A stretch of DNA of 40,170 nt from Gammaproteobacteria bacterium (GTDB lineage: Bacteria > Pseudomonadota > Gammaproteobacteria > Poriferisulfidales > Poriferisulfidaceae), in contig JAPONY010000035.1 in assembly GCA_026713705.1 (NCBI GenBank), positions 1-40,170 of the forward strand. The letters run 5' to 3'. Shown here one piece after another: positions 1 through 40,170 of this stretch (position 1 is the first letter of the stretch; each line of letters starts with the position of its first letter). Below the pieces are notes generated by a model that was not told where the DNA came from, did no database searches, and saw only the letters and a list, made by a program, of their open reading frames with translations. The position numbers and the translations under genes were made by a program.

Positions 1-76
1 CATCTTTACCCCTCTTGTGCAGTTGGAGAAAGGCACATTGTGGCAGGGGCGCGTCAAATCAGGGACACTTCAATCT

Positions 77-85
77 TGCTATAAT
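77..85 (+). promoter_or_regulatory. Extended -10 promoter element upstream of yhdP
   Basis: A perfect TGC-TATAAT extended -10 sits at 77-85, which predicts a transcript start near 92 and a leader of about 145 bases before yhdP. No good -35 hexamer lies at 17 bases, as is common for extended -10 promoters. The rest of 1-237 shows no gene that I can support. Confidence 0.5.
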
Positions 86-237
86 CCTTTGAAATACTTG
101 GCTCTTTGCTCTGTAGGCCGAAAGTTAACCGGACACTAGTGTCGTACAATATCGATTCTCACTGACCGCCGTATCTTCGTGCGCGCCATAGAACCGACTC
201 ACGCACTGAATCACCCGACACTCTCCACCCTAGGCTG

Positions 238-3200
238 ATGAAAAAACTCGGCGGCTACTTGGGCCTGGCGCTTGTGTCGATCCTGGCGGCACTGGCAATA
301 ATCTCGACCGGATTGCGTGTCGTCCTGCTGACGTTGGACGATGTCCACCCTCTTTTGAGCCGCTGGGCTTCCGAGGCCTTCGAGGTGCAAATGGAGATCG
401 GGCAGGCCGTAAGCGAGTGGCGGGGAGTCTACCCTGGCATCATTCTGGACGACGTGACATTGAAATTCGATGATGCGGAGACCGTACATCGCTTCGGCCA
501 AGTGGCGTTCAACCTCGATTTACTTAAAAGCCTGTTTTCCCTGTCTTTGATTCCGGAACGCATTTCCGTGACTGGCGGTACTATTCGGCTGCAGCGCCTG
601 GAAGATGGAAGTTGGGGACTAGAGGGCATGCCCATGGGACAACGGGGGCCGAGTCTGGACCTGCCTGTCGACGATCTCCACTTACGAGGGGTGGCCACCG
701 TACTGCACGACCAGAAAACCGGGAACCAGCTGGATCTTGGAGAAGTGGACGTGGACATGGCCACTGGCTTGTGGGGGATCGAGGTGCTGGCGCGCAATCA
801 GACGGGGAAGCCAGGCGAATTCGATTTCGAGTTGCAGGCGGAATTCAATCCCATGGCTTCGGGGAACGGAATACTCCGGATCGAACGCGTGCGGTTGGCG
901 CAGTTGATGCCTTGGCTTCCGGACAATGCCCGATTATTGGCGCAGCGATTGCCGGCCAATCTGCGCATGCGGGCTGAAGCCCAGCTGGTCTGGGAGACTC
1001 AGGTGCCGCAGTTGGCGGGAGTATGGGTCGAGTTGGAGCAGCCGCGTTCAGAGGAAGCGGGTTGGGAAAAAATGGCAGCCGCGCTCAAATGGCGGACCTT
1101 GGAAGAAGGGCATGCGGTTGCGCTGGAACAGCTGGAACTGGATCAGCATACGGTCGCGGACGGGGTGTACATCGAATACAGCGAGGAGTCGACCCGCGGC
1201 TATCTGACCTCGCTGGACATCACGCTCGCAAGGCGAGTCGCAGCGGTGGCCGGATACCGCATGGAGGATTTTCTTCCCGGCAGCGTCAAATCCGGGACGC
1301 TCTCCCGATTGAGCGGGGAGATCAATTGGCAGGGCCCACTGCACTACCGCATCCATGCAGGGATGGAGGGGCTTGAGGTTTCAATGCCGGAAGAAGATTT
1401 TCTTCTGACCGGTCTTGATGGCACGGTGAATGGGTCCGAACAGGGTATTCGCCTTAGCTTGGATTCGGAAAACCTGACAATTTCCTATGCGCCGTGGCAC
1501 TTGGATGCATTCCGCCCCGGCTTGACGAAATTCCAGCTGGACTGGTGGCCGGCCGAAGATTGCTGTGCATTCAAGCTGGCGAACCTCCAGATATCGAATC
1601 CCGCGTTACGACTCCAGGGAGACGTCTCAATGGGCGCCGGCGAACCACGCTGGCTTCATGCGGACGTTGAGATTGAGCATGTGGATTTGCCCACCGTGTC
1701 GCAATGGGTTCCCCCCGATCTTCTGTTGGAGGCGGATGATCGATGGGTTCGGTCGGCATTCAAGACCGGGAGCCTGAGTGGCGCGCGCTTGCGTTTGGGT
1801 GGGCCGCTGTCGGCCGAAATGCTTACGGCGACCGGTTCGGAATTGACCTTGGATGGCCTGATGCATGAGGTTGACCTGGAGTATGAGCCGGGATTGCCGA
1901 TGTTCGAGGACGTGAACGGAGAGGTGTTTCTCGACAAGGAATCACTGCATGTCATTGTTCGCGAGGCAAAAATCAAGGGATCGACCATGAACCATGGGGC
2001 GCTGCGGATAGGCGACTTGAGTCTGATGGATATGCATTCGAGCAGCGTGCTGAATGGCCCGGTAAGCGATGTGCCGGAGTTTCTCGAGACGGTCGGATGG
2101 ATGGCCACGACATTCAACCAGACACTCAAGTTCGGGGGGGATTCGACGCTTGATCTCCAACTGCGTATCCCACTTGATGGCCGTCTGGATCATGAAGTCG
2201 CGGTAAAAGGCGTTCTGAACCTTCATGGCAACCGGCTGGACATCTTGGCCAACGATTCTTACTTGGATGCGATCCGGGGAGAGATGCGGTACAAGGACGA
2301 TGCATTGACGGGTTCGCTGGACGCTCAATTCATGGGTCGTCCTGCCCGCATTGGGCTGGCGACAGCCAAATCGGGAGATCTCCAGATCAAAATGCAGGCT
2401 TCCGCATCGTTGAAGGATTACATGCCACAGGAAATTCGCCCGACATTTTCTTGGCTTGAGGGACATTCTGCCTGGAACCTCGTGCTGTTGCTCCCCGGGG
2501 TATCGGAAAAATCCCGGCGGAACCACCTGACCGCATTCGGTAGCAGCGATCTTCGGGGGGTCGAGGTTGATTTGCCGAAACCCTTGGACAAGGCAAAGAA
2601 GAAGGAACAACCCCTGGAAGTGCAAGCGGACATTGAATTCGACGGAGAGGTGGACCTTGCTATCAAATATGCAGATCAAGCCCGCGCGCATATCAGGATA
2701 ATCCCCGAAGGCACGGCGAGTGGCACGATTAATCTGGGCCCGGGAACACCGCCGGCCCCCTCGGATTCCAAATTAAGATTGACGGGAAGCTTGCCGGAGA
2801 CCAGCTTGCAGGATTGGGTCGATTGGAGGGGGCGGCATGCAGGGCGAGGGGGGCTTTGGCCGGAAATATCAGGCCTGAAACTGGACCGCCTGAAGGTGTT
2901 CAGCCTGGAGGCGAGCGATGTGGAAGTGTCGGCGCGGTTCACCGAAGAAAGTAATCGATTTGCCATCGACGCGCCGGTCATCCGCGGCGTGATCGACCTG
3001 CCCAAAGAGGAAGGGAAACCGGCGAGGGGAATCTTCAAGTGGTTGCACGTTTCTACGGAGCAGTTGGAGACCGTAGCGGATGTGGAGGGAACGGACTTCG
3101 AGCCGCAGGACCTTCCGCCTCTGGATTTGAAGTTCGAACAGTTGCACATCGGGCCTTACGAGTTACACGATGCAACGCTCGCGACGTCTCCAGGTGACCG

Positions 3201-3936
3201 GCGGGCCAATATCGACGGGTTTCAGGCGAAATCCCATAAGTTCAATATGGATCTGAGCGGATACTGGTCGCTGGAGAAAGGCAAGCATCTCACCCTGTTG
3301 CGAGGCACGGCACATACGGACGATCTGCACGAGACTCTAAATCACTGGTCAACCAAAAACCCCTTGCGCAAGGGGGTGATCGATATGGACATGGCCCTGC
3401 AATGGCCCGGGGCTCCCCATGACTACGAGTTCAAAAACCTTCAGGGGCACATCGACATAAAAGGAAAGGATGGACGCATTCGCAACGTGGCGCCAGAATT
3501 CGCCCGAATCCTAGCCTTGCTGAATCTTGAAATGATTTTCGAGCGTCTGTCGCTTGATTTCGACGATGTGGTGCGTGGCGGATTCACCTATCAGACCGCG
3601 GAAGGGCAATTCGATTTCCTGCAGGGTAACCTGAATACCAGTGAATTCCGTATCATCGGGCCGTCAGCGCAATTTCTGATAGTCGGTCGCATCGGGGTGG
3701 AAAACGAGGACTACGATTTGACGGTGGTGGCTACGCCCGAAACCAGTGTGTTGATTCCGGCGGTCGGTGCCGTTGGGGGGCCGATCGGAATCGGCGTGGC
3801 CTACATTGGCACCAAGGTGCTGGACTGGTTGGGGCTCGGCATCGACGAGGCGACGGCGGTCACCTACCGGGTGACCGGCTCTTGGTCGGATCCGATCATT
3901 GAAGAAGTTACAGCTTCCGAGTCAGAAACCCAGTAG
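238..3936 (+). CDS. yhdP: YhdP family AsmA-like envelope phospholipid transporter
   Basis: This is a 1232-residue protein with one N-terminal membrane anchor (about residues 6-30). The very long remainder is periplasmic and rich in beta-strand repeats. Length and layout match YhdP (DUF3971/AsmA2 family). With TamB and YdbH, YhdP is known to form hydrophobic bridges that move phospholipids from the inner to the outer membrane. The C-terminal part around residues 1070-1225 contains the conserved AsmA2 region, including the segments EFARILALLNLE and GRIGVENEDYDL. The ATG at 238 has a weak AGG upstream; no better start is seen. The gene converges on rne with a 4-base gap. In enterics yhdP sits next to rng, so having RNase E as the neighbour is an echo of that order, not the same gene. 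Family call is confident; the substrate is inferred from the family. Confidence 0.9.
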   Translation: MKKLGGYLGLALVSILAALAIISTGLRVVLLTLDDVHPLLSRWASEAFEVQMEIGQAVSEWRGVYPGIILDDVTLKFDDAETVHRFGQVAFNLDLLKSLFSLSLIPERISVTGGTIRLQRLEDGSWGLEGMPMGQRGPSLDLPVDDLHLRGVATVLHDQKTGNQLDLGEVDVDMATGLWGIEVLARNQTGKPGEFDFELQAEFNPMASGNGILRIERVRLAQLMPWLPDNARLLAQRLPANLRMRAEAQLVWETQVPQLAGVWVELEQPRSEEAGWEKMAAALKWRTLEEGHAVALEQLELDQHTVADGVYIEYSEESTRGYLTSLDITLARRVAAVAGYRMEDFLPGSVKSGTLSRLSGEINWQGPLHYRIHAGMEGLEVSMPEEDFLLTGLDGTVNGSEQGIRLSLDSENLTISYAPWHLDAFRPGLTKFQLDWWPAEDCCAFKLANLQISNPALRLQGDVSMGAGEPRWLHADVEIEHVDLPTVSQWVPPDLLLEADDRWVRSAFKTGSLSGARLRLGGPLSAEMLTATGSELTLDGLMHEVDLEYEPGLPMFEDVNGEVFLDKESLHVIVREAKIKGSTMNHGALRIGDLSLMDMHSSSVLNGPVSDVPEFLETVGWMATTFNQTLKFGGDSTLDLQLRIPLDGRLDHEVAVKGVLNLHGNRLDILANDSYLDAIRGEMRYKDDALTGSLDAQFMGRPARIGLATAKSGDLQIKMQASASLKDYMPQEIRPTFSWLEGHSAWNLVLLLPGVSEKSRRNHLTAFGSSDLRGVEVDLPKPLDKAKKKEQPLEVQADIEFDGEVDLAIKYADQARAHIRIIPEGTASGTINLGPGTPPAPSDSKLRLTGSLPETSLQDWVDWRGRHAGRGGLWPEISGLKLDRLKVFSLEASDVEVSARFTEESNRFAIDAPVIRGVIDLPKEEGKPARGIFKWLHVSTEQLETVADVEGTDFEPQDLPPLDLKFEQLHIGPYELHDATLATSPGDRRANIDGFQAKSHKFNMDLSGYWSLEKGKHLTLLRGTAHTDDLHETLNHWSTKNPLRKGVIDMDMALQWPGAPHDYEFKNLQGHIDIKGKDGRIRNVAPEFARILALLNLEMIFERLSLDFDDVVRGGFTYQTAEGQFDFLQGNLNTSEFRIIGPSAQFLIVGRIGVENEDYDLTVVATPETSVLIPAVGAVGGPIGIGVAYIGTKVLDWLGLGIDEATAVTYRVTGSWSDPIIEEVTASESETQ

Positions 3937-3940
3937 CTGT

Positions 3941-5980
3941 TTACTCTCCTGCTGGGGGCGAGGCTGGGGCGGTGGCTTCGGCTTTAGGCTTCGGCTCGGA
4001 CGCGGATGTCTCCCGGGCAGGTGTGCTGCCGTTGGACTGAGGGTTGCCCGACTCGGTGTCGGAAGCGCGTCTGCGGTTGCGTCCTCCCCTTCGGCCGCGC
4101 CGACGCCGACGTGGCTGGTTGCCACCCTGTTCGGATTCGTCGCTGCTGGCTCGCTGTTCTCTTTGAGCCTGACGACCTTGACCCGTCCCTTGGCTGCGGG
4201 GGCGGGAACGGGAACGAGAGCGGGAGCGACGTCGCTGCTGCTCCGATCTGGATTTCTCCGATCTTTCCGAAGAGCCAGATTCGGTTTTGGTTTCTACGGG
4301 CAGCGGAGCGCTGGATCCAGTGAATAGGTTAAGGAATCGCCGAAGACCCCGCGTCAGGCTTTTGCCGTTCGGGGAGCCAGTGATATGTTCCGCCACATTG
4401 ACGACCGGTTGTTCCCGGCGTCCGCGACGGGTGGCGGCGGGTTTGGTCGCACGGGACTTCTCCTCTGCCGCCGGTTCCTGGATAACTGGAGATTGGTAAT
4501 CGAAGCGACGCGAGATTTCCGGGTCGTCTTCCCGGTAGCGGTGTACACGGTAGTGTGGTGTCTCCAGTCCCGGCATCGGCAGCAAACGGACATGGGAGCC
4601 ATGTCGTTGAGTGATCTTCTCGATGCTGTCACGTTTTTCGTTGAGTAGATAGGCGGTGACATCGATAGGGAGTTCCGTGATCACCATTCCCGTGTTCTGC
4701 TTCATCGCCTCTTCTTCGATCAGACGGAGAATGGCAAGGGACAGGGATTGGATCGTCCGGATCGTGCCATGCCCGTCACAACGGGGGCAAGTCATCTGGG
4801 TGAATTCCCCAAGCGCAGGGCGTAACCTCTGCCTGGATAACTCCAAAAGCCCGAAGCGGGAAATCCGTCCGATCTGCACACGTGCCCGGTCGAGCCGGGT
4901 ACGTTCCCGAAATTCGTTTTCGACTTTCTTCTGGTTTGAGGTGCTGACCATGTCGATGAAATCGATCACGATGAGGCCGCCGAGGTCGCGTAGCCGTAGC
5001 TGGCGGGCGATTTCCCGGGCTGCTTCCATATTCGTGTTCAGGGCGGTCGTCTCGATGTCGCCGCTTTTGGTGGCGCGCGCCGAATTGATGTCGATGGAAA
5101 CCAACGCTTCAGTGTGATCGATCGCGATCGTGCCGCCGGAGGGCAGGTTAATCATCCGGTCGTGCGCAGATTCGATTTGGCTTTCGATCTGGTAATGGCT
5201 GAATAGAGGGATGGTCTCTTGGTGCTGTTTGATGTTTTTACGGTATTGCGGGGCCATCCGCTCGACAAACTTGCACGCCTGCTCGTAAGTTTCGTCGTCG
5301 TCGATCAGGACTTCGCCGATGTCATCGCGAAGGTTGTCCCGCAGGGCGCGGACGACGGCATCGTTGTCGCTGTAGATGAGAAAGGGCGCAGACTTCTTTC
5401 CCGCGTCCTGAATGGCTTTCCAGAGACGGACCTGGTTGTCGAGGTCCCACTGCAATTCTTCGATGCTGTGCCCGATCCCTGCAGTTCGGATGATAACTCC
5501 GCCTCCCTCGACGGGGGTCAATTGGGAGACAAGTTTCTGCAGTTCGTCTCGGTCTTCGCCTTCGATCTGCCGCGAAATTCCGCTGGCACGCGAATTGTTC
5601 GGCGTCAGTACCAGGAAACGGCCGGGCAAGCTGGGGCAGGTTGTGAGTGCGGCACCCTTGTTGCCTCGCTCATCCTGAGAAACCTGGACGATCAGTTCCT
5701 GACCGTTGCTTATGGCCTCACGGATCGTGGACGCATTTCGGTTCTGGAAATAACTTGGAGCAATTTCCCGGAAGGGAAGAAATCCGTGGCGCGGTGCGCC
5801 GTAATCCACAAAGGCTGCTTCGAGGCTAGGCTCGACGCGGACGATCTTGGCTTTGTAGATGTTGGATTTTTTTTGTTTGTTCCCGGTCAGTTCAATGTCG
5901 AGATCGTATAGCTCTTGGCCATCGACCATCGCTACGCGCAGTTCTTCCTGCTGCGTGGCATTCACAAGAATTCGTTTCAT
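3941..5980 (-). CDS. rne: Ribonuclease E, compact form with short arginine-rich tail
   Basis: This is the endoribonuclease that starts mRNA decay and matures rRNA and tRNA. The 679 residues begin with the typical RNase E/G start (MKRILVNATQQEELRVA), followed by an S1 RNA-binding domain (about 35-125). The catalytic aspartates correspond to D297 (SIDINSAR) and D340 (IVIDFIDM). The zinc-link cysteines are C398 and C401 (TCPRC). Sequence is closer to RNase E than to RNase G. The C-terminal scaffold is only about 180 residues, against roughly 530 in E. coli. It contains a possible amphipathic membrane-binding segment (542-555, LTRGLRRFLNLFTG), an Arg-Ser repeat (585-595) and an Arg/Gly-rich patch that probably binds RNA. 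An AAGGA Shine-Dalgarno site lies 5 bases before the ATG. I see no clear enolase- or PNPase-binding motif. Confidence 0.93.
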   Translation of the reverse strand: MKRILVNATQQEELRVAMVDGQELYDLDIELTGNKQKKSNIYKAKIVRVEPSLEAAFVDYGAPRHGFLPFREIAPSYFQNRNASTIREAISNGQELIVQVSQDERGNKGAALTTCPSLPGRFLVLTPNNSRASGISRQIEGEDRDELQKLVSQLTPVEGGGVIIRTAGIGHSIEELQWDLDNQVRLWKAIQDAGKKSAPFLIYSDNDAVVRALRDNLRDDIGEVLIDDDETYEQACKFVERMAPQYRKNIKQHQETIPLFSHYQIESQIESAHDRMINLPSGGTIAIDHTEALVSIDINSARATKSGDIETTALNTNMEAAREIARQLRLRDLGGLIVIDFIDMVSTSNQKKVENEFRERTRLDRARVQIGRISRFGLLELSRQRLRPALGEFTQMTCPRCDGHGTIRTIQSLSLAILRLIEEEAMKQNTGMVITELPIDVTAYLLNEKRDSIEKITQRHGSHVRLLPMPGLETPHYRVHRYREDDPEISRRFDYQSPVIQEPAAEEKSRATKPAATRRGRREQPVVNVAEHITGSPNGKSLTRGLRRFLNLFTGSSAPLPVETKTESGSSERSEKSRSEQQRRRSRSRSRSRPRSQGTGQGRQAQREQRASSDESEQGGNQPRRRRRGRRGGRNRRRASDTESGNPQSNGSTPARETSASEPKPKAEATAPASPPAGE

Positions 5981-6555
5981 GATGATCCTTCAACGGTTGC
6001 AGAACACCCGTCATGCTTTCGATTGCATCAGGCCGTACGCCGTGCACGCCAAGGCGTGGATCGCAGATTTGTAGATTCATATCCGTGATTCGCGTATTGC
6101 GTTTATGCAGGACAGGTGGCAAAAAGTCTTTCGGCTGGGTCCGATGCGCGATGAGAGTAAATAGTCGATCACGGGAACTTTTTGCTGTGACTCATTTGCG
6201 AGACTGGATTCCCAGCGTAGATGCGCTCTGATCCATGCCTCATGTCCCTACAGTATACATCAGATGATTTGCGATTAGTTCTGGTAGCATGGGGGCATCC
6301 TTTAAAGCAATCTTTCAATATTCAGTGCAACTAGCTAAAAAACAACGATTATTTCCATATCCATTGCTCGGGATGCGACGGGAAGGGAGCGTGCGCCTCG
6401 TCGAAGTATTCATCCCCGAGAGCACACGGAAGCGATACGGCTATGGACGGGATAGGGCCGGAATGAATGAAATTTTCTTGGCTTGCGATGGTGTGGTTCT
6501 TCCCCTAAGGCAGCAGTCATACTATAAAATGTAAACGCTAGCACTCCTCCACACT
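5981..6555. promoter_or_regulatory. Long intergenic region between divergent rne and ykgJ-like gene; probable rne leader
   Basis: No convincing gene is seen in these 575 bases. On the minus strand a TATACT box (6257-6252) could start an rne transcript with a leader of about 265 bases. Known rne genes have long 5' leaders through which RNase E controls its own mRNA, so such a leader would fit. Within it, 6045-6058 is an inverted repeat (CACGCC/GGCGTG). On the plus strand a TATAAA box (6523-6528) lies about 27 bases before the next gene. The 81-codon frame at 6289-6534 has no recognisable homology or ribosome site. All of these assignments are inference from motifs. Confidence 0.35.
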
Positions 6556-7452
6556 ATGAGTATTTCCGCGAAGCCCGCGTCGCCCCCTCAGGCTTCTCCC
6601 ATCCAGCCGGTGGAGTTGGCCCTTGACAGCGTATTCCAGTTTCGCTGCCACAAGGACATCGCTTGTTTTAACGCATGCTGCCGAAACATTGATCTGCAAC
6701 TCACTTCCTACGACATCCTGCGGCTGAAAAACTGCCTGGGCCTGACGTCCAGCGAATTTGTCGGACGCTACACGATACCGTTTGAAATGGATGCCCATGG
6801 CATGCCGGGTCTGAAAATGGCGACCAAGCCCGGCACTTCCGAGTGCATTCATCTGACTGAGGAAGGGTGCGGCGTTTACGAAGATCGTCCGGCTGCCTGT
6901 CGCTACTATGCCTTGGGAAACATGGCGGTGCGAAAGAAAGGCTCTGGCGAAGTTGAAGATGCTTATTTTGTTGTGCGTGAGGAGTACTGCCTGGGGCATG
7001 AGGAAACGCATGAGCAGACGGTGGCGGAGTATCGGGTTGAGCAGGGGCTGGACAAGTACGACGAGATGAACAGCCACTGGCGCCGGTTGATCCTCAAAAA
7101 ACGCTCGGCAGGTCCTGCCGTGGGCTCGCCGTCCGAACGGAGCCTGCAATTGTTCGACATGTGCAGCTATGATCTGGACAGCTTCCGCGAATTCATACAG
7201 AGTCCGAAGTTCAAGGAAGTGGTCGAACTTCCTCCGGAGCAGGAGCAGGAACTGATTGACAATGAAGAAAGCCTGCTGGAGTTTGCCATGCGCTTCCTGG
7301 AGCAGGTGTTGTTTGGCGTCAATTCGGTGAAAGTGAGGCCCGACGCCCGGGAAAAACGCATCAAGGAACGTCAGGAAGTTTGGGATCAACGTCGCCAGCA
7401 ACAGATTACGAAACACCAGGAAAACCTGCAGAAGCAGCAGTATGGGAACTAA
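6556..7452 (+). CDS. YkgJ-family cysteine cluster protein
   Basis: This 298-residue protein has the Cys-cluster signature of the YkgJ/UPF0153 family (putative zinc- or iron-chelating, often labelled Fe-S oxidoreductase). It reads as FRCHKDIACFNACC near residues 31-44, then ECIHLTEEGCGVY and RPAACRYY near 95-120. The C-terminal third is charged and likely helical, ending in a Gln/Lys-rich tail. Its biochemical role is unknown; metal binding is inferred from the cysteine pattern. No Shine-Dalgarno site precedes the ATG, though no other start looks better. The 3' end overlaps the following phosphodiesterase gene by 11 bases, so they are probably co-transcribed and translationally coupled. Confidence 0.82.
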   Translation: MSISAKPASPPQASPIQPVELALDSVFQFRCHKDIACFNACCRNIDLQLTSYDILRLKNCLGLTSSEFVGRYTIPFEMDAHGMPGLKMATKPGTSECIHLTEEGCGVYEDRPAACRYYALGNMAVRKKGSGEVEDAYFVVREEYCLGHEETHEQTVAEYRVEQGLDKYDEMNSHWRRLILKKRSAGPAVGSPSERSLQLFDMCSYDLDSFREFIQSPKFKEVVELPPEQEQELIDNEESLLEFAMRFLEQVLFGVNSVKVRPDAREKRIKERQEVWDQRRQQQITKHQENLQKQQYGN

Positions 7453-8014
7453 ATCTCGGGTCGGGCCCCGATTCAAGGAAGCCGCGTCGACAGCTTCCCA
7501 CCAGGCGATCAAGATAGGGATCTTGTCGGACACACACGGGTGGATTGACCCGAACATCCGAGAAATTCTGGCTGATGCCGATTGGATCGTGCACGCGGGC
7601 GATGTGATGGGAACGTCGGTGCTAGAGACTCTTGGGGAGTTGGTGGGGCAAAGACGGGTTGTGGCTGTGGCAGGCAACAACGATGTTGGGGGCAGGGATG
7701 CCCATGGAGACAGTTTGCCTGTGACCGCCGAGATTCCGCTTCCGGGCGGAATGCTGGTGGTGACGCATGGCGACCAGTTCGGCGCATCTCCAGCACACGA
7801 AAGTTTGAGAGAAGCATGGCCGAAAGCTAAGACTATCGTCTATGGACATACGCACCGATTGGTCTGCGACCAAGAGGATCTTCCTTGGGTACTGAATCCT
7901 GGCGCGGCTGGCCGAATCCGGGTCCATGAAGGTCCTTCCTGCCTCATGTTGACAGTTGGCAGTGCCGGTTGGTCAGTGGAGACCCATCAATTCGAATTGC
8001 CGAACGAGGGCTGA
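7442..8014 (+). CDS. YfcE/MJ0936-type metallophosphoesterase
   Basis: This 190-residue protein carries the full calcineurin-like metallophosphoesterase motif set in order: DTHG, HAGD, GNND, THGD and YGHTH. That set is diagnostic of the small YfcE/MJ0936 phosphodiesterase family, which uses two metal ions (typically Mn) and hydrolyses model phosphodiesters; the natural substrate is unknown. The domain starts near residue 23 (IKIGILSDTHG), so the first 22 residues are either a short extension or a sign that translation starts further in. The gene overlaps the YkgJ-like gene by 11 bases and is followed 2 bases later by cfa. This makes a compact three-gene unit. Confidence 0.85.
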   Translation: MGTKSRVGPRFKEAASTASHQAIKIGILSDTHGWIDPNIREILADADWIVHAGDVMGTSVLETLGELVGQRRVVAVAGNNDVGGRDAHGDSLPVTAEIPLPGGMLVVTHGDQFGASPAHESLREAWPKAKTIVYGHTHRLVCDQEDLPWVLNPGAAGRIRVHEGPSCLMLTVGSAGWSVETHQFELPNEG

Positions 8015-8016
8015 AA

Positions 8017-9135
8017 ATGTCTGCTGCGAGGAAATGGGTATTGAAGATTCTGGCTTCTGCCGGGGTCGAGGAGGGCGGCTCCCGGCCTTGGGATATCCAG
8101 GTACACAACCCACGGCTTTATTGGCGAATTTTTACGCAGGGGTCGCTCGGCCTGGGCGAGTCCTACATGGATGGCTGGTGGGACTGCGAGGCGCTGGATG
8201 AGTTCTTCGCGCGGGTGTTGGGTTTCGGGCTGGACCAACGGGTGACGGGTCTGAACCAGATCAAGGTTCGTGGGCTTTCTAGACTACTGAACATGCAAAA
8301 CCGTGCCCGTTCCAAGCGGGTCGCCCGGCAACACTATGACGTGGGGAACGATCTTTACAGCAAAATGCTGGACGAAAGGATGATGTATTCCTGCGGCTAT
8401 TGGCGTAGGGCTGAGACCCTGGAAGAGGCGCAGGAGGCCAAACTGGAACTGATCGCCTGCAAACTGGATCTCCAGCCGAATACCCGGATTCTTGATATCG
8501 GATGTGGATGGGGAGGGGCGTGCCGGTTTTTTGCCGAACGCTACGGAGTGGAGGTGGTCGGGGTGACCTTGTCGGGAGAGCAGGCCGAGCGTGCGCGAGA
8601 GCATTGCGCGGGCCATGCCGTACAAATTCTCCAACAGGACTATCGAGATCTGCCACCGGACAAAACATTCGATGCGGTCTATTCCATTGGGATGTTCGAG
8701 CATGTCGGGTACAAAAACTACCGGACCTTCATGCGCAAAGTACATGGATTGCTGCCGTCTGGCGGCCGGTTCCTCCTCCATACCATTGGCAGCAATACCA
8801 CAGGAGTCAACAGCGATCCCTGGATTAACCGGTATATCTTCCCGTACGGCATGATGCCTTCGATTCGGCAGATCGGGCAGTCCATCGAGGACCTTTTCGT
8901 GATGGAGGATTGGCACGGTTTCGGTCGGGACTACGATCGCACTCTCATGGCATGGAGGGCCAACTTCGAGGGTGCGTGGGAATCCCTGCGCGGCCGCTAC
9001 GATGAACGGTTTTTCCGCATGTGGCGGTACTACCTGGGCTGTTGTGCCGGTTCTTTCCGGGCACGCCGGAACCAGTTGTGGCAGGTTCTTCTGGTGAAAG
9101 ACGGCCTGAAGGGCGAACCGCCTGTGTGTCGCTGA
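8017..9135 (+). CDS. cfa: Cyclopropane-fatty-acyl-phospholipid synthase
   Basis: The enzyme transfers a methylene group from S-adenosylmethionine onto cis double bonds of membrane phospholipid acyl chains, usually in stationary phase or under stress. It is 372 residues long, close to E. coli Cfa (382). Visible are the SAM-binding loop (DIGCGWGGACRFFAERYG), the active-site stretch MMYSCGYW, SIGMFEHVGYKNY with the conserved Glu and His, and the C-terminal FRARRNQLWQVL signature. I chose the ATG at 8017, not the upstream in-frame ATG at 7969. It follows a GAGGG ribosome site, begins just after the previous stop codon and starts the conserved N-terminus. A strong stem-loop lies 31 bases past the stop. 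Confidence 0.93.
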   Translation: MSAARKWVLKILASAGVEEGGSRPWDIQVHNPRLYWRIFTQGSLGLGESYMDGWWDCEALDEFFARVLGFGLDQRVTGLNQIKVRGLSRLLNMQNRARSKRVARQHYDVGNDLYSKMLDERMMYSCGYWRRAETLEEAQEAKLELIACKLDLQPNTRILDIGCGWGGACRFFAERYGVEVVGVTLSGEQAERAREHCAGHAVQILQQDYRDLPPDKTFDAVYSIGMFEHVGYKNYRTFMRKVHGLLPSGGRFLLHTIGSNTTGVNSDPWINRYIFPYGMMPSIRQIGQSIEDLFVMEDWHGFGRDYDRTLMAWRANFEGAWESLRGRYDERFFRMWRYYLGCCAGSFRARRNQLWQVLLVKDGLKGEPPVCR

Positions 9136-9166
9136 GGCGAACGACTTCTGGTTGGAGATCTCTTTG

Positions 9167-9199
9167 ACTTGACGGGCACGAATGACTTGCCCGTCGAGT
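9167..9199. terminator. Stem-loop between convergent cfa and a small gene
   Basis: A 12-bp stem (9167-9178 with 9188-9199, one G-T wobble, core GACGGGCA/TGCCCGTC) encloses a 9-base loop. It lies exactly between the ends of cfa (plus) and the small membrane gene (minus), so it could serve both as terminator. No T-run follows on either side, so intrinsic termination is uncertain and it may instead protect the 3' ends. Confidence 0.5.
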
Positions 9200-9210
9200 C
9201 TGGTGTCAGC

Positions 9211-9312
9211 CTAGCAAAGCACGATGCTGACAATAGCGGCGAGCCCTCCGCCGCAGAGTCCAGCAGTCATCATCATGAAGAACAGGTCGGTACGTGTGAT
9301 TTCTATTTTCAC
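9211..9312 (-). CDS. 33-residue single-span membrane peptide, hypothetical
   Basis: A GTG-initiated frame of 33 codons starts with a charged segment (VKIEITRTD). One hydrophobic helix follows (residues 10-33, LFFMMMTAGLCGGGLAAIVS and on), ending in Cys right at the terminus. An AGAGGG Shine-Dalgarno site lies 7 bases before the GTG. A TATAAT box at 9371-9366 gives a leader of about 48 bases, and a stem-loop follows the stop. This complete set of expression signals around so short a frame argues that it is a real small-protein gene. I do not recognise a family. It resembles small membrane subunits or regulators only in shape, and no function is assigned. Confidence 0.55.
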   Translation of the reverse strand: MKIEITRTDLFFMMMTAGLCGGGLAAIVSIVLC

Positions 9313-9365
9313 AGGGTTTCCCTCTAGGTGAACAGGATTTGATAGACGATACTTAGGCAAGCGGG

Positions 9366-9371
9366 ATTATA
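9366..9371 (-). promoter_or_regulatory. -10 box for the small membrane peptide gene
   Basis: A perfect TATAAT on the minus strand lies downstream of lipA and about 54 bases before the GTG of the 33-codon gene. No -35 of note is seen at 17 bases. It implies the small gene is transcribed separately from lipA. Confidence 0.4.
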
Positions 9372-9423
9372 GCGAACCGAGAGGGCCGGGGCCGCCATTT
9401 CCTTCGTGGATGCCTGACAAAAA

Positions 9424-10380
9424 TCAGGCTGTGCCCGTGTGCCCCAAGATGCCTGCCGCTTGCTGGTCTGCATGGTAGGAAGAACGCACCAATGGTCCGC
9501 TGGCGACTTCCAGGAACCCGAGCCGCCTCGCTTCGTCGCCCAACTCCTCGAATTCTTCCGGGGGCACGTAGCGGCGGACCGGAAGATGATGCCGGGTCGG
9601 CTGCAGGTATTGTCCCAGCGTCAGCATCCGGCAGCCATGGTCCAGAAGGTCCTGTATGACGGCGCGGACCTGCTGCGGGGTTTCGCCCAGGCCCAGCATC
9701 AACCCGGACTTGGTCGGGACGTCCGGATGACCGCAGCCGAACTGACGCAAGAGTTCCAGAGAATGGTGGTAGTCGGCTCCGGGGCGGGCGGCGCGATACA
9801 GTTGCGGGACGGTTTCGAGGTTGTGGTTGAACACATCCGGGATTCCGCCTTCCAGCCCCTCCAGCGCCTTGCCGAGCCGACCGCGGAAGTCCGGGACTAA
9901 GACTTCTACGCGGATGCCGGGGCTGTGCTCGCGCACCGTGCGGACGCATTCCGCGAAATGGTGGGCCCCCCCGTCGTGCAGGTCGTCCCGGTCTACCGAG
10001 GTGATGACCACGTAGCGCAGGCCCAGCATCGCGACGGTTTTCGCCAGGCGTTTCGGTTCATCGGCATCCACTGGCAGCGGTCGCCCATGGGCCACGTCGC
10101 AGAAGGGGCAGCGGCGCGTGCAGAGGTCGCCGAGAATCATGAACGTGGCAGTGCCGCCGCCGAAGCACTCCGGCAGGTTCGGGCAGGACGCTTCTTCGCA
10201 TACCGTATGCAGAGACCTTGAGCGAAGGAGCTCGCGCATCTGCCGCACCTGAGGGGCGTGCCGGAGACGAATGCGCAGCCAGGGCGGCTTGCGCAGGGTC
10301 GGAGTATCGGCGGCCGGCTTGATCGGGATGCGCGAGATCTTTTGCTCTGCAGTCTGTTTGATGCCGGGAGGGAGGCTCAT
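9424..10380 (-). CDS. lipA: Lipoyl synthase
   Basis: This radical-SAM enzyme inserts two sulfurs into protein-bound octanoyl groups to form lipoyl cofactors of pyruvate and 2-oxoglutarate dehydrogenases and the glycine cleavage system. It is 318 residues long from the chosen start. The auxiliary cluster cysteines are C61, C66 and C72 ([12 protein letters not shown]). The radical-SAM cysteines are C87, C91 and C94 (CTRRCPFC). The C-terminal RSSYHAD supplies the conserved serine ligand. A longer frame reaches back to 10467, but the ATG at 10380 overlaps the lipB stop as ATGA and starts family-like sequence, so it is preferred. It is the last gene of the cluster. Confidence 0.95.
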
Positions 10381-11006
10381 GCGTGGACCTCGCTCGGATA
10401 CAGGGCCTGTAGCAGATGGGGCAGGAACTTGTGCGCGGTCTCGTCGACGCTCCACTCCACCCCGCACTCGCGCAGGCTGGTGGCTTCCAACTTCGGATTG
10501 CCGCAGATGTTGATTTGTCGGAACAGGCTCAAGTTCGGATGGACGTTCAACGCAAGGCCGTGGGAACTTCTGGCGCGGCTGACCCGCAGGCCGATGGATG
10601 CGATTTTTTTGCCTTCCACATAAACGCCAGGCATGCCGTCCGCTCTATGGGCGGGAGTTTGGGTTTCCGCCAACAGGGCCAGCACCGCGCTTTCCAGCCG
10701 TTCGACCAATGCGCGAACCCCGAGCTGCAGCCGCCGCAAATCCAGCAAGGTGTAGACGACTAGCTGGCCGGGCGTGTGACAGGTCACTTGGCCGCCACGG
10801 TTGCTGCGCACCACGGGCAACGGGCACGGGGAATGGATGTGGGACGGGTCGGCACCGACCCCGAGGGTCAGGACGCTTGGGTGTTGCAGTAGCCAGATCT
10901 CATCGGCGCTGGCCTCGTCTCTCGCCTCGGTTTGCTGGCGCATGGCCTCGGCGCAGGGCTCGTAGTCGTACAGGTTCCAGTGCCGGATGCGAGGTTCGGG
11001 GGTCAT
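10377..11006 (-). CDS. lipB: Octanoyl-[ACP]:protein octanoyltransferase
   Basis: LipB moves octanoate from acyl carrier protein to the lipoyl domains that LipA then thiolates. The protein is 209 residues and carries [16 protein letters not shown] (the substrate-binding H-x-PGQ region), [17 protein letters not shown] with the catalytic lysine, and [11 protein letters not shown] with the catalytic cysteine. The start at 11006 forms an ATGA overlap with the dat stop; an ATG 9 codons upstream is less likely. It overlaps lipA the same way, so dat, lipB and lipA are translationally coupled. The ybeD (DUF493) gene usually found just before lipB is absent here. Confidence 0.94.
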
Positions 11007-11839
11007 GGCGCGTTGCAGAATTCGCGATACCAACTGCGGACACGTTGTGTGGTCGGTCCGATAATTCGGTTGTTTACCGGAGTGTCATCCAACTCGACGA
11101 CTGGCATGACGCCGCGGGTGGAGCCGGTAACCCAAACCTCTTCGGCGTGCCGTAGCTCATTGACGCTCAATCGGCTTTCTTGGCACTCCATGCCGTTCTC
11201 GCGCATCAGCCTCAGCACCAGTTTCCGGGTTACGCCGGGCAGGATCTGGGGGCTAAGCTTCGGGGTCCGGACCAAGCCGTCGACCACGGCGAAAACATTG
11301 CTGGTGGCGCCTTCCATGACTTCATCCCCTCGGTGCAGGATCGCTTCTCCCGCCTGTTGATCCACTGCAGCCTGCGTCGCGAGGACGGTTTCCAGAAGCA
11401 TGATGGACTTGATGTGGCAGCGTCCCCAGCGCTCATCCTCGCGGGTGATGGCGTGGATCGACTCGGGTCTTTTCGGCAGGGGCTGCGCCATGGCGAACAC
11501 GGTGGGCGGGCCGTCCAGGAACTGTTTGCGGAAAGGGTCGCCTTCGGGAATGACGCCGCGGGTGATCTGGAAATAAACAAAGCATTCGTCCGGGCTTTGT
11601 TCGATCAGCCGGGCGCAAATCTCACGCCAGACGGGTTCTTCCGGGGCGCCCTCGAGATGGATGGCGGCCAGGCTGTTCTTCAGGCGCTCCAAGTGGTCGT
11701 CCAGGCAGCGCGGCCGCTTGTTATAAACCGGAATCAGTTCGTACACGCCGTCGGCGAACAGGAAACCGTGATCCATGATCGGGACCGTGAGTCCCTCGAG
11801 GGGACGGTATTCGCCGTTGTAATAAGCGGGAGTCGGCAT
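11003..11839 (-). CDS. dat: D-amino acid aminotransferase, PLP fold class IV
   Basis: This 278-residue fold-type IV aminotransferase probably interconverts D-alanine and D-glutamate through pyruvate and 2-oxoglutarate. The PLP lysine is in CHIKS (near residue 144). Also visible are GVYELIPVYNKRP near the N-terminus, EVMEGATSNVFAV and LPGVTRKLVL. The D-amino acid type is favoured over branched-chain aminotransferase (IlvE) or PabC by length, sequence and position among peptidoglycan genes. A GGAG Shine-Dalgarno site lies 6 bases before the ATG. It follows dacA after about 100 bases without a visible terminator, so it may be read from the upstream operon. Confidence 0.87.
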   Translation of the reverse strand: MPTPAYYNGEYRPLEGLTVPIMDHGFLFADGVYELIPVYNKRPRCLDDHLERLKNSLAAIHLEGAPEEPVWREICARLIEQSPDECFVYFQITRGVIPEGDPFRKQFLDGPPTVFAMAQPLPKRPESIHAITREDERWGRCHIKSIMLLETVLATQAAVDQQAGEAILHRGDEVMEGATSNVFAVVDGLVRTPKLSPQILPGVTRKLVLRLMRENGMECQESRLSVNELRHAEEVWVTGSTRGVMPVVELDDTPVNNRIIGPTTQRVRSWYREFCNAP

Positions 11840-11940
11840 GGTGGTCTCCGGTGCTAGCCTATTATGAGACCGATGGGCCGGATTTCACAAGAGAGGCCCG
11901 CCAACCCCGGAGAGGAACCGGTTTGTGGGCCGATGTGATG

Positions 11941-13074
11941 TCAGTTCGACAGACGCTGCAGGTGGTGCCAGAGACGGGTGAAGAAGCCGACCTGCGGCAC
12001 GTCGGCCAGCACGACGGCCGGGGCCTGAGCCAGAATCCGGTTTTCATGGCGTACGGTGATTCGCCCGACCGCCTGCCCCTTCGCGAGCGGAGCTTCCACT
12101 TCCGGTTCCAGGTGATAGGTGGTCTCCAGTTCTTTATACGCCGCGACCGGCAGGGTCATCACCAAGTCTTCGGCCAGCCCGACGGGCACCTGTTCTACCT
12201 CCGCGAACCACACCGGGATTTCCGCCAACGGGGTCATGCCGGCATGAATCTTCTGTGTGCGGAAAAAACGGAACCCCCAGTTCAGCAGCGCCCGGCTGTC
12301 GCGAATCCGGGCCCGGCCGTTCTTGGCGCCGAGGACGACCGAGACCAGCCGCATGTTGTCGAGTTCCGGGCGCATGGCACTTGCGGCCAGGCAGTACTGG
12401 GCCGCATCAGTGTAGCCAGTCTTGATGCCGTCCGCCGTGGGGTCCAGTTTCAGAAGGCGGTTGCGGTTCGGCTGCGCGATGCCGTTCCAGGTGTATTCCT
12501 GCTCCCGGAACATCGCGTAATGATCGGGAAATTCGTTGATCATGGCGGCAGACAGGATGGCGATGTCGCGGGCCGACATGTAATGGTCGGGTCCGCCCAG
12601 CCCAGAGGAGTCGATGAAGTGGCTTTTGCTCATCCCCAGGCGCTCGGCTTCCGCATTCATCATGCTGGCGAAGGATTCTTCGCTGCCGGCGATATGTTCC
12701 GCGAGCGCGATGCTGGCGTCGTTGCCGGACTGCACGATGATGCCGCGCAGCAGGTCGATGACCGGAACCTGGCTGTTGACCTCTACGAACATGCGAGAAC
12801 CGATCGCCTTGCGCGCCTTGCGGCTGATGGTCACCAGGTCCTGTTCCGCGATCAGGCCGTCTCCCAGAGAGCGGAAGGCCAGGTAGGTGGTCATGATCTT
12901 GGTCAGGCTGGCGGGTTCGACTGCCTCGTCGGCGTTCGCCTCCGCGAGGACTTCGCCGGTTTGCGTGTCCATCAGGATGTAGCTGGGGGCACTCAGATCC
13001 GGGGGCGGCGGGGTGGGCAGCTCAGCCCAGGCCGGACTGGCCAACAGCAGTGCCAGGAAGATCAGACGGCTCAT
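11941..13074 (-). CDS. dacA: D-alanyl-D-alanine carboxypeptidase (PBP5/6 type)
   Basis: This is a serine DD-carboxypeptidase that trims the terminal D-Ala from peptidoglycan pentapeptides on the periplasmic face of the inner membrane. It is 377 residues from the chosen start, with a signal peptide cleaved around AWA-E (residue 17). The catalytic motifs are S56-L-T-K59, S116-G-N118 and K218-T-G. The C-terminus carries an amphipathic helix (FFTRLWHHLQRL) like the membrane anchor of PBP5. The ATG at 13074 overlaps the rlpA stop (ATGA) and starts the signal peptide cleanly. An ATG 7 codons earlier would place charged residues ahead of it without a ribosome site. Confidence 0.94.
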   Translation of the reverse strand: MSRLIFLALLLASPAWAELPTPPPPDLSAPSYILMDTQTGEVLAEANADEAVEPASLTKIMTTYLAFRSLGDGLIAEQDLVTISRKARKAIGSRMFVEVNSQVPVIDLLRGIIVQSGNDASIALAEHIAGSEESFASMMNAEAERLGMSKSHFIDSSGLGGPDHYMSARDIAILSAAMINEFPDHYAMFREQEYTWNGIAQPNRNRLLKLDPTADGIKTGYTDAAQYCLAASAMRPELDNMRLVSVVLGAKNGRARIRDSRALLNWGFRFFRTQKIHAGMTPLAEIPVWFAEVEQVPVGLAEDLVMTLPVAAYKELETTYHLEPEVEAPLAKGQAVGRITVRHENRILAQAPAVVLADVPQVGFFTRLWHHLQRLSN

Positions 13075-13838
13075 TTCTTTCTTATTGGTTTCCAATGGGG
13101 GATATTTACAGGTGTATATTCGGTAATGCCTAGGGCTTCAAGTTCCGAGACGGCTTGGTCGAATTCGGGGCTGTCCTTGAACGGGCCTTGCAGTACCCGG
13201 TGCAGCGTCGTGTCCCGCTGCTGGGTTCGAACGGAGAGCCGGACCAGTCCTTGGCGGCGCAATTTTTGCACAAAATCTTCCGCATTGCTCCGGATCGCGA
13301 AAGCGCCGAGCTGCAGAAACCAGTGTTCCGCGGTTCGGGGTGCCGTTTCGGGGCCACGGATGGTGCGCACTTCGACCGGGGCCAGGCCTTCGCCGGTGGT
13401 CCCGAGAGCCAGGGCGGCCTGGTAGGACAAGTCGATGATGCGGCCTTTGACGAAGGGGCCGCGGTCGTTCACGCGAACGGTGATGGAACGCCCGGTATCG
13501 AGGTGGGTCACCTTGACCCAGGTGGACAGGGGCAGGGTCTTGTGTGCGGCGCTCATCTGGTGCATGTCGAAGACCTCGCCGCTGGACGTTTTCCTCCCGT
13601 GGAACTTCGGCCCGTACCAGGAGGCCAGGCCGCGCTCAACGTAGCCCTCAGCCGAGTCCATGACGTGATAGCGAACCCCCAGAGCGACATAGCTGGAGGG
13701 GCCGCCGCCGCGAGACCCGGAGGCCGAGTCGGAATCGTCGAAGGTCTCGGCAACATAGTCGTAGACGCTGCATCCGCTGCTGGCCAGGGCCAGGGTCAGG
13801 ATCAGCAGCCCGGCGACGCGCTCAGAGCCCGGGATCAT
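13071..13838 (-). CDS. rlpA: RlpA septal ring lytic transglycosylase, lipoprotein
   Basis: RlpA cleaves peptidoglycan strands that lack stem peptides, typically at the septum and poles. The 255-residue protein has a lipoprotein signal ending in LASSGC (Cys23). Next comes a double-psi beta-barrel domain (about 66-155, with ASWYGPKFHGRKTSSGE and RVNDRGPFVKGRIIDLS). A C-terminal SPOR domain (about 170-250) would bind denuded glycan. The stop overlaps the dacA start and the start lies within the mltB end (17 bases), so translation is coupled along the operon. Confidence 0.92.
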   Translation of the reverse strand: MIPGSERVAGLLILTLALASSGCSVYDYVAETFDDSDSASGSRGGGPSSYVALGVRYHVMDSAEGYVERGLASWYGPKFHGRKTSSGEVFDMHQMSAAHKTLPLSTWVKVTHLDTGRSITVRVNDRGPFVKGRIIDLSYQAALALGTTGEGLAPVEVRTIRGPETAPRTAEHWFLQLGAFAIRSNAEDFVQKLRRQGLVRLSVRTQQRDTTLHRVLQGPFKDSPEFDQAVSELEALGITEYTPVNIPHWKPIRKK

Positions 13839-14799
13839 TCTTCAGGGCCCGACTCAACTGATGGATCATCAGGGCGTAGAGGGCGCTGTGGTTGTAACGC
13901 GTAATCACGTAAAAGTTGTGGTAGCCGACCCAATATTCAGGTGAGGAGGCGTTCTCGAATCGGTGCACGGCCACCGGTTCGGCGGTCGGGTGCTGCAGCC
14001 TGATTCCGGATGCGGCCAGCCGTTCTGACGGGATGTCCGGGAGCAGTGCCTTGCTCAGCGGCAACTGCTCGGGATCCTTGGGCTGAATCAGCTCCGCGAC
14101 CGGCTCGCCCAGACGCCAGTGGTGCTTCTCGAAATAATTCGCGATACTGAAGATGATGTCGGCTGGGCTGTCCCATAAGTCGCGCCGACCATCCTGGTCG
14201 CCGTCGACGGCAAAATCCCGGTAACTGCTGGGTATGAACTGGGCCTGCCCAAGTGCGCCGGCCCATGAGCCGCGCAGCTTCTTGATGTCCAGTCCGGCTT
14301 CGCGTTCGAGCAGAAAAAGCTGTCCCAGCTGTTTGCGGAAGAATTCCCCACGTGGCGAGTAGTCGAACCCTAGGGTCACCAAGGTGTCGAGCACTGGATG
14401 CGCGCCGGTATTGCGCCCGAAATTCGATTCAGCTGCGACGATGGCGGTGATTACTTCGGTGGGCACCTGGTAGATGCGTTCCGCTTCTTCGAGCAGGCGG
14501 GCATGCTCCCTGAGATAGGTTCGGCCCCGGCGGATGCGGTCGTCGGTTAGGAAGATGTTCCGGTACCAGTGCCAGGGTTTCGATTCGGCAGGGCGGCTGG
14601 CGCTGGCAATGACCTTGGGTTGATGTTCACAATCGGAGATCAGCTTGCGAACGCGCTCTGCTGGCAGGTCATGCTCGTCCACTAGGCGCTCGGTCCAGGC
14701 GTGGACCTCGGGGCGTTCGCCGTACGGGATGAACGTCTCGCTTGCCATGGTGCAGGCGGGCAAAAGGCATAGCAGAAGCCAGCGATTTTGGAAGTTCAT
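13822..14799 (-). CDS. mltB: Membrane-bound lytic murein transglycosylase B
   Basis: MltB cleaves the MurNAc-GlcNAc bond of peptidoglycan with formation of 1,6-anhydroMurNAc. The 325-residue protein has a short hydrophobic N-terminus with LLPAC as a possible lipobox (Cys16). The catalytic glutamate is E124 in AIVAAESNFGRNTG. Other family segments include SWAGALGQAQFIPSSYRDFAVDGD and DIIFSIANYF. It starts immediately after the rodA stop codon (TAA-ATG), and its end overlaps rlpA by 17 bases. Whether it is truly lipidated is uncertain, because Pro at -2 is atypical for a lipobox. Confidence 0.93.
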   Translation of the reverse strand: MNFQNRWLLLCLLPACTMASETFIPYGERPEVHAWTERLVDEHDLPAERVRKLISDCEHQPKVIASASRPAESKPWHWYRNIFLTDDRIRRGRTYLREHARLLEEAERIYQVPTEVITAIVAAESNFGRNTGAHPVLDTLVTLGFDYSPRGEFFRKQLGQLFLLEREAGLDIKKLRGSWAGALGQAQFIPSSYRDFAVDGDQDGRRDLWDSPADIIFSIANYFEKHHWRLGEPVAELIQPKDPEQLPLSKALLPDIPSERLAASGIRLQHPTAEPVAVHRFENASSPEYWVGYHNFYVITRYNHSALYALMIHQLSRALKNDPGL

Positions 14800-15906
14800 T
14801 TACTTGAGACGTACGAGGGCATAGTGCCGGGCGGCCATCATCATACCGAAAGCGGCCAAAGTGCTGATCATGGCGCTTCCGCCATAGCTCATCAACGGCA
14901 GCGGCGAGCCGGTCACGGGAGCATAGCCGACAGTCATCGCGATGTTGATCAGGATGTGGATGAGCAAGGACAGGCCAAGACCTCCGATCAACAGTTGGCT
15001 GAAGCGGTCGGGTCCGGTTCGGCTCATGGCCACTATCCGCCACAGGATCGCCAGGTACAGGGCGACCAGAACGGCCACCCCGATCAGCCCGAACTCTTCG
15101 GCATAGACGGAAAAAATGAAGTCGGTCGAATGCTCCGGCAGAAAATCGAACTGTGCCTGGGTACTGTGCGTCCAGCCCTTCCCGGAGATGCCGCCGGAGC
15201 CGACGGCGATCTTGGACTGAATGACGTTGTAGCCGCTGCCGAGCGGGTCGGCTTCCGGATTGAAGAAGATGCGAATACGATCTTTCTGGTACTCGCGCAG
15301 GGCATACTGCCATACGAACGGCAGACTAATGCCGGTCAGTGCCCCCAAGCCCAGAACCCACCGCCTGGAGATTCCGGCTAGCAGGATTACCGACACTCCA
15401 ACGGCAGAGATCAAAAGCGCTGTACCTAGATCCGGTTGGATCGCGACCAGCCAGGTCGCTCCGGCCACGAGCGCCAACGCCAGCATTACGCGGACAGGCG
15501 ACAAGGGTGGCAGTGAGGGCCCGAGGACGTAAGCCACCACCAAGGGAATGGTGAGCTTGAGCAACTCGGACGGCTGCAGCACGACGGGGCCGAGTGTCAG
15601 CCAGCGCTGGGCGGTATCCCCGCTGCCGTAGAACACGACGGCCACCAGCAGCAGCAGGTTGAGCAGGAACAGGATCGGGGCCCACCGCTTCAGGTGGAGC
15701 GGGGTGATGTGCGCCATGGCCAGAAGCGCGAGCAGGCCGATGCCGATGCGGACAGCATGCTGCTGAGTGGCTTGCAGGCTCATGTTGTTGGCGCTGAACT
15801 GGATCGCCAGGCTGAGAACCAGAACCGCGAGGATCAACAACATCAAGGTGCGATCCAGCGGAGCGACCAGCCTGGTTGCGGCGGAGAGGTAAGGATTCTG
15901 CGCCAT
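14800..15906 (-). CDS. rodA: Rod shape-determining SEDS glycosyltransferase RodA
   Basis: RodA polymerises lipid II glycan strands in the cell-elongation machine together with PBP2. The 368-residue protein has about ten membrane helices and classic SEDS segments: SELLKLTIPLVVAYVLG, IQPDLGTALL, and near the C-terminus PVTGSPLPLMSYGGSAMI. It begins inside the mrdA stop (TAATG overlap) and ends directly before mltB. This keeps the synthase pair PBP2-RodA in fixed stoichiometry, as in other Gammaproteobacteria. Confidence 0.96.
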   Translation of the reverse strand: MAQNPYLSAATRLVAPLDRTLMLLILAVLVLSLAIQFSANNMSLQATQQHAVRIGIGLLALLAMAHITPLHLKRWAPILFLLNLLLLVAVVFYGSGDTAQRWLTLGPVVLQPSELLKLTIPLVVAYVLGPSLPPLSPVRVMLALALVAGATWLVAIQPDLGTALLISAVGVSVILLAGISRRWVLGLGALTGISLPFVWQYALREYQKDRIRIFFNPEADPLGSGYNVIQSKIAVGSGGISGKGWTHSTQAQFDFLPEHSTDFIFSVYAEEFGLIGVAVLVALYLAILWRIVAMSRTGPDRFSQLLIGGLGLSLLIHILINIAMTVGYAPVTGSPLPLMSYGGSAMISTLAAFGMMMAARHYALVRLK

Positions 15907-17738
15907 TAGAGCGACCTCAGGAGGTAGGCATCCAGGAGCCGGCGGGCAATGGGTGCCGCCTTCGTCGAGCCGTGTCCCCCGTGTTCGACGATGACCGCAA
16001 GGGCGATTTTCGGAGCCTCGGCAGGGGCGAAGGCAATAAACAGGGAATGATCGCGGATATTCTCGGGAAGGTCGTCGGAGTCGGGGCGCTTTTCACCGTA
16101 GTTGATTACCTGTGCGGTTCCGGTCTTGCCTGCGATGCGGTAGGCCGCATTCAGCCCGGAACGCCGAGCCGTGCCATTGGGGGCATGGACTACGTCCACC
16201 ATGGCGTTGGTGACCAGGTCCCACCAGGCCGGATTGGAAAGTGTCACGCGTCCGATTTCCTCCGGCGGACTTTTGATCACTTCTCCGTCTTGGTCGTAGG
16301 CGCGCAGCAGACGGGGCTTCATGCGGATGCCGCGGGTTGCCAAGGTCGCAGTCGCGGCGGCGAGTTGCAGTGGAGTGAGTAGTAGGTACCCTTGGCCAAT
16401 GCCCATGATCACGGTTTCGCCCGGGTACCAAGGCTGGCTGTATGTCTTTCGCTTCCAGGCCTCGTTGGGAAGAAGTCCGGGGAGCTCTCCGGGCAAGTCG
16501 AGTTGCTGGGCCTGACCTAAACCGAACCGTCCGAGAAAGGGCGCCAAGGCCTCGATTCCCATACGGTAGGCCAGCGAATAGAAGTAGACGTCACAGGACT
16601 GGGTGATTGAAGAACTGACCGTGACCCATCCGTGGCCCTCGTCTTTCCAATCGCGGAACGGGCGGCGGTAGTTCGGGATATTGAACTGTGGGGCGGCGTA
16701 GAACTGCTTGTCGGGGATGGCATGGCCCGATTCCAGCCCGGCCAGCGCGACGAACGGCTTGATCGTCGAGCCCGGCGCGTACTGCCCTTGAATGGCGCGA
16801 TTCAGCAGGGGGTTTTGGGGGTCTCGAATCAGGCTTTGGTAGTCGTCGGGGTTGATGCTGTGGCCAAACACTTCGGGGTCGAAACTCGGCGCGCTGACCA
16901 GTGCCAGAATGTCTCCAGTGAAAGGCTCTATGGCGACAATGGCGCCTTCCATCCCGGCCATGGCTTCGCTGGCCACCTTCTGCAAGCCGGCGTCCAGTGT
17001 GAGAATCAGGTTGCTGCCGGGAGTGGGTGATTTGCGATCATGTAGCATCAAGGAACGGCCCTGTGCATTGACTTCAGCCTGTTGCAGGCCCGGGGTTCCG
17101 AGCAAGAGAGATTCGTACTGGTGTTCGATGCCGGCTCGACCGATCCTCCGGGTGCCACGGTAGCGATAGAGGTCAATACGCTCGCGGTCCTTTTTGCTGA
17201 TGCTGGCCAGATGGCCGAGTACGTGGGCTGTCGACTTGCCGTAGGTGTAGCGGCGTGCGGCGTAGGCTTCCAGGTAGACACTGGGTAGTTGATGCAGTTT
17301 CACGGCGACTTGCGCGATGGTTTCTTCCGACAGGTCGATCTTGAGCGGTGTGGTTTCGAATTTTCGGCTTTGCCCGCGTTGTTGAAACTGCCTCACTTCC
17401 CGGTCATGGATGTCGGCCAATTCCCGCAGTTGCGAAATCGTGGTGTCCAGGTCGTCCACTTGGGAGGGAATCAGGCTCAGATTGTATTGGACACTGTTGT
17501 CCGCGAGCAAGACGCCATGGCGGTCGGAGATCAGGCCGCGGGAGGGGGCGACGGGAATCTGGCGCAGGTGGTTGTCCGTCGACAGCGAAGTGAAATGCTC
17601 GGTATGGATCGTCTGCATCCAGCCGATCCGCACCAGCAATAGAACCAGCAGCAGGCTCCCCAGGCCGATCAGCCGGCGCAGCCGCCGGTGTGTCTGGCGG
17701 ACGCTGCGGCTCAATTCGCTTTGGTCGGGGGATGCCAT
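15906..17738 (-). CDS. mrdA: Penicillin-binding protein 2, elongasome transpeptidase
   Basis: PBP2 cross-links peptidoglycan made by RodA during lateral wall growth. The 610-residue protein has a cytoplasmic basic N-terminus, one membrane helix (about 23-40), a dimerisation/pedestal domain, and the transpeptidase domain with S324-T-I-K327, the S-x-D/N motif as S381-C-D383 and K538-T-G-T. Length is close to E. coli PBP2 (633). The start lies 2 bases after the degQ/mucD stop, so the two are probably coupled. It is followed by the canonical rodA-mltB-rlpA-dacA order. Confidence 0.96.
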   Translation of the reverse strand: MASPDQSELSRSVRQTHRRLRRLIGLGSLLLVLLLVRIGWMQTIHTEHFTSLSTDNHLRQIPVAPSRGLISDRHGVLLADNSVQYNLSLIPSQVDDLDTTISQLRELADIHDREVRQFQQRGQSRKFETTPLKIDLSEETIAQVAVKLHQLPSVYLEAYAARRYTYGKSTAHVLGHLASISKKDRERIDLYRYRGTRRIGRAGIEHQYESLLLGTPGLQQAEVNAQGRSLMLHDRKSPTPGSNLILTLDAGLQKVASEAMAGMEGAIVAIEPFTGDILALVSAPSFDPEVFGHSINPDDYQSLIRDPQNPLLNRAIQGQYAPGSTIKPFVALAGLESGHAIPDKQFYAAPQFNIPNYRRPFRDWKDEGHGWVTVSSSITQSCDVYFYSLAYRMGIEALAPFLGRFGLGQAQQLDLPGELPGLLPNEAWKRKTYSQPWYPGETVIMGIGQGYLLLTPLQLAAATATLATRGIRMKPRLLRAYDQDGEVIKSPPEEIGRVTLSNPAWWDLVTNAMVDVVHAPNGTARRSGLNAAYRIAGKTGTAQVINYGEKRPDSDDLPENIRDHSLFIAFAPAEAPKIALAVIVEHGGHGSTKAAPIARRLLDAYLLRSL

Positions 17739-17740
17739 GG

Positions 17741-19090
17741 TCAGGGAAGCATGAGGAATTGGCTGCGCGCACCGCGCTGGACCTGAAGCAGCACTTGGGC
17801 GGCGTCGCGGTTGATGGTGGCGCGGATGTCTTCCACGTTCTTCACGGGACGGCGGTTGACGGAGCGCAACCGGTCGCCGGCACGGATTCCGGCCTGTTCG
17901 CCAGGATGCCCGGGCTCGACCTTGACGATTTCCACGAACGTGGCGCCGGCATCTCGCTGGGTCGACAGCGTGAGCCCGGCCATGGCCGGGTGGAGGTTTG
18001 CGCCGTCGATGCGCAGGGTAGCGGTCGCTGCGCGGACGGTTATGGTTTCGCGACCGCGGAGCAATTCGATTTCCACCTCGCGGCCGGCACGCAACAAGCC
18101 CAGCACGTTGCGCATGTCCTTGACATCGTGAATGTCTTCTCCGTCTATGCGCACCAGAACATCTCCCGGGATAATGCCGGCCTGCTCGGCTGGCGACCCT
18201 TCGAGCACTTCGGTGATGACGACACCTTCAATTTGTTTGAGACCGAATGCTTCGGCCAGTTCCGGGGTCATGGCCTGCGCCTGAACGCCTAGCTGTCCGC
18301 GTTGCACTTGGCCGTGCTCGATCAACTGGTCGGCCACCTGGCGCACCATGTGGATCGGGATCGCGAAGCCAATGCCGATGTTGCCACCGGAGCGGCTCAG
18401 GATCGCGGTGTTGATGCCGATCAGTTCACCTCGCAGGTTCACCAAGGCACCGCCGGAATTGCCGGGGTTGATGGAGGCATCGGTCTGGATGAAGTCTTCG
18501 TAGCCATAATTGTCGAATACGCCGCTGCGCCCCAATGCGCTGATGATGCCGGAGGTCACGGTCTGTCCCAAGCCGAAGGGATTGCCGATCGCGACGACGA
18601 AATCTCCGACGCGCACCTGCTCGGAATCGGCGATCGGCAGGCTGGTCAGGTCGTCGGCCTGGATGCGTAGCATGGCCACATCGGTTTCGCTGTCGGAGCC
18701 GATCAGCTTGGCCTTGACTTCACGCCCATCACTCATGGTGACGGCGATGTCGTCCGCCCGTGCGATCAGGTGGTGGTTGGTGACGACATAACCCTTTTCT
18801 GCATCCAGGATGACGCCGGTGCCGAGGCCCCGACGCACCCGCTTTTGGCTACGCTGCCCGGGCCGGCCGAAAAAATGCTGGAAAAAGGGATCGCGGAAGA
18901 GGGGCCCGGTGCGTACGACTTCTTCGTGAGCCGTGGAGATGTTGACTACTGCCGGAACGGTCTTCTCGAGCATGGGCGCGAGCGAGGGGAGCGAGCCGTC
19001 GCTGTTTTCCCATGGGAATGCCGCCCAGGCGGGGAGGGTAAGAACAGCAGCCAGAAGAGAGAAGGCTGCGATGCGGGGCAAGGTAAGCAT
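17741..19090 (-). CDS. Periplasmic trypsin-like serine protease, DegQ/MucD type
   Basis: This is an HtrA-family protease/chaperone acting on misfolded envelope proteins. The 449 residues from the chosen start include a signal peptide (cleavage near AWA-A, residue 23). The trypsin-like domain has triad H107 (VTNHHLI), D137 (SETDVAML) and S212 (NPGNSGGAL). Two PDZ domains follow (about 265-350 and 360-445). The family usually has VTNNHV; here the base is VTNHHL, with the catalytic His still in register. The frame extends 28 codons upstream, but the ATG at 19090 begins the signal peptide and is preferred. A TATACT box at 19130-19125 could be its promoter. Its place at the head of the mrdA-rodA cluster is not the usual enteric order. 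Confidence 0.92.
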   Translation of the reverse strand: MLTLPRIAAFSLLAAVLTLPAWAAFPWENSDGSLPSLAPMLEKTVPAVVNISTAHEEVVRTGPLFRDPFFQHFFGRPGQRSQKRVRRGLGTGVILDAEKGYVVTNHHLIARADDIAVTMSDGREVKAKLIGSDSETDVAMLRIQADDLTSLPIADSEQVRVGDFVVAIGNPFGLGQTVTSGIISALGRSGVFDNYGYEDFIQTDASINPGNSGGALVNLRGELIGINTAILSRSGGNIGIGFAIPIHMVRQVADQLIEHGQVQRGQLGVQAQAMTPELAEAFGLKQIEGVVITEVLEGSPAEQAGIIPGDVLVRIDGEDIHDVKDMRNVLGLLRAGREVEIELLRGRETITVRAATATLRIDGANLHPAMAGLTLSTQRDAGATFVEIVKVEPGHPGEQAGIRAGDRLRSVNRRPVKNVEDIRATINRDAAQVLLQVQRGARSQFLMLP

Positions 19091-19124
19091 GGCTCCGGTT
19101 TTACGTGCCTTTGATGGTGGGAAA

Positions 19125-19130
19125 AGTATA
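19125..19130 (-). promoter_or_regulatory. Candidate -10 box ahead of the degQ/mucD-mrdA cluster
   Basis: TATACT on the minus strand lies 35 bases upstream of the protease ATG and would give a leader of about 28 bases. No clear -35 or sigma-E type sequence is evident, so this is a weak call. Confidence 0.35.
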
Positions 19131-19194
19131 CCGTGCGTTGGTAATTTCCGCTCTGCCCGCCAGCCCGGAAACAAATGCGGGCGGGTGATGAATC

Positions 19195-19285
<91 letters not shown>

Positions 19286-19308
19286 GGAAATCCTCCGGCA
19301 GAAAACCC

Positions 19309-19641
19309 TCAGGCTTTCTGGATATCGCCCGTCCCCACCATCGGAGGCAGATATGTGACGTTTCCGTCGGCCTTGCGAATTTCACCGGTTCCTGCCTTCT
19401 CCACCTCGTCGATGCGCATGACCGAGTGCATGGGAATGTAGGTCCGGGGCACGGATTCGAACTCGGTTTTCAGCCGCTCTTCGCTCGGATCGACCACGAC
19501 CTTTGCTTTCTCGCCGAAAATAATCCCCTCTATGACGATAAAACCGTACAAGTCGGACGAATAGACATGTTCCGCGTAGATCTCGTAGATTTCCCCGTTC
19601 GAGAAGAAGATCACCTTATAAATCGGTTCAGGTTCTTGCAT
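19309..19641 (-). CDS. DUF1820 family protein
   Basis: This 110-residue protein opens with EPIYKVIFFSNGEIYEIYAEHV, typical of the DUF1820 family found in Gammaproteobacteria. It continues with LYGFIVIEGIIFGE and RLKTEFESVPRTYIPMHSVMRIDEVEK. No signal peptide or membrane segment is visible, so it is probably a cytosolic beta-rich protein. Function is unknown. It has its own extended -10 promoter between the icd stop and its ATG, and tRNA-Ser follows 23 bases after it. Confidence 0.85.
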   Translation of the reverse strand: MQEPEPIYKVIFFSNGEIYEIYAEHVYSSDLYGFIVIEGIIFGEKAKVVVDPSEERLKTEFESVPRTYIPMHSVMRIDEVEKAGTGEIRKADGNVTYLPPMVGTGDIQKA

Positions 19642-19668
19642 GATGGCACCGTGATCTGGGGAGTTATG

Positions 19669-19677
19669 ATTATAGCA
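19669..19677 (-). promoter_or_regulatory. Extended -10 promoter of the DUF1820 gene
   Basis: Minus-strand TGC-TATAAT (19677-19669) predicts initiation near 19662 and a leader of about 20 bases before the DUF1820 ATG. The motif is identical to the one upstream of yhdP. Confidence 0.55.
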
Positions 19678-19686
19678 AGACCGGGG

Positions 19687-21030
19687 TCACTGCATGTGCC
19701 GGATGACGGCGTCGGCGAACCCGGAGGTCGTCACCAGCGTGGCTCCGGGGATCAGCTCCTGCATGTGCTTCTCTACCTGCTGACGGGTGGCGGCAGTGCC
19801 GAGGTGGCCGGCCGGGATGCCGGCCCGAACCCGGGCCAGGTCGTAAGTCAGATATTTGTTGGCGATCGCTCCGGAAATCCCCTTGAGAATCAGGTCGGCG
19901 GCCTCGGCCCAGCCTAGATAGCGCAGCATCATTTCCGCGGACAGCAGGATGGAGCCGGGGTTGACGCGGTTCTTGCCGGCGTACTTGGGGGCCGAGCCGT
20001 GGGTGGCTTCGAATACCGCGACCGCATCCGCCATGTTGGCGCCCGGGGCAATGCCGATCCCCCCGACCTGGGCCGCGAGCGCATCCGAGATGTAGTCGCC
20101 GTTGAGGTTCAGGGTGGCGATGACATCGTAGTCCGCAGGCTTCAGGAGAATCTGCTGCAGGAAGTTGTCGGCGATGACATCCTTGATTACGATGTCTTCC
20201 CCGTTGTTCGGGTTCTTGATCGTCCGCCACGGGCCGTCGCCGATCAGTTCGGCGCCAAATTCCTCCGTCACCAGTTCATAGCCCCAGCGGCAGAAGGCTC
20301 CCTCCGTGTACTTCATGATGTTGCCCTTATGCACCAGCGTGACCGAAGCGCGGTTATTGTCGATCGCGTAACGGACTGCTTTGCGGATCAGTCGGGAAGA
20401 ACCTTCCTGGGAGACCGGCTTGATGCCGATGCCGGAACTCTCGGGGAACCGGATTTCCGTGACACCCATTTCCTGCTGCAGGAACTGAATCAGCTTTTGG
20501 ACTTCGGGCGAGTCGTTGGGCCATTCGATGCCGGCATAGATATCTTCGGTATTTTCCCGGAACACGACCATGTCGGTCGTAGAGGAGGTCTTCAGTGGGG
20601 TCGGGGTGCCGGGGAAGAAGCGGATCGGCCGCACGCAGGCGTACAGGTCCATCTGCTGGCGGATGGCGACATTGAGGGAGCGGATGCCCTCGCCGACCGG
20701 GGTCGTCAAGGGTCCTTTGATCGACACGACGTAGTCCTGCATCGCCTGCAGGGTCTCGTCGGGCAGCCAGTTTCCCTCTTGGTACAGCTTGCTGGCCTTC
20801 TCGCCTGCGTAGATCTCCATCCAGTAAATCTTCCGCTCGTCTCCGTAGGCATGCCGTACCGCGTTCTTCACGACCTGCCGCATGACCGGCGTGACGTCGA
20901 TGCCAATCCCGTCCCCCTCGATGAAAGGGATGATCGGATGATCCGGAACGTCCAGAGAATGGTCCGACTGGACCGTTATCCGTTCGCCGTCAACCGGGAC
21001 GTGGATATATTCGTACTTTTCCGCAGTCAT
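19687..21030 (-). CDS. icd: NADP-dependent isocitrate dehydrogenase
   Basis: The enzyme oxidatively decarboxylates isocitrate to 2-oxoglutarate in the TCA cycle. The 447-residue protein matches the homodimeric bacterial type (E. coli 416). [23 protein letters not shown] holds S118, equivalent to the E. coli serine phosphorylated by AceK, together with the substrate arginines. [16 protein letters not shown] has the Lys-Tyr pair, and YDLARVR the Tyr/Arg pair that mark NADP rather than NAD use. It starts 20 bases after aceA on the same strand with no terminator between them, so the two are probably one operon. No aceK is present in the window. Confidence 0.95.
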
Positions 21031-21050
21031 GATGCCCTGGCCGAGGGCCT

Positions 21051-22376
21051 TCAGAACTGCTCTTCTTCGGTAGACCCGGTCAATGCCGTGACGGAGGACT
21101 GCCCACCCTGAATGACGGTCGTCACATCATCGAAGTAGCCAGCCCCGACTTCCTGCTGGTGGCTGACGAACGTGTAGCCCCGGTCTGCCGATGCGAATTC
21201 CGGCTCCTGGACCTTCTCCACGTAGTGCTTCATGCCTTCCTCGCCCGCATAGTCGTAGGCAAGGTCGAACATGTTGTACCACATGCTGTGAATGCCGGCC
21301 AGGGTGATGAACTGGTACTTGTAGCCCATCGCCGACAGCTCGCGCTGGAACTTCGCAATGGTTGCGTCGTCCAGGTTTTTCTTCCAGTTGAAGGAAGGGG
21401 AGCAGTTGTAGGCCAATAGCTGGTTCGGGTACTCCTTGCGCAGGGCTTCCGCGAACGCTCTGGCGAATTCCAGGTCCGGGGTCCCGGTTTCGCACCACAC
21501 CAGGTCCGCATACGGAGCGTACGCCAGTCCGCGTGAAATCGCCTGATCCAAGCCATTGCGCACGCGGTAGAAACCTTCGGAGGTCCGCTCACCGGTCAGG
21601 AAGGGCTTGTCGTTCTCGTCGAAGTCGGAGGTCACGAGGTTCGCGGCTTCCGAATCGGTGCGCGCCAGCACCACGGTGGGAACCCCCATGACGTCGGCGG
21701 CCAGCCGTGCCGCGACGAGCTTCTGGACGGCTTCCTGGGTTGGGACCAGTACCTTTCCGCCCATGTGGCCACACTTCTTGACGGCGGCCAGCTGATCCTC
21801 GTAGTGGACTCCGGAGGCGCCATTGTTGATCATGTTCTTCATCAACTCAAAAGCGTTGAGCACGCCACCGAAACCGGCTTCGGCATCTGCCACGATCGGG
21901 GCGAAGTAGTCAACGAACCCCTCGTCGCCGGGATTGACTCCGCGGGACCACTGGATCTCGTCCGCGCGCTTGAACGCGTTGTTGATGCGGCGCACCACGG
22001 TCGGTACCGAATCGTAGGCGTACAGCGACTGGTCCGGGTACATGGTCTCAGACGTGTTGGCATCTGCGGCAACCTGCCAGCCGGACAGGTAGATGGCCTC
22101 GATGCCGGCCTTGACCTGCTGGACCGCCTGTCCGCCGGTCAGGGCGCCGAGGCAGTTGACGTAGCCTTTGCGCGCGTCACCGTTGACCAGGCGCCAAAGT
22201 TTTTCGGCACCCTCCGTCGCGGTGGTGTTGGCAGGTACGCGTGAGCCGCGCAGGCGCACGACATCCTCTGCCGTGTAGCCGCGGCGTACATCGCTCCACC
22301 GAGGGTTGGTGTCCCAATCCTTCTGCAGAGCTTCGATCTGTTTTTCTCGATCCACTTGAGAAGTCCTCATCTCCAT
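21051..22376 (-). CDS. aceA: Isocitrate lyase
   Basis: The enzyme splits isocitrate into succinate and glyoxylate, the first step of the glyoxylate shunt needed for growth on acetate or fatty acids. The catalytic loop K201-C-G-H204-MGGKVLVPT is intact, and the length fits the E. coli-type enzyme (434). Start choice is open. The ATG at 22376 has a GAGG 12 bases away. A GTG at 22355 has a GATGAGGA ribosome site at ideal spacing and would give an N-terminus that aligns better with E. coli AceA ([14 protein letters not shown]). It is the first gene of an apparent aceA-icd operon. Confidence 0.95.
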
Positions 22377-22396
22377 TGATTAGGGCAACCTCACCC

Positions 22397-22417
22397 CGCA
22401 CGATGCGAAATCGTGCG
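22397..22417 (-). promoter_or_regulatory. Inverted repeat in the aceA leader
   Basis: A perfect 8-bp inverted repeat (CGCACGAT / ATCGTGCG) with a 5-base spacer lies 21 bases upstream of the first aceA ATG. A TAAAAT box lies further upstream on the minus strand. The repeat may be an operator or a leader hairpin; neither can be decided from sequence alone. Confidence 0.4.
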
Positions 22418-22592
22418 CCGAAGAGAGGCTAATTGTGCAATTTTAACAGAAAATAGAAAATCCTTTTTTCGCAGGGAACTAATGAGACTTGCCGTGATAT
22501 AGTGAGAACGTTGCCTCCGGTGAAGTTCAACCCCCGTCTGCTTCGTGCTTTATGGATTCATTAAAATTCCGTTCTGTGCTGTGCGGTAATGC

Positions 22593-25500
22593 ATGATGCC
22601 TGACCCAACACCAAAGCAGATAGTCGCAGCCAAGTGGCTTCTTAAGCAATCAGCTGGCCACCCGGAGGATTACATTCGCAAGCGCATAGGTGACCTTTTG
22701 GGGAGCCTCGACATCGACTATGAAATTAGCTACCCTACGGAGTCTGGACCGGCGGACATATACTTGCCCCGTCGGCGGACAATAATTGAAACGAAAGCAC
22801 TTGGATTAGCCGACGACCCCAATAAGCCCCAATCAAGAAAAAACAAGGAGTCGCCGAAAGAACAGCTTGAACGGTATCTTCGTGCCGAAATTTCCCGCGA
22901 GCTCAAATCTACATTGCCCAAGGATACCGAGGATAGGGCATGGACGGGCATCCTCACAGATGGTCGGGTCTGGCATGTCTGGCGTTATGCGCATGAGGAG
23001 AACGCGGTGGGGGTCACGGTGGAGGCTGCATATCGCCCTTCTACTCCACCCACATTAATCGATCGGCTTGAGCACATTCTTAGAGGAAAACTCGTTGGAA
23101 AGCCATGGATTCCTTCGGATCCACGCCCGATTTTTGAACCTCAGTTAGAGCGATTGCGGGAGTTATACGAAAGTTTGCCTAAGCGAGCCGAAAGAGCAAC
23201 AGAAACCAAGCGGCGCTTATGGCTGGAAATGCTCCGCACCTCGAGTATGGAGCCTGATAGTGAGGCAGCACGGCAGCGATTATTTGTTGCTCACTCCTTT
23301 TTGGTTGCACTCGCCCGGGGTGTGATTCATGTTCTTGCGACTCCCGGAAAGAACCCGGAGGCGGAAAATATTCTGGGAGATGGATTCGTTGCTTGGATTG
23401 TCGAAACAACCAAGGGAAAACAGTGGGCGGCAAGCTTTCTTGAGGAGATACAAGGGTACGACTGGCGCCGCCGTCCAGGAGACGTATTGCGTCCGCTTTA
23501 TGAGCAGTTTGTCGACGAACGAGATCGCAAAGCATTTGGTGAGTTTTACACACCAGACTGGCTTGCTGAACTTCTCGTCAGAGAGGTGTGTGATGATGCT
23601 TGGTGCAAAACTGCTATCACGAAGGCACTAGAGGCACGCCGCCAAAGTGTCGATTTGGAAGGTGTAGGTGTTTTGGACCCGACATGCGGCTCAGGAACGT
23701 TCCTCTATCACGCAGCAAGGCGTATCTTGACGTCTCCCACGGTGACAGATCTTACAAATTCGGACAAGGCATCAATTGTCTGTACCCTAGTGCATGGGAT
23801 TGACGTACATCCCATTGCTGCTGAGATCGCCCGTGCCACTCTTCTACGTGCCTTGCCCACGGAGCCTCCACATGGAAAATCAGATCTGCGCATCCATGAA
23901 GGGGATGCGCTGCTGATTCACGGAGATGACGAGAGCTCGCTTTTCCGGCCGACGAACGGAGAAATCCGCATCTCAACCCCGAAAGGAGCAGAGGTGCTCT
24001 TTCCGCGATCCTTTGTGGAACGCCCAGACTTCTCGGATAACCTCCGACGGCTCGTGCTTTCGGCAGAGAGTGATCGCCCCTTACCTTCAGACATCATTTC
24101 CGCCATCCCAGATTCAGACCAAGAAGCGATCGAGGAATGCCACCGTCGATTTGTAGACATCATCAAAGACGAAGGCGACTCAGTCTGGACTTGGTACATC
24201 CGCAACACCACAGGCCCGCACCGCCTTTCCGAGAAAAAGGTCGACCGCATTGTCGCCAATCCTCCGTGGGTAAAAATGGCGCATGTCCAGTCACAGGGTC
24301 GCAAGCAGGCCGTTAAAGATTTCGCGGCTAGTCCGGATATAGACCTTTGGACTGGGGGCAAACACGCACCACACTTCGATATTGCACAGTTATTTGTCAA
24401 GCGGGCTCGCCAGTTGTACTTGGCTAACCCTAAAAATGATCCGGCAGCATGGCTTGTCAAAAAGGCCGCGCTTAAGGCTGGTAGTTGGGAAAAATTTCGC
24501 CAATGGCATGACACGGTTTGCAAGCAAGCAATTGATTTAGAGGCTCTTAAGCCCTTCGGAGGCGGTGACGCCCGTCGCTGCTGTATTCTGTTTGATGGCC
24601 GAATTTCTAGTGTAAAACCTCGGGAAAAAGACCTCGTGGGGATAATTGAAGGGAAATTACCTCCTCCCTATGCAAGTTTGGATGACATCAACAAACGCTT
24701 GGTGTTCAAGGCTACTGCTTCTCCCGTCCCACGCGAAGCGTCCGAATATATCAACGAAAAAGGGAAAACCCTATTCCGCCAAGGAGCGACGATCACCCCT
24801 CAAGTGCTAGTGGTGTTGAGCAAAGCTGATATGAGTGGCAAACGTAAGTTATGCCGCGTTACTACAATGCGTTCTCAGCACCCACCATGGTCGGGGATTG
24901 ATCCGCAAACGGGTATGGTGCCGTGCGGATGGATTCGAGATCTGATAACCTCCAAGTTAGTGTTACCGTTTGCTCTCTCTCCGGCAGGTATGCATCAAGC
25001 TTTAATCCCCACGAATGATGATGGGAGTCTTGATAAAGCCGCTGTCAAAAATTCTGCATTTTGGAAGTCCCTAAATGAAACCTACGAAGAGAACAAGGGA
25101 GCGGGCACCCATACTCCTGGCGATCTGCTAGCCCGGATCGACTACGGTTCCATATTGAGTAGCCAGTTGAACCTTTCAGGTAGATCAAAAACGATGGTCG
25201 TTTATCCTTCCTCCGGGGATGTTATGCGGGCTTGCCGTACCCGTCCAGGCAGCGTGATCGTGGATGCCACCTTGTACTATTATGTTGCTGTCAATGCATC
25301 TGAGGCAGCCTATCTAGTTGCCCTGCTGAATGCTCCCTGCCTCACCAACGCTTTTGCGCAATCGCGCGAGAGTGGACGTGACTTTCATTTGCACCCTTGG
25401 CGCAAAATTCCACTCCGCAGATACGATGGACGAAATTCCACACATGTCAAACTTGCAAAACTCACTACTCAGGCCGAACGCATGGCTCAAAGGTGGTTTT

Positions 25501-25646
25501 CAAGCCCTTATAATCCATCTAGTCACTTAGGCCAAGTGGCGCTGTCGGAGCGATTGCGAGACCTTTTCCGAAACGAGGGTCTGTTCGCGGAGATTGACCG
25601 GCTTGCACGTAAAATCCTTCCGGATCAAGCTCGATCGATTGATTGA
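22593..25646 (+). CDS. Type IIG-like restriction-modification enzyme (nuclease-methyltransferase fusion)
   Basis: This single 1017-residue protein has the parts of an Eco57I-like type IIG enzyme. An N-terminal PD-(D/E)xK nuclease motif reads D55-IYL and E66-T-K68. A helical linker leads to FGEFYTPDWLAELL (about 313-327). The N6-adenine methyltransferase follows, with SAM motif D362-PTCGSGTF and catalytic N556-PPW. A long C-terminal region (about 600-1017) is probably the target-recognition domain. No separate R, S or BREX gene lies beside it. BREX PglX is an alternative family, but that protein normally lacks this nuclease motif. Base composition is visibly less GC-rich than the flanking housekeeping genes, which fits horizontal gain. 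Start may be ATG 22593 or the adjacent ATG 22596. Recognition sequence cannot be inferred. Confidence 0.85.
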   Translation: MMPDPTPKQIVAAKWLLKQSAGHPEDYIRKRIGDLLGSLDIDYEISYPTESGPADIYLPRRRTIIETKALGLADDPNKPQSRKNKESPKEQLERYLRAEISRELKSTLPKDTEDRAWTGILTDGRVWHVWRYAHEENAVGVTVEAAYRPSTPPTLIDRLEHILRGKLVGKPWIPSDPRPIFEPQLERLRELYESLPKRAERATETKRRLWLEMLRTSSMEPDSEAARQRLFVAHSFLVALARGVIHVLATPGKNPEAENILGDGFVAWIVETTKGKQWAASFLEEIQGYDWRRRPGDVLRPLYEQFVDERDRKAFGEFYTPDWLAELLVREVCDDAWCKTAITKALEARRQSVDLEGVGVLDPTCGSGTFLYHAARRILTSPTVTDLTNSDKASIVCTLVHGIDVHPIAAEIARATLLRALPTEPPHGKSDLRIHEGDALLIHGDDESSLFRPTNGEIRISTPKGAEVLFPRSFVERPDFSDNLRRLVLSAESDRPLPSDIISAIPDSDQEAIEECHRRFVDIIKDEGDSVWTWYIRNTTGPHRLSEKKVDRIVANPPWVKMAHVQSQGRKQAVKDFAASPDIDLWTGGKHAPHFDIAQLFVKRARQLYLANPKNDPAAWLVKKAALKAGSWEKFRQWHDTVCKQAIDLEALKPFGGGDARRCCILFDGRISSVKPREKDLVGIIEGKLPPPYASLDDINKRLVFKATASPVPREASEYINEKGKTLFRQGATITPQVLVVLSKADMSGKRKLCRVTTMRSQHPPWSGIDPQTGMVPCGWIRDLITSKLVLPFALSPAGMHQALIPTNDDGSLDKAAVKNSAFWKSLNETYEENKGAGTHTPGDLLARIDYGSILSSQLNLSGRSKTMVVYPSSGDVMRACRTRPGSVIVDATLYYYVAVNASEAAYLVALLNAPCLTNAFAQSRESGRDFHLHPWRKIPLRRYDGRNSTHVKLAKLTTQAERMAQRWFSSPYNPSSHLGQVALSERLRDLFRNEGLFAEIDRLARKILPDQARSID

Positions 25647-25709
25647 TTGGCTGGAAGCGCCGGCGTGATCCCGAGGAGGCTTTCTGTTTGCCTATCCGTA
25701 GCCATCAAT
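25647..25709. other. Short spacer between the type IIG gene and the tRNA operon promoter
   Basis: This AT-richer junction contains a GATT-GATT-GATT triplet repeat directly over the stop codon of the restriction-modification gene. I looked for direct repeats matching the other end of the gene (22430-22592) and saw none, so no attachment site is claimed. Confidence 0.3.
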
Positions 25710-25738
25710 TTGACAGCCTCGGGTGGGGGTGCGACAAT
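25710..25738 (+). promoter_or_regulatory. Promoter of the tRNA Gly-Cys-Leu operon
   Basis: A consensus TTGACA (25710-25715), a 17-base spacer and GACAAT (25733-25738) predict initiation near 25745, a few bases before tRNA-Gly. The GC-rich discriminator after the -10 (GCCCTCGCG region) is typical of stable-RNA promoters under stringent control. Confidence 0.7.
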
Positions 25739-25752
25739 TTTGCCCTCGCGGG

Positions 25753-25828
25753 GCGGGAATAGCTCAGTTGGTAGAGCGTAACCTTGCCAAGGTTAAGGTC
25801 GCCGGTTCGAACCCGGTTTCCCGCTCCA
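25753..25828 (+). tRNA. glyW: tRNA-Gly (GCC)
   Basis: A 76-base cloverleaf: acceptor GCGGGAA/TTCCCGC, discriminator T, encoded CCA, anticodon stem-loop ACCTTGCCAAGGT with anticodon GCC, and T-loop GTTCGAAC. It is first in a Gly-Cys-Leu tRNA operon ordered like E. coli glyW-cysT-leuZ. Confidence 0.96.
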
Positions 25829-25867
25829 GTTCCTACCGCGGTCCGATTGCCGGGTCAGGGCAACAGG

Positions 25868-25941
25868 GGCTGAGTGGCAGAGTGGTTATGCAGCGGCCTG
25901 CAAAGCCGTGGACGCCGGTTCGATTCCGACCTCAGCCTCCA
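25868..25941 (+). tRNA. cysT: tRNA-Cys (GCA)
   Basis: A 74-base cloverleaf: acceptor GGCTGAG/CTCAGCC, discriminator T, encoded CCA, anticodon loop CTGCAAA with anticodon GCA, and T-loop GTTCGATTC. It lies between tRNA-Gly and the intron-split tRNA-Leu. Confidence 0.95.
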
Positions 25942-25976
25942 CCCTCTTTCTCCCTTTACACTATGATAGGCGCACT

Positions 25977-26279
25977 GCGGGCGTGGCGGAACCGGTAGAC
26001 GCTGCGGACTTGAGGCCATTGAGTGCTCTTCGGGAAACCGGGGATGCAGAACTGCTCAAATTCGGGGAACCCTGTGAAATGGCGATCCCGAGCCAAGCCC
26101 GGAAGGGAACTTCCGGGAAGGTGTAGAGACTAGACGGGCAGCGCCTAAGGCACGATTGCTAGGGTGAAGGGATAGTCCGGACCACAAACGCCGCGCAAGC
26201 GGCGGCGGCGAAAGCCGTAGCTGGTGCGAAAATCCGCTGGGCTTTGCCCGTGGGGGTTCGAATCCCTCCGCCCGCACCA
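25977..26279 (+). tRNA. leuZ: tRNA-Leu (UAA) interrupted by a group I intron
   Basis: Exon 1 is 25977-26011 and exon 2 is 26229-26279. The spliced product folds as a class II tRNA. The acceptor is GCGGGCG/CGCCCGC with discriminator A and encoded CCA. The anticodon stem is GCGGA/TCCGC around loop CUUAAAA, giving anticodon UAA. The variable arm is GGGC-TTT-GCCC and the T-loop TTCGAAT. The intron sits between U34 and A35. Operon order Gly-Cys-Leu matches E. coli glyW-cysT-leuZ, where leuZ also reads UUA/UUG, which supports the anticodon assignment. Read without splicing, the gene would not give a normal anticodon loop. Confidence 0.93.
26012..26228 (+). ncRNA. Group I self-splicing intron in tRNA-Leu(UAA), IC3-like
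   Basis: The 217-nt intron carries the conserved group I core. P is at 26058-26071 (AAATTCGGGGAACC), Q at 26084-26098 (GATCCCGAGCCAAGC), R around 26121-26140 (GAGACTAGACGG) and S at 26167-26178 (AAGGGATAGTCC). P7 pairs GACUA (26128-26132) with UAGUC (26173-26177). P1 pairs exon ACUU with intron GAGU (26021-26024), with a U-G wobble at the 5' splice site. The intron ends in G (26228). GNRA-capped hairpins are present (CCGGAAG-GGAA-CTTCCGG, GCCGC-GCAA-GCGGC, GGC-GAAA-GCC). Motifs resemble the cyanobacterial tRNA-Leu intron as I remember it. No homing endonuclease frame is present. Confidence 0.92.
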
Positions 26280-26305
26280 CAAACCGGCAAGAAAACGCCT
26301 TGTTC

Positions 26306-26314
26306 TGCTATACT
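26306..26314 (+). promoter_or_regulatory. Extended -10 promoter of the proton-channel gene pair
   Basis: TGC-TATACT (26306-26314) lies 27 bases after tRNA-Leu and predicts initiation near 26321, about 44 bases before the next ATG. No strong -35 is seen. Confidence 0.45.
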
Positions 26315-26364
26315 TCCCCGATTCAAGAGGGCTGAAAGCGAGCAACAGTTCCATCGCTAACCCC

Positions 26365-27282
26365 ATGATTCAAAAGATTTTTAAGAGCCGTCCCCAGTTC
26401 ATGGTGCTGCAGGCAGGAGTCGCGCTACTCCTGTTCGCCGTCTTACTGTACTGGCAGAAAGACGTCTTGGTGGAAGTCTACTGGGGGCCCTTGGCGACAG
26501 AACTCGGCATGGTGGTCAACGGCATCATCGCGGTGCTGTTTCTGGTGGCGCTGGGACGGATTTTCTACCTGCTGTTTGCCTACATCTACGAAAATCAATC
26601 CATCGACCAGTTCGAGGAACAAATGGACTTCGGCCTGACCGAAGCCGGCATTGAAGATCTATCCAATTCTCTGATCGTGCAGCGTTACCGCGTCCTGCAG
26701 CAAAGCCGCACGGAACTGGATCGTCCCCAGCAGGCGGCGTTATCGGCCATTCTTCTGAATCAGGAGATGACGCGCCTCGGCCTGATCCGCTTGATACAGA
26801 GCCTGCTGATCCTGCTTGGCGTGTTCGGTACGGTCGCATCGTTGTCGTTGGCCTTGGTCGGGGCTTCCGACCTGTTGTCCTTTCCGCAGAACGGCGGCGG
26901 CATTACCTTGGTGGTCCACGGGATGGCGACGGCGCTCTCCACCACGATGACGGCCATCGGGACCTACCTGGTGTTGACTCTTATCTTTTCCCGGCTGGTG
27001 GTCAGCCAGTCCAGCGTGTGTCAGCGGATTGAGATGTTGACTTTGCGCCGGGTTCTGCCGCTGGTTACGCGAGGCGGAGGGAACCTGGCTCACACCCTGG
27101 CGCTCAGGCTGAAAGACCTGAACCAGGTGGCCATTGCCTTGGCGGAGGTTCAGGATCGCCTGACTCCGCATCTTGAGGCGATGCGGCACGAACGGCACGT
27201 GCAAAACGAGCATAGCAAGCAATTGGAGGAAACGCTGCAAAACGTCAACCAGACCCTGAAGAAGGGATTTCGGCTGGACTAG
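26365..27282 (+). CDS. MotA/TolQ/ExbB-like proton channel subunit
   Basis: This 305-residue membrane protein has four predicted helices (about 12-29, 47-73, 141-168, 181-211). Between helices 2 and 3 is a cytoplasmic loop of about 65 residues. The helix 3-4 pair carries the channel-family pattern LLGVFGTVASLSLALVG and HGMATALSTTMTAIGTY, with the threonines/serines expected to line the proton path. A C-terminal cytoplasmic helix of about 95 residues looks coiled-coil. Family members energise flagella, TonB, Tol-Pal or Zorya systems. This one lacks the long ZorA tail and is not next to tolB, tonB or flagellar genes, so its process is unknown. The frame extends upstream into tRNA-Leu; ATG 26365 is the first plausible start. 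The partner gene follows after 8 bases. Confidence 0.75.
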   Translation: MIQKIFKSRPQFMVLQAGVALLLFAVLLYWQKDVLVEVYWGPLATELGMVVNGIIAVLFLVALGRIFYLLFAYIYENQSIDQFEEQMDFGLTEAGIEDLSNSLIVQRYRVLQQSRTELDRPQQAALSAILLNQEMTRLGLIRLIQSLLILLGVFGTVASLSLALVGASDLLSFPQNGGGITLVVHGMATALSTTMTAIGTYLVLTLIFSRLVVSQSSVCQRIEMLTLRRVLPLVTRGGGNLAHTLALRLKDLNQVAIALAEVQDRLTPHLEAMRHERHVQNEHSKQLEETLQNVNQTLKKGFRLD

Positions 27283-27290
27283 GAAGAATC

Positions 27291-28190
27291 ATGATCGGCG
27301 GTCAATCCTCGCTTCCCGACTACGCCTCCCATTTCTCCTCGATCAACGAGGAGAACTTCTGGCCGTCCTTCACCGACATCATGATGGTCGTGGTCATCGT
27401 GTTCCTGCTGTCCAGCACGGTGGCGATCCTGCACAACTGGGACCTGTCCAGACAGGTTCAGGAGACGGCCGCATTGGAACAACAGGCCAGGGAGCGGGCG
27501 GAAGACCTGAACCTGCGCCAGATGCTGCTCCAGCTCGAGCTGGGGGAAATGCAGGCCCGCATGGAGAAAACCCGCGAGGCGCTGCAGGCCAAGAGCGGGC
27601 AACTGGAGGCAAGGGAGGAGGATCTGGCCGGTGCGCAAACCGCGTTGGCCGAGCAGCAGACCCAGTTGATGAACATCCAGGAGGAACACGCGCGGGTGCA
27701 GACCGAGATGCGGGAAAGCCAGACCGTCAGCGCGGAGCGGGAAGAGGAACTGCTTGAAGTGCAGGAGCAGTTGGCGCAGATGCAGGACGAAAGCGTGCTG
27801 CGCGAGCAGATGTACGTGGAGGTCGAGAAACAGCAGCGGCAGACCCGCGAAGAATTGGAACTCCTGCAGAAGGAGTACGAGCAGATGGGCGAGAAGTACG
27901 CGGCTCTGTCCAAGCCGGCCCGCAGCCCTTTGGGTAAGGTGGTGGCTGCTGTTCGCTACCGGAAGGTCGAAGGGCAGCCGTCCTATATGTTCAAGCCTCC
28001 GGACGCCCCGAAGTTCGAGCCCATCGGAGAAGAGGAAATGCACCAGGTTCTGTCGGGGCTCAAGCAGGAGCACGGCGACAAGCTGTTCGTCCGGATCGTG
28101 ATTCCGATGGACAGCAACCTGACCTACCAGGAAGGCTGGCAGTTCTCGCTGGATTTACTGAGACGCTACGATTATTATTATGCGGATTAG
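27291..28190 (+). CDS. MotB/ExbD-like stator partner with long coiled coil
   Basis: The 299-residue protein has a short cytoplasmic head, then FWPSFTDIMMVVVIVFLLSS. D29 at the start of the single membrane helix (30-48) matches the proton-binding aspartate of MotB/ExbD/TolR. A Glu/Gln-rich coiled coil of about 150 residues follows (52-205). The small C-terminal domain (about 215-299) ends FVRIVIPMDSNLTYQEGWQF and LLRRYDYYYAD, which recalls an ExbD/TolR periplasmic domain, not OmpA. No peptidoglycan-binding OmpA signature is seen. An AGGAAG ribosome site precedes the ATG. It forms a two-gene unit with the upstream channel subunit; the force-transducing role is inferred. Confidence 0.7.
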   Translation: MIGGQSSLPDYASHFSSINEENFWPSFTDIMMVVVIVFLLSSTVAILHNWDLSRQVQETAALEQQARERAEDLNLRQMLLQLELGEMQARMEKTREALQAKSGQLEAREEDLAGAQTALAEQQTQLMNIQEEHARVQTEMRESQTVSAEREEELLEVQEQLAQMQDESVLREQMYVEVEKQQRQTREELELLQKEYEQMGEKYAALSKPARSPLGKVVAAVRYRKVEGQPSYMFKPPDAPKFEPIGEEEMHQVLSGLKQEHGDKLFVRIVIPMDSNLTYQEGWQFSLDLLRRYDYYYAD

Positions 28191-28208
28191 CAATAATCCG
28201 CAGGGCTT

Positions 28209-28256
28209 GATTGTGCGGGGGATGACCGGATCCCGCTTGAAACGGCAGACACAATC
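28209..28256. repeat. Nested inverted repeats between the motor pair and the ABC operon
   Basis: GATTGTG (28209-28215) pairs with CACAATC (28250-28256) around an inner GGGAT/ATCCC hairpin. There is no T-run, so it may be an attenuator-like structure or part of the promoter region for the ABC operon rather than a terminator. The gap from 28191 to 28320 holds nothing else that I can identify. Confidence 0.35.
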
Positions 28257-28320
28257 CCCATGTTAACTGGCATGTCCTGAAACAACCCAATACTCGATAG
28301 GGAAGCAGAGGAAAATTCAG

Positions 28321-29247
28321 ATGTCCGGATCAGTTGTGGTCGAGAATCTGGTCAAGATTTATGGCGACCTGCATGCCGTCGATGACTTGAGCTTCGAGGT
28401 CGGGCCCGGCGAGGTCCTGGGTTTTCTCGGCCCGAACGGTGCCGGGAAGTCCACGACCATGAAGATGATCACCGGCTTTCTTCCGCCGACCTCCGGGCGG
28501 GTGTCGGTCTGCGGGCATCCGGTGGCCACGAAGCCGCAGGAGGCCAAGAAATGCCTGGGTTACCTGCCGGAAGGCGCACCGGCGTACAGCGAGATGACCC
28601 CATGGCAGTTCCTGAATTTCGTGGCGGACATCCGGCGCCCGGAAAACCGCCGCGGCCGGCTGGACTGGGTGATCGGACAACTGGGGCTGGAGCCCGTTCT
28701 GCACCGCCCGGTCGACACGCTGTCGAAAGGCTACCGCCGCCGGGTCGGCTTGGCACAGGCCATGCTGCACGACCCGCGGGTACTGATCATGGACGAGCCA
28801 ACCGACGGGCTGGACCCCAACCAGAAACGCCAGGTGCGCGACTTCATCAATGAGATGGCGCACGACAAGACCATCATCATCTCGACGCATATCCTCGAAG
28901 AGGTCGAGGCCATCTGCACCCGGGCCATCATCGTCTCCGAAGGCAAGATCCTGGTTGACGAACCCCCCGGGGAGTTGCGATGCCGATCCCGGTACTACAA
29001 CGCGGTCACGATTCAGGCGCAATTGAAGGAGTCGGTGCGTGCCGCCCTCGGGGAGCTTGAGGATGTCGCGGTGGTGGAGCCGGAACGCAACCAAGGCCTG
29101 ACCTTGATCCCCCGACCCGGCTGCATGCTGGAGGACGCGGTCCGCGACGTCCTGCTGCGGCATAACCTGAAGGAGGTCCCGCTGCACATCCAGGCGGGGC
29201 GGCTGGACGACGTGTTCCACACCCTGACCCATAACGTCCATGAATAA
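28321..29247 (+). CDS. GldA/NosF-type ABC transporter ATPase
   Basis: This 308-residue cytosolic ATPase has Walker A GPNGAGKST (37-45), signature LSKGYRRRVGLAQAML, Walker B VLIMDEPTDGLDP and switch His in ISTHILEE. A C-terminal domain of about 90 residues is typical of exporters of the ABC-2 class (CcmA/NosF/GldA). An AGAGG site precedes the ATG by 9 bases. It overlaps the permease gene by 8 bases. With the next three genes it forms the GldA-GldF-GldG-DUF4340 module seen in many Proteobacteria outside gliding Bacteroidetes. The transported substrate is unknown. Confidence 0.88.
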   Translation: MSGSVVVENLVKIYGDLHAVDDLSFEVGPGEVLGFLGPNGAGKSTTMKMITGFLPPTSGRVSVCGHPVATKPQEAKKCLGYLPEGAPAYSEMTPWQFLNFVADIRRPENRRGRLDWVIGQLGLEPVLHRPVDTLSKGYRRRVGLAQAMLHDPRVLIMDEPTDGLDPNQKRQVRDFINEMAHDKTIIISTHILEEVEAICTRAIIVSEGKILVDEPPGELRCRSRYYNAVTIQAQLKESVRAALGELEDVAVVEPERNQGLTLIPRPGCMLEDAVRDVLLRHNLKEVPLHIQAGRLDDVFHTLTHNVHE

Positions 29248-29974
29248 CTTGCTGGCGATCTTGCGGCGGGAACTGGTCGGCTATTTTCAGACGCCGGTCG
29301 CCTATGTCTTCATCATGATCTTCCTCCTGCTGTCCGGAGCACTGAGCTTCTACCTGGGGAATTTCTACGAACGCGAGCAAGCGGACTTGGGCGCGTTCTT
29401 CACGTTTCATCCGTGGTTGTACCTGTTCCTGGTCCCGGCCATTTCCATGCGCCTGTGGGCGGAGGAACGGAAGACCGGAAGCATCGAATTACTGATTACG
29501 CTTCCGGTGACCGTGTTCGAGGCCGTCCTCGGGAAGTTCCTGGCTGCCTGGATCTTCACCGGCATCGCGCTGCTGCTGACGTTCCCGATCTGGCTCACGG
29601 TCAATTACCTGGGCGACCCGGACAACGGGATCATCCTGGGAGCCTACTTTGGCAGTTTCCTGATGGCGGGCGGCTTCATGGCGATTGGCGCATGCATTTC
29701 TGCGACCACGCGCAACCAGGTCGTGGCGTTTATCCTCAGCCTTGTGACCTGCTTCCTCTTCCTGTTGAGCGGATTTCCCTTGGTGCTGGACTTCTTCCAG
29801 CTGTGGCTGCCGCAGCCGGTCGTCGACACCATCGCGTCGCTCAGTTTTCTCACTCATTTTTCCTCGATCAACAAGGGCGTGATCGATCTGCGGGATCTGT
29901 CCTATTTCGTGATCCTGATTGCGGCCTGGCTATACGCCAACATGATCGTGGTTCGGGCCCGCAAGGCGGCATGA
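29240..29974 (+). CDS. GldF-like ABC-2 permease
   Basis: This 244-residue integral membrane protein has six predicted helices and the ABC-2 permease layout. The N-terminal cytoplasmic stretch ILRRELVGYFQTPVAYVFI is characteristic of GldF/NosY-like permeases. LWAEERKTGSIELLITLPVT forms the conserved coupling region. It ends in an ATGA overlap with the GldG-like gene, so ATPase, permease and auxiliary protein are translated in step. No substrate can be inferred. Confidence 0.86.
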   Translation: MNNLLAILRRELVGYFQTPVAYVFIMIFLLLSGALSFYLGNFYEREQADLGAFFTFHPWLYLFLVPAISMRLWAEERKTGSIELLITLPVTVFEAVLGKFLAAWIFTGIALLLTFPIWLTVNYLGDPDNGIILGAYFGSFLMAGGFMAIGACISATTRNQVVAFILSLVTCFLFLLSGFPLVLDFFQLWLPQPVVDTIASLSFLTHFSSINKGVIDLRDLSYFVILIAAWLYANMIVVRARKAA

Positions 29975-31854
29975 ACAATCCGGACAACAAGACCTATACG
30001 GCGGCAGGTCTGAGCCTGCTGGCCGTGCTGTTCGTCTCGGGCATCATGCTGAGCAATCTGACCTTGGACAACATGAGGCTGGATCTGACCGAACAGAAGC
30101 TCTACACCATGAGCGAGGGGACCCTGAAGGTTCTCGACAACATCCAGCAGCCGATCAACCTGTACTTGTTTTTCTCGGATCGGGCCAGTTCGGAAAATGC
30201 CCACCTGCGGAACTACGCGCGAAGGGTCCGGGAATTGCTGGAAGAGTACACGCATTACGCGGACGGTCGATTGATCCTGCATGTGGTCGATCCGGCCCCG
30301 TACTCGGAAGAGGAAGACCGGGCGACGGAATTCAACCTGCAATCAGTCCCGGTGCAGGGTGGTGACAAGCTGTACTTCGGCCTGGTCGGCACGAACGTGG
30401 TGGATGACGTCGAGATTATCGAATTCTTCCAGCCGGACCGGGAAGCTTTCCTCGAATACGACATCAGCCAGTTGATCTATGCCCTGACGAATCCGGTGAA
30501 GCCCGTGGTGGGAATACTGACCAGCCTGCAGGTGTTCGGGGGCTTTGACCTGGCGAGCCAGCAATCGACGCCCGAATGGGCCATTCTCGATCAGATCGGG
30601 CAGCTGTTCGAGACCCGCCAGATCGACATCGAATCCGGGGTGATCGACCCGGACATTCGCATCCTGATGCTGATTCACCCGAAAGGGCTGTCCGAGAAAA
30701 TGCTGTATGCGGTGGATCAGTTCCTGATGCGCGGAGGGCGTCTGATGCTGTTCGTCGACCCCTACGCAGACAAGGATCCCATGTTCCAGGATGCCAGCAA
30801 CCCTCCGGAGTCCGGGGGGATTCAGGCATCCGAGATCAAGAGGCTGCTGGATGCCTGGGGGCTTGAGGTCGACATGAACGCGATTGTGGCCGACCGCGCC
30901 TTGGCTCTGCCGGTGCAAAGCCCGAAGGTCCAGCGCCCGATCCGCCATGTCTCGTTTATCGGGCTTGATGAGAAGGGGATCAACCGAGATAACCTGATTT
31001 CCGCCCAGCTGTCGCGGGTCACGTTCGGGTTCCCGGGTCAGATCAGGAAGACGGATGCGTTCAAGGGTGAATTCGAGCCGTTGCTCTTCACCTCGGAAGA
31101 TTCCGGCGAGATTCCCAAGCCGCGCTACCGGCACCTTCCGGATCCGACCGCCTTGCTGGAATGGTTCGAACCCGGAGGCGTTCCCTTGACCTTGGCCGCT
31201 TGGGTCCGGCTGCAGCCGCAAAGCATGTATCCGTCAGGTCCCCCCGAAGGAGCGGAAGCGCCCGCGGATGGCCACCTGGCCGAAGCACGGGAAACGCTCG
31301 ACGCGATCGTGGTCGCGGACGCAGACATGTTGTCCGACACCCTGTGGGCACGGGTGCAGAACTTTTTCGGACAGAGAATCGTGCAGGCCTGGGCCAGCAA
31401 TGGCGATTTCGTGACCAACGCGCTGGAGAGCCTGGCTGGCAGTGGCGACCTGATCGGTTTGCGTGGCCGCTCGGAATTCTCGCGGCCGTTCCATGTGGTC
31501 GAGCAATTGCGCCGCCAGGCGGAACAGCGGTTCCATGCCAAAGAGGAAGAACTCCAGAAGCGGTTGCAGGAGGCGGAAGAGAACATCAGTCGGATTCAGC
31601 AACTGAGGCAGGCGGGAGAGCAGAGCCTGCTGACGGAACAGCAGCGTGCGGAAATCGAGGCTTTCCAGCAGGAGCGGTTGCGGGTACGGCGTGAATTGCG
31701 CTCGGTCCGGCACGAACTGGATCGGGATATCGAGCACTTGGGTTCTATCCTGCGCCTGATCAACATCTGGCTGGTTCCGGTTCTCATCACTATGGCTGCA
31801 GTCGGTTTGTGGCTCTTCCAACGTCGGCGCCGCGCCCGGAAGGTGGCCTCATGA
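29971..31854 (+). CDS. GldG-like ABC transporter auxiliary protein
   Basis: This 627-residue protein has an N-terminal membrane helix (about 11-30, TAAGLSLLAVLFVSGIML). A large periplasmic ABC_transp_aux/GldG domain follows, with RLDLTEQKLYTMSEGTLKVL at its start. Near the end are a coiled coil (about 505-590) and a final helix (about 595-617) with a basic tail. The reading frame stays open far upstream (to 29413) because it shadows the permease; ATG 29971 overlaps the permease stop as ATGA and begins family-like sequence. In gliding bacteria GldG joins GldA-GldF in an ABC complex; here the role in envelope export or assembly is inferred. Confidence 0.85.
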   Translation: MNNPDNKTYTAAGLSLLAVLFVSGIMLSNLTLDNMRLDLTEQKLYTMSEGTLKVLDNIQQPINLYLFFSDRASSENAHLRNYARRVRELLEEYTHYADGRLILHVVDPAPYSEEEDRATEFNLQSVPVQGGDKLYFGLVGTNVVDDVEIIEFFQPDREAFLEYDISQLIYALTNPVKPVVGILTSLQVFGGFDLASQQSTPEWAILDQIGQLFETRQIDIESGVIDPDIRILMLIHPKGLSEKMLYAVDQFLMRGGRLMLFVDPYADKDPMFQDASNPPESGGIQASEIKRLLDAWGLEVDMNAIVADRALALPVQSPKVQRPIRHVSFIGLDEKGINRDNLISAQLSRVTFGFPGQIRKTDAFKGEFEPLLFTSEDSGEIPKPRYRHLPDPTALLEWFEPGGVPLTLAAWVRLQPQSMYPSGPPEGAEAPADGHLAEARETLDAIVVADADMLSDTLWARVQNFFGQRIVQAWASNGDFVTNALESLAGSGDLIGLRGRSEFSRPFHVVEQLRRQAEQRFHAKEEELQKRLQEAEENISRIQQLRQAGEQSLLTEQQRAEIEAFQQERLRVRRELRSVRHELDRDIEHLGSILRLINIWLVPVLITMAAVGLWLFQRRRRARKVAS

Positions 31855-32879
31855 ACCGCCGCGAATTAAGCACCCTGGCGGCCCTGACCGGGATCGTGCT
31901 GCTGTTGACGATCGTGATGTACAACGTCCGCCATCAGTCCGGCGACCAGGAATACATGGGGACTCTGTGGCTCGGGGATCTCGACATCAACTCTATCTCC
32001 CGAATTGACCTTACCGGTCCTGGGAATATGCCGCTGGTTGCTCTGGAACGCCGCCCGGAGGGGTGGGGCGTAGTGCAGCGCCAGTACTATCCCGCGAACG
32101 TCGGGGCCATCCGCAGTTTCCTGTTGGATCTGTCGGAAGCAAAGCTCCTTGAACGCAAGACCAGCGACCCGGCGCAACACGCACAGTTGGGTCTGGGCAG
32201 CATCGATCGGCTGGATGCGCTCGGGCAGCTGGTCACGCTTCACTTCGCGGACGGCACCCGGGCGGTCCGTATCGGCACAAGCCCGGAAGGGCGCAATGCC
32301 ACCTATGTGCGGGACGCTGACGACGACCAGGGCTGGCTCGTGGACCGTGACTTCACGATCCCGGAGGAGCCGCGGCGCTGGCTCGACCCGGATCTGCTGG
32401 ACATCGGGATGGAGCGGGTGTTTCGCATGGAAGTCGTGCACCCGGACGGCGAAAGGATTGAAGGGCAACGCGCGGAAGAGGCCGGAGACGTGAGATTCAC
32501 CGTGCTCAACCTTCCGGAAGGCGCGATGCTGAAAAACGAATATGCACTTAACCGTATGGCCAGTGCCATCGCCAGCTTGTCGCTGGAGGATGTCATGCCG
32601 GCCTCTCAGGCCCAAGTCTACTTGGAGGACGCGATCCGGGCGAGATACGAGCTTTACCAAGGTTACAGCCTGGAGGCATACTTGTTTTCCGTGGACGTGG
32701 AACGGTATGCACGCTTTGTGGTGCATTTGGGAGAGAACATGAGCGATGAGGACCGTGCTCAGGCGGAACTGCTTGCCCGCCATCTCGAGGACTGGGCATT
32801 CCGGATTCCATCCTTCGCGTACAGCAGCATGGCGCTGCGCTGGTCCGATATCCTTGAGGGAGATCGAGACCCCGAGTAA
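31851..32879 (+). CDS. DUF4340 domain protein of the Gld-type ABC module
   Basis: This 342-residue protein has an N-terminal membrane anchor (about 6-22). Its periplasmic remainder is typical of DUF4340, with a repeated beta-rich architecture and segments such as LLDLSEAKLLERKTSDPAQHAQLGL and RWLDPDLLDI. DUF4340 genes commonly follow gldG-like genes and probably encode a periplasmic part of the same complex. The start overlaps the gldG-like stop as ATGA. The gene ends 1 base before the convergent trxB stop, and no terminator is visible between them. Confidence 0.82.
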   Translation: MNRRELSTLAALTGIVLLLTIVMYNVRHQSGDQEYMGTLWLGDLDINSISRIDLTGPGNMPLVALERRPEGWGVVQRQYYPANVGAIRSFLLDLSEAKLLERKTSDPAQHAQLGLGSIDRLDALGQLVTLHFADGTRAVRIGTSPEGRNATYVRDADDDQGWLVDRDFTIPEEPRRWLDPDLLDIGMERVFRMEVVHPDGERIEGQRAEEAGDVRFTVLNLPEGAMLKNEYALNRMASAIASLSLEDVMPASQAQVYLEDAIRARYELYQGYSLEAYLFSVDVERYARFVVHLGENMSDEDRAQAELLARHLEDWAFRIPSFAYSSMALRWSDILEGDRDPE

Positions 32880-32880
32880 T

Positions 32881-33849
<969 letters not shown>

Positions 33850-33878
33850 TTACCGAATTACCGGCAAACGCCTTATCC

Positions 33879-33884
33879 TATAAT
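33879..33884 (+). promoter_or_regulatory. Perfect -10 box ahead of ftsK
   Basis: TATAAT at 33879-33884 predicts initiation near 33891, leaving only about 18 bases before the TTG start. The -35 region (AATTAC at 17 bases) is poor. Confidence 0.5.
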
Positions 33885-33908
33885 TGAGCAAGCATCTCCG
33901 TTCGCATT

Positions 33909-36212
33909 TTGAAGAAGAAAACCCCCAAGCGCGCGAAAAAGCAGGATTCGCAGTCTCCTCGCGTGTCTCCGGTGTTCCGCGAGGGCGCGCTGCTCGTCTT
34001 CACGGCGCTGGCCGCCTACCTGCTGGTCGCGCTGATTACCTACCACCCAGACGACTCGAGTTGGCTGGATACCGGGGACGGAGAAATCCGGAACGCGGCC
34101 GGGCAGGTCGGGGCGATCATCGCTGATGTGCTCTTGCATCTTCTAGGCTACATCGCGTACCTGGTCCCGTTCATGCTGGGGTACCACGGTTGGCTGCTGT
34201 ACAGCCAGAAGTTGATTCCGGGGGAGGCGGGGAAATCTGCCTGGGGGCTGACCGCGATGCGGTGGGGCGGGTTTTTCGCGACGCTGATGGCGGCTTGTTC
34301 CCTGATCGGGATCTACTTGCTGGCGCCGGGGCTGCCGGTCGGGAGCGGGGGACTGATCGGCCGAGGGGTCGCAGGCGGGTTCGTTGCGGTATTCAGCGAG
34401 GTTGGCGCGACTGTTTTACTGCTGGCCCTGCTGGGCGTGGGCATCACCCTATGGACGAGTCTTTCGTGGTTGAAGACCGTGGACCTGACCGGGAAGCTGG
34501 CCTGGGAGTCAGGTGCCGCAGTTGTCGCGGGAGTTCGGTGGGTGCAGGAGTATTTTTCCGGGCGCCAGGACCGCCAGCAGAGGGAACAGAAACGGAAGCG
34601 AGCCAAGGAGAAGAGGGCGACCAAGAGCCCTACCCGGATCGAGCCAAAAATCCAGATCGAGGCCGATGCCCGGAGAAAAGCCAAGGAACGGCAGATTTCC
34701 CTTCTGCCCGCCAGCAGCGCTAAGGAAAAGCCTCCCCTCGATCTTTTGGACGAGCCTGTAGGGGAGAGTATGGGATATTCTGAGGAAGCCCTCAGTAATA
34801 TGTCAAAACAGATTGAAATAACAATGGAAGAATTCAAGGTCGATGTGACAGTCGTGGCGGCGACTCCCGGCCCGATCGTGACGCGTTTCGATCTTGAGCC
34901 GGCTCCGGGGGTGAGAGGCAGCAAGATCAGCGGTTACGCGAAGGACTTGGCGCGCTCGCTGTCGGTGGTCAGCGTCCGCGTGGAAGAGGTGGTCGAGGGG
35001 AAATCGGTCATTGGCCTCGAAGTGCCGAACGAAGATCGGGAAATGGTCATGGCCAGCGAGATCTTGCGCTCGGCCGCGTTCAACCAGTCTTCGTCCCTGT
35101 TGGCGTTGGCGTTGGGGAAAAGCATCAATGGCGAGCCGATAGTCTGCGATCTGGCGAAAATGCCGCATTTGCTGGTTGCCGGCACGACCGGCTCTGGAAA
35201 ATCGGTGGCGATCAACACCATGATTACGAGTTTGCTGTACAAGGCCCTGCCGCAGGAGCTGCGGCTGATCCTGATTGACCCGAAGATGCTGGAACTCGCC
35301 ATTTACGAGGGAATTCCCCATTTGCTGACCCCGGTGGTCACCAATATGGGGCAAGCGGCCCAGGCTCTACTATGGTGCGTGAGCCAGATGGAGAGGCGCT
35401 ACACGGTCATGTCGAGGCTGGGCGTGCGCAACCTGAATGGCTATAACCGGAAGGTTGAAGAAGCGGACAAGAACAAGGAACCCATTCCGGATCCGACCTA
35501 CGAGAACCTGGGCGAAGGAGAGGAGGCGCCACCATTGAAGCATCTGCCCCACATCGTGGTCGTCATCGATGAATTTGCGGACATGATGATGGTCGCCGGG
35601 AAAAAGGTCGAGGACTACATCATCCGCCTTGCCCAGAAGGCTCGAGCTGCTGGTATCCACCTGATTCTTGCCACGCAGCGCCCGACGCGAGAGGTGATCA
35701 CCGGCTTGATCAAATCGAACATCCCCGCTCGCATCTCTTTCCGGGTTGCCTCGCAGGTCGATTCGCGCACGATCCTGGATCAGGGCGGGGCGGAACAGTT
35801 GCTGGGGCATGGGGACATGCTGTTTCTGGATTCGGGCGAGACGCTACCCAAGCGGGTTCATGGCGCATTCATTTCGGATGACGAGGTTCGCCAGGTGGTC
35901 AAGCACTTGCGTGAACACGGCGGCGAGCCTGACTATCTGGAGGAAGTGACTCAGAAAGACGCCTCCGTTTCGATTCCAGGGCTGACCGAAGAAAATGACG
36001 AAGAGGGCGCGGAGGACCCGCTGTACCAGGCGGCGATCGATATCGTACGCCGGGACCAGAAAGCTTCCGTCTCCTACCTGCAGCGGCGCCTCAAGGTCGG
36101 CTACAACCGTGCGGCCCGGATGATCGAGGAAATGGAAGAAGCGGAGATTGTCGGGGCGATACAGCCGGGAGGTGCCCGCGAGGTCCTTCTGCCTCCCCTA
36201 GACGAATCCTGA
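33909..36212 (+). CDS. ftsK: DNA translocase FtsK
   Basis: FtsK sits at the septum and pumps chromosomal DNA so that dimers can be resolved at dif by XerCD. The 767-residue protein has four N-terminal membrane helices (about 20-190) and a short basic linker (about 220-270). The motor domain has Walker A GTTGSGKS (425-432), LILIDPKMLEL and Walker B HIVVVIDEFADMM. A winged-helix gamma domain near the C-terminus (YQAAIDIVRRDQKASVSYLQ) reads KOPS sites. The linker is much shorter than in E. coli (1329 residues in total), as in SpoIIIE-like forms. A stop at 33885 limits the frame, and TTG 33909 is the only conventional start before the conserved sequence. No Shine-Dalgarno site is visible. Confidence 0.95.
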   Translation: MKKKTPKRAKKQDSQSPRVSPVFREGALLVFTALAAYLLVALITYHPDDSSWLDTGDGEIRNAAGQVGAIIADVLLHLLGYIAYLVPFMLGYHGWLLYSQKLIPGEAGKSAWGLTAMRWGGFFATLMAACSLIGIYLLAPGLPVGSGGLIGRGVAGGFVAVFSEVGATVLLLALLGVGITLWTSLSWLKTVDLTGKLAWESGAAVVAGVRWVQEYFSGRQDRQQREQKRKRAKEKRATKSPTRIEPKIQIEADARRKAKERQISLLPASSAKEKPPLDLLDEPVGESMGYSEEALSNMSKQIEITMEEFKVDVTVVAATPGPIVTRFDLEPAPGVRGSKISGYAKDLARSLSVVSVRVEEVVEGKSVIGLEVPNEDREMVMASEILRSAAFNQSSSLLALALGKSINGEPIVCDLAKMPHLLVAGTTGSGKSVAINTMITSLLYKALPQELRLILIDPKMLELAIYEGIPHLLTPVVTNMGQAAQALLWCVSQMERRYTVMSRLGVRNLNGYNRKVEEADKNKEPIPDPTYENLGEGEEAPPLKHLPHIVVVIDEFADMMMVAGKKVEDYIIRLAQKARAAGIHLILATQRPTREVITGLIKSNIPARISFRVASQVDSRTILDQGGAEQLLGHGDMLFLDSGETLPKRVHGAFISDDEVRQVVKHLREHGGEPDYLEEVTQKDASVSIPGLTEENDEEGAEDPLYQAAIDIVRRDQKASVSYLQRRLKVGYNRAARMIEEMEEAEIVGAIQPGGAREVLLPPLDES

Positions 36213-36850
36213 TGGCGTCTCCGACAGCTCGAGTCCTGATGCTGGCTTGCCTGCTCGGGCCAGCCTCGACTCAGGGTACGCAAACGGGCCCGGAGGCCGA
36301 ACTTGACCGATTTTTCGAGCAAACCCAGTCCTTGACCGCATTCTTTCAGCAGGAGGTGTGGTCGGCGGATGGAACCCTGTTGTCTTCCGGGCACGGCGAC
36401 ATGAGCCTGCTGCGGCCGAATTTCATGCGCTGGAACTACCGGGAACCCGAACCTCTGGTGCTGGTTTCGGATGGCGTCGACTTCTGGTCCTACGACCCCG
36501 TGCTCGAACAGGCCACGGTCACTCGGGTGGAGGAGGCCATGGATGATACGCCACTCTCGGCCCTGCTCGGCTCGCGGGTTTTGGAGGATCTGTTTGCCGT
36601 CAAGCATGCCCGGCACCAGGAGGGTATCGACTGGATCGTATTGCAGTCCCGGGCAGGTGCTGCACGACCGGTTGAACTGTTGATCGGCCTGCGTTCGGGC
36701 GTATTGGAGAGGCTGCATTTCGTGGACCAGTTCGGGCAGGAGGTTCAGGTGCGATTCGAGAAGGTGCAGGTGAACCCGCCCTTGCAGCCTGAATTCTTTT
36801 CCTATCACCCGCCTCGCGGCACGGATATTCTCGGCACGCCCACTCGATGA
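36212..36850 (+). CDS. lolA: Outer-membrane lipoprotein carrier protein LolA
   Basis: LolA carries lipoproteins across the periplasm from LolCDE to LolB. The 212-residue protein has a signal-like N-terminus (MASPTARVLMLACLLGPAST). The family core includes LTAFFQQEVWSADGTLLSSG, RPNFMRWNYREPEPLVLVSD and the C-terminal FFSYHPPRGTDIL. The start shares one base with the ftsK stop (TGATG), and the end overlaps rarA as ATGA. The ftsK-lolA-rarA order is conserved in E. coli and many relatives. Confidence 0.93.
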   Translation: MASPTARVLMLACLLGPASTQGTQTGPEAELDRFFEQTQSLTAFFQQEVWSADGTLLSSGHGDMSLLRPNFMRWNYREPEPLVLVSDGVDFWSYDPVLEQATVTRVEEAMDDTPLSALLGSRVLEDLFAVKHARHQEGIDWIVLQSRAGAARPVELLIGLRSGVLERLHFVDQFGQEVQVRFEKVQVNPPLQPEFFSYHPPRGTDILGTPTR

Positions 36851-38175
36851 CCGAACTGTTCGATTCGCGAAAAGAGTTCCGGCCGCTGGCGGACCGGATG
36901 CGACCGCGCAGCCTGGAAGAGTTCGTGGGGCAGCAGCACCTGCTCGCGGAGGGATTGCCTTTGCGGCAGGCGATCGAGGCCGGAAAACTCCACTCCATGG
37001 TGTTCTGGGGGCCTCCCGGCACAGGCAAGACTACGCTGGCAAAGCTGATCAGCCGGTATGCCGAGGCCCGGTTTGTCAGCCTCTCGGCCGTGCTGGCCGG
37101 AGTCAAGGAGATCCGCGAGGCGATTGCGGAAGCCCGACTGGCTCAGGATCGCGACCAGCAGGCCACCGCTCTGTTCATTGATGAAATCCACCGTCTAAAT
37201 AAGGCACAGCAGGATGTGTTCCTGCCGCATGTCGAGGATGGGACCATTTGTCTGCTCGGCGCTACGACGGAAAACCCCTCGTTCGAGCTCAACAATGCCT
37301 TGCTGTCCCGTGTCCGCGTCTATGTCCTGAAAATGCTCGAGGAAGAAGATTTGGCGCAACTGCTCGAGTGCGCAATGACGGACGAGGAACGGGGGGCTGG
37401 TGGGCGTTCGGTGGTGTTGGAGGACGAAGCGCGGGACCTGATGATCCAGGTGGCGGATGGCGATGCGCGCGTTCTGTTGAATCTGCTGGAGATTGGGCTG
37501 GATCTGGCGCCTGAGCAGGAGGGCAGCAAGGTCATTGACGCGGCGGTGATGCAGCAGGTCGCGGGGCAGGGCACCCGGAGGTTCGACAAAGGGGGAGAAT
37601 ATTTCTACGATCAGATTTCCGCCCTGCACAAGTCGGTGCGAGGCTCCGACCCGGATGCCGCCTTGTACTGGTTGTGCCGCATGCTGGACGGGGGATGCGA
37701 CCCTCGCTACATTGCCCGGCGCGTGGTGCGGATGGCGAGCGAAGATATCGGAAATGCCGCCCCGCAGGCGCTCAACTTGTGCTTGTCCGCCTGGCAGACT
37801 TACGAGCGGCTGGGATCTCCCGAAGGAGAGTTGGCCATCGCATCAGCGGTCGCCTACCTGGCCTGTTCACCTAAAAGCAACGCGGTGTATATGGCCTACA
37901 AGGCGGCGATGGCGCAGGCCAAGAAATCCGGCAGCCTGGAGGTTCCGATGCACTTGCGCAACGCCCCGACCCGGCTGATGAAGGATTTGGGATACGGAAA
38001 GGACTATCAGTATGCGCACGATCATGAGGGCGGCTATGTCGCCGACGAGATCTATCTGCCCGAGTCCCTGCAGGGCGTGTCGTTTTATTTTCCCGTTGAC
38101 CGGGGGCACGAAAAGGCAATCGGGGAGTGGCTGCAGAAAATTCGCGAAAGTGCGCGCCGGCGTTCGGCCAATTAA
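36847..38175 (+). CDS. rarA: Replication-associated recombination AAA+ ATPase RarA
   Basis: RarA (MgsA) acts at stalled replication forks and interacts with SSB. The 442-residue protein has the RPRSLEEFVGQQHLL entry segment, Walker A WGPPGTGKTT (about 56-65), Walker B LFIDEIHRLNKAQQD, sensor LLGATTENPSFELN, and the C-terminal tetramerisation part including YDQISALHKSVRGSDPDAALYW and RMASEDIGNAAPQAL. It is the last gene of the ftsK-lolA-rarA operon, followed by a strong terminator. Confidence 0.96.
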   Translation: MTELFDSRKEFRPLADRMRPRSLEEFVGQQHLLAEGLPLRQAIEAGKLHSMVFWGPPGTGKTTLAKLISRYAEARFVSLSAVLAGVKEIREAIAEARLAQDRDQQATALFIDEIHRLNKAQQDVFLPHVEDGTICLLGATTENPSFELNNALLSRVRVYVLKMLEEEDLAQLLECAMTDEERGAGGRSVVLEDEARDLMIQVADGDARVLLNLLEIGLDLAPEQEGSKVIDAAVMQQVAGQGTRRFDKGGEYFYDQISALHKSVRGSDPDAALYWLCRMLDGGCDPRYIARRVVRMASEDIGNAAPQALNLCLSAWQTYERLGSPEGELAIASAVAYLACSPKSNAVYMAYKAAMAQAKKSGSLEVPMHLRNAPTRLMKDLGYGKDYQYAHDHEGGYVADEIYLPESLQGVSFYFPVDRGHEKAIGEWLQKIRESARRRSAN

Positions 38176-38217
38176 AGCAGGTTACAACAGGTTTTGCCGG
38201 GGAAGATTGAGGAAAAA

Positions 38218-38248
38218 CAGGCGCCCCGAAGGGCGCCTGCTTGTTTGT
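38218..38248 (+). terminator. Rho-independent terminator after rarA
   Basis: A perfect 9-bp GC-rich stem (CAGGCGCCC / GGGCGCCTG) with a CGAA loop is followed by CTTGTTTGT and preceded by an A-run (GGAAAAA). It terminates the ftsK-lolA-rarA transcript. The A-run upstream would give a U-run on the other strand, so it may also work for the lipoprotein gene coming from the right. Confidence 0.88.
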
Positions 38249-38345
38249 AGCGCTAACTGACTTGATCAGTCAAACCAGTCATGCGATCTGCAGAAAGTTC
38301 TCACATTCAGAAATTTTTGTATCGCTTGCCTCTTTATCAAAACAC
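38249..38345. other. Spacer between rarA terminator and lipoprotein gene
   Basis: This short AT-rich spacer contains a small inverted repeat, ACTGA-N5-TCAGT (38256-38270). No gene is seen. Confidence 0.3.
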
Positions 38346-39623
38346 TTACTGTTTGGCACCAAAGGCTCCGACCAGGAAGTCGGTGCCATCCACTTTTTCA
38401 TAGGTCCCGGCCACTTCCTCGTGATTCGGCCCGTAAAAGGCTGCCTTCAAGTTGTGCTGGGTGCTTGTGAATCGCCCATTGGGGTCCGACACAATCTGGG
38501 AATTGATCCACGTAATGTCCTGTATTGAGCCGGTGTTGGCAGGGTCCAGGTAGAAGATGTCTGTGAACATCACTCCAATCTCTAGATTGCCACCATTCTC
38601 GCCCACCGTGACCATGGCATCCCCTTGTACAGGATCAAAGTCTCTTTCATTGTATGGATCGCCTGCCTGACGCACGGCTTGGGTTCCTGCTACACCGACC
38701 ATGACCCCGTTCCATGTCAAGGTTTGCCCGGACTGAGGCGCAGGGTTGTTGCCCGTGGTGATTCCTAGTATCCACGCGGCATTTTCCTGACTTCTGCCTG
38801 TTGCCAAATCGTAGAAGTATGCTTCGGCAAAAAAGCCGCTGTGGTCCATCCAGGCCCCGTAGGAAAGGAAATCGAACGGAGTGTTGGCCGAGGCGGTACG
38901 TCCCGTGCCCCGGGCTTGGACTATGGCAATTCCGTTGGCTGTCATAATCGGCTCGAAATCCACTTCGTCCGAGATGCTTGGTCTGATAACGACGCTACTT
39001 TCAGTCTTACGTTCGCAGGTCGCAGCATTCGTCCCGTCACAATCCTGAACATTGTTGGGGTCCCCATCACGGTCCCACGGGACCGTGCCGACAAAATACG
39101 GGCTAATACTGTTCGGGGTGGCAATGTGGTAGTCGTCAGCAGTATCGCTGATCAAAGTGCAACGACCTGGTGCGGAACAATCACTCTCTAAGGTCCACTC
39201 ACCGGGAGCTATGGCAGAGTTGCCGCCTGTAGCTACTCTCCCTTCATACTTGCCGAATATGGTGGAGAAGTTGTAGTAGAAATTGGTATCCGGGCTGGCT
39301 TTTTCGGATTCGGCTTTCAATTGCGCACGCACGGCGGAATTGTCCGGCAGTGAATCCAACGCGACATTGTTGGTATTGGAACCTGCGTTCAGTCGGAGAG
39401 CCGACTTGTCGAGGAGCCAGAGAATATTGGGGTGACGAGGTGTCACATTAGTTCCAGACATACCAGTCATGCCCCCGTCGCTGGTCATCTCTGTGTCGCT
39501 CGTCCCGACACTCCCACTGCTGCCACCCCCGCCGCCGCAAGCGGCCAGCATCAGAACGAGCGGTACTAGGGTCAGGGTGGCCGTCGTGATAGGACTCCAA
39601 GAGATTAAAGGTTTCAGTTTCAT
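38346..39623 (-). CDS. TbpB-like surface lipoprotein, possible Slam substrate
   Basis: The 425-residue precursor has a lipoprotein signal peptide with lipobox LAAC (Cys29). A glycine/serine-rich tether (GGGGGSSGSVG) and a Thr/Ser/Met-rich low-complexity stretch follow. The C-terminus carries the hallmark of transferrin-binding-protein-like beta-barrel domains: AAFYGPNHEEVAGTYEKV followed by LVGAFGAKQ. In the known families (TbpB, fHbp, HpuA-like) such lipoproteins are flipped to the cell surface by a Slam protein and bind host or metal-carrying ligands. No Slam gene is in the window. Asp/Asn-rich segments (DRDGDPNNVQDCDGTNA) may bind calcium. AAGGAG lies 6 bases before the ATG. The ligand is unknown. 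Confidence 0.75.
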   Translation of the reverse strand: MKLKPLISWSPITTATLTLVPLVLMLAACGGGGGSSGSVGTSDTEMTSDGGMTGMSGTNVTPRHPNILWLLDKSALRLNAGSNTNNVALDSLPDNSAVRAQLKAESEKASPDTNFYYNFSTIFGKYEGRVATGGNSAIAPGEWTLESDCSAPGRCTLISDTADDYHIATPNSISPYFVGTVPWDRDGDPNNVQDCDGTNAATCERKTESSVVIRPSISDEVDFEPIMTANGIAIVQARGTGRTASANTPFDFLSYGAWMDHSGFFAEAYFYDLATGRSQENAAWILGITTGNNPAPQSGQTLTWNGVMVGVAGTQAVRQAGDPYNERDFDPVQGDAMVTVGENGGNLEIGVMFTDIFYLDPANTGSIQDITWINSQIVSDPNGRFTSTQHNLKAAFYGPNHEEVAGTYEKVDGTDFLVGAFGAKQ

Positions 39624-39661
39624 GCTTGACTCCTTAATTTAGATTTATTGGTAATGTCGGT

Positions 39662-39700
39662 GTGTTGGTTAACACTTCTCAGCATCCAGAAATTCTGGAT
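39662..39700. promoter_or_regulatory. Two dyads upstream of the lipoprotein gene
   Basis: GTGTT-N4-AACAC (39662-39675) and the perfect 17-base palindrome ATCCAGAA-A-TTCTGGAT (39684-39700) lie 39 to 77 bases upstream of the lipoprotein ATG, where a promoter is expected. They look like operator sites. They do not resemble a Fur box. Confidence 0.45.
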
Positions 39701-39897
39701 TTTTGTAAGGACGGAAATTTTGGAAGCAACCCTGAAAGGTTTTTCCATTTGCAGTGCTACACGCACATCAGGCGCATGCGTACCAAGAGAGTTCTGTATA
39801 AACTCTCGGCTGGTTATGTCAGGGTGGGCAACGTGGTTTTCAGCTACCGCGTCAAACTTGTCGACATTAGTGCTGGCGACAAGAAAATCAATTTCAA

Positions 39898-39910
39898 GGG
39901 GGGGGGGGGG
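39898..39910. repeat. G13 homopolymer tract
   Basis: Thirteen consecutive G residues on the plus strand lie 275 bases upstream of the lipoprotein ATG (C13 in its direction). Such tracts slip during replication and often cause phase variation. Whether this one alters expression is not shown by the sequence. Confidence 0.8.
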
Positions 39911-40065
39911 CAATGGCATTCAGATAGGAAGATGCCACTTCCCGATCCGAATGTGCTGGCATAAATCCTTTGTGATTCATCAGGTTATCGTCCGACCTGG
40001 CCACAGGCGCGAGGAGGGGTTGACTCCCAAGGACTTCCGTGCCACCATAGTGATGTCGAATTATA

Positions 40066-40075
40066 CCCCGCGGGG
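40066..40075. repeat. Perfect palindrome next to the transposase start codon
   Basis: CCCCGCGGGG lies 5 bases before the ATG at 40081, exactly where a ribosome site should be. It could form a dimer-type site or mask initiation, which is common in insertion sequences. Confidence 0.35.
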
Positions 40076-40080
40076 CCGCC

Positions 40081-40170
40081 ATGGATGAACGCATCCGAAA
40101 ACTGAAAACCACCACCTTCCTCGGGCAGCGCCTGACCCGGCGGCAGATCGCCGACATCCAGAGCCTCGTC
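40081..40170 (+). mobile_element. 5' end of a probable DUF4338/IS4-type transposase gene, cut by window edge
   Basis: Thirty codons are visible, starting MDERIRKLKTTTFLGQRLTR and ending RQIADIQSLV. The segment FLGQRLTRRQIADIQ resembles the N-terminus of transposases that carry a DUF4338 domain ahead of an IS4-like catalytic domain. The catalytic part lies beyond the window, so neither integrity nor IS family can be checked. Another DUF4338 protein, such as a DruA-like protein, is possible. Confidence 0.5.

What the first reader, a model, noticed from the sequence alone, without database searches (positions are those of the whole stretch)
25977..26279. Group I intron in tRNA-Leu(UAA) at the cyanobacterial/plastid position in a gammaproteobacterial tRNA operon
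The sequence shows a 217-nt insert between U34 and A35 of tRNA-Leu(UAA). It has all four conserved group I elements (P, Q, R, S), a P7 pairing, a U-G wobble at the 5' splice site, a terminal G and GNRA-capped hairpins. This insertion site and the core motifs match the intron of cyanobacterial and plastid tRNA-Leu(UAA). The proteobacterial tRNA introns I know of are in tRNA-Arg(CCU) and tRNA-Ile(CAU). Presence in a glyW-cysT-leuZ type operon raises the question of lateral transfer versus an ancient intron. I cannot say whether this has been catalogued.
Basis: partly seen in the sequence, partly recalled or inferred. Interest (0 to 1): 0.8.

Follow-up and report, generated by a model that had tools for sequence, protein, structure and literature searches.

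The report
Self-splicing intron in a sponge-symbiont tRNA
The only gene in a sponge-associated sulfur bacterium that can make the tRNA reading the codon UUA is split by a self-cutting RNA insert of a well-known type, and the whole split gene looks borrowed from an alphaproteobacterium-like donor rather than from cyanobacteria.

Summary
Window 25977-26279 is a tRNA-Leu(UAA) gene split by a 217-nt group I intron (26012-26228) between U34 and A35, third gene of a gly-cys-leu tRNA operon. It folds as a complete small tRNA-type (IC3-like) group I intron, with strong covariation. It is the only tRNA-Leu(UAA) found in this MAG. The same split gene occurs in four other genomes of the genus, Candidatus Porisulfidus (sulfur-oxidising Gammaproteobacteria); the fifth, 76% complete, gave no match.

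The insertion site is shared with cyanobacteria, but the intron groups with alphaproteobacterial and acidobacterial tRNA-Leu introns. It is clearly different from the tRNA-Leu introns of most other Gammaproteobacteria; placement with cyanobacteria is disfavoured but not formally rejected. The exons are also alpha-like, while intron-free sister families keep a native gene in the same operon. Replacement of the whole gene by a foreign intron-bearing allele is the best explanation.

tRNA-Leu(UAA) introns are common outside cyanobacteria, and putative ones were already reported in gammaproteobacterial Beggiatoaceae. This is a new member of a known kind, with an interesting lateral-transfer history. 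Splicing itself was not tested.

The parts
25710..25738 (+). candidate sigma-70 promoter (TTGACA-17-GACAAT with TG before the second hexamer), 14 bases upstream of tRNA-Gly
   Evidence: consensus scan, 10 of 12 matches, 0.1 expected in shuffles; a match is not proof of function
25753..25828 (+). tRNA-Gly(GCC), first gene of the operon
   Evidence: ARAGORN, Rfam RF00005 71.4 bits
25868..25941 (+). tRNA-Cys(GCA), second gene of the operon
   Evidence: ARAGORN, Rfam RF00005 60.7 bits
25977..26011 (+). 5' exon of tRNA-Leu(UAA), ends at U34
   Evidence: ARAGORN with introns
26012..26228 (+). 217-nt group I intron, ends in the terminal G
   Evidence: ARAGORN boundaries; RF00028 match 26002-26205; covariation
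26009..26023 (+). P1: exon CUU 26009-26011 with guide sequence GAG 26021-26023, U.G at the 5' splice site
   Evidence: the U.G pair is kept in 56 of 56 sequences
26024..26048 (+). P2 hairpin with GAAA loop
   Evidence: 8 of 10 pairs show changes on both sides
26052..26141 (+). P3: 26052-26057 with 26136-26141, enclosing the P4-P6 domain and the 5' strand of P7
   Evidence: 100% of cells paired, 3 pairs with changes on both sides
26062..26122 (+). P4-P6 domain: P4 26062-26067 with 26086-26091, short P5, P6, P6a hairpin 26098-26117 with GGAA loop
   Evidence: P4 100% and P6a 89.6% of cells paired, 7 of 8 P6a pairs with changes on both sides; the P5 pairing as drawn is weak (63%)
26128..26177 (+). 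P7, guanosine-binding helix: 26128-26132 (GACUA) with 26173-26177 (UAGUC), crossing P3
   Evidence: invariant in this group; across the wider family its distal pair is A-U, C-G, U-A or G-C, Watson-Crick in 153 of 153
26142..26166 (+). P8: 26142-26145 with 26163-26166, inner helix 26149-26151 with 26158-26160
   Evidence: P8 100% of cells paired; changes on both sides in both helices
26181..26225 (+). P9.0 (26181-26184 with 26222-26225) and the two P9 hairpins with GCAA and GAAA loops
   Evidence: 3 of 4, 5 of 6 and 4 of 5 pairs with changes on both sides
26229..26279 (+). 3' exon of tRNA-Leu(UAA), from A35 to the encoded CCA
   Evidence: ARAGORN

Best explanation
This is a group I (IC3-like) self-splicing intron in the anticodon loop of the only tRNA-Leu(UAA) gene found. 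After transcription of the gly-cys-leu operon the intron folds (P3-P9 core, guanosine pocket in P7), holds the 5' splice site in P1 by a U.G pair, is attacked there by guanosine, and in the second step the freed 3' OH of U34 attacks after the terminal G, joining U34 to A35. The anticodon stem pairs across the intron and holds the exons together. Anatomy, homology and covariation are shown; catalysis and splicing are inferred from the family. The gene is best read as a foreign allele: exons and intron together replaced the native gammaproteobacterial tRNA-Leu(UAA) at its place in the operon, from an alphaproteobacterium or another bacterium carrying that allele class, before the sampled Porisulfidus species separated.
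For: Intact tRNA and exact boundaries once the insert is removed. Full-length RF00028 match. Covariation and Watson-Crick swaps in P7. All 142 tRNA-Leu introns parsed have U before and G at the end of the intron (the junction finder looked for this exon form, so exon U is partly built in). No other tRNA-Leu(UAA) found, while UUA codons occur in the window's genes (28 in 7625 codons), so mature tRNA must be made. Lateral origin: Porisulfidus introns fall in the alpha/acido/beta group (99/96 branch) and union with the common gammaproteobacterial tRNA-Leu introns is rejected (AU p 0.008). Intron identity 187/208 to an alphaproteobacterium, 155/193 to the best common-gamma type, 154/198 to the best cyanobacterium. 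Exons outside the anticodon arm: 62 of 69 to the best alpha, 49-54 to intact sisters of the order, at most 51 to other gamma-class intron-bearing genes. In sister families an intact native gene follows Gly-Cys or Cys (L234, L245). In 369 class genomes only Porisulfidus carries the A-U core at this gene.
Against: No RNA or splicing data. The RF00028 score is below the curated cut-off. The branch joining Porisulfidus to a particular alpha is weak, and Acidobacteria score nearly as well (61 of 69 exon positions), so the donor class is not fixed. Placing Porisulfidus with cyanobacteria costs 16.8 log-likelihood units but is not rejected by the AU test (p 0.24, long cyanobacterial branch).
Confidence: 0.93

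Rival explanations
1. Vertical or ancient intron: the intron has been in gammaproteobacterial tRNA-Leu(UAA) since an early ancestor and was lost in the sister families.
For: tRNA-Leu(UAA) introns occur in many gammaproteobacterial families, often in the same operon.
Against: Those introns form a separate group with a different P7 pair (U-A) and native exons; union with Porisulfidus is rejected (AU p 0.008). Intron-free sisters carry native exons that differ from Porisulfidus exons well outside the intron's reach.
Confidence: 0.06
2. Intron-only transfer: an alpha-type intron homed into the native gammaproteobacterial gene at the same site.
For: Group I introns are known to move alone between intronless alleles (established knowledge); tRNA-Ile, tRNA-Arg and tRNA-Leu introns are related.
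Against: No endonuclease gene in 217 nt. Acceptor, D, variable and T arms are alpha-like too (62 of 69 against 49-54), which intron-only transfer does not predict.
Confidence: 0.1
3. Direct descent from, or transfer from, the cyanobacterial/plastid tRNA-Leu(UAA) intron, as the first reader suggested as a possibility.
For: Same gene, same site, similar architecture; the AU test does not reject union with cyanobacteria (p 0.24).
Against: Cyanobacterial introns form one long-branched clade (100/99) with another P7 pair; intron identity to them (154/198) is far below that to alphas (187/208).
Confidence: 0.04
4. Dead gene: the intron no longer splices and the tRNA is supplied by an unassembled copy.
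For: The MAG is in 98 contigs and 95.6% complete.
Against: The same arrangement is kept in four further genomes, one of them a single 1.59-Mb contig, none with an intact copy by pattern search; exons and all core helices are intact and conserved.
Confidence: 0.03

Closest known systems
Alphaproteobacterial tRNA-Leu(UAA) group I introns (e.g. Caulobacter L204, Sphingomonas L156 and L138, Brevundimonas; loci)
   Same: Host tRNA, insertion site, A-U distal P7 pair, core sequence (187/208 identical to L204), and alpha-like exons (77/85 to L156)
   Different: In Porisulfidus the gene sits in a gammaproteobacterial gly-cys-leu operon. I found no paper that describes this alphaproteobacterial group, but the library held is partial
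Putative group I introns in tRNA-Leu-TAA of Beggiatoa (BOGUAY) and Ca. Thiomargarita nelsonii (PMC4853749, citing MacGregor 2013a)
   Same: Gammaproteobacteria, same interrupted tRNA, reported as putative group I introns
   Different: Their sequences were not compared here; whether they are of the common gamma type or the Porisulfidus type is not known
Common gammaproteobacterial tRNA-Leu(UAA) introns (L056, L062, L064, L079-L081, L085, L087, L088)
   Same: Host tRNA, site and often the Cys-Leu operon
   Different: U-A distal P7 pair in most, native exons, separate clade; union rejected
Cyanobacterial/plastid tRNA-Leu(UAA) intron (Anabaena type)
   Same: Host tRNA and U34/A35 site, IC3-like architecture
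   Different: C-G distal P7 pair, long-branched separate clade, lower identity
Azoarcus-type tRNA-Ile(CAU) and Agrobacterium/Bartonella-type tRNA-Arg(CCU) introns
   Same: Same intron class and a similar core; the Bartonella bacilliformis tRNA-Arg(CCU) intron self-splices in vitro and splices in vivo (PMC7717549)
   Different: Other host tRNAs and insertion sites

Membership tests
Group I introns (Rfam RF00028) | covariance-model match over the whole catalytic core | tested here: inconclusive
   End-to-end match, 43.8 bits, E 4.1e-10, but below the curated 50-bit threshold
Group I introns (Rfam RF00028) | P3-P8 and P4-P6 domains with the P3/P7 pseudoknot | tested here: met
   Structure drawn; 93.4% of cells paired, 39 pairs with changes on both sides, 0 of 500 shuffles as high
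Group I introns (Rfam RF00028) | P7 guanosine-binding helix | tested here: met
   GACUA/UAGUC; all four Watson-Crick forms of the distal pair across the family, 153 of 153 paired
[quoted passage not shown]
   U.G in 56 of 56; terminal G in 142 of 142 parsed tRNA-Leu introns
Group I introns (Rfam RF00028) | splicing by guanosine-initiated transesterification | not testable with these tools
   Needs RNA; inferred from the family
Subgroup IC3 (bacterial/plastid tRNA introns) | small size, anticodon-loop host, short P5, GNRA-capped P2 and P9 | tested here: met
   217 nt, U34/A35, GAAA loop in P2, GCAA and GAAA loops in P9. Subgroup criteria are from general knowledge; no subgroup model was available
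Cyanobacterial/plastid tRNA-Leu(UAA) intron lineage | same insertion site | tested here: met
   U34/A35
Cyanobacterial/plastid tRNA-Leu(UAA) intron lineage | phylogenetic placement with cyanobacterial introns | tested here: inconclusive
   Free tree places it elsewhere (99/96 branch), AU test of the union p 0.24
Alpha-type tRNA-Leu(UAA) allele | intron within the alpha/acido/beta group | tested here: met
   99/96 branch; nearest rows alphaproteobacterial
Alpha-type tRNA-Leu(UAA) allele | exons outside the anticodon arm closer to alpha than to native gamma | tested here: met
   62 of 69 against 49-54 (intact sisters of the order) and at most 51 (other gamma-class intron-bearing genes)

The most novel reading that the evidence does not exclude
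A bacterium swapped its sole UUA-reading tRNA gene, in place within an operon, for a foreign intron-bearing allele from another class, so that decoding of UUA now depends on a horizontally acquired ribozyme. Tahibacter aquaticus may be a second, independent case.
Probability: 0.65. Interest if true: 0.45.

Novelty: new member of a known kind. Interest (0 to 1): 0.3.

Why it matters
It shows that tRNA-Leu(UAA) group I introns are not a cyanobacterial/plastid speciality and that their shared insertion site alone does not prove shared recent descent. The locus offers a clean test of how an essential tRNA gene and its intron move together between bacterial classes. It also explains why standard tRNA scans report this tRNA as missing in such genomes.

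Tried and rejected
The class-wide RF00028 survey with strict filters missed the window's own intron, so its counts are lower bounds and patterns were used instead. ARAGORN mis-set junctions in several genes: the many 'tRNA-Gln(CUG)' calls (e.g. L036) are better read as tRNA-Ile(CAU), and 'Phe' or 'Ser' calls in L095, L096, L103-L106 and L108 as tRNA-Leu(UAA); a custom junction finder was used for Leu. The P5 pairing as drawn is weakly supported. The pattern for intact tRNA-Leu(UAA) found it in 260 of 369 class genomes, but absence there does not mean an intron, so no prevalence was derived. Contamination by an alphaproteobacterial contig was rejected: the operon and neighbouring genes are shared with four other Porisulfidus genomes. 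Taxonomy look-up does not hold the genus name. Papers on alphaproteobacterial tRNA-Leu introns: none found. Paquin 1999 and Rudi 2002 are not held.

Full report
What is there. Window 25977-26279 is a tRNA-Leu(UAA) gene with a 217-nt insert at 26012-26228, between U34 and A35. ARAGORN finds it only when introns are allowed. It is the third gene of an operon with tRNA-Gly(GCC) and tRNA-Cys(GCA), with a good sigma-70-like site at 25710-25738. Rfam's group I model matches the insert over its full length at 43.8 bits, E 4.1e-10, a little under the curated 50-bit threshold. It is the only such match in the genome.

Organism. The genome is a 1.94-Mb MAG, 95.6% complete, in 98 contigs. Genomes G015 and G019, which the tool calls the same genus, have contigs of the same lengths as records titled Candidatus Porisulfidus (MRSX01000001.1, 153662 bases, and OY288106.1, 1593361 bases). 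One paper uses Ca. Porisulfidus as outgroup to the SUP05 sulfur-oxidising Gammaproteobacteria. The name TsSOB and 'sponge' in the record title point to a sponge-associated sulfur oxidiser. The genus assignment of the window rests on this link.

Structure. I drew P1-P9 by hand on the window sequence and counted pairs on 56 related tRNA-Leu introns (alignment A1). Of all pair cells 93.4% are standard pairs against 84.4% after shuffling, 39 pairs have changes on both sides against 22.8, and no shuffle of 500 reaches any measure. Sliding the partners drops pairing to 31-43%. P3, P4, P7 and the outer P8 helix are paired in every sequence. P7 does not vary inside this group, but across all introns collected its distal pair is A-U (109), C-G (30), U-A (11) or G-C (3), always Watson-Crick. 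U.G at the 5' splice site is invariant and every tRNA-Leu intron parsed ends in G. The structure was drawn from one of the sequences, which favours it on cells paired; the changes on both sides are the stronger evidence.

How it works. By established knowledge of group I introns: guanosine bound in P7 attacks after U34, and the freed U34 then attacks after the terminal G, joining U34 to A35. The anticodon stem, GCGGA with UCCGC, holds the exons. A related tRNA-Arg(CCU) intron of Bartonella bacilliformis self-splices in vitro and splices in vivo (PMC7717549). For the window this is inference; no splicing data were available.

Need for splicing. The other leucine tRNAs found are CAA, UAG, CAG and GAG, and no intact tRNA-Leu(UAA) was found in any of the six genomes of the genus by pattern. 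UUA codons are used, 28 in 7625 codons of twelve window ORFs. So the split gene should be essential.

Distribution. Four of five further genomes of the genus carry the same gene, operon and intron; the fifth is 76% complete. In the other families of the order none of 14 genomes has a group I match, and 11 of the 14 gave an intact tRNA-Leu(UAA) on reading the pattern hits; it directly follows Gly-Cys in L234 and Cys in L245 and L244. Elsewhere in the class (which in GTDB also holds the former Betaproteobacteria) tRNA-Leu(UAA) introns occur in a number of families, often behind tRNA-Cys.

Kinship. In a 176-row tree (quick) and an 82-row tree (careful) the Porisulfidus introns are one clade inside an alpha/acido/beta group; that group's branch has 99/96 support in the careful tree. 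The common gammaproteobacterial tRNA-Leu introns form another group; forcing Porisulfidus with them is rejected (AU p 0.008). Forcing it with cyanobacteria costs 16.8 log units but is not rejected (p 0.24); the cyanobacterial branch is very long. Best intron identities are 187/208 (Caulobacter L204), 155/193 (common gamma) and 154/198 (cyanobacteria).

Whole gene or intron alone. Outside the anticodon arm, 69 exon positions are free of the intron's direct demands. The window matches the best alphaproteobacterium at 62, Acidobacteria at up to 61, intact sisters of the order at 49 (three) and 54 (one), and other gamma-class intron-bearing genes at no more than 51. Intron and exons therefore tell one story: an alpha-type allele replaced the native gene at its operon place. 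Recombination of whole tRNA-Leu loci is already known in cyanobacteria, by title of Rudi, Fossheim and Jakobsen 2002 (cited in PMC3984707; text not held). The donor class cannot be fixed further. Tahibacter aquaticus (L225), another gammaproteobacterium, also carries the alpha-like type, so this may have happened more than once.

Literature. A 2014 review lists bacterial tRNA introns in cyanobacteria, alpha- and betaproteobacteria only (PMC4033280). tRNAscan-SE 2.0 notes that such introns are not detected by design and hide tRNAs (PMC8450103). A 2016 paper on Ca. Thiomargarita nelsonii states that tRNA-Leu-TAA is interrupted by a putative group I intron there and in a Guaymas Beggiatoa (PMC4853749). 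The headline of the finding is therefore not new for Gammaproteobacteria. The library is partial, so further reports may exist.

Verdict. A real, complete, almost certainly functional group I intron; a new member of a known kind. The interest lies in the apparent whole-gene replacement, not in the intron's presence.

Noticed in passing
window 22593-25646: Large N6-methylase / Eco57I-like gene directly upstream of the tRNA operon; in the flanks held for relatives it matches only L033 (75%), so it may be a variable insert next to the tRNA genes.
   Followed up: partly
window 25942-25976: Conserved ACTATGATAGG block just upstream of tRNA-Leu in all five Porisulfidus genomes, resembling a -10 element (TATGAT); tRNA-Leu may have its own promoter. 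Tahibacter L225 has a similar CTATAGT.
   Followed up: no
L225 (Tahibacter aquaticus): A second gammaproteobacterium with an alpha-like tRNA-Leu(UAA) intron, downstream of Gly-Cys-Gly tRNA genes; possibly an independent transfer.
   Followed up: partly
L213 (JASHOB010000070.1, alphaproteobacterial MAG): Similar intron apparently in tRNA-Leu(CAA): the base before the 5' splice site is C, giving C-G instead of the usual U.G pair.
   Followed up: no
L162 (titled Tatlockia MAG): Cyanobacterial-type tRNA-Leu and intron in a record titled as Legionellaceae; likely a misbinned cyanobacterial contig.
   Followed up: no
L244 (G013, same order): Intact tRNA-Leu(UAA) next to tRNA-Cys with exons unlike both the native gamma and the Porisulfidus type, hinting at repeated replacement of this gene in the order.
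   Followed up: no
L180 (Myxacorys almedinensis, cyanobacterium): tRNA-Leu(UAA) intron that groups with the gamma/acidobacterial type rather than with other cyanobacteria.
   Followed up: no
L036, L037, L039 and similar loci: Many gamma-class introns called tRNA-Gln(CUG) by ARAGORN look like tRNA-Ile(CAU) introns with a shifted junction; automatic host assignment of tRNA introns is unreliable.
   Followed up: partly
L208 (Acidobacteriota MAG): tRNA-Leu(UAA) intron of 681 nt, much longer than the others; content not examined.
   Followed up: no
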